36,287 nt of DNA, taken from positions 128,501-164,787 of the forward strand of contig NZ_OLMM01000001.1 in assembly GCF_900291475.1 (NCBI RefSeq). Direction: 5' to 3'. Below, piece after piece: positions 1 through 36,287 of the stretch; the first letter of the stretch is position 1, and each line of letters opens with the position of its first letter. The notes below the pieces were generated by a model. It saw only the letters and a program-made list of their open reading frames with translations. It searched no databases and was not told where the DNA came from. Origin of the DNA: Acidaminococcus hominis (lineage in GTDB: Bacteria > Bacillota > Negativicutes > Acidaminococcales > Acidaminococcaceae). Made by a program: the position numbers and the translations under genes.

Positions 1-162
1 AGCGTTGCGGCCGCATCCAAACATCCCCAAAAATATCCCAGAGGATGTTTGGTTAATAAGGCCCATGCGATAGCCGTCCAAGGAGCAAGTCCGTCAGGAC
101 GCAGCTGCTTGGAATACGGCGAACCGCTCAGGAAGTGTCGCCATAGGCGACGATAGAAGTTT
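1..162 (+). repeat. R1 structured repeat, copy 1 (multi-hairpin element)
   Basis: First copy of a repeat I call R1; it may start just before the window. It folds into a hairpin CCAAACATCC/GGATGTTTGG, then a nested stem (GCCGT/ACGGC enclosing CCAAG/CTTGG and GTCC/GGAC), then a 3' hairpin GTCGCC/GGCGAC followed by GATAGAAGTTT. Further copies lie near 8154, 8318, 8481, 8661, 27117 and 29046, with different bases but preserved pairing. There is no open reading frame. Function is unknown; it could be an RNA or the folded end of a small mobile element. Confidence 0.6.
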
Positions 163-607
163 AATCCAGGTATCATCTTTTAATCAATTATTCGCGGCCC
201 TTGGCCGCAGTAGGAGCACTCTCTGTATAACCCTCAACGTTCACGGGGAGGGTGTCGCACAACGTGCGACGGGAAGGGCCGGTGCCACCTGCGCCCGCAT
301 GCGTGCGAGGTCAGTTACTTGAACAAATCCGCAATAATAATATATTTTGTGCTGCTTAGCTCCTTCCACATTGTGCTCAAAAATAAGTAATTTTAGAAAC
401 GTGGTAGTGCCTTATAGTTGACATCCATCAAGTGTGAGGGAGGTGGCGCCGGGAGGCGACGAAGAGAGTTTTCAAAGCACATAAATATCAAAAACGATAT
501 ATTTTTCCTTTCATTCCAATATTTGCGGCCCTTGGCCGCTGCCTTCCCAGCCCAACAGCAGTCCCAGGCTGGGAAGGTGGGGCGCCCAGCGCCTCGGATG
601 GGTGGCC
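163..607. repeat. Repeat island I (inverted R2-like modules, no gene)
   Basis: No credible gene. Around 200-300 there is a GC-rich stem-loop block (CGTCGCAC-type pairing near 255-270) resembling a minus-oriented R2 module. The stretch from about 290 to 415 closely matches 26985-27105, sharing CACCTGCGCCCGCATGCG and AAAAATAAGTAATTTTA. A central hairpin with GGCGCC/GGCGAC-like arms ends in GAAGAGAGTTT near 445-472. A plus-oriented R2-like module follows at about 529-605, with CCTTCCCA/TGGGAAGG arms, then GGGGCGCCCAGCGCC and GGATGGG. The arrangement minus-R2, hairpin, plus-R2 repeats elsewhere in the window. Confidence 0.5.
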
Positions 608-985
608 CTAAGGCCGCTCCAGGCCCTCTGCTTGCAGGTCTCTAGCCATCCTTTCAATAGATTTTCTAAAGAATACAAGATATTTTCTCAATTCCTCGCT
701 GAAACCGTCCAAATCTGCGTCCGTAATAACACCGTCATAGAGAAACCGCATCAGAAAATCAATCATGGTACCCTTGCTGACTTCACATCTGACCCCAGGA
801 TGTTTTTTGTCTTCACGCATTTTTTTCCAAAGGGTCCAAAATTTTGTTGATGCTGGATCCTTTCCTTGCAGGTACTGCGCGTATTCCTGAACCAATTTTC
901 CCATATAGGCTTCCTGCCATTTCGGAAGTCTTTCCTGGTAAAGCTTCCAGTCTTTTTTGGTTACTTCATAATACACAGGCTCCAT
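608..985 (-). CDS. Hypothetical protein, 125 aa, charged and helical
   Basis: Not recognised. The ATG at 985 is preceded by a good ribosome binding site (GGAGGAGCGCTT just upstream), which supports the start. The 125-residue product is rich in Lys, Glu, Trp and Tyr (for example KKDWKLYQERLPKWQEAY). It has no signal peptide or membrane segment, so it is probably a cytosolic helical protein. It lies 72 bp downstream of the other minus-strand gene (1058-1641), so the two may be co-transcribed. Its C-terminus runs up to repeat island I. I see no catalytic motif and assign no function. Confidence 0.6.
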   Translation of the reverse strand: MEPVYYEVTKKDWKLYQERLPKWQEAYMGKLVQEYAQYLQGKDPASTKFWTLWKKMREDKKHPGVRCEVSKGTMIDFLMRFLYDGVITDADLDGFSEELRKYLVFFRKSIERMARDLQAEGLERP

Positions 986-1057
986 AAGCGCTCCTCCTTT
1001 ACCTCAGTCGTCCTCGCCGCGCCGTTCCGTTAAAATCTCGTTCAAATCCCCACAATC

Positions 1058-1641
1058 CTAAGAAGGGGCGTCCCCTATATAGGGCACCGGTCTGGGAGGT
1101 CCCATTTTATACAGCTTGCAGTTCTTTGGCCCATAGCAAAAGCTCTCGAACCGGAATTTTTGGGAAACGCCCCAATCGTATTCAATGGCAACATTGGCCA
1201 TACAAGCCCATTTGCAGGTGACGCATTTGCTGCCCCACCGTCTTTTGTCCAGCAGGCGGCAGCCGCGCCAGGCATAGACTTCCAAAGCAGGGACCTCTCC
1301 CACCCAGGGCGAATCCTTTGCTTCATCTACAAAAGCAGCTTCCGCCGTCTTTTTCAGAGCCCCGGCCCGATAGTAGTCGGCATATTCCCACTTGGGATAC
1401 TGCTTCGTCCAGGCCGTTCCAGATATTTCATCACCAATATGAAAGCGCAGTCTGTTCTGCTGCCGTTCCGAAATGGCAATGGAAAAATCCCTGGCCTCAC
1501 CGTCCGCCTTTCCCGTCAAAAACAGATTATAACCAATCATGCCATGGGTGCGGTTATCCAGCCGATAGCGCCAGACCTTGGAACGGGGCTGCACCGACAA
1601 AATACGGCCAAAAACTTGATTTTCTTCTGTTCGTTTTTCAT
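1058..1641 (-). CDS. Conserved-looking Cys-rich hypothetical protein, start region frameshifted
   Basis: The frame reads 180 residues from a TTG at 1600 and has no good ribosome binding site there. A textbook site (AAGGAGG) followed after 7 nt by ATG lies at 1641-1639, but that ATG is in another frame. Restoring one A to the AAAAA run right after it would give MKKRTEENQVFGRILSVQPR leading straight into the long frame. I infer a one-base loss, or a sequencing error, in this homopolymer. The C-terminal half has a Cys pattern (KCVTCKWAC, then SFCYGPKNCKLYK) that could bind a metal. The long frame is otherwise intact. Function unknown; probably co-transcribed with the 608-985 gene. Confidence 0.55.
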
Positions 1642-2098
1642 AAAAATGCCTCCTTCAGGTGGAGTGCTTTTTGTCACAACCATTATACCCACGAAGCAAT
1701 CCCAAAAGCAAACGCTAAAACGTTTGGAGTGTCCAGAAAGCCGGCAGTGGGGGATGCCCCGTGCCAACGCAAAGGGTTCCCAGGCCGCACCTACATAACC
1801 AAAATACGTACTTCACACACGTACAACAATCCTTATTTCGTACCATAAATTTGAGTACTATTACATAAATAATGAATTATATTACAAAACGCTGTACATA
1901 TTATATAGTTATTTCGTATTCGTGAAAAATTCATTACATCATATTCTTTGTTTAATAACATAATGCTTATAAAATATAAAAACAATTAAAAGAAAACTGA
2001 AAAGTCATTGACAATTGTCCTCTAATGGAAGATAATTTGATACAGAGAACAGTTCTTAATTGTGCTCAAAATGGAATACGAGAAAAGGGGCGAGGTTT
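1642..2098. other. AT-rich intergenic region before the adhesin
   Basis: Divergent intergenic region between the minus-strand pair and the plus-strand adhesin. The part from about 1800 to 2000 is strongly AT-rich. I see a promoter for the adhesin at 2008-2036 and no gene or repeat-family copy. Confidence 0.5.
2008..2036 (+). promoter_or_regulatory. Predicted promoter of the YadA-like adhesin
   Basis: TTGACA at 2008-2013 and GATAAT at 2031-2036, with a 17-bp spacer. This is close to the sigma-70/sigma-A consensus and lies about 60 bp upstream of the chosen adhesin start. Confidence 0.6.
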
Positions 2099-2949
2099 AT
2101 GAACAAGGCATATCGAGTCATTTGGAGTCGAGTAAAACATTGTTACATCGTTGTCTCCGAACTGGCAAGAAGCCACACGAAAAAATCTGGGAACGCCAGA
2201 GCTGGGGGAAAAAGCATGGCAGCTCTTTGTACGTTCCTATTGCTCAGCAGTGCCGGTGTCGCAGGAGCAGCTGACACCACTGTTGGCGGCGGAGCAGGTG
2301 TGGCCTATGGGACGGGCAGTTCGGCACCCAAAGCGGAAAATGTGGCTATCGGGAAAAATGCCACCATTTCCTACTCTGGCGGCGTTGGGCAGCCATCTAC
2401 AGGCGATATTGTTATCGGTGGTGGTGCACATACCAATAACTATATTGACCAAGGCGGTGGTATCGCAATTGGTGCCAATGCTTTTGTGGAAAATATGGTT
2501 GGAGGCTTAGAGCGATCTTTTGATTTTAATCAGGCCCAATATGATAGCATCTTTGGCATATCGTATGGATTCCCGAAAGATCCATCAAAAATGGTAACTG
2601 GTGTAGCTATTGGTCAGAATACCTATGCCCGTTCCGGCAGCGTCATGCTTGGTACTCATAATTATAAGGGAGCATTAGGCGACACAGAGGTCGATAGTGC
2701 AAATGCAAAGGCTGATAATATGTCGTTGTTTTCTACAACGGTAGGTGCCAATAGTTATACAAATGGATTATTTTCTTCCGTAACAGGCTCGTACTCCATT
2801 GCATCTTCTGATTATAGTGGTGGAACTACTAATGCTGTAAAGAATTTTGGCGCGACTATTACAGGTTCTTTAAACAGCATCGAATCGAAAACAGCATCCT
2901 CCGCTTACTCCGGCATCGCCAGCAGTATTGTTGGTGTGGCCAACTATAG
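2099..2949 (+). pseudogene. YadA-like trimeric autotransporter adhesin, 5' part (interrupted by IS)
   Basis: N-terminal part of a type Vc secreted adhesin. The start at 2099 gives MNKAYRVIWSRVKHCYIVVS, a typical extended signal peptide region (ESPR), then a hydrophobic core (ALCTFLLLSSAGVAGA). Head-domain repeats follow, with GVAIGQNT, NVAIGKNAT and IAIGANAF typical of the YadA head. The coding sequence reaches VGVANY at 2947, where an IS3-family element is inserted. Reading continues into the IS and stops at 3070, so the residues after VGVANYS are IS-derived. Joining 2949 to 4257 restores one frame (NYSSIINRVYNSNG), giving a protein of about 1370 residues. As it stands the gene can only make a truncated, unanchored fragment. 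Base composition here is more AT-rich than in the 3' part. Confidence 0.85.
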
Positions 2950-2992
2950 TGGCACGTTTGTCAAGACCAAAATCGATGAATTTCTAAATGTA

Positions 2993-3871
2993 TCAGGCAG
3001 CAGACATTGCAGCATTGAGCAGCAGTGCCGGGAAGTAGCGCTCTGCTGGCGGGACGTTCCCGATGGCTGAGTGGCAGCGCTGGAAGTTATACACGTTGAT
3101 GTAGTTGCGGATGGCCTTGCGAGCCTCCCGGATGTTGCGGTACTGCGTGAGATAGGCTTCCTCATACTTGAATGTCCGGAACCACCGCTCAATCTTGATG
3201 TTGTCGGCCCAGCGGCTCTTGCCATCCATGCTCTGGCGGATCTTGTGTTCCTTGAGGAAAGCCTTGTACTCCTTGCTGGTGAACTGGCATCCTTGGTCGG
3301 AGTTGAGAATCTGCGGCTTTGCTATACGGAGCGCCTTCCTTACGGCGGCAATGACCATCCGGGTGTCCAGGGTATCGTCCACCTCCCAGCCAACAATGCA
3401 GCGGCTGTACCAGTCGATGATGGCTGTCAGATAAACGAAACCGTGCTCCAGGGGAATGTAGGTGATGTCGATGGACCATGCCTGGTTAGGCTGCTGAATA
3501 TCCACATGCTTCAGCAGGTAGGGCATCACCTGCGCTTGTTGCTGCCGCTTGGAAAGGTTCATCTTCGGATAGATGACGTCGATGCCCATCTCGCGCATAT
3601 AGCGAGCTGTCTTGCGTCGTCCGGCCTGATGCCCGAGGCGCTGCAGCTGCGAGGCCAGCTGCCTTGCGCCCCAGGCAGGATTGTCCGCGTGGCAACGATC
3701 GACGATGCGCTTGCATTCCAGCTCTTCATCTGATGGAGTGTTCTCTTTGGGGTGGTAGTATTGGCTTGTGCGGTTGACGCCGAGCAGCTTTGCTGCTTTC
3801 CGAAGGGAAAGCTCCTTGCACTCACTCCTCGAAAGGTTTTGGAGAATACTGTTTCTCGTAGTCCGGTCCAA
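2993..3871 (-). CDS. IS3-family transposase, orfB (DDE integrase domain)
   Basis: Catalytic subunit of the IS3-type transposase, an rve/DDE-fold enzyme that excises and inserts the element. The DDE residues are visible as SIDITYIP, LNSDQGCQFTS and IKIERWFRTFKYEE. An HTH_21-like N-terminal region (LRKAAKLLGVNRTSQYYH) precedes the catalytic core. The listed start is a TTG at 3871 without a clear ribosome binding site. The frame is open upstream to an A9 run (3885-3893), the usual frameshift position in IS3 elements. However, orfB is in the +1 frame relative to orfA, not the canonical -1 frame, so normal -1 frameshifting would not fuse them. Transcriptional slippage on A9 could. The domain itself appears intact. 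Confidence 0.9.
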   Translation of the reverse strand: MDRTTRNSILQNLSRSECKELSLRKAAKLLGVNRTSQYYHPKENTPSDEELECKRIVDRCHADNPAWGARQLASQLQRLGHQAGRRKTARYMREMGIDVIYPKMNLSKRQQQAQVMPYLLKHVDIQQPNQAWSIDITYIPLEHGFVYLTAIIDWYSRCIVGWEVDDTLDTRMVIAAVRKALRIAKPQILNSDQGCQFTSKEYKAFLKEHKIRQSMDGKSRWADNIKIERWFRTFKYEEAYLTQYRNIREARKAIRNYINVYNFQRCHSAIGNVPPAERYFPALLLNAAMSAA

Positions 3872-4169
3872 GAATTTCCTCAGATTTTTTTTTCAACCAA
3901 TCCACCTGCATGGTGAGTTGGCCAACTTTGCGGGCATAGGAGGCTTTCTCCTTCCGCTCGGTCTCGAGTTTTTGATTGAGGTTGTCCTCTCTGGAATCAT
4001 CGAATATGATGCTTGCCTTGCTGAGAAACTCGTTCTTCCAGTTCCGCAAGAGGTTCGGCAGGATTTCGTTCTCAGCCGCCAGCGTGTTGAGGTCTTTCTC
4101 ACCCTTGAGCAGCTCGATGACGAGATCGGATTTGAATTTCGACGTGAAATGACGGCGCGTGCGTGACAT
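3822..4169 (-). CDS. IS3-family transposase, orfA (HTH, DNA-binding)
   Basis: Small N-terminal IS3 protein that binds the element ends through a helix-turn-helix. The start at 4169 (MSRTRRHFTSKFKSDLVIEL) is chosen because AAAGGAGA lies 8-10 nt upstream; the longer frame up to 4220 has no such site. Residues DLNTLAAENEILPNLLRNWK fit the HTH_Tnp_1 type. The C-terminal part (LETERKEKASYARKVGQLTM) looks like the leucine-zipper coiled coil used for dimerisation. It ends with PDYEKQYSPKPFEE and overlaps orfB. A run of nine A residues in the coding strand (WLKKKSEE) is the likely slippage site. Confidence 0.85.
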   Translation of the reverse strand: MSRTRRHFTSKFKSDLVIELLKGEKDLNTLAAENEILPNLLRNWKNEFLSKASIIFDDSREDNLNQKLETERKEKASYARKVGQLTMQVDWLKKKSEEILGPDYEKQYSPKPFEE

Positions 4170-4256
4170 GATGATTATCTCCTTTTTCATTGATCGCCTC
4201 CAGTATACCACGAGATTCACATTAAGAAATAGTTTCGAAGTTGTCTTAATTCATAG

Positions 4257-7200
4257 TTCCATTATAAACAGGGTATACAATTCCAACGGAGCTTTGGTCT
4301 TTGGTGCCGGCAATGAAATTACCAATTCTGTTACTGATGTATCGGCTTTGGACCTTAATTTTGACAATGCATCGCCCAATGCACTGCGGGATAAGTTGAA
4401 AGGCATGCTGAAAGATGCCAACGGCGGCGGTTCTACCCTGGCCATTGGCGGCGGCAACACGGCGGATTATACCCTGCTGACCCAGATTTCCGGGGTCAGC
4501 AACACCATTACCGGTTCCTCCAGCACCCCTGCCAAGCTGAACTATATTGCCGGGTTCCAGAATACCATAACAAATGCTTCCAATAATATTGTCATGGGGG
4601 ACAAGCATACAGTTACGGCAGAAAACACCATTGCCATCGGTGGTTTGTCCAAGGCTGAAACCCGTTCTGTGGCCAATACCACGTCCCTGGGTTATGATGC
4701 CCTGGTCAGCCAGGAGGGCGGCGTAGCCCTGGGCTACCAGTCCAAGGCGGCGGTAGACAAAGGCGCAGCGGGCTACGACCTGTCCACCAACGCAGCCTCC
4801 ACCGATACCAGTTCCACCTGGAAAGCCACCGCAGCGGCCGTTTCTGTGGGCGATGCGGATAACGGCCTTACCCGTCAGATTACCAGCGTGGCAGCCGGCT
4901 CCGCCGATACCGATGCGGTAAACGTAGCCCAGCTGAAAAAAGCCGTAAGTTCCGCTGCTGGTTCTGCCGCCCACTACTATAGCGTAAAGAGCGACGAGCA
5001 GGGCGACGGTTCCAACTACAACAACGATGGCGCCAAAGGCCGAAACGCACTGGCAGCCGGCGTAAATGCTTCGGCAAAAGGCTTCGAATCGGTAGCCATT
5101 GGCTATGGCACTAAGACCACCGCAGACAACACCGTGGCCATCGGCAACGGCAGCCAGGCTATCGGCAAGCACGGCGTGGCCATCGGCGACGGTGCCACCG
5201 CAGGCTCCCCGGACGGCAACTACCTTTTTGGCAACATTGCCATCGGCACCGGAGCCAATTCCGCCGGCGGCGTTGCTATCGGTGATAATTCCAAGGCCGG
5301 GAATTACAGCTTGGCAGCTGGCCTCTATTCGGAAGCCGGCGACCGGGCCGCAGCTGCTGGGTATTCCAACAAAGCCACTGGCCAGTGGTCCTCCGCTTTG
5401 GGGGTAGGCAACGAAGCCTCGGCCCTTTCCTCTACGGCTGTGGGCAATGGCAACAAGGTGTCCGGCCTCAGCTCCGCCGCAGTAGGCGTGAGCAATAACG
5501 TAGCCCAAAATAATACCTTCGTCCTGGGCAGCCGCGTGACCACCACCCAGGCGAACAGCGTGGTCCTTGGAGCTGGTTCCGCCGACCGGGCGGCCACCAG
5601 TGAGACCAAGGGGACCATCACCCTTTCCGACGGAACCACCCGGGAATATGGGAACTTTGCAGGCACTAGCCCAACTGGCGTGGTCAGCGTAGGAGCTAAA
5701 GACAGTGAACGGCAGATCATCAACGTGGCAGCCGGAAAGATCAGCGCCGACAGCACCGATGCCGTCAACGGCAGCCAGCTCTACAGCCTGGCCAACGAAG
5801 TGGGCAAAAACGCAGACGCCATCAAGACCATTAACACCCAGATTACCAACGTCACCGCCGAAGCCGGTAAGCACACCACCGTAAAGGCCGGGGCTAACAA
5901 GAACCTGACCGTCACCGAAGGCACCAATGCTGCCGGCGGCAAGGAATATACTGTGGACCTTTCCGAAAATCTCAATATTGGTGGGCCGGGCAAAGACGGC
6001 AAGGACGGTACGGACGGCCATATGGGCATTAACGGCAAGGACGGCGTTTCCGGCGTAGGCATCGACGGCAAGGACGGCATCTCCGTCAAGGGCGACAAAG
6101 GCGAAGTGGGCATTAACGGCAACGATGGCATTTCCATCAAAGGCGCAGACGGCAAGGACGCAGTGGCCATTAACGGCAAAGATGGGGTCGGCCATATCGG
6201 TCTCACCGGACCTGCCGGGACCAACGGCAAGGATGGCACCAATGCCGTGGATATTTCCGTGAAGAACGGCTATAACGGCCAGGACGGCACAAGCGGCGCT
6301 GCCGGAGTAGACGGCAAGGACGGTATTACCCGCATCGTTTACGAAGACAAAACTGGAGAACATCAGGTAGCCACCCTGGACGACGGCATGAAGTACGGCG
6401 GCGATACCGGAGATGTCATCGCCAAGAAGCTGAACAACCAGGTGAACGTTATCGGCGGTATTACGGACCAGGGAAAACTCACCGCCGCAGATAATATCGG
6501 CGTGGTCTCTGACGGCAAAGACAACCTAAAGGTGCGGCTGGCCAAAGACCTGACAGGTATCACCTCCATCAGCAATGGAGGCAATACCACCATTACCCTG
6601 GGCGATAACGAAGTGAACGTGAACAACGCCAAAATCACCAATGTGAAGAACGGAGACATTTCCGAAGGGTCCAAAGATGTGGTAAACGGCGGCCAGGTCT
6701 ATAATGTAACGCGGAATTTAGAACAAAAAATAGACAATTCCGCAGCACAGCTGGGCAGCCGCATCAACAAACTGGGCGACCAGGTAGAACGGGTAGGAGC
6801 TGGCGCAGCAGCTCTGGCCGCACTCCATCCCCAGGACTTTGACCCCGATGACAAATGGGACTTTGCAGCCGGCTATGGCAATTACAAAGGAGCCAATGCA
6901 GTGGCCGTAGGCGCCTTCTATCGCCCCACCGAAGACGTGATGTTCTCCGTAGGCGGTTCCTTCGCTGGAGGAGAAAACCTGGTGAACGCCGGCGTCACCT
7001 TTAAACTGGGCCAGCACAACCACGTCACCCGTTCCCGGATAGCCCTGGCCAAAGACGTACTGGAGCTGAAGCAGCTGGTAGCCAAGCAAAGCGCCATAAT
7101 CCAGCAGCTCATGGCCGGACAAACCCCAGCAAGCCCCGCAGCCCAGAACGTTGACTTCCCCGATGTACCTAAAGACCATTGGGCTTATACCTACGTGAAG

Positions 7201-7521
7201 ACCTTGGCCGACAGAGGCTACCTGAAAGGCTATCCGGACGGCGAATTTAAAGGTAACCGTACGATGACTCGTTATGAATACGCAGCCATCATCTATAGAG
7301 CCCTGCAAAACGGCGCCCCTGTAGATGGCAATATGGGCCGCTCTTTGGGTGAATTTGGCCCCGAAATCCAAAAAGTCGCAGAAGCCGACCACTTCCGGGT
7401 AGACCGGGTTTCCGGCAAAGACAACGACCGGCATAAAATCGAACGCCTCCGGGTCAACGACCAAGACGACAAAGCCCAGCACGTATTCCGGGACGTGTAC
7501 GGCAGCCAGATTAAAAAATAG
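4257..7521 (+). pseudogene. YadA-like trimeric adhesin, 3' part with collagen-like region, YadA anchor and SLH domain
   Basis: Continuation of the adhesin after the IS (1087 residues). In order: head repeats (FGAGNEITNS, VAIGNGS, VAIGDGAT and SSAAVGVSN types); necks (AAGSADTDAVNVAQLKK, AAGKISADSTDAVNGSQLY); a Gly-X-Y collagen-like stretch at about 5985-6325 (GKDGKDGTDG and repeats); a stalk (VVNGGQVYNVTRNLEQKI); and the YadA membrane anchor (about 6720-7010, ending VTFKLGQ). After the anchor comes a coiled coil and one SLH domain (FPDVPKDHWAYTYVKTLADR, TMTRYEYAAIIYRAL). In Negativicutes SLH domains bind polyaminated peptidoglycan, so this tail would sit in the periplasm. The fragment has lost its signal peptide to the IS, so it should not be exported unless the IS excises. 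A terminator follows at 7561. Confidence 0.85.
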
Positions 7522-7560
7522 AGAAAAAGCTAAGTCAAGTAAGAAAACAAACCCCACGAA

Positions 7561-7597
7561 AGCGTCAGTTGTTCGAAAGAATAACTGACGCTTTTTC
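7561..7597 (+). terminator. Rho-independent terminator of the adhesin gene
   Basis: Ten-bp stem AGCGTCAGTT/AACTGACGCT with a 12-nt loop, followed by a T run. It lies about 40 bp after the adhesin stop codon. Confidence 0.85.
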
Positions 7598-7919
7598 ACA
7601 GGGGGCTGGCGGGTTGTTGCGGCCAATGGACCTGAAGTGATGTGGTGCCGGGAATCCCCGCTCAGTCAGCCACTAGCGTGGCTGCCAGCTCCCCCCTAGT
7701 GGTTCGCGGCTAGCTGCGCAGCTACGTCCTACGGACTTGCTTTGCAGGCCGCTATCACAGGGGACGCATTAGCCGGCCCGCCTTTGGACCCATGTTATGG
7801 CGGACCGGATGCGTCTCCCAAAGGTTGGAGCCTTTAAATGGACGTGCGGTCAGCGGGGATGGGGGGATGAAAACAAAAATTGCTTCAAGTTGTTGAGGAA
7901 TCAAGATGGAATATATGGC

Positions 7920-8030
7920 AGAACAGGAACCCCAACCAGGTCCTGCTTTAGAACCAGGGCAGGACCGACCTTCCCCTTCTCCAGTGCGTGCCGAGCAACG
8001 CACTGGTAAGTGGAAGGCAATGTGGCGCAA
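7920..8030 (-). repeat. R2 structured module, minus orientation
   Basis: On the minus strand: GCCTTCCACTTACC, a stem CAGTGCGT/ACGCACTG-type hairpin, GGGGAAGG, then a second stem GGTCCTGC/GCAGGACC and TGGGGTTC. It is the mirror partner of the plus-oriented copy at 8765. Confidence 0.55.
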
Positions 8031-8153
8031 GCGCCACAAAAACATGGATGCGGACGTGCTGGTCGATAGTAGTGGAGATTTGAAAGCTAATGTAGTAATA
8101 ACCGCTATACTATTGATTAATAAATGACCAGTGGGGGGTTAGTATGCCTTCTG

Positions 8154-8296
8154 CAAACGTTGCGGTCGTGTCCAAACAGCGATACGGGTATTCCAAAAGC
8201 TGTTTGGTGTATGCGAGCCATGTGATAGCTGCCTGTGAATCTAGTCTGCAAGACGAAGATGAACAGCTAGCAGCGAACTACTGAGAAGGTGTCGCA
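8154..8296 (+). repeat. R1 structured repeat, copy 2 (3' end lost)
   Basis: Stem CAAACAGC/GCTGTTTG, then nested stems GCTGC/GCAGC, CTGT/ACAG and GTCT/AGAC. These replace GCCGT/ACGGC, CCAA/TTGG and GTCC/GGAC of copies 1 and 3, so pairing is kept while sequence changes. The GATAGC and GCGAAC flanks are conserved. It stops at GGTGTCGCA, without the final hairpin. Confidence 0.55.
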
Positions 8297-8317
8297 TTTT
8301 CCTTTAAAGCCCCCTTC

Positions 8318-8461
8318 AAGCGTTGCGGTCACGTCCAAACAGCGTCACAGGTATTCTAGAAGCTGTTTGGTACACGTGCCCCATGTGATAGCCGTCCAAG
8401 AAGCAAGTCCGTAAGGACGCTGCTGATTGGAACACGGCGAACCACTAAGGAGGTGGCAGCC
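8318..8461 (+). repeat. R1 structured repeat, copy 3
   Basis: Stem CCAAACAGC/GCTGTTTGG enclosed by CACGT/ACGTG, then nested GCCGT/ACGGC, CCAA/TTGG and GTCC/GGAC, followed by GCGAACCACTAAGGAGGTGG. It follows copy 2 directly, in a head-to-tail arrangement. Confidence 0.6.
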
Positions 8462-8480
8462 ACTACCTTCCACGTTTGGG

Positions 8481-8603
8481 AGTCGCATCCGGTCGTCCAC
8501 ATCAAGGCAGCAATGGAGGACCGGCTAATGCGACCTCTGTGATAGCATTCCAAGAATCGAGCTCGAAGAGCGAAGATGATTGGTACAATGCGAACCACTC
8601 GGG
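8481..8603 (+). repeat. R1 structured repeat, copy 4 (divergent)
   Basis: The most diverged copy. Outer stem GTCGCAT/ATGCGAC, inner stem CCGGTC/GACCGG, then GATAGC, stems GCAT/ATGC, CCAA/TTGG and GCTC/GAGC, and GCGAACCACT. The paired positions differ from copies 1-3 in a compensatory way. Confidence 0.55.
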
Positions 8604-8732
8604 GAAGGGGAACCGCCCGTAGGGTGGTGGAAAGGGGGCTGACGGAGAAAGTTTCTAATTGTAAGGACGCTGCTGATTGGAACACGGCGAACCACTAAGG
8701 AGGTGTCAGCCAAAGGCTGACGGAGGAAGTTT
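8601..8732 (+). repeat. R1 3' half within a 96-bp block duplicated at 28986
   Basis: 8601-8696 matches 28986-29081 with a single difference that I can find. It contains the 3' half of R1 (GTAAGGACGCTGCTGATTGG, then CGGCGAACCACT) and continues into the hairpin GTCAGCC/GGCTGAC and GGAGGAAGTTT. Confidence 0.6.
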
Positions 8733-8764
8733 ACTCGGTTTTTCGCGGCCCTTGGCCGCGATTT

Positions 8765-8930
8765 GCCTTCTCTTTACCTGTTCGCTATGCGAACAGGTAA
8801 AGGGGAAGGAAGGCATTGCCGAAGGCAATGCCAGGATGGGGTTCAAAACCAAGATACCTGTACTACACTCGTTGAGAACGTCGACCAAAAATCCGGTACA
8901 GAGTTTTCTACAGCTAGAGATTGCTTTACG
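8765..8930 (+). repeat. R2 structured module, plus orientation
   Basis: GCCTTCTCTTTACC, hairpin TGTTCGC/GCGAACA, GGTAAAGGGGAAGG, second stem GGCATTGCC/GGCAATGCC, then GGATGGGGTTCAAAA and GACCAAAAATCCGG. The second stem differs in sequence from the copies at 21128, 29424 and 35303 but stays complementary. Confidence 0.6.
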
Positions 8931-9110
8931 TTCGAGATTTTGACCTAGTTGGACTACCGTCCTTCATGCACTAGCCCCAAAAGGGGATAGCATTTTCCTT
9001 TTCAGGGAAAATGCCGCAACCGGCAATAGGGGGATTCCCGGCACCAGCACACTTCAGGTACATTGGCCGCACCAACTGGTCCGATGTGTTTCCCTCCCTC
9101 CAAAACCCTG

Positions 9111-9140
9111 TTGACAAATATCCCCTCTTTATAGTATGAT
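9111..9140 (+). promoter_or_regulatory. Promoter of the SAM-regulated metQ operon
   Basis: TTGACA at 9111-9116 and TATGAT at 9135-9140, with an 18-bp spacer, directly upstream of the riboswitch. Confidence 0.75.
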
Positions 9141-9157
9141 TTCTTCATAAACTGAAT

Positions 9158-9260
9158 ACTTCATCCAGAGCAGCGGAGGGAATTGGCCCTATGAAGCTGC
9201 GGCAACCCCCGGAAGGGAAGGTGCCAAATCCAACGGGAACAACCTGAAAGATGAAACCGC
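9158..9260 (+). promoter_or_regulatory. SAM-I (S-box) riboswitch
   Basis: The S-box core is clear: CCAGAGCAGCGGAGGGAATT, GGCCCTATGAAGC, CGGCAACC, AAGGTGCCAAATCC. P1 is TTCATC (9160-9165) with GATGAA (9250-9255). The P1 3' strand can instead pair with TCATCT (9273-9278) of the terminator, giving the usual choice: SAM bound means terminator on, SAM scarce means antitermination. It controls the methionine-uptake gene downstream. Confidence 0.95.
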
Positions 9261-9270
9261 ACAAAGGCAG

Positions 9271-9297
9271 CGTCATCTTTTCAGATGACGTTTTTTC
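9271..9297 (+). terminator. Riboswitch-controlled intrinsic terminator
   Basis: CGTCATCT/AGATGACG stem with a TTTC loop and a run of six T residues, between the SAM-I aptamer and metQ. Confidence 0.9.
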
Positions 9298-9362
9298 ATA
9301 CCTTCACGCTAGAAAAAACTGTTCTGGTTAAGTCATTCAAAAAAAGAAAGGAAGAGATGTGT

Positions 9363-10193
9363 ATGAAACTGAAAAAAGTATTGCTGGGACTGGTTTCCGT
9401 CCTGGCAGCAGCCAGCCTGCTCACCGGCTGCGGCAACGACAAAACCGCCGACAAGTCTGCGGCACCAGCCGAAAAGAAGACCATTACCGTGGGCATTACC
9501 CCCGGCGACTCCGAACAAATCATGGAAGTAGTAAAGAAGGAAGCTGCCAAACAGGGCCTGAACGTAGAAGTCAAAGTCTTCTCCGACTTCGTGACCCCCG
9601 ACCAGGCACTGGCCAGCAAAGAACTGGACCTGAACTCCTACCAGCATGAACCCTTCCTGGTGGCCTTCAACAAAAAGAGCGGCACCAACCTGGTGAGCAT
9701 CGGCAAGACCTACCTGGCTCCCCTGCGTCTGTACTCCACCAAAATCAAGAACATCAACGAACTGAAAGATGGGGACAAAATTGGCATTCCCAACGATCCC
9801 TCTAACGGCGGCCGTGCCATCCTGATGCTCAGCAAACTGGGGCTGATCAAAGTAAACCCCAACGTAGCAGCTACCAGCCTGACCGTCAACGACATTACCG
9901 ACAACCCCAAGCACCTGCAAATCATCGAACTGGAAGCAGCCCAGCTGCCCCGTTCCCTGGATGATACCGCAGCCAGCATGGTCAACGCCGGTTACGCCAA
10001 CTCCGCCGGCCTGTCCCAGGACCTGGCCATTGCCAAAGAAGACAATACCAGCCCCTATGTGAACATCATCGCCGCCCGGGCAGAAGACAAGGATAACCCC
10101 ACCTACCAAAAATTCGTGAAGATTTTCCAAAGCCCGGCTGTCAAAGAATATATCGAACAAAACTGCAAGGGCAACTTGATCCCTGCATGGTGA
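9363..10193 (+). CDS. metQ: Methionine ABC transporter substrate-binding lipoprotein (MetQ/NlpA family)
   Basis: Binds methionine and delivers it to a MetNI ABC importer. The start at 9363 (MKLKKVLLGLVSVLAAASLL) is chosen because AAAGGAAGAG lies just upstream; an ATG six bases earlier is too close to it. A lipoprotein signal peptide ends in the lipobox LLTGC, so the protein is lipid-anchored at the outer face of the cytoplasmic membrane. Family features include TVGITPGDSEQIMEVVKKEA, DLNSYQHEPFL and GIPNDPSNGGRA. Length (276 aa) is normal. It lies behind a SAM-I riboswitch, which supports methionine as ligand. No metN or metI is next to it; the partner gene is an M20 peptidase 14 bp downstream. 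The transporter subunits must be encoded elsewhere. Confidence 0.93.
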   Translation: MKLKKVLLGLVSVLAAASLLTGCGNDKTADKSAAPAEKKTITVGITPGDSEQIMEVVKKEAAKQGLNVEVKVFSDFVTPDQALASKELDLNSYQHEPFLVAFNKKSGTNLVSIGKTYLAPLRLYSTKIKNINELKDGDKIGIPNDPSNGGRAILMLSKLGLIKVNPNVAATSLTVNDITDNPKHLQIIELEAAQLPRSLDDTAASMVNAGYANSAGLSQDLAIAKEDNTSPYVNIIAARAEDKDNPTYQKFVKIFQSPAVKEYIEQNCKGNLIPAW

Positions 10194-10207
10194 GAAGGTG
10201 CTGAAAA

Positions 10208-11542
10208 GTGAGTTTGACCCAAGAAGATGAAAAACTGGCTGCGCATTTGCAGGCCATGATTCGCTGTGCCACCGTGTCCAACTCCGACGTGAACAAGGTG
10301 GATTGGCAGGAATTTGAAAAACTCCATGCCTTGTTTGAAAAGTTTTACCCCCATATTTACCAGCTCATGGAACTGGACAAAGTGGGGCAGGCCGGTCTCC
10401 AATTCCATTTGAAAGGAACCGGCAGCGGCAAGCAGCCCCTGCTGCTCATGAGCCACCAGGACGTGGTGGAAATCGGCGACCGGAGCCAATGGAAATTTGA
10501 CCCCTTCTCCGGGGATATTATTGACGGCTGCGTCTGCGGCCGGGGTACCACCGACTGCAAGCACCTGCTGCTGTCCGAGCTGGAAGCCGTGGAAAACCTC
10601 CTGGCCCAAGGCTGGCGCCCGGATTACGACTTGTACCTGAGCCTGGGCTACGCAGAAGAAGTGTATCTGGAAAACGATACCGACGCTGCCCAGCGCCTGG
10701 CCGAAAACCTGGAGAAAAAAGGCATCCGCATTGGCACCATCTTTGATGAAGGCGGCTTTATCCAGCCGGAAAAAGATGGCTGGCTGTCCGCCCGCATTGG
10801 CCTGGGCGAAAAAACTGCCGTGAACTACGAAATCTACAAAGATTCCCCCGGCGGCCACTCCAGCAAGCCCGGTGCAGGAACGGCCCTGGGCGCAGTGGCC
10901 AAAGCCATTGTGAACATCGAAACCCATCCCTTCCCGTACCGCTTGACCCCTCTGGCCAAGGACCAGCTGATTGCCAGCGCACCCCTGCAGCCCGAAGGCA
11001 TCAAAGAAATCTACGCCGACCCTGAAGGACGCTGGGAGGACCTGTGCGCCCTGGCCAAGCAGAATCCGGCCCTGGACGCCTTGCTCCATACCACCATTGC
11101 CTTCACCATGGCTTCTGCCAGCACCCAGCCCAACGTGCTGCCCTCCCATGCTGCAGCCGGCTTCAGCGTCCGGGTGCTTCAGGGCGATATCGTGGAATCC
11201 GTCCAGAAATACTTTACCCAGTTCCTGCCGGAAGGAGTCAAGATTAAGCACATTTCTGGCCTGACCCCCACGCCAACCTCCACCCCGGACAGCCACGCCT
11301 TCCGGCTTACCGAGAAGATTCTCCACGAAATGTATGGAGAAAAAGTCCTGATGATCCCCGTTCTCATGCTGGGTGCCACCGACACCCGGTACTACCGGAA
11401 CGTATCCCAGGACGTGCTCCGCTTCTCCGCCCACAAGAAAGACGCCCGGTGGGGCGAAGCCCATCAGGTCAACGAAAAAATCCCCATGGACGCTCTGCGC
11501 CCCAGCGTGGAATTCTTCGAAAAACTGTTGAAACTGTATTAA
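10208..11542 (+). CDS. M20-family metallopeptidase (ArgE/DapE/CPS1-like)
   Basis: Zinc-dependent amidohydrolase/peptidase of clan MH, 444 aa. Metal ligands and catalytic residues are visible: SHQDVVE (His and Asp), GRGTTDCKH (bridging Asp), YAEEVY (the Glu pair), and GEAHQVNEK (C-terminal His). The dimerisation-domain motif SPGGHSSKPGAG is also present. No signal peptide, so it is cytoplasmic. The GTG start at 10208 follows AGAAGGTG. It sits 14 bp after metQ under the same SAM-I riboswitch, so its job is probably linked to methionine supply, for example hydrolysis of N-acyl-methionine or Met-containing dipeptides. That substrate is inference; within M20 it looks closest to carboxypeptidase S or aminoacylase-type members. 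A strong terminator follows. Confidence 0.85.
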   Translation: MSLTQEDEKLAAHLQAMIRCATVSNSDVNKVDWQEFEKLHALFEKFYPHIYQLMELDKVGQAGLQFHLKGTGSGKQPLLLMSHQDVVEIGDRSQWKFDPFSGDIIDGCVCGRGTTDCKHLLLSELEAVENLLAQGWRPDYDLYLSLGYAEEVYLENDTDAAQRLAENLEKKGIRIGTIFDEGGFIQPEKDGWLSARIGLGEKTAVNYEIYKDSPGGHSSKPGAGTALGAVAKAIVNIETHPFPYRLTPLAKDQLIASAPLQPEGIKEIYADPEGRWEDLCALAKQNPALDALLHTTIAFTMASASTQPNVLPSHAAAGFSVRVLQGDIVESVQKYFTQFLPEGVKIKHISGLTPTPTSTPDSHAFRLTEKILHEMYGEKVLMIPVLMLGATDTRYYRNVSQDVLRFSAHKKDARWGEAHQVNEKIPMDALRPSVEFFEKLLKLY

Positions 11543-11546
11543 GAAC

Positions 11547-11595
11547 TAAAAATCGCCCTGCAAAATCAATTGGTTTTGCAAGGCGATTTTTTAAT
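11547..11595. terminator. Bidirectional terminator between the M20 peptidase and fic
   Basis: Long stem AAAATCGCC-TGCAAAA paired with TTTTGCA-GGCGATTTT, A-rich on one side and T-rich on the other. It can serve the peptidase operon (+) and the convergent fic gene (-). Confidence 0.85.
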
Positions 11596-11599
11596 TTCC

Positions 11600-12649
11600 C
11601 TACCCTTTATGCACATACCCCGTATTGCGCCCTTGGCCTACCTTGATGAGCAACCCCGACTGCAGCAGCTGGGACAGGGTCCGTTCCACGGTAATCTTGC
11701 TGATGTCCGGACAGCGGGTCATAATCTCTTTCTTGGTGATGATGCCCACGGTCTGGTCCAGCAGCGCCTTGATGCGCTCCGTCTTGGACAGCTTTTTGGC
11801 TCCCAAATACTCCACCCGGCTCTCAAACTCCCGGTACGCCTTGAGAATAGCTCCCAGCAAGTAACTGCAAAACGGTGCATAGGTGTTCTGGTTGTCGTGC
11901 CAGCCCGTGGAACTGGCCTGGAGCGCTTCGTAATACGTTTCCTTGGAATTTTCGATAATCATCTCCAGGCTGATATACTTGCCCACAATATACCCCGCTT
12001 TGTACAGCAGCAGGGTAGTGAGCAGCCGGCTCATCCGACCGTTGCCATCATTAAACGGGTGAATGCACAGAAAATCCAGCACAAATAGGGGAATCAGCAG
12101 CAACCGGTCGATTTTTTCCTCCTGCCAGGCCTGGTTGAAACTGGCGCACAAGGCTTCCAGGGCTTCTGCCGTCTGAAAAGCAGGAACCGGGACAAACCGC
12201 GTACGCTGCTTTCCTGCCGCATCCGTTTCTGCAATCATATTGTCCGCGTCCTTATAACTGCCCCCTTGACTGCTTCCTGAAAAAGAATATAAATCCCGGT
12301 GCAGCTGCAAGATGACCCGTGGAGACAGAGAAATGTAGGGGTAACTCTCGTGGATGGTGGCAAGCACTTCCCGGTAGCCAGCAATCTCCTGCTCCGAACG
12401 ATTGTGGGGCTCCGCCTTGTGGCTCACCAGCTCCTTCAGCCGCTGGTCACTGGTGAAAATACCCTCAATCCGGTTGGAAGCTCCGGTGCTTTGGATTAGG
12501 GCCACTTCAGCCAGAGGTTGCAGTTCATCTCTGTTTGCTTCAAGAAATAAATCCTGCCGCCCTTTGCACTCGTGAATGGCCGTCAGCTGCTGCAGCAGTT
12601 CCAGCGACAATAGCTTTTGCACCATCGCCTCGTAGGCAAAATCCCGCAT
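11600..12649 (-). CDS. Fic-domain protein (predicted AMPylase with N-terminal inhibitory motif)
   Basis: A 349-aa Fic/DOC-family protein; such enzymes usually transfer AMP from ATP to hydroxyl side chains of target proteins. The active-site loop HPFNDGNGRMSR matches HxFx(D/E)GNGRxxR in full, so it should be catalytic. An N-terminal segment STGASNRIEG fits the (S/T)xxxE(G/N) inhibitory helix, making it a class II (self-inhibited) Fic protein. The C-terminal region (TKKEIMTRCPDISKITVERT, LLQSGLLIKVGQGRNTGY) looks like a winged helix, suggesting DNA binding. The ATG at 12649 follows GGGAGGTGTTGGA. Its promoter lies within a perfect 14-bp palindrome (12671-12705), so self-regulation through the winged helix is plausible. 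No antitoxin gene is adjacent. The target is unknown. Confidence 0.9.
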   Translation of the reverse strand: MRDFAYEAMVQKLLSLELLQQLTAIHECKGRQDLFLEANRDELQPLAEVALIQSTGASNRIEGIFTSDQRLKELVSHKAEPHNRSEQEIAGYREVLATIHESYPYISLSPRVILQLHRDLYSFSGSSQGGSYKDADNMIAETDAAGKQRTRFVPVPAFQTAEALEALCASFNQAWQEEKIDRLLLIPLFVLDFLCIHPFNDGNGRMSRLLTTLLLYKAGYIVGKYISLEMIIENSKETYYEALQASSTGWHDNQNTYAPFCSYLLGAILKAYREFESRVEYLGAKKLSKTERIKALLDQTVGIITKKEIMTRCPDISKITVERTLSQLLQSGLLIKVGQGRNTGYVHKG

Positions 12650-12670
12650 TCCAACACCTCCCTGGAAATT

Positions 12671-12709
12671 TTTCTACATCATTTTAACAATAAATGATGT
12701 AGAAAACAA
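12671..12709 (-). promoter_or_regulatory. fic promoter overlapped by a perfect palindrome (likely operator)
   Basis: Arms TTTCTACATCATTT (12671-12684) and AAATGATGTAGAAA (12692-12705) are perfectly complementary around a 7-nt spacer. On the minus strand, TTGTTT (-35, 12709-12704) and TAAAAT (-10, 12686-12681) are 17 bp apart and overlap the palindrome. A dimer bound here would block the promoter. Confidence 0.65.
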
Positions 12710-12744
12710 GCAGGTGATGCAAGAAACCTAAATAAGCACAACCA

Positions 12745-12782
12745 GCGTTCCCGTATAGGCTTTTCTTCCTATGCGGGAACGC
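12745..12782. terminator. Strong hairpin downstream of the lysR remnant
   Basis: GCGTTCCCGTATAGG pairs with CCTATGCGGGAACGC across an 8-nt loop. It starts just past the lysR stop codon. There is no good T run on the minus strand, so it may act as an RNA end-protecting or weak terminator structure. Confidence 0.45.
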
Positions 12783-12786
12783 CTTT

Positions 12787-13519
12787 TCATTCCCCGCTTT
12801 TCCCTTTAAACTCTCCCCAAAACGCCTTTTCCGCTTCCCCCAGCTTCCGTCCTTTTTTCCGCACCAGGCACACCTGGCTTACCAGCTGGGGCTCGTTCAC
12901 GGTCCCCCAGGTCCCGGAGAATGGCTTCCCACCGCCGGTACACCAATAGCGGCCGCCCCGCCAGCTCCTTCAGGGTCAGGGTGTCAGGCAGGCCGTAGAG
13001 CATGGTGGCTGACCCCGCCGCCGCAAAGGCTTCCTGGGTCAGTACCGTCCGTTCCAATCCGGCAGCAGGGAAGGGGGTGCGGATTAGGGCCAGCTCAATT
13101 TTTTCCTTATCCAGAGCCTCCAGGAGCCCATACGTATTGGCCTCATACACCTGGAAGGGCACGTCCGGGTGCTCCAGGGTAAAGTGGGTCAGACCCTTGA
13201 GGAATTTTTCCCCAGTCCCGGAGGAGATGATTCCCAGCCGCAGACTACCCTTGTTTCCCGCCTGAAAACTCCGCATATCGCTTTGGGCTGCCTGCTGCAG
13301 CTCCAGTATCTTTTGGGCGTAGTCGTACAGCACCTTTCCGGCTTCGGTGAGCCGAATCTGCCGGGCTCCCCGTTCCAGCAGTTTTACCCCGCATTCCTTC
13401 TCCAGATTCTTGATTTGCAGGGACACCGGAGGCTGGGACAGGTTCAGCCGCCGGGCACCCCCGGAAATGGTGCCTTCCTGGACCACCGCCGCAAAACAAA
13501 TCAGCTGTTCTGAATTCAT
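12787..13519 (-). pseudogene. LysR-type transcriptional regulator, degraded by internal deletion/frameshift
   Basis: The first 203 residues from ATG 13519 (site GGAGGAAGCGCT) are a good LysR regulator. The winged HTH (QEGTISGGARRLNLSQPPVS) is followed by linker and effector domain (GSLRLGIISSG up to LLVYRRWEAILRD). The frame then runs into nonsense-like Gly/Lys sequence and stops at 12806. In a neighbouring frame the authentic-looking C-terminus is present (NEPQLVSQVCLVRKKGRKLG, ending at 12787). LysR proteins normally have about 60 residues between RPLLVYRRW and this region; here they are missing. I infer an internal deletion of roughly 55 codons that also shifted the frame. It is divergent from the exporter operon at 13628 and was probably its regulator. 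DNA binding may survive, but effector sensing should not. Confidence 0.75.
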
Positions 13520-13627
13520 AGCGCTTCCTCCTATATAGAAATTAAATAGATATACACAGATGATATATAAATTATATACCATCTCCCGTGCTATGATAAG
13601 TACAGAAATTGATGAGGGGTGAAGAAA

Positions 13628-15406
13628 ATGTTGAAAACCTTATGGCCCTATTTTAAGGGGTATGAAAAAGAGTGCGTGCTGGCACCGCTCTTTAAATTAT
13701 TGGAAGCCTTGATGAGCCTATTGGTGCCGCTGGTGGTGGCGGACATCATCGACAAAGGCATTGTGGGCGGCAATACCCACTACATTTGGCTGTGCTTCTG
13801 GCTGATGCTGGGACTGGCCGTTTTGGAAGTGGGCTTCTCCTTTACCGCCCAGTGGTACGCTGCCAAAGGTGCCGTGGGCTTTACCACCAGCCTGCGCCAA
13901 GCCCTGTTCGACCACATCCAGGCGCTGTCCTATACCGAGCTGGACACCCTGGGCACGGACACCCTGATTACCCGGATGACCAGCGACATGAACCAGGTCC
14001 AGACCGGTCTCAACCTGGCCCTGCGCCTGCTGCTCCGGTCCCCCTTCGTGGTGTTTGGCTCCATGGTCATGGCCTTCACCATTGATGTGCGCTGCGCCCT
14101 GATTTTCGTGGTGGCCATTCCCATCCTTAGCGCTGTGGTGCTGGGCATTATGATCAAGAGCATTCCGCTTTTCACCAAAGCCCAGCAGGCCCTGGACCGG
14201 CTCCTGGGGACCACCCGGGAAAACCTCACCGGCGTCCGGGTAATCCGGGCCTTCTGTAAGGAAAAGGACGAAGTCAAGGAATTTGATGAAAAAAACGAAT
14301 TTCTGACCCATATGAACGAAACCGTAGGGAAACTTTCCGCCCTGATGAACCCGGCCACCTACCTGCTGGTGAACCTGGCTACCGTGGTCCTGATTCGGGA
14401 AGGCGCCCTGCGGGTGAACCTGGGCGGCCTGGCCCAGGGCGATGTAGTAGCCCTTTACAACTACATGGCCCAGATGATCATCGAGCTGGTAAAACTGGCA
14501 GCCCTGATCATTACCATCAATAAATCCATTGCCTGCGCTGAGCGGCTGGAATCCGTCATGCAGGTAAAGCCCGGCATGGACTTCCCCAAAGCGGGTGTGC
14601 AGCTGACCAAGCCCCAGGCAGGAGTACCCGAAGTAGCCTTCCGGCACGTGTCCTTTGCCTATGCAGGCTCCGGCGCCGAAGCCGTTACCAATATAGACTT
14701 TGCCGCCCAGCCCGGTGAGACCATCGGCATCATCGGCGGTACTGGCAGCGGCAAATCCACCGTGGTGAACCTGATTCCCCGGTTCTACGACGCCACCTCC
14801 GGTATTGTGGAAATCGCCGGCAAGAACGTCAAAGATTACGCAGAAGGCGCCTTGCATGAACGCATCGGCGTGGTGCCCCAGCGGGCTACCCTGTTTGAGG
14901 GCAGCATCCGGGACAACCTGAAATGGGGCAAGGAAGACGCCACCGACGAGGAACTGTGGCAGGCCATAGATACTGCCCAGGCCCATGAGGTAGTGGAGGG
15001 TAAGCCCGGCCAGTTGGACTACCAGCTGGAGCAGAACGGCCGGAACCTGTCCGGCGGCCAGAAACAGCGGCTGACCATTGCCCGGGCCCTGGTGCGGAAG
15101 CCGGATATCCTGATTCTGGATGACTCCGCCAGCGCCCTGGACTTTGTCACCGACCTGAAACTGCGGCAGGCCATCAAAAAGCTGGAAGGCAATATGACCG
15201 TATTCATCGTGTCCCAGCGCACCAGCAGCGTCCGCTACGCCGACCAGATTCTGGTGCTCAGCGACGGCAAACTGGTGGGCAAGGGGACCCACGACCAGCT
15301 TATGCAGAACTGTGAAGTATATCAGGAAATCTATTATTCCCAGTACCCGGAAGAACGGCCTAAAGACCGGCCTTTGGTACTGGATGACGAGGAGGCAGCA
15401 TTATGA
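13628..15406 (+). CDS. ABC exporter half-transporter, degenerate-site subunit (pair 1, subunit A)
   Basis: Half-transporter with an N-terminal six-helix ABC transmembrane domain (ABC_membrane type I) and a C-terminal nucleotide-binding domain. Walker A is GGTGSGKST and the signature is LSGGQKQRL. Walker B is ILILDDSASALD, with Asp where the catalytic Glu normally sits. The switch region reads IVSQRTSS with Gln instead of His. These changes are typical of one member of heterodimeric exporters such as BmrC/BmrD or TM287/288. The ATG at 13628 is chosen over the GTG at 13619 because GAGGGGT sits at the right distance only for the ATG. The stop overlaps the next start by 4 bp (ATGA), so the two are translationally coupled. 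Substrate unknown; multidrug or peptide/lipid export is usual. Confidence 0.9.
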   Translation: MLKTLWPYFKGYEKECVLAPLFKLLEALMSLLVPLVVADIIDKGIVGGNTHYIWLCFWLMLGLAVLEVGFSFTAQWYAAKGAVGFTTSLRQALFDHIQALSYTELDTLGTDTLITRMTSDMNQVQTGLNLALRLLLRSPFVVFGSMVMAFTIDVRCALIFVVAIPILSAVVLGIMIKSIPLFTKAQQALDRLLGTTRENLTGVRVIRAFCKEKDEVKEFDEKNEFLTHMNETVGKLSALMNPATYLLVNLATVVLIREGALRVNLGGLAQGDVVALYNYMAQMIIELVKLAALIITINKSIACAERLESVMQVKPGMDFPKAGVQLTKPQAGVPEVAFRHVSFAYAGSGAEAVTNIDFAAQPGETIGIIGGTGSGKSTVVNLIPRFYDATSGIVEIAGKNVKDYAEGALHERIGVVPQRATLFEGSIRDNLKWGKEDATDEELWQAIDTAQAHEVVEGKPGQLDYQLEQNGRNLSGGQKQRLTIARALVRKPDILILDDSASALDFVTDLKLRQAIKKLEGNMTVFIVSQRTSSVRYADQILVLSDGKLVGKGTHDQLMQNCEVYQEIYYSQYPEERPKDRPLVLDDEEAAL

Positions 15407-17196
15407 CGGACAAAAAGAACCTGAACCAAGAAGACGAAAAGCTCTTGGAAGAATTGCCCCAGGACGAAAACGTCACCAGCCTGACCACCCTGAAAAAAGT
15501 CCTGAACGTCATTGACGCCTACCGGATTCTTCTGGTCCTTAGCATCGTGCTGGCCGGCGTCAGCGTGGTGCTGCAGCTGTACGTACCCGTGCTCTTTGGC
15601 CGGGCCATCGACGGCATCGTAGGTGCCGGCCGGGTGGACTTCGCCCTGGTAGGCCGGTATCTTACCCGGATTATCGCCCTGGTGGCCCTGTCCAGCCTGG
15701 CCACCCTGATTATGAACCTCATCAACAACCGGCTGACCTACCGCACCGTCCGGGATATCCGGGCCAAGGCCATCCGCCAAATCCAGGTGCTCCCCCTGTC
15801 CTATTTGGACGGCCAGAGCATCGGCGACCTGGTGCAGCGGGTCATTGCCGATGTGGACCAGGTCTCTGACGGCCTGCTGCTGGGCTTTACCCAATTGTTT
15901 ACCGGCATCATCACCATCCTGGTGACTCTGTACATCATGTTCACCAAGAACGTGGAAATCTCCCTGATGATCGTGGTGCTGACCCCCGTCAGTTTCTTCG
16001 CCGCCAAGTTTATCGCCACCCATTCCTACCATATGTTCCGCCAGCAGACCGCCGTTCGGGGCCGCCAGACCGCCCTGATCAACGAAATGGTGGGCAGCGA
16101 AAAAGTGGTGAAGGCCTTTCGGCACGAAGCCAAAGCCTCGGAACAATTTGACGTCCTGAACAAAGACCTGCAGCATTATACCCAGCACGCCCTGTTCTAC
16201 AGCTCCTTGACCAACCCCTCCACCCGTGCCGTCAATAACGTCATCTACGCCCTGGTGGCCCTTTTGGGCGCCTTCCGGATCCTCAGCGGCACCATTACCG
16301 TAGGCGACCTGACCGTACTGCTGTACTACGCCAACCAGTATATGAAACCCTTTACCGACATCAGCTCCGTAGTCACCGAGCTCCAAAACGCCATGGCCTG
16401 CGCCGCCCGGGTATTTACCCTCATCGACGCCCAGCCCCAGAGCCCGGATCCCCAGGCGCAGCTGGCCTTTAAAGACGGCAAAATGGATATCCAGCACGTG
16501 TACTTCTCCTACGTAAAAGACAAGAAACTCATCGAAGACTTCAACTTCCACGTAGAACCCGGCCAAACCACCGCCATCGTAGGACCCACCGGCTGCGGCA
16601 AGAGCACCTTCATCAACCTGCTGATGCGCTTCTACGACGTGGACCAGGGCACCATCTCCATCGACGGCCAGGATACCCAGACCGTGGACCGCCATTCCCT
16701 GCGGAAAACCTACGGCATGGTCCTCCAGGAAACCTGGCTGAAACAGGGCACCATCCGGGAGAACATCGCCTTTGGCAAACCCGGCGCCACCGAAGAAGAA
16801 ATCATCCATGCCGCCAAAGAAGCCCACAGCTGGGAATTTATCCGCCGGCTGCCCCAGGGCCTGGATACCGTAGTGGACGATGACAGCCTGAGCCAAGGCC
16901 AGAAACAACTCCTGTGCATCACCAGAGTCATGCTGGCCCTGCCGCCCATGCTCATCTTGGACGAAGCCACCAGCTCCATCGATACCCGCACCGAACTGAG
17001 AATCCAGGCCGCCTTCGCCAAACTCATGAAAGGCCGCACCAGCTTCATCGTAGCCCATAGACTCTCCACCATCCGCAGCGCCGACCAGATTCTTGTGATG
17101 CGGGACGGCAAAATCATCGAACAAGGCACCCACGACACCCTCATGGCCCAAAACGGCTTCTATACACAACTGTATAACTCCCAGTTTGCACAATGA
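15403..17196 (+). CDS. ABC exporter half-transporter, consensus-site subunit (pair 1, subunit B)
   Basis: Partner of the preceding gene, 597 aa. It has a charged N-terminal extension (residues 1-25), six membrane helices, then the nucleotide-binding domain: Walker A GPTGCGKST, Walker B MLILDEATSSID with catalytic Glu, and H-loop IVAHRLST with His. Its signature is LSQGQ rather than LSGGQ. In the dimer, the good Walker motifs here face the good signature of subunit A. The weak signature here faces the degenerate Walker B of subunit A. That gives one catalytic and one inactive ATP site, as in known heterodimeric exporters. A GC-rich hairpin lies about 80-145 bp downstream. Substrate unknown. 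Confidence 0.92.
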   Translation: MTDKKNLNQEDEKLLEELPQDENVTSLTTLKKVLNVIDAYRILLVLSIVLAGVSVVLQLYVPVLFGRAIDGIVGAGRVDFALVGRYLTRIIALVALSSLATLIMNLINNRLTYRTVRDIRAKAIRQIQVLPLSYLDGQSIGDLVQRVIADVDQVSDGLLLGFTQLFTGIITILVTLYIMFTKNVEISLMIVVLTPVSFFAAKFIATHSYHMFRQQTAVRGRQTALINEMVGSEKVVKAFRHEAKASEQFDVLNKDLQHYTQHALFYSSLTNPSTRAVNNVIYALVALLGAFRILSGTITVGDLTVLLYYANQYMKPFTDISSVVTELQNAMACAARVFTLIDAQPQSPDPQAQLAFKDGKMDIQHVYFSYVKDKKLIEDFNFHVEPGQTTAIVGPTGCGKSTFINLLMRFYDVDQGTISIDGQDTQTVDRHSLRKTYGMVLQETWLKQGTIRENIAFGKPGATEEEIIHAAKEAHSWEFIRRLPQGLDTVVDDDSLSQGQKQLLCITRVMLALPPMLILDEATSSIDTRTELRIQAAFAKLMKGRTSFIVAHRLSTIRSADQILVMRDGKIIEQGTHDTLMAQNGFYTQLYNSQFAQ

Positions 17197-17812
17197 TGGG
17201 GGAGAATACCTACCAAGTAATTTCCCGCTGCCAAGCTGAAAGAAACCTCCCAGCTGGGCAGCCCGTTAGAACGCAGCTGCAGAAATCCCTTGCTGCAGCT
17301 GAAAAAGACCCTCCCGGGCCAACACCACCCAGGAGGGCCTTTCCCTATTTACATAAAGAGGACAAAATTTCACAGGATGTTGTCAATCTGTTTAGAAGTT
17401 GGTTAGAATTCTGCCGTATCCTAAAGAAAACCAAAAAGAGAAGGGGAGAACCCCATCCCGGTCCTGCTTTAGAATTAGGGCAGGACCGACCTTCCCCTTT
17501 TCCTGTTCGTACCAAGTGACGAACAGGTAAGTGGAAGGCAAGCGGCCGTAGGCCGCTAAAACCTGGATGGGGGACGGTGCTGGTCTGTGCAGCAGGTGGT
17601 TTGATAGTTAATGTAGTGGTGACACTATACTAACGATTACCAATTGACCAGTACATTCCTAGAACGCTTCCTGCAAGAGTGTAGGAAGTGTCGCCGCAAG
17701 GCGACGAAGGAAGTTTATCCAAGTATTTGCGGCCGCAGGCCGCTGCCTTCCCACAACAACAGCAGTCCAATGTGGGAAGGTGGGGCGCGCAGCGCCTCGG
17801 ATGGGCCACTCA
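17197..17812. repeat. Repeat island III (inverted R2 pair around a hairpin, no gene)
   Basis: After the exporter come the hairpins AGCTGCAG/CTGCAGCT (about 17273-17310) and CCCTCC/GGAGGG (about 17310-17337), the latter a possible weak terminator. The repeat island starts near 17445. A minus-oriented R2 module at about 17450-17548 has stems GGTCCTGC/GCAGGACC and TGTTCGT/ACGAACA. A central hairpin CTTCCTGCAAGAGTGTAGGAAG runs directly into GTCGCC/GGCGAC and GAAGGAAGTTT (17668-17716). A plus-oriented R2-like module at about 17738-17807 has CCTTCCCACA/TGTGGGAAGG. No convincing gene. Confidence 0.55.
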
Positions 17813-17918
17813 TTCCCAAAAACACCTCTATACTTTTCGCAGAAAAGTATAGGACGTTACCTACCTCAAGTCACGTCTGTAATAACCCTATAAAATCTAT
17901 CTTCAGGAGGTAAACCCC

Positions 17919-18047
17919 ATGCTCCACACCCTACTGCATGGATACGACTCCCCGGAGGGCAAAATATTCCCAAAAACACCTCTATACTTTTCGCAGAAAA
18001 GTATAGGACGTTACCTACCTCAAGTCACGTCTGTAATAACCCTATAA
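17919..18047 (+). CDS. Mini-ORF 1 of the tandem array (42 aa)
   Basis: ATG with CAGGAGG 8 nt upstream. The frame starts MLHTLLHGYDSPEGK and ends after VTSVITL at a TAA inside the next repeat unit. Its first six residues equal those of the phosphatase at 18535. It may be translated because the start signals are good; a function is not implied. Confidence 0.35.
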   Translation: MLHTLLHGYDSPEGKIFPKTPLYFSQKSIGRYLPQVTSVITL

Positions 18048-18072
18048 AATCTATCTTCAGGAGGTAAACCCC

Positions 18073-18201
18073 ATGCTCCACACCCTACTGCATGGATACG
18101 ACTCCCCGGAGGGCAAAATATTCCCAAAAACACCTCTATACTTTTCGCAGAAAAGTATAGGACGTTACCTTACTCAAGCCACGTCTGTAATAACTCTATA
18201 A
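18073..18201 (+). CDS. Mini-ORF 2 of the tandem array (42 aa)
   Basis: Second unit, with the same start signals and MLHTLL beginning. The 154-bp spacing puts successive mini-ORFs in different frames, so they cannot fuse. They are separated by about 25 bp containing the next ribosome binding site. Confidence 0.35.
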   Translation: MLHTLLHGYDSPEGKIFPKTPLYFSQKSIGRYLTQATSVITL

Positions 18202-18226
18202 AATCTATCTTCAGGAGGTAAACCCC

Positions 18227-18355
18227 ATGTTCCACACCCTACTGCATGGATACGACTCCCCGGAGGGCAAAATATTCCCAAAAACACCTCTATACTTTTC
18301 GCAGAAAAGTATAGGACGTTACCTTACTCAAGCCACGTCTGTAATAACTCTATAA
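18227..18355 (+). CDS. Mini-ORF 3 of the tandem array (42 aa)
   Basis: Third unit; begins MFHTLLHGYD (CTC changed to TTC) and contains RYLTQATSVITL near the end. The open frame is preserved despite the base changes. Confidence 0.35.
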   Translation: MFHTLLHGYDSPEGKIFPKTPLYFSQKSIGRYLTQATSVITL

Positions 18356-18380
18356 AATCTATCTTCAGGAGGTAAACCCC

Positions 18381-18509
18381 ATGTTCCACACCCTACTGCA
18401 TGGATACGACTCCCCGGAGGGCAAAATATTCCCAAAAACACCTCTATACTTTTCGCAGAAAAGTATAGGACGTTACCTTACTCAAGTCACTTCTGTAATA
18501 ACCCTATAA
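18381..18509 (+). CDS. Mini-ORF 4 of the tandem array (42 aa)
   Basis: Fourth unit, begins MFHTLLHGYD and ends 25 bp before the ATG of the phosphatase gene. Translation here could couple to or compete with the real gene. Confidence 0.35.
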   Translation: MFHTLLHGYDSPEGKIFPKTPLYFSQKSIGRYLTQVTSVITL

Positions 18510-18534
18510 AATCTATCTTCAGGAGGTAAACCCC

Positions 18535-19152
18535 ATGCTCCACACCCTACTGCAATGTGACACGCAGCTTTTCATCTTCATCAACTCCCTGGCCGGCCAC
18601 TCCGCCGTCCTGGACCACTTTATGAAACTGGTGAGCCAGTACGGCCCCTTGGCCTTCCTGCTGGTGTTTGCCGCCCTGTGGTTCAAAGGCAGCAGCCCCC
18701 AGAAACAGTTCGAAAACCGAATTTTCGTCATGCTGGCCGTCCTGGGCACCGCCCTGGCCCTGGCCATCGGTACCGGCCTTGGCACCCTCTGGTTTAGACC
18801 CAGACCCTTTACCGTTCTGGCCGTCACCCAACTGCTGCCCCACGCTGCCAATGCCTCGTTTCCCTCCAACCACGCCGTTGGCTGCTTTGCCCTGGCCGCC
18901 GCAGGCCTGAAGTATAGCCGGAAATTGGGCACCCCTCTGCTGGTACTAGCCGCCCTGGTGGCCATCTCCAGACCCTACGTGGGCGTCCATTACCCCTTGG
19001 ACGTACTGGCCGGCGCCGCCCTTGGCTGGATTACCATGACCCAGGTCTATAAAGCCAGAGCCGCCTTGAGAAGAACCGCCACCCTGCTGGTCTATTGCTG
19101 CGAATGGCTTGGTGAACACTTCCCCGGTCTCAGAACCCTGCAAAAACGCTGA
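18535..19152 (+). CDS. PAP2-family phosphatase, probable undecaprenyl-diphosphatase (BcrC type)
   Basis: Integral membrane acid phosphatase of the PAP2 superfamily, 205 aa. The BcrC type recycles undecaprenyl diphosphate for cell-wall synthesis and gives bacitracin tolerance. The three signature blocks are visible: LWFRPRPF (with the RP of KxxxxxxRP), SFPSNHAVG (PSxH) and SRPYVGVHYPLDVLAG (SRxxxxxHxxxD). Hydrophobic segments at about residues 37-50, 63-85, 113-125 and 133-146 fit a multi-pass protein. The start lies in the fifth 154-bp repeat unit with CAGGAGG 8 nt upstream, so expression is set by the repeat array. The C-terminal tail is short and basic. Other PAP2 lipid phosphatase activities cannot be excluded. 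Confidence 0.85.
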   Translation: MLHTLLQCDTQLFIFINSLAGHSAVLDHFMKLVSQYGPLAFLLVFAALWFKGSSPQKQFENRIFVMLAVLGTALALAIGTGLGTLWFRPRPFTVLAVTQLLPHAANASFPSNHAVGCFALAAAGLKYSRKLGTPLLVLAALVAISRPYVGVHYPLDVLAGAALGWITMTQVYKARAALRRTATLLVYCCEWLGEHFPGLRTLQKR

Positions 19153-19210
19153 GAGAGCAGGGGAGCACAAGTGCTCTGGAAAATGGGAAGGCACCGCCGC
19201 AAGACAATGC

Positions 19211-19271
19211 ACGAGCCAAAGCAAAAAACGACTCTGCAAAAGGGAAAACCAATTGCAGGCTCGTTTTTTAC
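19211..19271 (+). terminator. Terminator of the PAP2 phosphatase gene
   Basis: ACGAGCC (19211) can pair with GGCTCGT, and AAAAACGA-TGCAA pairs with TTGCA-TCGTTTTT. The structure ends in a run of six T residues. Confidence 0.7.
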
Positions 19272-19425
19272 ATTCTGTTTGGTTGTTAATTCTGAAGAAA
19301 GTAAAGAAATCTCTAGCTTCAATAACTGTCCTGCTTACTAAAGAAACTAAATAAGCAGGAAAGTCCAGCCAAGTTCCCCGGAATCCCCGCCATTTATATC
19401 TCAAATCCCCAACTTTTAGAATTTT

Positions 19426-19456
19426 TTGCCAAAACTGGTTATAAACGTGGTACAAT
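19426..19456 (+). promoter_or_regulatory. Predicted promoter of pncB
   Basis: TTGCCA at 19426-19431 and an extended -10 (TGGTACAAT; -10 at 19451-19456) with a 19-bp spacer. The leader to the ATG is about 80 nt and holds a GCGG/CCGC hairpin near 19509-19523. I do not recognise a riboswitch in it. Confidence 0.45.
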
Positions 19457-19543
19457 TGTTACCAATAGCAATACCTGGCCGGAGGTTTCTCCCAGTCCGG
19501 GAAATACGCGGTGCTCAGCCGCAGTAACGAGGAGAAGACTAAC

Positions 19544-21004
19544 ATGAAACAATGTGACGCTAGAAACTTGTCCATGGTATTTGACCTGTACGAAATGACC
19601 ATGGCCAACGGGTATTTTGAAGACAAGGAACGGGACCGGGACGACTACGTATCCTTTGATGTTTTTTATCGCAACAACCCTGACGATGGCGGCTTTGCCA
19701 TCTTTGCCGGACTGGAACAGGTGCTGGACTACCTGGAAGACCTGCATTTCAGTGCCGAAGATATCGAATACCTCCGCAGCCTGCATACCTTCAGTGAGGA
19801 TTTCCTGGAATGGCTGAAGGATTACCACTTCCGGGGAGACGTGTACGCCATGCCCGAGGGCACCATTGTGTACCCCAACGAACCCCTGCTGACCGTGTAT
19901 GCACCCCTGATTGACGCCCAGCTGGTGGAAACCGCCATCTTGTGCCAGATTAACCACCAATCCCTGATTGCCACCAAGGCCCAGCGGATCGTAAAAGCCG
20001 CCGAAGGCCGTGCCGTCTCCGACTTTGGTGCCAGACGCGCCCACAACATGGACGCAGCCGTCTACGGCGCCCGGGCAGCCTACATTGGCGGTGCCGCCAG
20101 CACTGCAACCGTATTGGCTGGCCAAATGTTCGGCATCCCCGTCAGCGGCACCATGGCCCACAGCTGGGTCATGTACTATGACGACGAATATACCGCCTTC
20201 AAACGCTTCTCCGAAATCTATCCGGATAACGCCATCTTGCTGGTAGATACTTATGACGTACTGGATTCCGGCGTACCCAACGCCATCAAAGTGGCCCACG
20301 AAGTCCTGGAACCCATGGGCAAACGGCTGAAAGGCATCCGCATCGACTCTGGCGACCTGGCCTACCTGTCCAAGAGAGCCCGGAAAATGCTGGACGAAGC
20401 CGGCCTGCAGGACGCCATTATCGTCATCTCCAACAGCCTGGATGAATACACCATTGGCTCCATTTTGGACCAGGGCGGCTGCGTGGATTCCTTTGGCGTA
20501 GGCGAACGCCTGATTACCGCCAAAAGCGACCCCGTTTTCGGTGCCGTGTACAAACTGGTGGCCGTCCATAAGGACAAAGCCATTATCCCCAAAATCAAGG
20601 TTTCCGAAACCTTCGAAAAAATTACCAACCCCGGCCGCAAAGGCGTGTACCGGGTGTATGACCCCAATGGCCATGCCATTGCCGACCTGCTGACCATGGA
20701 AGACGAAAAGCCCGTGGATGGAGAAGAATTCCACTTTGTGGATACCCACCGTCCCTGGAAACGACTGTCCTTCACCGGCTGCAACTTCAAAGAACTCCAG
20801 GAACTGGTGCTGAAAAACGGCAAACGCACCAAACCCTCTCCCTCTTTGGAAAGCATCCGCAACTTCGTGAAAATCCAGCTGGTCAACGAAATCTGGCCCG
20901 AAGAACAGCGCTTCGCCAACCCCCATATCCACTACCTGGATATGAGCCCCACCTATTACAAAATGAAAATGACCCTGCTGGAAGACGCCAAACGGGTTAA
21001 ATAA
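19544..21004 (+). CDS. pncB: Nicotinate phosphoribosyltransferase
   Basis: Converts nicotinate plus PRPP to nicotinate mononucleotide, with ATP hydrolysis, in the Preiss-Handler NAD salvage pathway; cytosolic. 486 aa, normal for the Firmicutes type. Family features: YEMTMANGYF at the N-terminus, ARRAHNMDAAVYGARAAYIG, VSGTMAHSWVM (containing the conserved His that is phosphorylated), and GIRIDSGDLAYLSKRARKML in the PRPP-binding barrel. The ATG at 19544 follows GAGGAG; an in-frame ATG at 19511 has no such site. It is a single-gene unit with its own promoter and a strong terminator at 21017. Nothing unusual in the coding sequence. Confidence 0.95.
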   Translation: MKQCDARNLSMVFDLYEMTMANGYFEDKERDRDDYVSFDVFYRNNPDDGGFAIFAGLEQVLDYLEDLHFSAEDIEYLRSLHTFSEDFLEWLKDYHFRGDVYAMPEGTIVYPNEPLLTVYAPLIDAQLVETAILCQINHQSLIATKAQRIVKAAEGRAVSDFGARRAHNMDAAVYGARAAYIGGAASTATVLAGQMFGIPVSGTMAHSWVMYYDDEYTAFKRFSEIYPDNAILLVDTYDVLDSGVPNAIKVAHEVLEPMGKRLKGIRIDSGDLAYLSKRARKMLDEAGLQDAIIVISNSLDEYTIGSILDQGGCVDSFGVGERLITAKSDPVFGAVYKLVAVHKDKAIIPKIKVSETFEKITNPGRKGVYRVYDPNGHAIADLLTMEDEKPVDGEEFHFVDTHRPWKRLSFTGCNFKELQELVLKNGKRTKPSPSLESIRNFVKIQLVNEIWPEEQRFANPHIHYLDMSPTYYKMKMTLLEDAKRVK

Positions 21005-21016
21005 CCTAGCAGTTAC

Positions 21017-21059
21017 AACGCCAAGCAAAACGCCAAGCCCTTTTGCTTGGCGTTTTTCA
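21017..21059 (+). terminator. Terminator of pncB
   Basis: AACGCCAAGCAAAA pairs with TTTTGCTTGGCGTT, a 14-bp stem followed by T residues. Confidence 0.9.
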
Positions 21060-21099
21060 TGAGACAATGCGGGGGAGGAGGGGGCCCAGCGGGCCATCC

Positions 21100-21230
21100 C
21101 AGTTTTTCGCGGCCCCGGCCGCGATTTGCCTTCCACTTACCTGTTCGCTATGCGAACAGGAGAAGGGGAAGGGTGGCCGCAACCGAGAATAAAAAGCGGC
21201 CGGGATGGGGTTCAAAACCAAGTTTCCCAA
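21100..21230 (+). repeat. Single R2 module, plus orientation (island IV)
   Basis: GCGGCC/GGCCGC hairpin, GCCTTCCACTTACC, stem TGTTCGC/GCGAACA, GGGGAAGG, second stem GGCCGC/GCGGCC with a long loop, then GGATGGGGTTCAAAACCAAG. Only the right half of the compound element is present here. Confidence 0.6.
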
Positions 21231-21268
21231 CGGGCACCGCCCGCACCCCACCAACCGTTGATTGACTT

Positions 21269-21297
21269 TTGTCTCCACACCCCATTTGCTGTATAAT
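21269..21297 (+). promoter_or_regulatory. Promoter of the ECF-DUF1893/ABC exporter operon
   Basis: TTGTCT at 21269-21274 and TATAAT at 21292-21297, with a 17-bp spacer. The start codon is about 38 bp downstream of the -10, so the leader is short. Confidence 0.75.
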
Positions 21298-21334
21298 ATA
21301 CCTATCAACTCTATATATTTTGCGAGGCGACATC

Positions 21335-22414
21335 ATGTCCAAATACCATCCCCATAACCTAACCCAGGCGGGACTTCTCATCGCCCTGGGCATTCTCATA
21401 CCCTTTGTCACCGGTCACGCCTTCGGCGTCCAGGGAACGGTGCTGCTGCCCATGCACTTTACCGTGCTGCTGGCGGGCTTCCTTCTGGGCCCCTTCTGGG
21501 GTGCGGTCATCGGGGTGTTGACACCCCTGATTTCCAGCGTGCTTACCGGCATGCCCCCGGCCTTTCCCATGCTGCCCCTGATGATCGGCGAGCTGGGCAC
21601 CTACGGCTGGGCCACCGGCCACTTCTGGAACCGGGGGTGGGGGCTGCTGCCGGCTCTCGTTGCCTCCATGGTGCTGGGCCGCCTGGTCCGGGTGCTTTTG
21701 GTGTCAGGGTTGTTCCTATTTAACGGCAAAGCCCTGGGCCTGCTGCTCTTTGTTTTTATCCTCCAAGGGCTGCCCGGCATTGTCCTCCAACTGCTGATCC
21801 TGCCCCGGGTACTCCGGGCCCTGGGCCTTGCCCAGGCAGGAAAAACCGCCCCTGCGGCGAATACAAATACCAACGTTCCCACCAAGGAACAGATAGGAGA
21901 GAATATAATGAAAGAAAACCATACCCAAAATCAGGCGCTGGAAGCCCTGATCCAAAGCGAAATGCATAAAATCGTCCACGAAGGCCAGTCCATTGCCATC
22001 CTTCAGGACGGCCAGGTGGTCTTCACGGATACCGCCAAAGGCGTGATGCCCCTTCTGAAAGTACTGCGGGCCCAGCCCGAACTGTTAAAGGGCGCCGTTG
22101 CCGTAGATAAGATTGTAGGCAAGGCCGCTGCCATGCTCTTTACCCTTGGCGGCGTCAAAGAAGTCCATACCTACATCATCAGCACCGCCGGCAAAGAATA
22201 CCTGGAAAAACACCATATCCCCGTGTTCTTCCAAACGGAAATTGCCATGATTGAAAACCGGATGAAAACCGGCATCTGCCCCTTTGAAAAGTCCGTTATG
22301 GATACCGAAGACCCGGCCGAAGCCCAGCAGCTCCTGGCCGCCACCGCAGCCCGTCTCATGAGCGGCAAACGCCCCGCAGCACCCCAAGAACAAATTCAAG
22401 CAGAAGCGAAGTGA
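21335..22414 (+). CDS. ECF-transporter S-component-like membrane protein fused to a DUF1893 domain
   Basis: Two-part protein of 359 aa. Residues 1 to about 175 are very hydrophobic with five or six membrane segments (AGLLIALGILIPFVTGHAFG, LLPMHFTVLLAGFLLGPFWG), resembling ECF transporter S components that bind a vitamin or similar solute. After a linker of Ala, Thr and Asn comes a DUF1893 domain: QSIAILQDGQVVFTDTAKGV, AVDKIVGKAAAMLFTLGGVK, GICPFEKSVMDTEDP. The start at 21335 has GAGG 8 nt upstream. Inside the gene, an in-frame ATG at 21908 has AGGAGA at a good distance and begins the DUF1893 part, so a separate 168-aa product is possible. No ECF ATPase or T subunit is adjacent. First gene of an apparent five-gene operon with an ABC exporter. 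Substrate unknown. Confidence 0.85.
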   Translation: MSKYHPHNLTQAGLLIALGILIPFVTGHAFGVQGTVLLPMHFTVLLAGFLLGPFWGAVIGVLTPLISSVLTGMPPAFPMLPLMIGELGTYGWATGHFWNRGWGLLPALVASMVLGRLVRVLLVSGLFLFNGKALGLLLFVFILQGLPGIVLQLLILPRVLRALGLAQAGKTAPAANTNTNVPTKEQIGENIMKENHTQNQALEALIQSEMHKIVHEGQSIAILQDGQVVFTDTAKGVMPLLKVLRAQPELLKGAVAVDKIVGKAAAMLFTLGGVKEVHTYIISTAGKEYLEKHHIPVFFQTEIAMIENRMKTGICPFEKSVMDTEDPAEAQQLLAATAARLMSGKRPAAPQEQIQAEAK

Positions 22415-22418
22415 TTTC

Positions 22419-24218
22419 ATGCAAAAAGGTTGGAAACTCCTTTTTCAATCTGTAAGAGAATATCGGACCTCCATGCTCCTGACCCCTGTGCTGGTCCTGG
22501 GAGAAGTCTGCTTTGAAGCCCTGATTCCCTATGAAATTGCCCTGATGATCAACGAAATCAAGGCCGGCTGCGGCCCCGACCGCATTGGCCACTACGCCTG
22601 GATTCTCTGCGTCATGGCACTCTTAGGACTGCTCTGCGGCTACGCCGCCGGTATGACCTGCGCCAAAGCCTCCTGCGGCTTTGCCAAAAACCTCCGGCAG
22701 GACATGTTCTACCAGATTCAGGAATTTTCCTTCTCCAACATCGACCGGTTTTCCTCGGCCTCCCTGGTAACCCGGCTGACCACGGACATCCAGAACATCC
22801 AGATGGCCTTTATGATGCTGATCCGCACCGCCTTCCGGGCCCCCTTCAACCTGCTGTTTTCCTTCTTTATGGCCTACTACATGGGCGGGTTTATGGCCAT
22901 GGGCTTTGTGGTGGTAATCCCCGTGCTGGGCTACGGCCTGTACGCCATCGCCAAAAAAGCCATGCCTATGCTGAAACGCGGCTTTCCCCAGTACGACGCC
23001 ATGAACAGCAAAGTGGAGGAGAACATCAAAGGCATCCGGGTGGTGAAATCCTTCGTCCGCCAGGATACCGAAATCAGCAAATTCAACGTCACCGCCAGGG
23101 AAGTCCAGCGGCTCTTTACCAACGCCGAGCGCTATATCGCCCTGAACAACCCCCTGATGCAGATCTGCGTTTACGGCATCATGGTGTTCCTGCTCACGGT
23201 AGGCTCCAAACTGATCATTACCACCCAGGGCCAGGCCCTGGACATCGGCCAGTTTTCCACGCTGCTGACCTACAGCTTTCAAATTTTGGGCAGCCTGATG
23301 ATGCTGTCCATGATTTTCGTGCTGCTGACCTTTACTGAAGAATCCGTCAAGCGGGTGGAGCAGGTCCTCCACGAACAGAGCGACCTGGTATCGCCCCCGG
23401 ACCCCGAAACACAAGTCCGGGACGGCTCCATTGTCTTTGACCACGCCTATTTTCAGTACGACGCCCAAAACGGCGACCCGGTGCTGGAAGACATTAACCT
23501 GGATATCCATTCCGGAGAAGTCATCGGTATTGTAGGCGGTACCGGCTCCGGCAAATCCTCCCTGGTTCAGCTGATTCCCCGGCTCTACGACGTTACCGAC
23601 GGCGCCGTAGCAGTAGGCGGCCTGGACGTACGCCGCTACGACCTGGAAACCCTGCGTTCCAGCGTGGCCATGGTCCTCCAGAAGAACCTGCTGTTTTCCG
23701 GCACCGTAGCGGACAACATCCGCTGGGGCAACGAAAACGCCACCGACGAAGAAGTGCGCCAGGTCTGTGAGTGGGCCTGCGCCGACGAATTCATCCAGCG
23801 CTTCCCCGACGGCTACAACACCTGGATTGAGCAGGGAGGCGCCAACGTCTCCGGGGGTCAGAAGCAGCGCATCTGCATTGCCCGGGCCCTGCTGAAGAAA
23901 CCCAAGATTCTTATCCTGGACGACAGCACCTCCGCTGTGGATACCAAAACCGATGCCGCCATCCGGCAGGCCCTGCGGGACTTCCTGCCCGGCACCACCA
24001 AGCTGATTATTGCCCAGCGCCTGGCCTCCGTGGAAAACGCCGACCGGATTATCGTCATGGACAAAGGCAAAATCAACGCCGTAGGCACCAGCGAAGAACT
24101 GCTCCAGACCAATACCATCTACCAGGAAATGGCCCGGTCCCAGAACCTCCAAAAGACCGACGAAAAACTGGCCCAATCCGGGGCAGAGAAGGGAGGGCTG
24201 GCCTATGACCCAGCGTAA
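22419..24218 (+). CDS. ABC exporter half-transporter, degenerate-site subunit (pair 2, subunit A)
   Basis: 599-aa half-transporter: six membrane helices (from LLTPVLVLGEVCFEALIPYE) and an ATPase domain. Walker A GGTGSGKSS, signature VSGGQKQRI, Walker B ILILDDSTSAVD (Asp replaces the catalytic Glu), and IIAQRLAS (Gln replaces the H-loop His). This is the same pattern as subunit A at 13628, so the two operons are paralogous. The start lies only 4 bp after the upstream stop and the end overlaps the next gene by 14 bp, so translation is probably coupled. It should form a heterodimer with the next gene. Transported compound unknown. Confidence 0.92.
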   Translation: MQKGWKLLFQSVREYRTSMLLTPVLVLGEVCFEALIPYEIALMINEIKAGCGPDRIGHYAWILCVMALLGLLCGYAAGMTCAKASCGFAKNLRQDMFYQIQEFSFSNIDRFSSASLVTRLTTDIQNIQMAFMMLIRTAFRAPFNLLFSFFMAYYMGGFMAMGFVVVIPVLGYGLYAIAKKAMPMLKRGFPQYDAMNSKVEENIKGIRVVKSFVRQDTEISKFNVTAREVQRLFTNAERYIALNNPLMQICVYGIMVFLLTVGSKLIITTQGQALDIGQFSTLLTYSFQILGSLMMLSMIFVLLTFTEESVKRVEQVLHEQSDLVSPPDPETQVRDGSIVFDHAYFQYDAQNGDPVLEDINLDIHSGEVIGIVGGTGSGKSSLVQLIPRLYDVTDGAVAVGGLDVRRYDLETLRSSVAMVLQKNLLFSGTVADNIRWGNENATDEEVRQVCEWACADEFIQRFPDGYNTWIEQGGANVSGGQKQRICIARALLKKPKILILDDSTSAVDTKTDAAIRQALRDFLPGTTKLIIAQRLASVENADRIIVMDKGKINAVGTSEELLQTNTIYQEMARSQNLQKTDEKLAQSGAEKGGLAYDPA

Positions 24219-26097
24219 ACCCCAGGTACACAAAATCCTCAGCTGGAGCCAGGCCAAACTGTTCATCCTGACCCTCCAGCGCTTCTACCCCCGGCTGTTT
24301 CCCACCATTGTGGGCCTGATTATCCTGAACTCGGTAATCCTGTCCATCCCCTCCATCTTTATGCAGAAGGTGGTGGCCACCCTGCAAACCGCCTGGGAAC
24401 AGAACCTGACCTGGCCGGTGATCCAGCCCATCATTTACCACTATGTGAAAATCCTGGCCGTCCTGTACGTGATTTCCCTGCTGGCCAACATTACCTACAA
24501 TCAGCTCCTGGCCGTCTTTACCCAAGGCTGCCTGTGCCAGATCCGGGAACGACTGTTCGCCCATATGGAAAGCCTGCCCATCCGGTACTTTGATACCCAC
24601 AAACGCGGGGACGTGATGAGCTATTACACCAATGACGTAGAAGCCCTGCGCCAGGTGATCTCCCAGTCCTTTCCCCAGCTCCTGGTGTCCGCCGTTACCG
24701 TGGTGGCCCTGTTTGCCGTCATGGTGTACTACAGCGTGTGGATGAGCCTGGTGGTCGTAGGTGGCTCCCTGTGGTCCGTGGTGATTACCCGTAAAGTAGG
24801 GGGCAAGTCCGCCCAGTACTTCCTGGAACAGCAGCACGCCCTGGGCCGCTGCGAAGGCTTCATGGAAGAAATGATCAACGGCGGCAAAGTCATCAAAGTC
24901 TTCAGCCACGAAGAACTGTCCAAGGCAGACTTCAATAAAGAAAACGAAGAACTGTACCAGGCCTCCTTCCAGGCCAACAAATATTCCAACACCCTGATGC
25001 CCATTTTGAACAACGTCAGCTACCTGATCTATATTATCGTAGCCAGCTTTGGCGGCCTGTTCCTCAATTGGGACGTACCCAACCTGTCCATCTCCGGACT
25101 GCCCTTTACCCTGGCCGTGATTATCCCCTTCCTGGGCATGAGCCGGCAGTTTGCCGCCGCCATCCAGCAGATTTCACCCCAGATTAACGCCATCGTCCTG
25201 GCCATGGCCGGTGCAGAACGCATCTTTGGCCTCATGGCCGAAGACCCCGAGGAAGACCATGGCCACGTGACCCTGGTGCCCCCGGAAAAAGGCTGCAAAG
25301 CCAAAGCCCGGCACTGGTCCTGGCAGGTACCCCAGGAGAACGGCACGTACCAGTACGTACCCCTTACTGGCGAGGTCCATTTCCGGAACGTAGACTTTGC
25401 CTATGACCCCGCAAAGACCATCCTCCACGACATCAACATCACCGCCCTCCCCGGACAGAAAATTGCCCTGGTAGGCGCCACCGGAGCCGGCAAAACCACC
25501 ATCACCAACCTGCTGAACCGTTTCTACGACATCACCAAAGGCACCATCACCTATGACGGCATCGACATCCACCAGATGAGCAAAGGCTCCCTGCGCAAAT
25601 CCCTGGGCATCGTCCTCCAGGACACCGTCCTCTTTACCGGCACCGTGCTGGAGAATATCCGCTACGGCCGACTGGACGCCACCGACGAAGAATGCCGAGA
25701 AGCCGCAGAACTGGCCGGAGCCGATTCCTTCATCCGCCACCTGCCCCAGGGCTATAATACCCTGCTCAAAGGCGGCGGCGCCAGCCTCTCCCAGGGCCAG
25801 TGCCAGCTGCTGGCCATCGCCCGAGCCGCTGTAGCCGATCCCCCCGTCATGATCTTGGACGAAGCCACCAGCTCCATCGATACCCGTACCGAACAAATCG
25901 TCCAGCGGGGCATGGATGCCCTGATGGAAGGCCGCACCGTCTTCGTCATTGCCCATAGACTGTCCACCGTCAAAAACGCCGACCAGATACTGGTCCTGGA
26001 CGGCGGCCGCATCATCGAACGCGGCAATCACGAAGAACTGCTGGAGAAACAAGGCGTGTACTACCAACTGTATACCGGCGCCTTTGAACTCAGCTGA
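24205..26097 (+). CDS. ABC exporter half-transporter, consensus-site subunit (pair 2, subunit B)
   Basis: 630 aa, partner of the preceding gene. The membrane domain is followed by a nucleotide-binding domain with Walker A GATGAGKTT, Walker B VMILDEATSSID (catalytic Glu present), H-loop IAHRLST and a variant signature LSQGQ. There is a charged insertion between membrane and ATPase domains (HVTLVPPEKGCKAKARHWSW and following residues to about 25370) not seen in the paralogue at 15403. GGGAGG precedes the ATG at 24205. Function as one heterodimer with the 22419 gene is well supported by the complementary motif changes. Multidrug-type export is the default guess. Confidence 0.92.
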   Translation: MTQRKPQVHKILSWSQAKLFILTLQRFYPRLFPTIVGLIILNSVILSIPSIFMQKVVATLQTAWEQNLTWPVIQPIIYHYVKILAVLYVISLLANITYNQLLAVFTQGCLCQIRERLFAHMESLPIRYFDTHKRGDVMSYYTNDVEALRQVISQSFPQLLVSAVTVVALFAVMVYYSVWMSLVVVGGSLWSVVITRKVGGKSAQYFLEQQHALGRCEGFMEEMINGGKVIKVFSHEELSKADFNKENEELYQASFQANKYSNTLMPILNNVSYLIYIIVASFGGLFLNWDVPNLSISGLPFTLAVIIPFLGMSRQFAAAIQQISPQINAIVLAMAGAERIFGLMAEDPEEDHGHVTLVPPEKGCKAKARHWSWQVPQENGTYQYVPLTGEVHFRNVDFAYDPAKTILHDINITALPGQKIALVGATGAGKTTITNLLNRFYDITKGTITYDGIDIHQMSKGSLRKSLGIVLQDTVLFTGTVLENIRYGRLDATDEECREAAELAGADSFIRHLPQGYNTLLKGGGASLSQGQCQLLAIARAAVADPPVMILDEATSSIDTRTEQIVQRGMDALMEGRTVFVIAHRLSTVKNADQILVLDGGRIIERGNHEELLEKQGVYYQLYTGAFELS

Positions 26098-26154
26098 TAC
26101 CCGCGCAGAACTTGAAAAGAACAATTTTGCATATACCCTAAGGAGATTCAACCC

Positions 26155-26433
26155 GTGCTTACCTTACACCAATCCTTTTTCTACTATCTGGGCTTTATCA
26201 ATATCCTGACCTTCCTGATCTACGGCTACGACAAATTTCAGGCCAAACGCGGCGGCTGGAGAGTCTCCGAAAAAGTCCTTTTGGTCCTGGCCGCCGCCTG
26301 GGGATCCCTGGGCGCCCTCCTGGCCATGTACTTTTTCCGCCACAAAACCCAGCATAAAAAATTCATCTACGGCGTCCGCATCCTGATCATGCTCCAGGTC
26401 GCCGTCTACTGCCTGTTCTACCTCAAGTACTAA
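26155..26433 (+). CDS. DUF1294 family small membrane protein
   Basis: 92-aa protein matching the DUF1294 family: YGYDKFQAKRGGWRVSEKVL, AAAWGSLGALLAMYFFRHKT and a final hydrophobic segment. It has three likely membrane helices. The GTG at 26155 follows AAGGAGATTCAACCC. It lies 57 bp after the exporter and is probably part of its operon. The biochemical role of the family is not established to my knowledge. Confidence 0.85.
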   Translation: MLTLHQSFFYYLGFINILTFLIYGYDKFQAKRGGWRVSEKVLLVLAAAWGSLGALLAMYFFRHKTQHKKFIYGVRILIMLQVAVYCLFYLKY

Positions 26434-26476
26434 CCCCGGCAGCAGTACCAAAACCCGTGAAGGGAAGTGAATACAC

Positions 26477-26689
26477 ATGAAATTCGGACTCAGAACCCCG
26501 TCCCTGACCCGTTCCCTGAAAGCCAGAACTACCGGCCGCCTCAAACGCCAGGTCAAACGCGCCCTTATTCCCGGCTACGGCCAAAAAGGCATGGGGTACA
26601 TCAAAGACCCCGAACGCGCCATCAAAAACAAAATCTACCACAAGACCACCTTTTCCTTGTGGGACGTATTGAAGAAACTGTTTGGGTAG
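26477..26689 (+). CDS. Small basic protein of unknown function, 70 aa
   Basis: Last gene of the operon, before a strong terminator. The ATG at 26477 follows AAGGGAAGTG. The product is very basic (KARTTGRLKRQVKRALIPGY) with GYGQKGMGYIKDPERA and KNKIYHKTTF. This resembles small conserved Firmicutes proteins of unknown role, though that is from memory. No membrane segment. I assign no function. Confidence 0.65.
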   Translation: MKFGLRTPSLTRSLKARTTGRLKRQVKRALIPGYGQKGMGYIKDPERAIKNKIYHKTTFSLWDVLKKLFG

Positions 26690-26703
26690 AAGAAAATATG
26701 AAC

Positions 26704-26748
26704 AAACCAGCCTGTGAATAAGAACTCACAGGCTGGTTTGCTGTTTTT
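26704..26748 (+). terminator. Terminator of the exporter 2 operon
   Basis: Perfect 14-bp stem AAACCAGCCTGTGA/TCACAGGCTGGTTT followed by GCTGTTTTT. Confidence 0.92.
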
Positions 26749-26749
26749 A

Positions 26750-27217
26750 GAAGGGTATTTGCGGCCTTTGGCCGCGGAGGGAACCTTCACAGCTAAATTG
26801 GTGGAATGAGAATATTTTTGTGTGAACTCGGGGGATGAGTGGGGGGCTGACAGGTAGAGTTGAAGAAAACGGAGAACGTGCTACGCTTTCTACGAAAGCG
26901 TAGAGGTGTTTTTGGGAATATATAAGCGGCGCCAGCGCCGCAGAAGGAGCACTCTCCGTCGCCTCGCGGCGCCACCTGCGCCCGCATGCGCGCGAGGTCA
27001 ACTTCTATAGTAAATTCGCAATAACAATGTGTTTTATCCTGCTTAGTTACCCCCACATTGTGTTCAAAAATAAGTAATTTTAAAAACGTGGTGGTGCCTT
27101 ATTGATTACCTCTACCAAGCATTGCGGCCGCATCCAAACAGCCAGACAAATATTGTATTTGGCTGTTTGGTGAATAAGGCCCATGTGATAGCTGCGGTTG
27201 GCATGCCTCCTTCAAGC
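26750..27217. repeat. Repeat island V, left part (R3, R2-like and R1 copy 6; continues after the IS)
   Basis: No gene. It contains a GCGGCC/GGCCGC hairpin (26760), an R3 hairpin in minus orientation at about 26878-26920 (CTACGCTTTC/GAAAGCGTAG with GTGTTTTTGGGAATAT), a GGCGC/GCGCC stem, and a block similar to 204-415 of island I. R1 copy 6 starts at 27117, with stem CCAAACAGCC/GGCTGTTTGG and then GATAGC. The island is cut at 27217 by an IS3-family element and resumes at 28948. Confidence 0.55.
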
Positions 27218-27289
27218 TGGTATGCTATGAATAAAGTAGACTGGCATATAGTTAAACCTCCTGGATTCGTTGAAAGGAGAGTATGTAAA

Positions 27290-27988
27290 ATGTCTATATC
27301 GAAAGTCAGTGCAGAGGATAAATTAAAGGCTGTCAAAGCTGTTCTTGCTCATGAAGAATCACCAATGGTTTCTGCAAAAAGGTTAGGGGTTCACTGGAAA
27401 GCAGTACAGTATTGGGTAGATGAATATATAGGAAATGGTCCTGAGGTATTTAACAAAAGACAGGTTAAAAGTTATTCTGCTGATCTTAAGATCCAATGCG
27501 TAGAGGAATATCTTAAGGGCGAAACGACTATGTCCCAGCTGGTACAAAAATACGGATTAAAAAGTTCTCGTCAAATCAGAGACTGGTTAAAGAAGTATAA
27601 TAGTCATGAGGAACTAAAAAGTTCGGGTACTGGAGGTGCCAAGATCATGACTAAAGCTAGACAAACGACCTTTGACGAGCGCGTTGAAATCGTAAAATAC
27701 TGCATTGAAAACGGGAATGCTTACCATGAAACCGCTGAAAAGTTTAAGGTTTCCTACCAGCAAGTCAGAAATTACGTCTTAAAATATAATAAGTACAATA
27801 CCGAAGGACTCATAGATGGGCGCGGACACAGGAAGCCAGTAGAAGTCCCTGAAGAAGCCCCTACAGAATATGAGTGTATGAAAGCTGAACTCAAACTGGC
27901 TAATGCAAAACTCAAAGCCAAGGATATGGAGATTGATTTCCTAAAAAAACTCGATATTGTGGAAAGGAGGCGGGATTCACACAAATAA
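27290..27988 (+). CDS. IS3-family transposase, orfA with two helix-turn-helix regions
   Basis: 232-aa DNA-binding subunit. The ATG at 27290 follows AAGGAGAG at 9 nt; the longer open frame upstream overlaps the IS end and repeat sequence. Two HTH blocks are visible (ESPMVSAKRLGVHWKAVQYW and NAYHETAEKFKVSYQQVRNY), then a coiled coil (ECMKAELKLANAKLKAKDME) ending FLKKLDIVERRRDSHK, a typical IS150-type tail. The codons CTA AAA AAA near the end form the slippery heptamer A-AAA-AAA at 27943-27949, followed by a GGAAAGGAGG stretch that could stimulate -1 frameshifting. Confidence 0.87.
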   Translation: MSISKVSAEDKLKAVKAVLAHEESPMVSAKRLGVHWKAVQYWVDEYIGNGPEVFNKRQVKSYSADLKIQCVEEYLKGETTMSQLVQKYGLKSSRQIRDWLKKYNSHEELKSSGTGGAKIMTKARQTTFDERVEIVKYCIENGNAYHETAEKFKVSYQQVRNYVLKYNKYNTEGLIDGRGHRKPVEVPEEAPTEYECMKAELKLANAKLKAKDMEIDFLKKLDIVERRRDSHK

Positions 27989-28902
27989 GATATGGAGCCA
28001 TTTATGAAGCCATTAAAGAACTGCACGCTGAAAAGAATTACCCTATTCTTGGCCTGTGCAAATTGGGAAAAGTGTCCCGGGCCGGCTACTACAAATGGCT
28101 TCATAGAGAGCCTTCAGCACGCGAAATTGACGACAAGGAAATTGCTAAAAGAATAGAAGAGATATACAAGGCTGACCCAGCTAAAGGGTACAGACGAATA
28201 GCTGATGACTTACGAGCCCCAAATAAGAAGATCTATCCTGACACGAAACCAATAGCAATTGGTGACGGTCGCGTTCTTCATCTTTGTCGAGTGATAAATA
28301 TAAAGTCTACGATTAAATATGCCCCTAAGGGCTGCACCCAGCGTGCAATAGATCCTGCATACATTGCAGAAAATATCTTGAATAGGGAATTTAAAGCCGA
28401 TGCCCCTAACCAGAAATGGTGTACTGACGTCTCAGAATTTCACTACTATGAGGGGGTAGTTGTGCATAAGGTATATCTGAGCGCGATTATTGACCTGTAT
28501 GACAGACGAATTGTTTCCTATGTGATAAGCAACCGGAACGATAAAAATTTGGTATTCAATACCTTCAATAAGGCATTGTTGAAAAACCCTGGCGCGCATC
28601 CCCTGTTTCACTCTGACCGGGGATTCCAATACACCTGCAGGGATTTCCGCAAGATGATTCTAGATGCTGGTATGACGCAGAGTATGTCACGGATAGGAAA
28701 ATGCATTGATAATGGCCCGATGGAAGGCTTCTGGGGCATGCTGAAAAGAGAACGGTACTATACTCGTGACTTCGACAGCCGTAAAGCTTTGGTAACGATG
28801 ATTAATAACTACATGGAGTATTACAACAGTGGCCGTTTGCAGCGGAATTTGGGCCGTTTGACCCCTATGCAAAAACATAATAGCTACCAAATGGCGGCGT
28901 AG
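27949..28902 (+). CDS. IS3-family transposase, orfB (DDE domain, made by -1 frameshift)
   Basis: Catalytic part of the transposase. The -1 frame is open from the slippery site at 27943 through TQIRYGAIYEAIKELHAEKN and LGKVSRAGYYKW, so an orfAB fusion is expected; the first credible independent start is a TTG at 28063. DDE residues: WCTDVSEFHY, LFHSDRGFQYT and NGPMEGFWGMLKRE. The C-terminus RLTPMQKHNSYQMAA is normal for the IS150-like group. The frame is complete, so the element may still be active. Confidence 0.88.
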   Translation, partial: TRYCGKEAGFTQIRYGAIYEAIKELHAEKNYPILGLCKLGKVSRAGYYKWLHREPSAREIDDKEIAKRIEEIYKADPAKGYRRIADDLRAPNKKIYPDTKPIAIGDGRVLHLCRVINIKSTIKYAPKGCTQRAIDPAYIAENILNREFKADAPNQKWCTDVSEFHYYEGVVVHKVYLSAIIDLYDRRIVSYVISNRNDKNLVFNTFNKALLKNPGAHPLFHSDRGFQYTCRDFRKMILDAGMTQSMSRIGKCIDNGPMEGFWGMLKRERYYTRDFDSRKALVTMINNYMEYYNSGRLQRNLGRLTPMQKHNSYQMAA

Positions 28903-28947
28903 AGGTTTATATTATTAGGAACTGTCTACTTGACGGGGAGCACACCA

Positions 28948-29660
28948 GCGTGAAGGAGGTGGCAGCCACTACCTTCCACGTTTACGGGGAAGGGGAACAG
29001 CCCGTAGGGTGGTGGAAAGGGGGCTGACGGAGAAAGTTTCTAATTGTAAGGACGCTGCTGATTGGAACACGGCGAACCACTCGAGAGGTGGCACCGGAAG
29101 GTGACGAAGAGAGTTTCATAAAGGAACAAATAGCAAAATAAATATATTCTGTTTGATAAAAAAGTGTTGCTTTTCCGCAGCCCTTGGCCGCAGAAGGAAC
29201 CTTCCCCACCCAGGGCCCTTGGATTCTTGGTGTGGCCCGTCCCTCCCCTTCCTGTTAGGCGGGGAGGGCATCGGGTAGTGCTGGCCGGTTCTGTAGGAGT
29301 TTTTGATTGTGAATGTAGTGGTAAAGCTATCGTAACGATGAGCAATTGACCAGTGGTGGTCTGGAAGCCTACCACAAGCGTGTGGTAGGTGTCAGCCAAA
29401 GGCTGACGGAGGAAGTTAATTACTGCCTTCCACTTACCTGTTCGCTATGCGAACAGGTAAAGGGGAAGGTGCCGGCGAACTCGCCGGCGGATGGGGTTCA
29501 AAAGTAGAATGTCTGCACTACACCCGTTGAGAATGTCGACCAAAAATCCGGGTACAAAATTTTCTGTAGTTGAGTTACCATTCTCACTGTACTAGCCCCA
29601 GCGGGGACAGACCTTTCCCTTAGGGAAACTGGCCCCAGCAGGTGCCAATAGGGAAATCAC
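28948..29660. repeat. Repeat island V, right part (no gene)
   Basis: Resumes the hairpin cut by the IS, then a 96-bp block (28986-29081) nearly identical to 8601-8696. It includes the 3' half of R1 (29046-29116). A minus-oriented R2-like block with GGGAGGG/CCCTCCC arms lies at 29190-29275. A hairpin CCTACCACAAGCGTGTGGTAGG then leads into GTCAGCC/GGCTGAC (29370-29417). A plus-oriented R2 module starts at 29424. 29590-29650 resembles 8970-9040. Confidence 0.55.
29424..29575 (+). repeat. R2 structured module, plus orientation
   Basis: GCCTTCCACTTACC, stem TGTTCGC/GCGAACA, GGTAAAGGGGAAGG, second stem GCCGGCG/CGCCGGC, GGATGGGGTTCAAAAGTAG, and GACCAAAAATCCGG about 60 nt further on. Confidence 0.6.
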
Positions 29661-29801
29661 AACAGCAGTTTTGCCTATCCCCTCCACCCACACAATTTTT
29701 TGTACTCTTTAACGCTCTACCACACACTCCCTTGTATCATGTACCTTTCTGTACACTTATCCTTTCATGCAATTTAGTTCCTGTCTATAACTATTCTTTC
29801 C

Positions 29802-29831
29802 TTAGACTTTATAAAAGAACAAGACTATAAT
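29802..29831 (+). promoter_or_regulatory. Predicted promoter of the autotransporter gene
   Basis: TTAGAC at 29802-29807 and TATAAT at 29826-29831, with an 18-bp spacer. The leader is about 115 nt and contains a hairpin AAAGGTT/AACCTTT (29877-29899) and a stem GTGCC/GGCAC (about 29927-29941) that overlaps the GGGGGC preceding the start, so initiation could be controlled by folding. Confidence 0.55.
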
Positions 29832-29951
29832 AAAGTAGAAAGATGTGATAAATATTATAACAAAAACCTTATAACTCAAAGGTTGCGGGAAAACCTTTGC
29901 TTGCCTTGCGAAAGGGGGAAAGTCGGTGCCGTAGGGGGCACTGGCATAAAA

Positions 29952-32900
29952 ATGGGGAATAACAATGGTAGAAAACAACACAGTTTTAGACAAAGAAAAC
30001 AGCTTTTGACGGTATTGGTGCTTAGCAGTATTCTGGGGATGGGTCTGTACGCAGTACCTGCTTGGGCAGAGACGAAGACCATCAGCGGGGACGAAGTAAA
30101 GGTCGAAACCAAAACCAGCGGCGTGCAAACGACTGCGATTAATCTGGATAACGGCGGTATTGGCAGCAAAACTTCTGCCTCTGGCAATACGCTGACCATT
30201 TCCGGGGGAACAATCCCAGCTTCTGGCCCCGGCTCCAATATCTTTGGCGGCGTGGTGGCTTCTAATCTGAATTCTGCAGCAACGACGGTGAGTAATAACA
30301 GTCTGACCATTGCCGGCAATACTGCTATTGGGCAGGAAGGCGGTAAGGTTTTCCTTTTTGGTGGCTTTCTCAGTGATTATAAAGCAACAAAAGAGCCTAC
30401 TGTTGAGACAGTAGGCGAACCCCAGGTCGATAACGATAAGGAACAATTTACGATTTCTGGAAATACGGTGACTGCTGCAGCAGTTAAAAATGCTGGTGAA
30501 GTATCAGTCTATGGCGGCGCCCAGGGAATACCTGACGATCCTCAATCTATTTGGATCCATAGGTACTATTTTGACGCGGGAACTGCTTCGGTGGTTAAAA
30601 ATGCTGTGTATCTGGGGACTACTGCCCAAAAGGAAGCAGACGGCACCTATAGCAAAGAAGGTATTACGGAGAATACCATTTCCACAATAAAGGACAACTT
30701 TTATAGTAAGGTGTACGGCGGCTATGCTACCCAGGGCACGGCTGCAAATAACACCATAATAGCCAGAAACATCGGTCTAAACGATATTATGGTAGGCGGC
30801 ATGAATTACTTCGGAGAAGCCAATTCCAATGCTGTAACTTTTTCTGGTTCCTATGGTTACGATGCCGTGATTATTGGCGGTTTTTCTGAAGCAAACTATC
30901 TCTGCCCCAATGGGGATGTAAAATACAATACGGTTTCCATCACGGATAGTATTAGCCATATGGTTATCGGTGGTTCTGCTTATGCCAATGCCAATAGACA
31001 GGGCGGTGATTTCGAAACCGCTTACTTGGGCTTCAGCGCCATTGAAAACCACGTGACAATCCAGGGTGATTCCAGTATTGACGGCGTATTTGGCGGCATG
31101 AGCCATGGCGGTGCCGTTTCTAATACAGTAGATGTAATCAGTGGAAGCGTCGCCAACATTTGGGGCGGATATTCAGAGGGCATGTTTGAATGGAATGGCA
31201 GTTCCATTTCTGCCGAAAAAAATAGCGTGACCATTGGCAAAAAAGATGGTTCTACAAAGCCTATCATTGGGTCTACAGTAATTGGCGGCCAGGCCACGTT
31301 TGAAAATGCCATACAGAATCAGGTCCAGATTTACAGCGCAAGTGTAGGGGATGAAGAGGCCTCTTTGCCAGTTACAGTAAGTCGGTCGGATTCCTATAGC
31401 CATTGGAGCGAATTCCGTCAAATCACCCATACGATTGCCGACGGGGTAGCAACCAATATTTCGGATGGAGATGACTTTGATGGAGGACAAGCCATTGATA
31501 ACCACGTTTCCATCAATGACAGTACCATCGGGACCGAAATCTCCAACATCTACGGAGGCTACAGCGGTTTAAATGCATCAACTAATACAGTAACCTTGAC
31601 CAATACAACCGCTGCTTTGGGAACAGAGACACCAGACTATAACTGGACGAAACTTGAAGCGAGGGGTATTTTTGGCGGCAAATCTGAAGAAGGAAACGTC
31701 AGTCAGAATACAGTCACCTTAGACAATTCCTCGGTGTACGGGGATACCTCCTTATATGGCGGACTCTCTTTTGAAGGGAATGTATCGGACAATAACGTCA
31801 TTGTTAAGAACAATTCAGAAGTAGGTGTTGATTCCTTGTATGGCGGCTATAGCCATTTTGAGGGAACCGTTGAAAAGAACTCCATACAACTGGAGAAATC
31901 CACACTTACAGAAAATGCGTCTTTGTATGGCGGGTATGCAGGTCATGACGCTGTTTCCAATAACAAAGTTTCGCTTTCCCAAATGGATAAAAGCCAGGTT
32001 GCGGCAATCTATGGCGGCTATTCCCATGGTTATAGTAAGGATGACTTTTATGAAGCTAAAAACAATGAAGTGAATATAGAAGCCACAGAGCTGACAAATC
32101 TGGAACAACTTTATGGGGGTTATGCCTATAATGGAAATGTTTCCGGAAACAAAGTCAACCTGAAAGAGGCAACCATTACTGGAGATAACCTTGAATTAGC
32201 TGTGGCTAGCGGAAATAACAGCTATGCCAAGGACAATGCATTATCTATTGATACTTCCACCATTACAGGCCTTAGCCAAATCTATGGCAGCAAAAACGAC
32301 GAAACCACCAGTGATAACAAATTTTCCATTACAGGCAGTGATTTGGCTTTTTCCAACAGCAATTCCTCTACTCTTATAGGAGCCTATGGCAGGACGGTTT
32401 CCAATAATACGTTTTCCATCTCCGATTCTAGAGTAAGCAATATGCTTATGCTTGTTGCGAATAATGCCAATGAAAATGCCCTCGACAATTCTACAACCCT
32501 GACCAATGCCAAAATCTCGGGTTTGCAGATGCTTGTTAATGCTTATGCTAATGAAACTTCCGAAAACAACAAACTTACTATCTCGGGAGGTTCTCTGACC
32601 TATGAGACAGAAACGAACGGCGAGCCAATTCCACCAGAAGCTTCACTTCTGATAGGCGGCAAAGGAAACATTATGGCCCATAATAACCAATTGGAGATTA
32701 CGGGAACCTCTATAACCGATGCACAAACCATTTATGCTGGCGAAAGTGACAATGTTGCCCTTGAAAATCAGCTGACCATTACGACGGCCAATATTTCCGG
32801 TGCTTCTACGATTGCTGGCGGCAAATCTTCCGGGCTATCACAATACACTTACGAGGGCCTAACTGTTCTCAGAGATCCCTGTGCCTATTGGAACAAGGTG

Positions 32901-34859
32901 GATATTAGCGGCGGCAGTGTTACCGCAGAAAATATCTACGGCGGTTATGTAACCAAAAGCACAGAAGAAAGCTCGGCTGACGTGAGCAGCCATGTGTTTG
33001 AAAACGAAGTAACCCTTGGCAGCGGCGTAACGGCTGATAATGTCATTGGTGCGTACACGACTATGCCTGGTGATACCTATGGCAATACTGTTACGGTGGA
33101 AGGCGGTACCATCCAAAAGAACCTGATTGGCGGCAAAACGCCAAGTGGTGAAACTACTGGCAACACCCTGAATATTTCTGGCGGTACCATCGGCACCACC
33201 GAGGCTGTAGATGATGACGGCAATCCCATTACCAACGGCAACCTGATTGCCGCAGGCTATACGGATAACGGCGCAGCCGATAGCAACACCGTCAACGTCT
33301 ATGCCGGTACTCTGGGCCACATGATGAGCCTCTACGGCGGCTACAGCACCACCGAAAGCACCGGCAATACGCTGAATCTCTACACCAAGGACAACACGGT
33401 AGAAAATCTGGGCTATTTCCAGACCCTGAACTTCTACGTGCCAGCAAACGCCAAGGCTGGGGATACCATGCTGGAGGTTACGGGCACCGCCGACGTTCAC
33501 GGCGCAGCCATTAACGCCGGGGTGGAGGATACCACCCAGCTGAACCCGGGCGAAGTCATCAACCTGATCCACGACGGAAATAGCGAAATCAACACCAAGG
33601 ACACCAGCTACGCCATGATGGACGGCAAGGACATCGTTACCGACGCCGCCTTCCTCCAGCGTCGGGCTTACATTAAGCCCCAGGACGCCAACACCATTGT
33701 CCTGTATGTGCCCATCGACAGCCAGCCCATTCTGCACCCGGATACAGAGGTGATCGCTGACGGCCAAGCCAATGCTGCTAGCACGGTAGCCAATGGCTCC
33801 GATGCCGCCGTCACCGACGGTCTCCAGGCAGCCCTGACCGCCTGGGGCGAAAGCCACGAAGCCGCTCGGCTTCGGGAAGACGACCATGCCGCCATGGATA
33901 TGATGGGCAGCCCCTACATTTCCAGCCCGGCAGGTATGAGCATCAGACAAAGCACTTCCATGGTGGCCGCTTCACCCCTTGACGCCGCAGACGCCAAAAA
34001 CGCCAACGTAACCCTCAGCGCAGAAGAAATCGCAGCTAGAGAAGAACGGGATGTAGAAGCCAAGTTTACCCCCTACGTCATGCTGGGTGGTCACAACCTG
34101 CGCTACAACAGCAGTTCTACCGTGGATACCAATGGTTTCAACGGCGAACTGGGTTTTGTCCGGAGAATCTTCAAGAAAGACTACGCCGACACCATCATGC
34201 CCTTTGTAGAATACGGTACCGGCAACTACACCAGCTACAAAAACGGTACCCGGGGCGACGGCAGCCAGCGGTATGTAGGCGCCGGCATCCTCCTTCGCAG
34301 AGACCAGGAAAACGGCGTCCACTACGAAGGCCTGGTGCGGGCCGGCCGCCTTAACGGCGACTATGCCGGCCGCATTGCCGGCTACCGCACCACCTATAAC
34401 TCCGGAGCAGGCTACATCGCCGCTCACGCCGGCCTGGGCAAGATTTACCGCCAGGACAGCAACGACTACAACCTGTACGGCAAATTCTTCTATTCCCATC
34501 TGGGCGGCGACAGCGTCACCCTGCACAGCAGCTTAGGCAGCGCCGATTACGAACTGGACAGCGTCAATTCCTATTGGACCCGCTTGGGCTTCCGGTGGAC
34601 CAAACATCTGGATGAAGACACCACCACCTTCTACGCCGGCTTAGGTTGGGATTACGAATTTGACGGCAAAGCCACCGCCCGGTATAGAGACTACACCACC
34701 CCCGACGCCAGCATGAAAGGATCCAGCGAATTCCTGGAATTAGGTTGGCAGAGCAAAGTTACGAAAGAGAACCCCTGGGGTGCCGATGTGAGAGTCACCG
34801 GGTGGAACGGAGTGAAACAAGGCTTCACATATGGTGTAACGATTACAAGACGTATGTAA
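29952..34859 (+). CDS. Classical (type Va) autotransporter with repetitive passenger and C-terminal beta-barrel
   Basis: Large secreted surface protein of 1635 aa. The ATG at 29952 gives a long basic signal region (MGNNNGRKQHSFRQRKQLLT), a hydrophobic core (VLVLSSILGMGLYAVP) and cleavage near AWA-ETK. Longer starts upstream lack a better site. The passenger has many repeats of the form YGGYS..(G/A).VS.N.V.L, as expected for a beta-helix presented outside the cell. From about residue 1370 (FTPYVMLGGHNLRYN) to the end it is an autotransporter barrel, with strands such as FYAGLGWDYEFDGKA, FLELGW and FTYGVTITRRM. No protease or lipase motif is seen, so an adhesin-like role is the best guess. The coding sequence is AT-richer up to about 33,000 and GC-rich after it, suggesting a mosaic gene with an exchanged passenger. 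Confidence 0.88.
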   Translation: MGNNNGRKQHSFRQRKQLLTVLVLSSILGMGLYAVPAWAETKTISGDEVKVETKTSGVQTTAINLDNGGIGSKTSASGNTLTISGGTIPASGPGSNIFGGVVASNLNSAATTVSNNSLTIAGNTAIGQEGGKVFLFGGFLSDYKATKEPTVETVGEPQVDNDKEQFTISGNTVTAAAVKNAGEVSVYGGAQGIPDDPQSIWIHRYYFDAGTASVVKNAVYLGTTAQKEADGTYSKEGITENTISTIKDNFYSKVYGGYATQGTAANNTIIARNIGLNDIMVGGMNYFGEANSNAVTFSGSYGYDAVIIGGFSEANYLCPNGDVKYNTVSITDSISHMVIGGSAYANANRQGGDFETAYLGFSAIENHVTIQGDSSIDGVFGGMSHGGAVSNTVDVISGSVANIWGGYSEGMFEWNGSSISAEKNSVTIGKKDGSTKPIIGSTVIGGQATFENAIQNQVQIYSASVGDEEASLPVTVSRSDSYSHWSEFRQITHTIADGVATNISDGDDFDGGQAIDNHVSINDSTIGTEISNIYGGYSGLNASTNTVTLTNTTAALGTETPDYNWTKLEARGIFGGKSEEGNVSQNTVTLDNSSVYGDTSLYGGLSFEGNVSDNNVIVKNNSEVGVDSLYGGYSHFEGTVEKNSIQLEKSTLTENASLYGGYAGHDAVSNNKVSLSQMDKSQVAAIYGGYSHGYSKDDFYEAKNNEVNIEATELTNLEQLYGGYAYNGNVSGNKVNLKEATITGDNLELAVASGNNSYAKDNALSIDTSTITGLSQIYGSKNDETTSDNKFSITGSDLAFSNSNSSTLIGAYGRTVSNNTFSISDSRVSNMLMLVANNANENALDNSTTLTNAKISGLQMLVNAYANETSENNKLTISGGSLTYETETNGEPIPPEASLLIGGKGNIMAHNNQLEITGTSITDAQTIYAGESDNVALENQLTITTANISGASTIAGGKSSGLSQYTYEGLTVLRDPCAYWNKVDISGGSVTAENIYGGYVTKSTEESSADVSSHVFENEVTLGSGVTADNVIGAYTTMPGDTYGNTVTVEGGTIQKNLIGGKTPSGETTGNTLNISGGTIGTTEAVDDDGNPITNGNLIAAGYTDNGAADSNTVNVYAGTLGHMMSLYGGYSTTESTGNTLNLYTKDNTVENLGYFQTLNFYVPANAKAGDTMLEVTGTADVHGAAINAGVEDTTQLNPGEVINLIHDGNSEINTKDTSYAMMDGKDIVTDAAFLQRRAYIKPQDANTIVLYVPIDSQPILHPDTEVIADGQANAASTVANGSDAAVTDGLQAALTAWGESHEAARLREDDHAAMDMMGSPYISSPAGMSIRQSTSMVAASPLDAADAKNANVTLSAEEIAAREERDVEAKFTPYVMLGGHNLRYNSSSTVDTNGFNGELGFVRRIFKKDYADTIMPFVEYGTGNYTSYKNGTRGDGSQRYVGAGILLRRDQENGVHYEGLVRAGRLNGDYAGRIAGYRTTYNSGAGYIAAHAGLGKIYRQDSNDYNLYGKFFYSHLGGDSVTLHSSLGSADYELDSVNSYWTRLGFRWTKHLDEDTTTFYAGLGWDYEFDGKATARYRDYTTPDASMKGSSEFLELGWQSKVTKENPWGADVRVTGWNGVKQGFTYGVTITRRM

Positions 34860-34873
34860 ATGTGAAATAAGGT

Positions 34874-34923
34874 AAAAAAAGCATTCCGCCAGAAGTATAG
34901 AACTTTTGGCGGAATGCTTTTTT
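34874..34923 (+). terminator. Terminator of the autotransporter gene
   Basis: AAAAAAGCATTCCGCCA pairs with TGGCGGAATGCTTTTTT, followed by T residues, 14 bp after the stop codon. Confidence 0.92.
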
Positions 34924-34924
34924 G

Positions 34925-35600
34925 TGTGAAATCGGGGGATTGGATGGGGGCTGACAGGTAGTGCTGAAGAAAAAGGACGACGTACTACAGTTTCTACGAA
35001 ACTGTGCGGTGCTTTTTCAGAATATATGGCGGCGCCAGCGCCGCAGAAGGAGCCTTCCCCACCCAGGGCCTTGGATTCTTGGTGTGGCCTGTCCCTCCCC
35101 TTCCTCATAGGCGGGGAGGGCATGGGGTAGTGCTGGCCGGGACTGTAGATGTTTTTGATAGCGAATGTAGTGGTAAAGCTATCGTAACGATTAACAATTG
35201 ACCAGTAGTGGCTATAGAACGCTTCCTGCAAGCGTGTAGGAAGTGTCGCCATAGGCGACGATAGAAGTTTATCAAAGCTTTTCGCGGCGCCGGCGCCGCG
35301 TCTGCCTTCCACTTACCAGTGCACTGCTTGGCGTGCACTGGAGAAGGGGAAGGGTGGCTGCGCCCAAGAGTAAAACGCAGCCGGGATGGGGTTCAAAAGT
35401 AGGCTGCCTGCACCACACCCGTTGAGAACGTCGACCAAAAATCCGGTACAGAGTTTTCTCCAGCTAAAAATTGCCCTTGGGCAATTTTTCTGTAGTTGCT
35501 TCTCAAACCCCGGCACCAGTGCTAGACCCTGCCGACCGTACTGTTATTAAAAATTCGCGAGGATTCCCTGCACCAGCACCAGGAAGTTCGCTGACCGTAC
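34925..35600. repeat. Repeat island VI (R3, inverted R2 pair, central hairpin; no gene)
   Basis: R3 hairpin in minus orientation at about 34985-35025 (CAGTTTC/GAAACTG). GGCGCC hairpin at 35030. Minus-oriented R2-like block 35048-35133, almost the same as at 29190. Central hairpin CTTCCTGCAAGCGTGTAGGAAG leading into GTCGCC/GGCGAC and GATAGAAGTTT (35222-35270). Plus-oriented R2 module from 35303, with stems AGTGCAC/GTGCACT and GGCTGCG/CGCAGCC. A small AAAAATTGCCC/GGGCAATTTTT hairpin follows at 35465. Confidence 0.6.
35303..35462 (+). repeat. R2 structured module, plus orientation
   Basis: GCCTTCCACTTACC, stem AGTGCAC/GTGCACT instead of TGTTCGC/GCGAACA, GGGGAAGG, second stem GGCTGCG/CGCAGCC, GGATGGGGTTCAAAAGTAG, then GACCAAAAATCCGG. 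Both stems changed by compensatory substitutions relative to the copies at 8765 and 29424. Confidence 0.6.
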
Positions 35601-35620
35601 TGCATCTCCCCCCACAACCA

Positions 35621-35674
35621 AAAAAGACAGCCTGTGTGCCAATGGGGGTGGCAACACAGGCTGTCTTTTTCAAA
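35621..35674. terminator. Bidirectional terminator hairpin
   Basis: AAAAAGACAGCCTGTGT pairs with ACACAGGCTGTCTTTTT around a GCC/GGC-extended loop. A- and T-runs on both sides allow it to work in either direction. No protein gene ends here on either strand. Confidence 0.8.
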
Positions 35675-35880
35675 AACAAAACGGGAAAGGAGGCAGGATT
35701 CGTTCCAAGGGGAGGGAACATACCTGCGGGGGATAGGTTATCGCCGCAGAACTCCATGGGGGAGAAGCTCTGCTAAAGCCGTGGATTTCTCGTCCTCCGT
35801 CCACAAGTGAAAAACGCATGTCCGTCAATAATGAATTACCTATACCTTGTGAAATCGGTTCCTAGAAATTCATTGCTTGT
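35621..35880 (-). ncRNA. Candidate small RNA (about 260 nt) with own promoter and terminator
   Basis: On the minus strand a TATAAT (35892-35887) with a weak -35 (TTGTAT, 16 bp away) precedes about 210 nt without a convincing gene, ending in a strong terminator. The terminator stem GACAGCCTGTGT/ACACAGGCTGTC (35626-35670) is followed by T residues. Predicted structure includes GTTCC-CTCCCCTT-GGAAC, a hairpin with a C-rich loop, and an unpaired CCTCCTTTCCC complementary to ribosome binding sites, plus GTGGA/TCCAC and GCAGA/TCTGC stems. C-rich loops of this kind are used by several Firmicutes regulatory RNAs. It does not look like 6S, SRP, tmRNA or RNase P RNA. Confidence 0.4.
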
Positions 35881-35892
35881 ATCTTTATTATA

Positions 35893-36144
35893 ACATGAAT
35901 AAAATGAAATACAACACACTAAAGTGTTAACAAAGCAATTTTCCAGCTTTTCCAGGCTAATACCTGGACCAGCAACCCCAGAACCCGTTCTAATCGCTTC
36001 TGACAGCCCAAACACTGCCTTGTCCGCAAGTCCCATTCCCGGCATATTTTATTTTCCTTTATCGCATAAAAAGCAAGAAAAAACGCATAAAAACTGATAA
36101 AAAGATAAAAGGGTAAATTGCAAGTTGAATTTGAACAACTATAA
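35893..36144. other. Intergenic region before the IS30 element
   Basis: No gene seen. The segment 36110-36140 (GTAAATTGCAAGTTGAATTT) resembles an IS30-type terminal inverted repeat, so the IS boundary is probably near 36110. The remainder is AT-rich single-copy sequence. Confidence 0.4.
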
Positions 36145-36287
36145 TCAAGAAACACACTCAATAGCATAAACTTCATCGAGGAATGCATCAAATAGCTCTG
36201 ACGGCGTATGGTAGCCCAAAACACGACGTGGGCGCTGGTTCAGCGTATCTGCCATGTTCAGGATATCCTCATCAGAGAACCGCTCTA
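36145..36287 (-). CDS. IS30-family transposase, C-terminal fragment (runs off the window)
   Basis: The last 47 residues of a minus-strand frame that continues past the window. It reads ERFSDEDILNMADTLNQRPR, then RVLGYHTPSELFDAFLDEVY, ending at TGA 36145-36147. N-x-R-P-R-x-x-L-G-x-x-T-P-x-E-x-F is the typical C-terminal signature of IS30-family DDE transposases. Start and catalytic residues are outside the window, so integrity cannot be judged. Confidence 0.8.
   Translation of the reverse strand, partial: ERFSDEDILNMADTLNQRPRRVLGYHTPSELFDAFLDEVYAIECVS

Follow-up and report, generated by a model that had tools for sequence, protein, structure and literature searches.

The gene for a PAP2-superfamily phosphatase in Acidaminococcus hominis is preceded by what appear to be further copies of its own leader and start codon, arranged head to tail at a constant period within the 36,287-nucleotide stretch of DNA analysed here (the window). 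This locus raises the question of how a gene start came to be repeated, and of whether the additional starts influence the production of the phosphatase or are only by-products of the way in which the array was formed.

Anatomy of the array and reliability of the assembly

TRF delimited a tandem array at 17812-18554 with a period of 154 bp, 4.8 copies, 98% matches and 0% indels, that is, with the constant-period head-to-tail copies that define a VNTR. The array consists of four complete units, followed by a fifth, 126 bp long, that carries the real PAP2 leader and start (Table 1), which bears out the five-unit array of exact period described ahead of the PAP2 gene in the first-pass annotation. 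Every unit contains a perfect 11-bp palindrome hairpin (CTATACTTTTC-GCA-GAAAAGTATAG), the Shine-Dalgarno (SD) site CAGGAGG and an ATG, and in each full unit this ATG opens a 42-codon frame starting with M-L/F-H-T-L-L, again as had been claimed.

Table 1. Coordinates of the array, its decoy frames and the PAP2 gene, given as positions in the window
Feature	Position	Strand	Remarks
Unit 1	17813-17966	+	154 bp, full
Unit 2	17967-18120	+	154 bp; no differences from unit 1
Unit 3	18121-18274	+	154 bp; 5 differences from unit 1
Unit 4	18275-18428	+	154 bp; no differences from unit 3
Unit 5	18429-18554	+	126 bp matching, then into the gene; carries the real PAP2 leader and start
Decoy ORF 1	17919-18047	+	42 codons; ATG at 17919
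Decoy ORF 2	18073-18201	+	42 codons; ATG at 18073
Decoy ORF 3	18227-18355	+	42 codons; ATG at 18227
Decoy ORF 4	18381-18509	+	42 codons; ATG at 18381
Junction spacer	17939-17966	+	28 bases; includes the small hairpin CCC-CGGA-GGG of the dispersed repeat
Full repeat copy in the array (units 1/2 junction)	17945-18006	+	covariance model match C13:146445-146506; again at +154, +308 and +462
PAP2-superfamily phosphatase	18535-19152	+	205 aa; PF01569, 2.5e-20

The units vary at positions 51, 52, 59, 63, 75 and 110, plus position 127 at the junction, and non-identical pairs differ at 4-5 of them: unit 5 departs from units 1-2 at four positions and from units 3-4 at five, the junction base being counted in each case. 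Five of the six variable sites lie between positions 51 and 75, a stretch able to pair with the Shine-Dalgarno site. The palindrome, the SD site and the spacer are unchanged among units, and the 21-base core of the spacer, searched with up to three mismatches, has four matches in the genome, all four of them inside the array. In unit 1, CGGATGGGCCACTC adjoins the ATTCCC core, and the GC hairpin (GGCGC-GCA-GCGCC) lies about 15 nt further upstream than in the usual copies of the repeat described below.

Judged from its sequence, the perfect period with two identical neighbouring pairs of units is the look of a copy-number-variable tract, and the array is probably a VNTR. Bacterial VNTR loci occur in intergenic or leader regions. 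They resemble the array in having exact-period units next to a gene and identical neighbours, whereas the present array is seen in one genome, the unit having no match in any of the eight congeners (one genome per species), and its unit includes the gene's own start site. Should the number of units turn out to differ among natural strains, the locus would serve well for telling them apart, and it would offer a ready-made series of one to five start sites in which the effects of upstream frames and of anti-SD pairing on a real gene could be followed.

The array, or the number of its copies, might also have been produced by the assembly, a possibility that we regard as improbable. Elsewhere this assembly joins contigs at single Ns flanked by the same sequence on both sides. 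Our TRF sample covered 400 kb of the organism's own genome, in 20 stretches chosen around repeat copies and not at random, and the overlap was exactly duplicated at 9 of the 14 joins that it contains (137 bp in seven, 477 bp in one and 227 bp in one) and not exact at five, including two 138-bp doublets that contain mismatches. The exact runs of the array, 205 and 256 bp long, exceed the 137-bp overlap, so that the copy number of five is provisional. However, the window contains no N, the period is 154 and not 138, the exact runs do not equal the period minus one, and the substitutions that distinguish the units follow a consistent pattern. The 138-bp overlap artefact was consequently rejected as the source of the array, for its wrong period and the missing N. 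It should be noted that the TRF rows with period 138 and 2.0 copies, nine in number and located inside transposase-like ORFs or at their ends (seven exact and two near-exact, among them those at L137, L140, L145, L149 and L155), are join artefacts that mimic tandem duplications, and that TRF reported two more contig joins with periods of 478 and 228. The window itself begins right after a single-N join: the 477 bases before the N are identical to window positions 1-477 and form an unmerged overlap (C13:128022-128977). Six other tandem duplications in the 400 kb, with periods of 77-222, are not contig joins.

A dispersed two-hairpin repeat within each unit

The first part of each unit belongs to a dispersed two-hairpin repeat that the first-pass annotation had not recognised, in which a small GC-rich hairpin is followed by (C)ATATATTCCCAAAAACACCT and then by a 10-11 bp palindrome whose changes are compensatory. 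When the unit was compared with its own genome by BLAST, parts of its first 50 bases matched at 11 further places, and 13 places beyond the array were located when the unit was cut at another point. A covariance model gave 25 matches in the same genome at E <= 0.01, comprising five in the array, two partial ones on the opposite strand that coincide with other copies in the count, and 18 dispersed copies, of which the three with the poorest scores have E values of 4e-5 to 1e-3. Across the remaining 58 family genomes, searched with strict filters that lose weak matches, the model returned four weak matches (E 3e-4 to 6e-3), none of them in the eight congeners. These four were rejected as copies, as they look, when read by eye on the opposite strand, like AT-rich hairpins without the AAAAACACCTC core. 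Among the 59 family genomes searched, the model gives convincing copies in one.

The stem of the palindrome occurs as CTACAC, CTACAG, CTACGC, CTATAC or CCACAC, with both arms changing together. Because the position of the GC-rich hairpin shifts between copies, a pairing model that included it was dropped and the palindrome alone was modelled. The alignment comprised eight dispersed copies and one array unit, selected from 14 sequences of which five, with a shorter arm or a longer loop, were left out; all 11 of its 11 pairs are kept in all rows (100% of cells paired) and 4 of the 11 have changed on both sides. None of 500 shuffles reached the covariation score, and the number of additional pair types is not unusual, as 212 of the 500 shuffles attained it.

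REP/BIME, ERIC and BOX-type elements are intergenic palindromic repeats. The present repeat resembles them as a short structured element with paired stem changes and about 20 copies in one genome, and its 18 dispersed copies with a conserved stem make it REP-like in the broad sense. By contrast with REP elements, it is not accompanied by a REP-type transposase: the Y1 (RAYT) transposase PF01797 had no match in this genome and was present in 5 of 14 control genomes, for which reason the reading of the hairpin as the end of an IS200/IS605 or RAYT element was rejected. No Rfam family reaches its threshold on the repeat in the window, where the gathering thresholds yield just a SAM riboswitch at 9158-9257. 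Derivation from a phage or another virus was likewise set aside, since positions 17600-19200 have no match among phage records and the array start and the repeat core have no exact match among viral contigs. Among the papers listed on Acidaminococcus and repeats, surveyed in titles and the beginnings of abstracts, none describes the two-hairpin repeat, and among those listed on leader tandem repeats and on Acidaminococcus none concerns this locus or repeat. On present sequence comparisons, the repeat, which has so far been met in this genome alone, would be the more general novelty of the locus.

The copies appear to be intergenic, and the 15 examined are not placed in any uniform way with respect to genes. 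The dispersed copies are clustered: contigs C8, C9 and C13, which total 0.81 Mb, hold 17 of the 18, and C7 (1.08 Mb) holds one. Two lie on the minus strand of the window itself, at 26881-26940 and, as a weak copy (E 5e-4) downstream of the long ORF 29883-34859, at 34985-35045. Parts of the repeat also make up imperfect tandem arrays at L155:18319-18501 and L154:4184-4423 (periods of 85 and 102), for which reason we consider that the repeat tends to sit in duplications.

The combination of dispersed and tandem copies with a small ORF and an SD site recalls the MIRUs, which, in the part of a review that deals with them, are dispersed and also tandem and carry a small ORF ahead of a gene, with a 4-nt overlap of stop and start (PMC12548453). 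By analogy, a mobile element made of the two-hairpin repeat and a small ORF might insert at gene starts and couple its ORF to the gene. We hold this to be very improbable. As far as that description of MIRUs goes, the array differs from them in that the dispersed part lacks such an ORF and that a single array locus was met in our searches: the SD/ATG stretch of the array is found in none of the 13 dispersed copies (of 18) that were printed with their flanks, none of which has a small ORF with an SD site, and the L027 and L036 copies precede a different gene, which has an SD site and ATG of its own, by roughly 110-160 nt. The spacing differs as well, at -4 nt in MIRU coupling against a gap of 25 nt in the array, where no decoy stop overlaps the next start.

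Decoy frames and possible effects on expression

The first-pass annotation, the interpretation of which is supported in part, had stressed that four decoy starts precede the true start and that the four frames stay open although the units have diverged, and had proposed that changes in copy number could tune expression. The ATGs and the open frames do exist, but their translation, like such tuning, would be conjectural, they show no sign of selection, and the openness of the frames is weak evidence, because only 15 of the 369 possible single substitutions create a stop in a decoy frame, so that a frame would remain open after six random changes with a probability of about 0.78. Of 5000 dinucleotide shuffles of the tail, 480 left the frame open as far as codon 42. 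Read by eye in the decoy frame, three of the six variable sites are silent and three change the amino acid. At the level of sequence, the decoy peptide shows no sign of selection or of constraint.

The frames could nevertheless matter as a translational relay, in which each translated decoy frame would cross the next hairpin and anti-SD arm and so unmask the SD site of the next unit, ribosomes being passed stepwise to PAP2 and the output being set by copy number or by ribosome stalling. Folding predictions lend this some substance in units 1-2, where the SD site is predicted to be masked by TTACCTACCTCAAG, with a mean unpaired probability of 0.014 that rises to 0.39 when the leader is blocked up to the decoy stop. 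The corresponding predicted values without such a block are 0.28 in units 3-4 and 0.15 in unit 5, and an AC-to-TA change at positions 51-52 accompanies the higher predicted accessibility in units 3-4 and 5. The predicted opening energy of the SD site, on the other hand, is 5.2 kcal/mol in units 1-2, 5.3 in unit 5 and 3.3 in units 3-4, so that only units 3-4 would be easier to open. The leader of unit 1 has an MFE z-score of -2.55, with 1% of shuffles equally low, whereas those of units 3 and 5 are unremarkable (-0.63 and +0.88), so that the leader of the real gene, in unit 5, has little structure overall. The masking itself is mildly unusual: it was matched by 17 of 300 shuffles for unit 1, which makes it a hint there, by 228 of 300 for unit 3 and by 98 of 300 for unit 5.

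The arrangement of the frames also bears on a relay. Each decoy frame would cover the masking arm of the next unit, and 25 nt separate its TAA from the next ATG, an arrangement from which the idea of a relay derives. This gap is long for translational coupling, the efficiency of which drops with growing stop-start distance according to the same review (PMC12548453). Furthermore, unit 1 has no preceding decoy frame that could open it, and the leader is absent from relatives, which deprives the relay of comparative support. Taken together, these predictions leave the relay unlikely. Its extension to a copy-number-tunable device derived from the genome-specific repeat, in which masked 5' units would be backed by the looser units 3-4 and the number and type of units would set the level of the phosphatase, appears quite unlikely.

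A tandem duplication in the ermC translational attenuator of pSES6 was reportedly described by Lodder in 1996 (cited in PMC6157413). The two cases are alike in that a gene leader is duplicated in tandem, with the difference that the attenuator is known there, the ermC type being one in which stalling on the leader ORF in response to the drug frees the SD site, whereas here SD masking is a prediction that is clearest in units 1-2. Judged by its title alone, the ermC case would be the nearest precedent.

The amplified element might alternatively be a promoter, a terminator or an operator, such that more units would alter transcription through or around the gene. A -10-like TATAAAAT, read by eye, stands ahead of the SD site in each unit, but scanning of positions 17196-19500 revealed no plus-strand sigma-70-like site inside the array, the nearest lying upstream at 17380-17409, and the minus-strand promoter-like matches in units 1, 2 and 5 are just 9-of-12 matches. 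On the minus strand, the scan marked the palindrome of every one of the five units as terminator-like (CTATACTTTTC-TGC-GAAAAGTATAG AGGTGTTTTT), and the region holds six terminator-like sites against 3.2 expected. Five bases, AGGTG, separate the stem from the T-run, however, and no gene is known whose transcription would cross the array on this strand. The dispersed copies keep the palindrome through two-sided changes, and in mechanically called ORFs around 15 of them the palindrome-side gene ends towards the repeat in eight cases, as would suit a 3'-end signal, against three in which it starts away from the palindrome and four that are unclear. A role in transcription is thus, to our mind, also unlikely. 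The minus-strand palindrome with AGGTGTTTTT is shared by the dispersed copies, which could be 3'-end signals, and at least five of the eight genes that end towards the repeat are related surface-protein genes.

Origin of the PAP2 gene and of the array

The product of the gene belongs clearly to the PAP2 superfamily, its PF01569 score of 73 bits being well above the gathering score of 27.2. Its further description as a likely bacitracin-tolerance enzyme is less secure. The undecaprenyl-diphosphate phosphatase model NF008813 gave 83.5 bits against a curated cut-off of 229, and NF047884 gave 68.4 bits against 250, so that the protein does not fall among BcrC-type undecaprenyl-diphosphate phosphatases by these scores, and among proteins of solved structure its best relative in sequence is LpxE. 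In view of the NF008813 score and of LpxE as the nearest solved structure, a role in bacitracin tolerance is a guess. The glutaconate CoA-transferase of the genome aligns to PDB 1poi_A, an Acidaminococcus fermentans entry, at E 1e-213 with 12 differences counted over 317 residues, which makes Acidaminococcus the most likely genus from this protein too, whereas plasmid sequences compared by way of an IS element gave 99 records, short pieces nearly all at 60-80% identity, and pointed to no host.

A PAP2 match of some kind was obtained in five of the eight congeners, the best-scoring one being 33% identical and another 40% identical over about 110 residues. In the five congeners that were read, no PAP2 gene lies in the approximately 10 kb upstream of the nicotinate phosphoribosyltransferase gene, and in one of these five the same ABC transporter is located about 9.7 kb from that gene, compared with 2.3 kb here. 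Outside the family, 16 of 17 PAP2 loci (12 of the 17 named Alicyclobacillus) scored 106-127 bits, against at most 77.4 bits for 21 loci within it, a comparison made by score, without a tree, between sets gathered by different methods. The higher scores outside the family suggest lateral acquisition, and the gene, missing from this site in the five congeners read, was probably acquired. When up to 1,200 bases upstream of PAP2 relatives were inspected (40 loci submitted, two without a match, hence 38), no comparable array was found, just one 15-bp repeat, and the leader of the array is common to none of the relatives compared.

We consider it probable, with moderate confidence, that the array is a VNTR-type tandem amplification of the leader and first seven codons of this probably acquired PAP2 gene, expanded and close to neutral in its effect. 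This reading rests on the perfect period, the identical pairs of units, the dispersed copies of the repeat, the spacer core confined to the array and the decoys without signs of constraint, together with the six other tandem duplications in the 400 kb and the lack of an array upstream of the 38 relatives. The array would most probably be the outcome of ordinary copying errors, not a designed switch. On the other side, the clustering of the variable sites at positions 51-75 and the predicted differences in SD masking could count against amplification and might fit regulation.

We infer the order of events, the instability of copy number and the near-neutral effect as follows. The ancestral leader would have happened to hold one copy of the dispersed two-hairpin repeat, and a first duplication would have brought codon 7 of the gene next to the sequence that lay immediately before the repeat (...CTACTGCA to TGGATACG...), with no more than one or two homologous bases at the joint. 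The later increase to about five units would have come about by slippage or homologous recombination, the identical pairs 1=2 and 3=4 marking the latest expansions; at least two later expansions or conversions are implied by these pairs. The junction spacer would most simply once have stood upstream of the first unit, where CGGATGGGCCACTC now replaces it, a small later deletion at unit 1 thus being likely; as an alternative, the spacer could be filler DNA introduced at the junction rather than old upstream flank. Since no unit lacks a strong Shine-Dalgarno site or an ATG, any transcript crossing the array would include, ahead of the gene, four short frames that lead nowhere. PAP2 keeps its own SD site and start, however, and the amplified array is therefore probably near neutral and would influence expression no more than modestly.

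Two further features of the window were noted. A large surface-protein-like gene (span 2060-7521, ORFs 2060-3070 and 4159-7521) looks interrupted, as judged from the ORF list, by transposase-like ORFs at 2993-4220 on the opposite strand. The SAM riboswitch mentioned above (84.2 bits) precedes an NlpA-type lipoprotein gene at 9285, which is an ordinary arrangement for this riboswitch.
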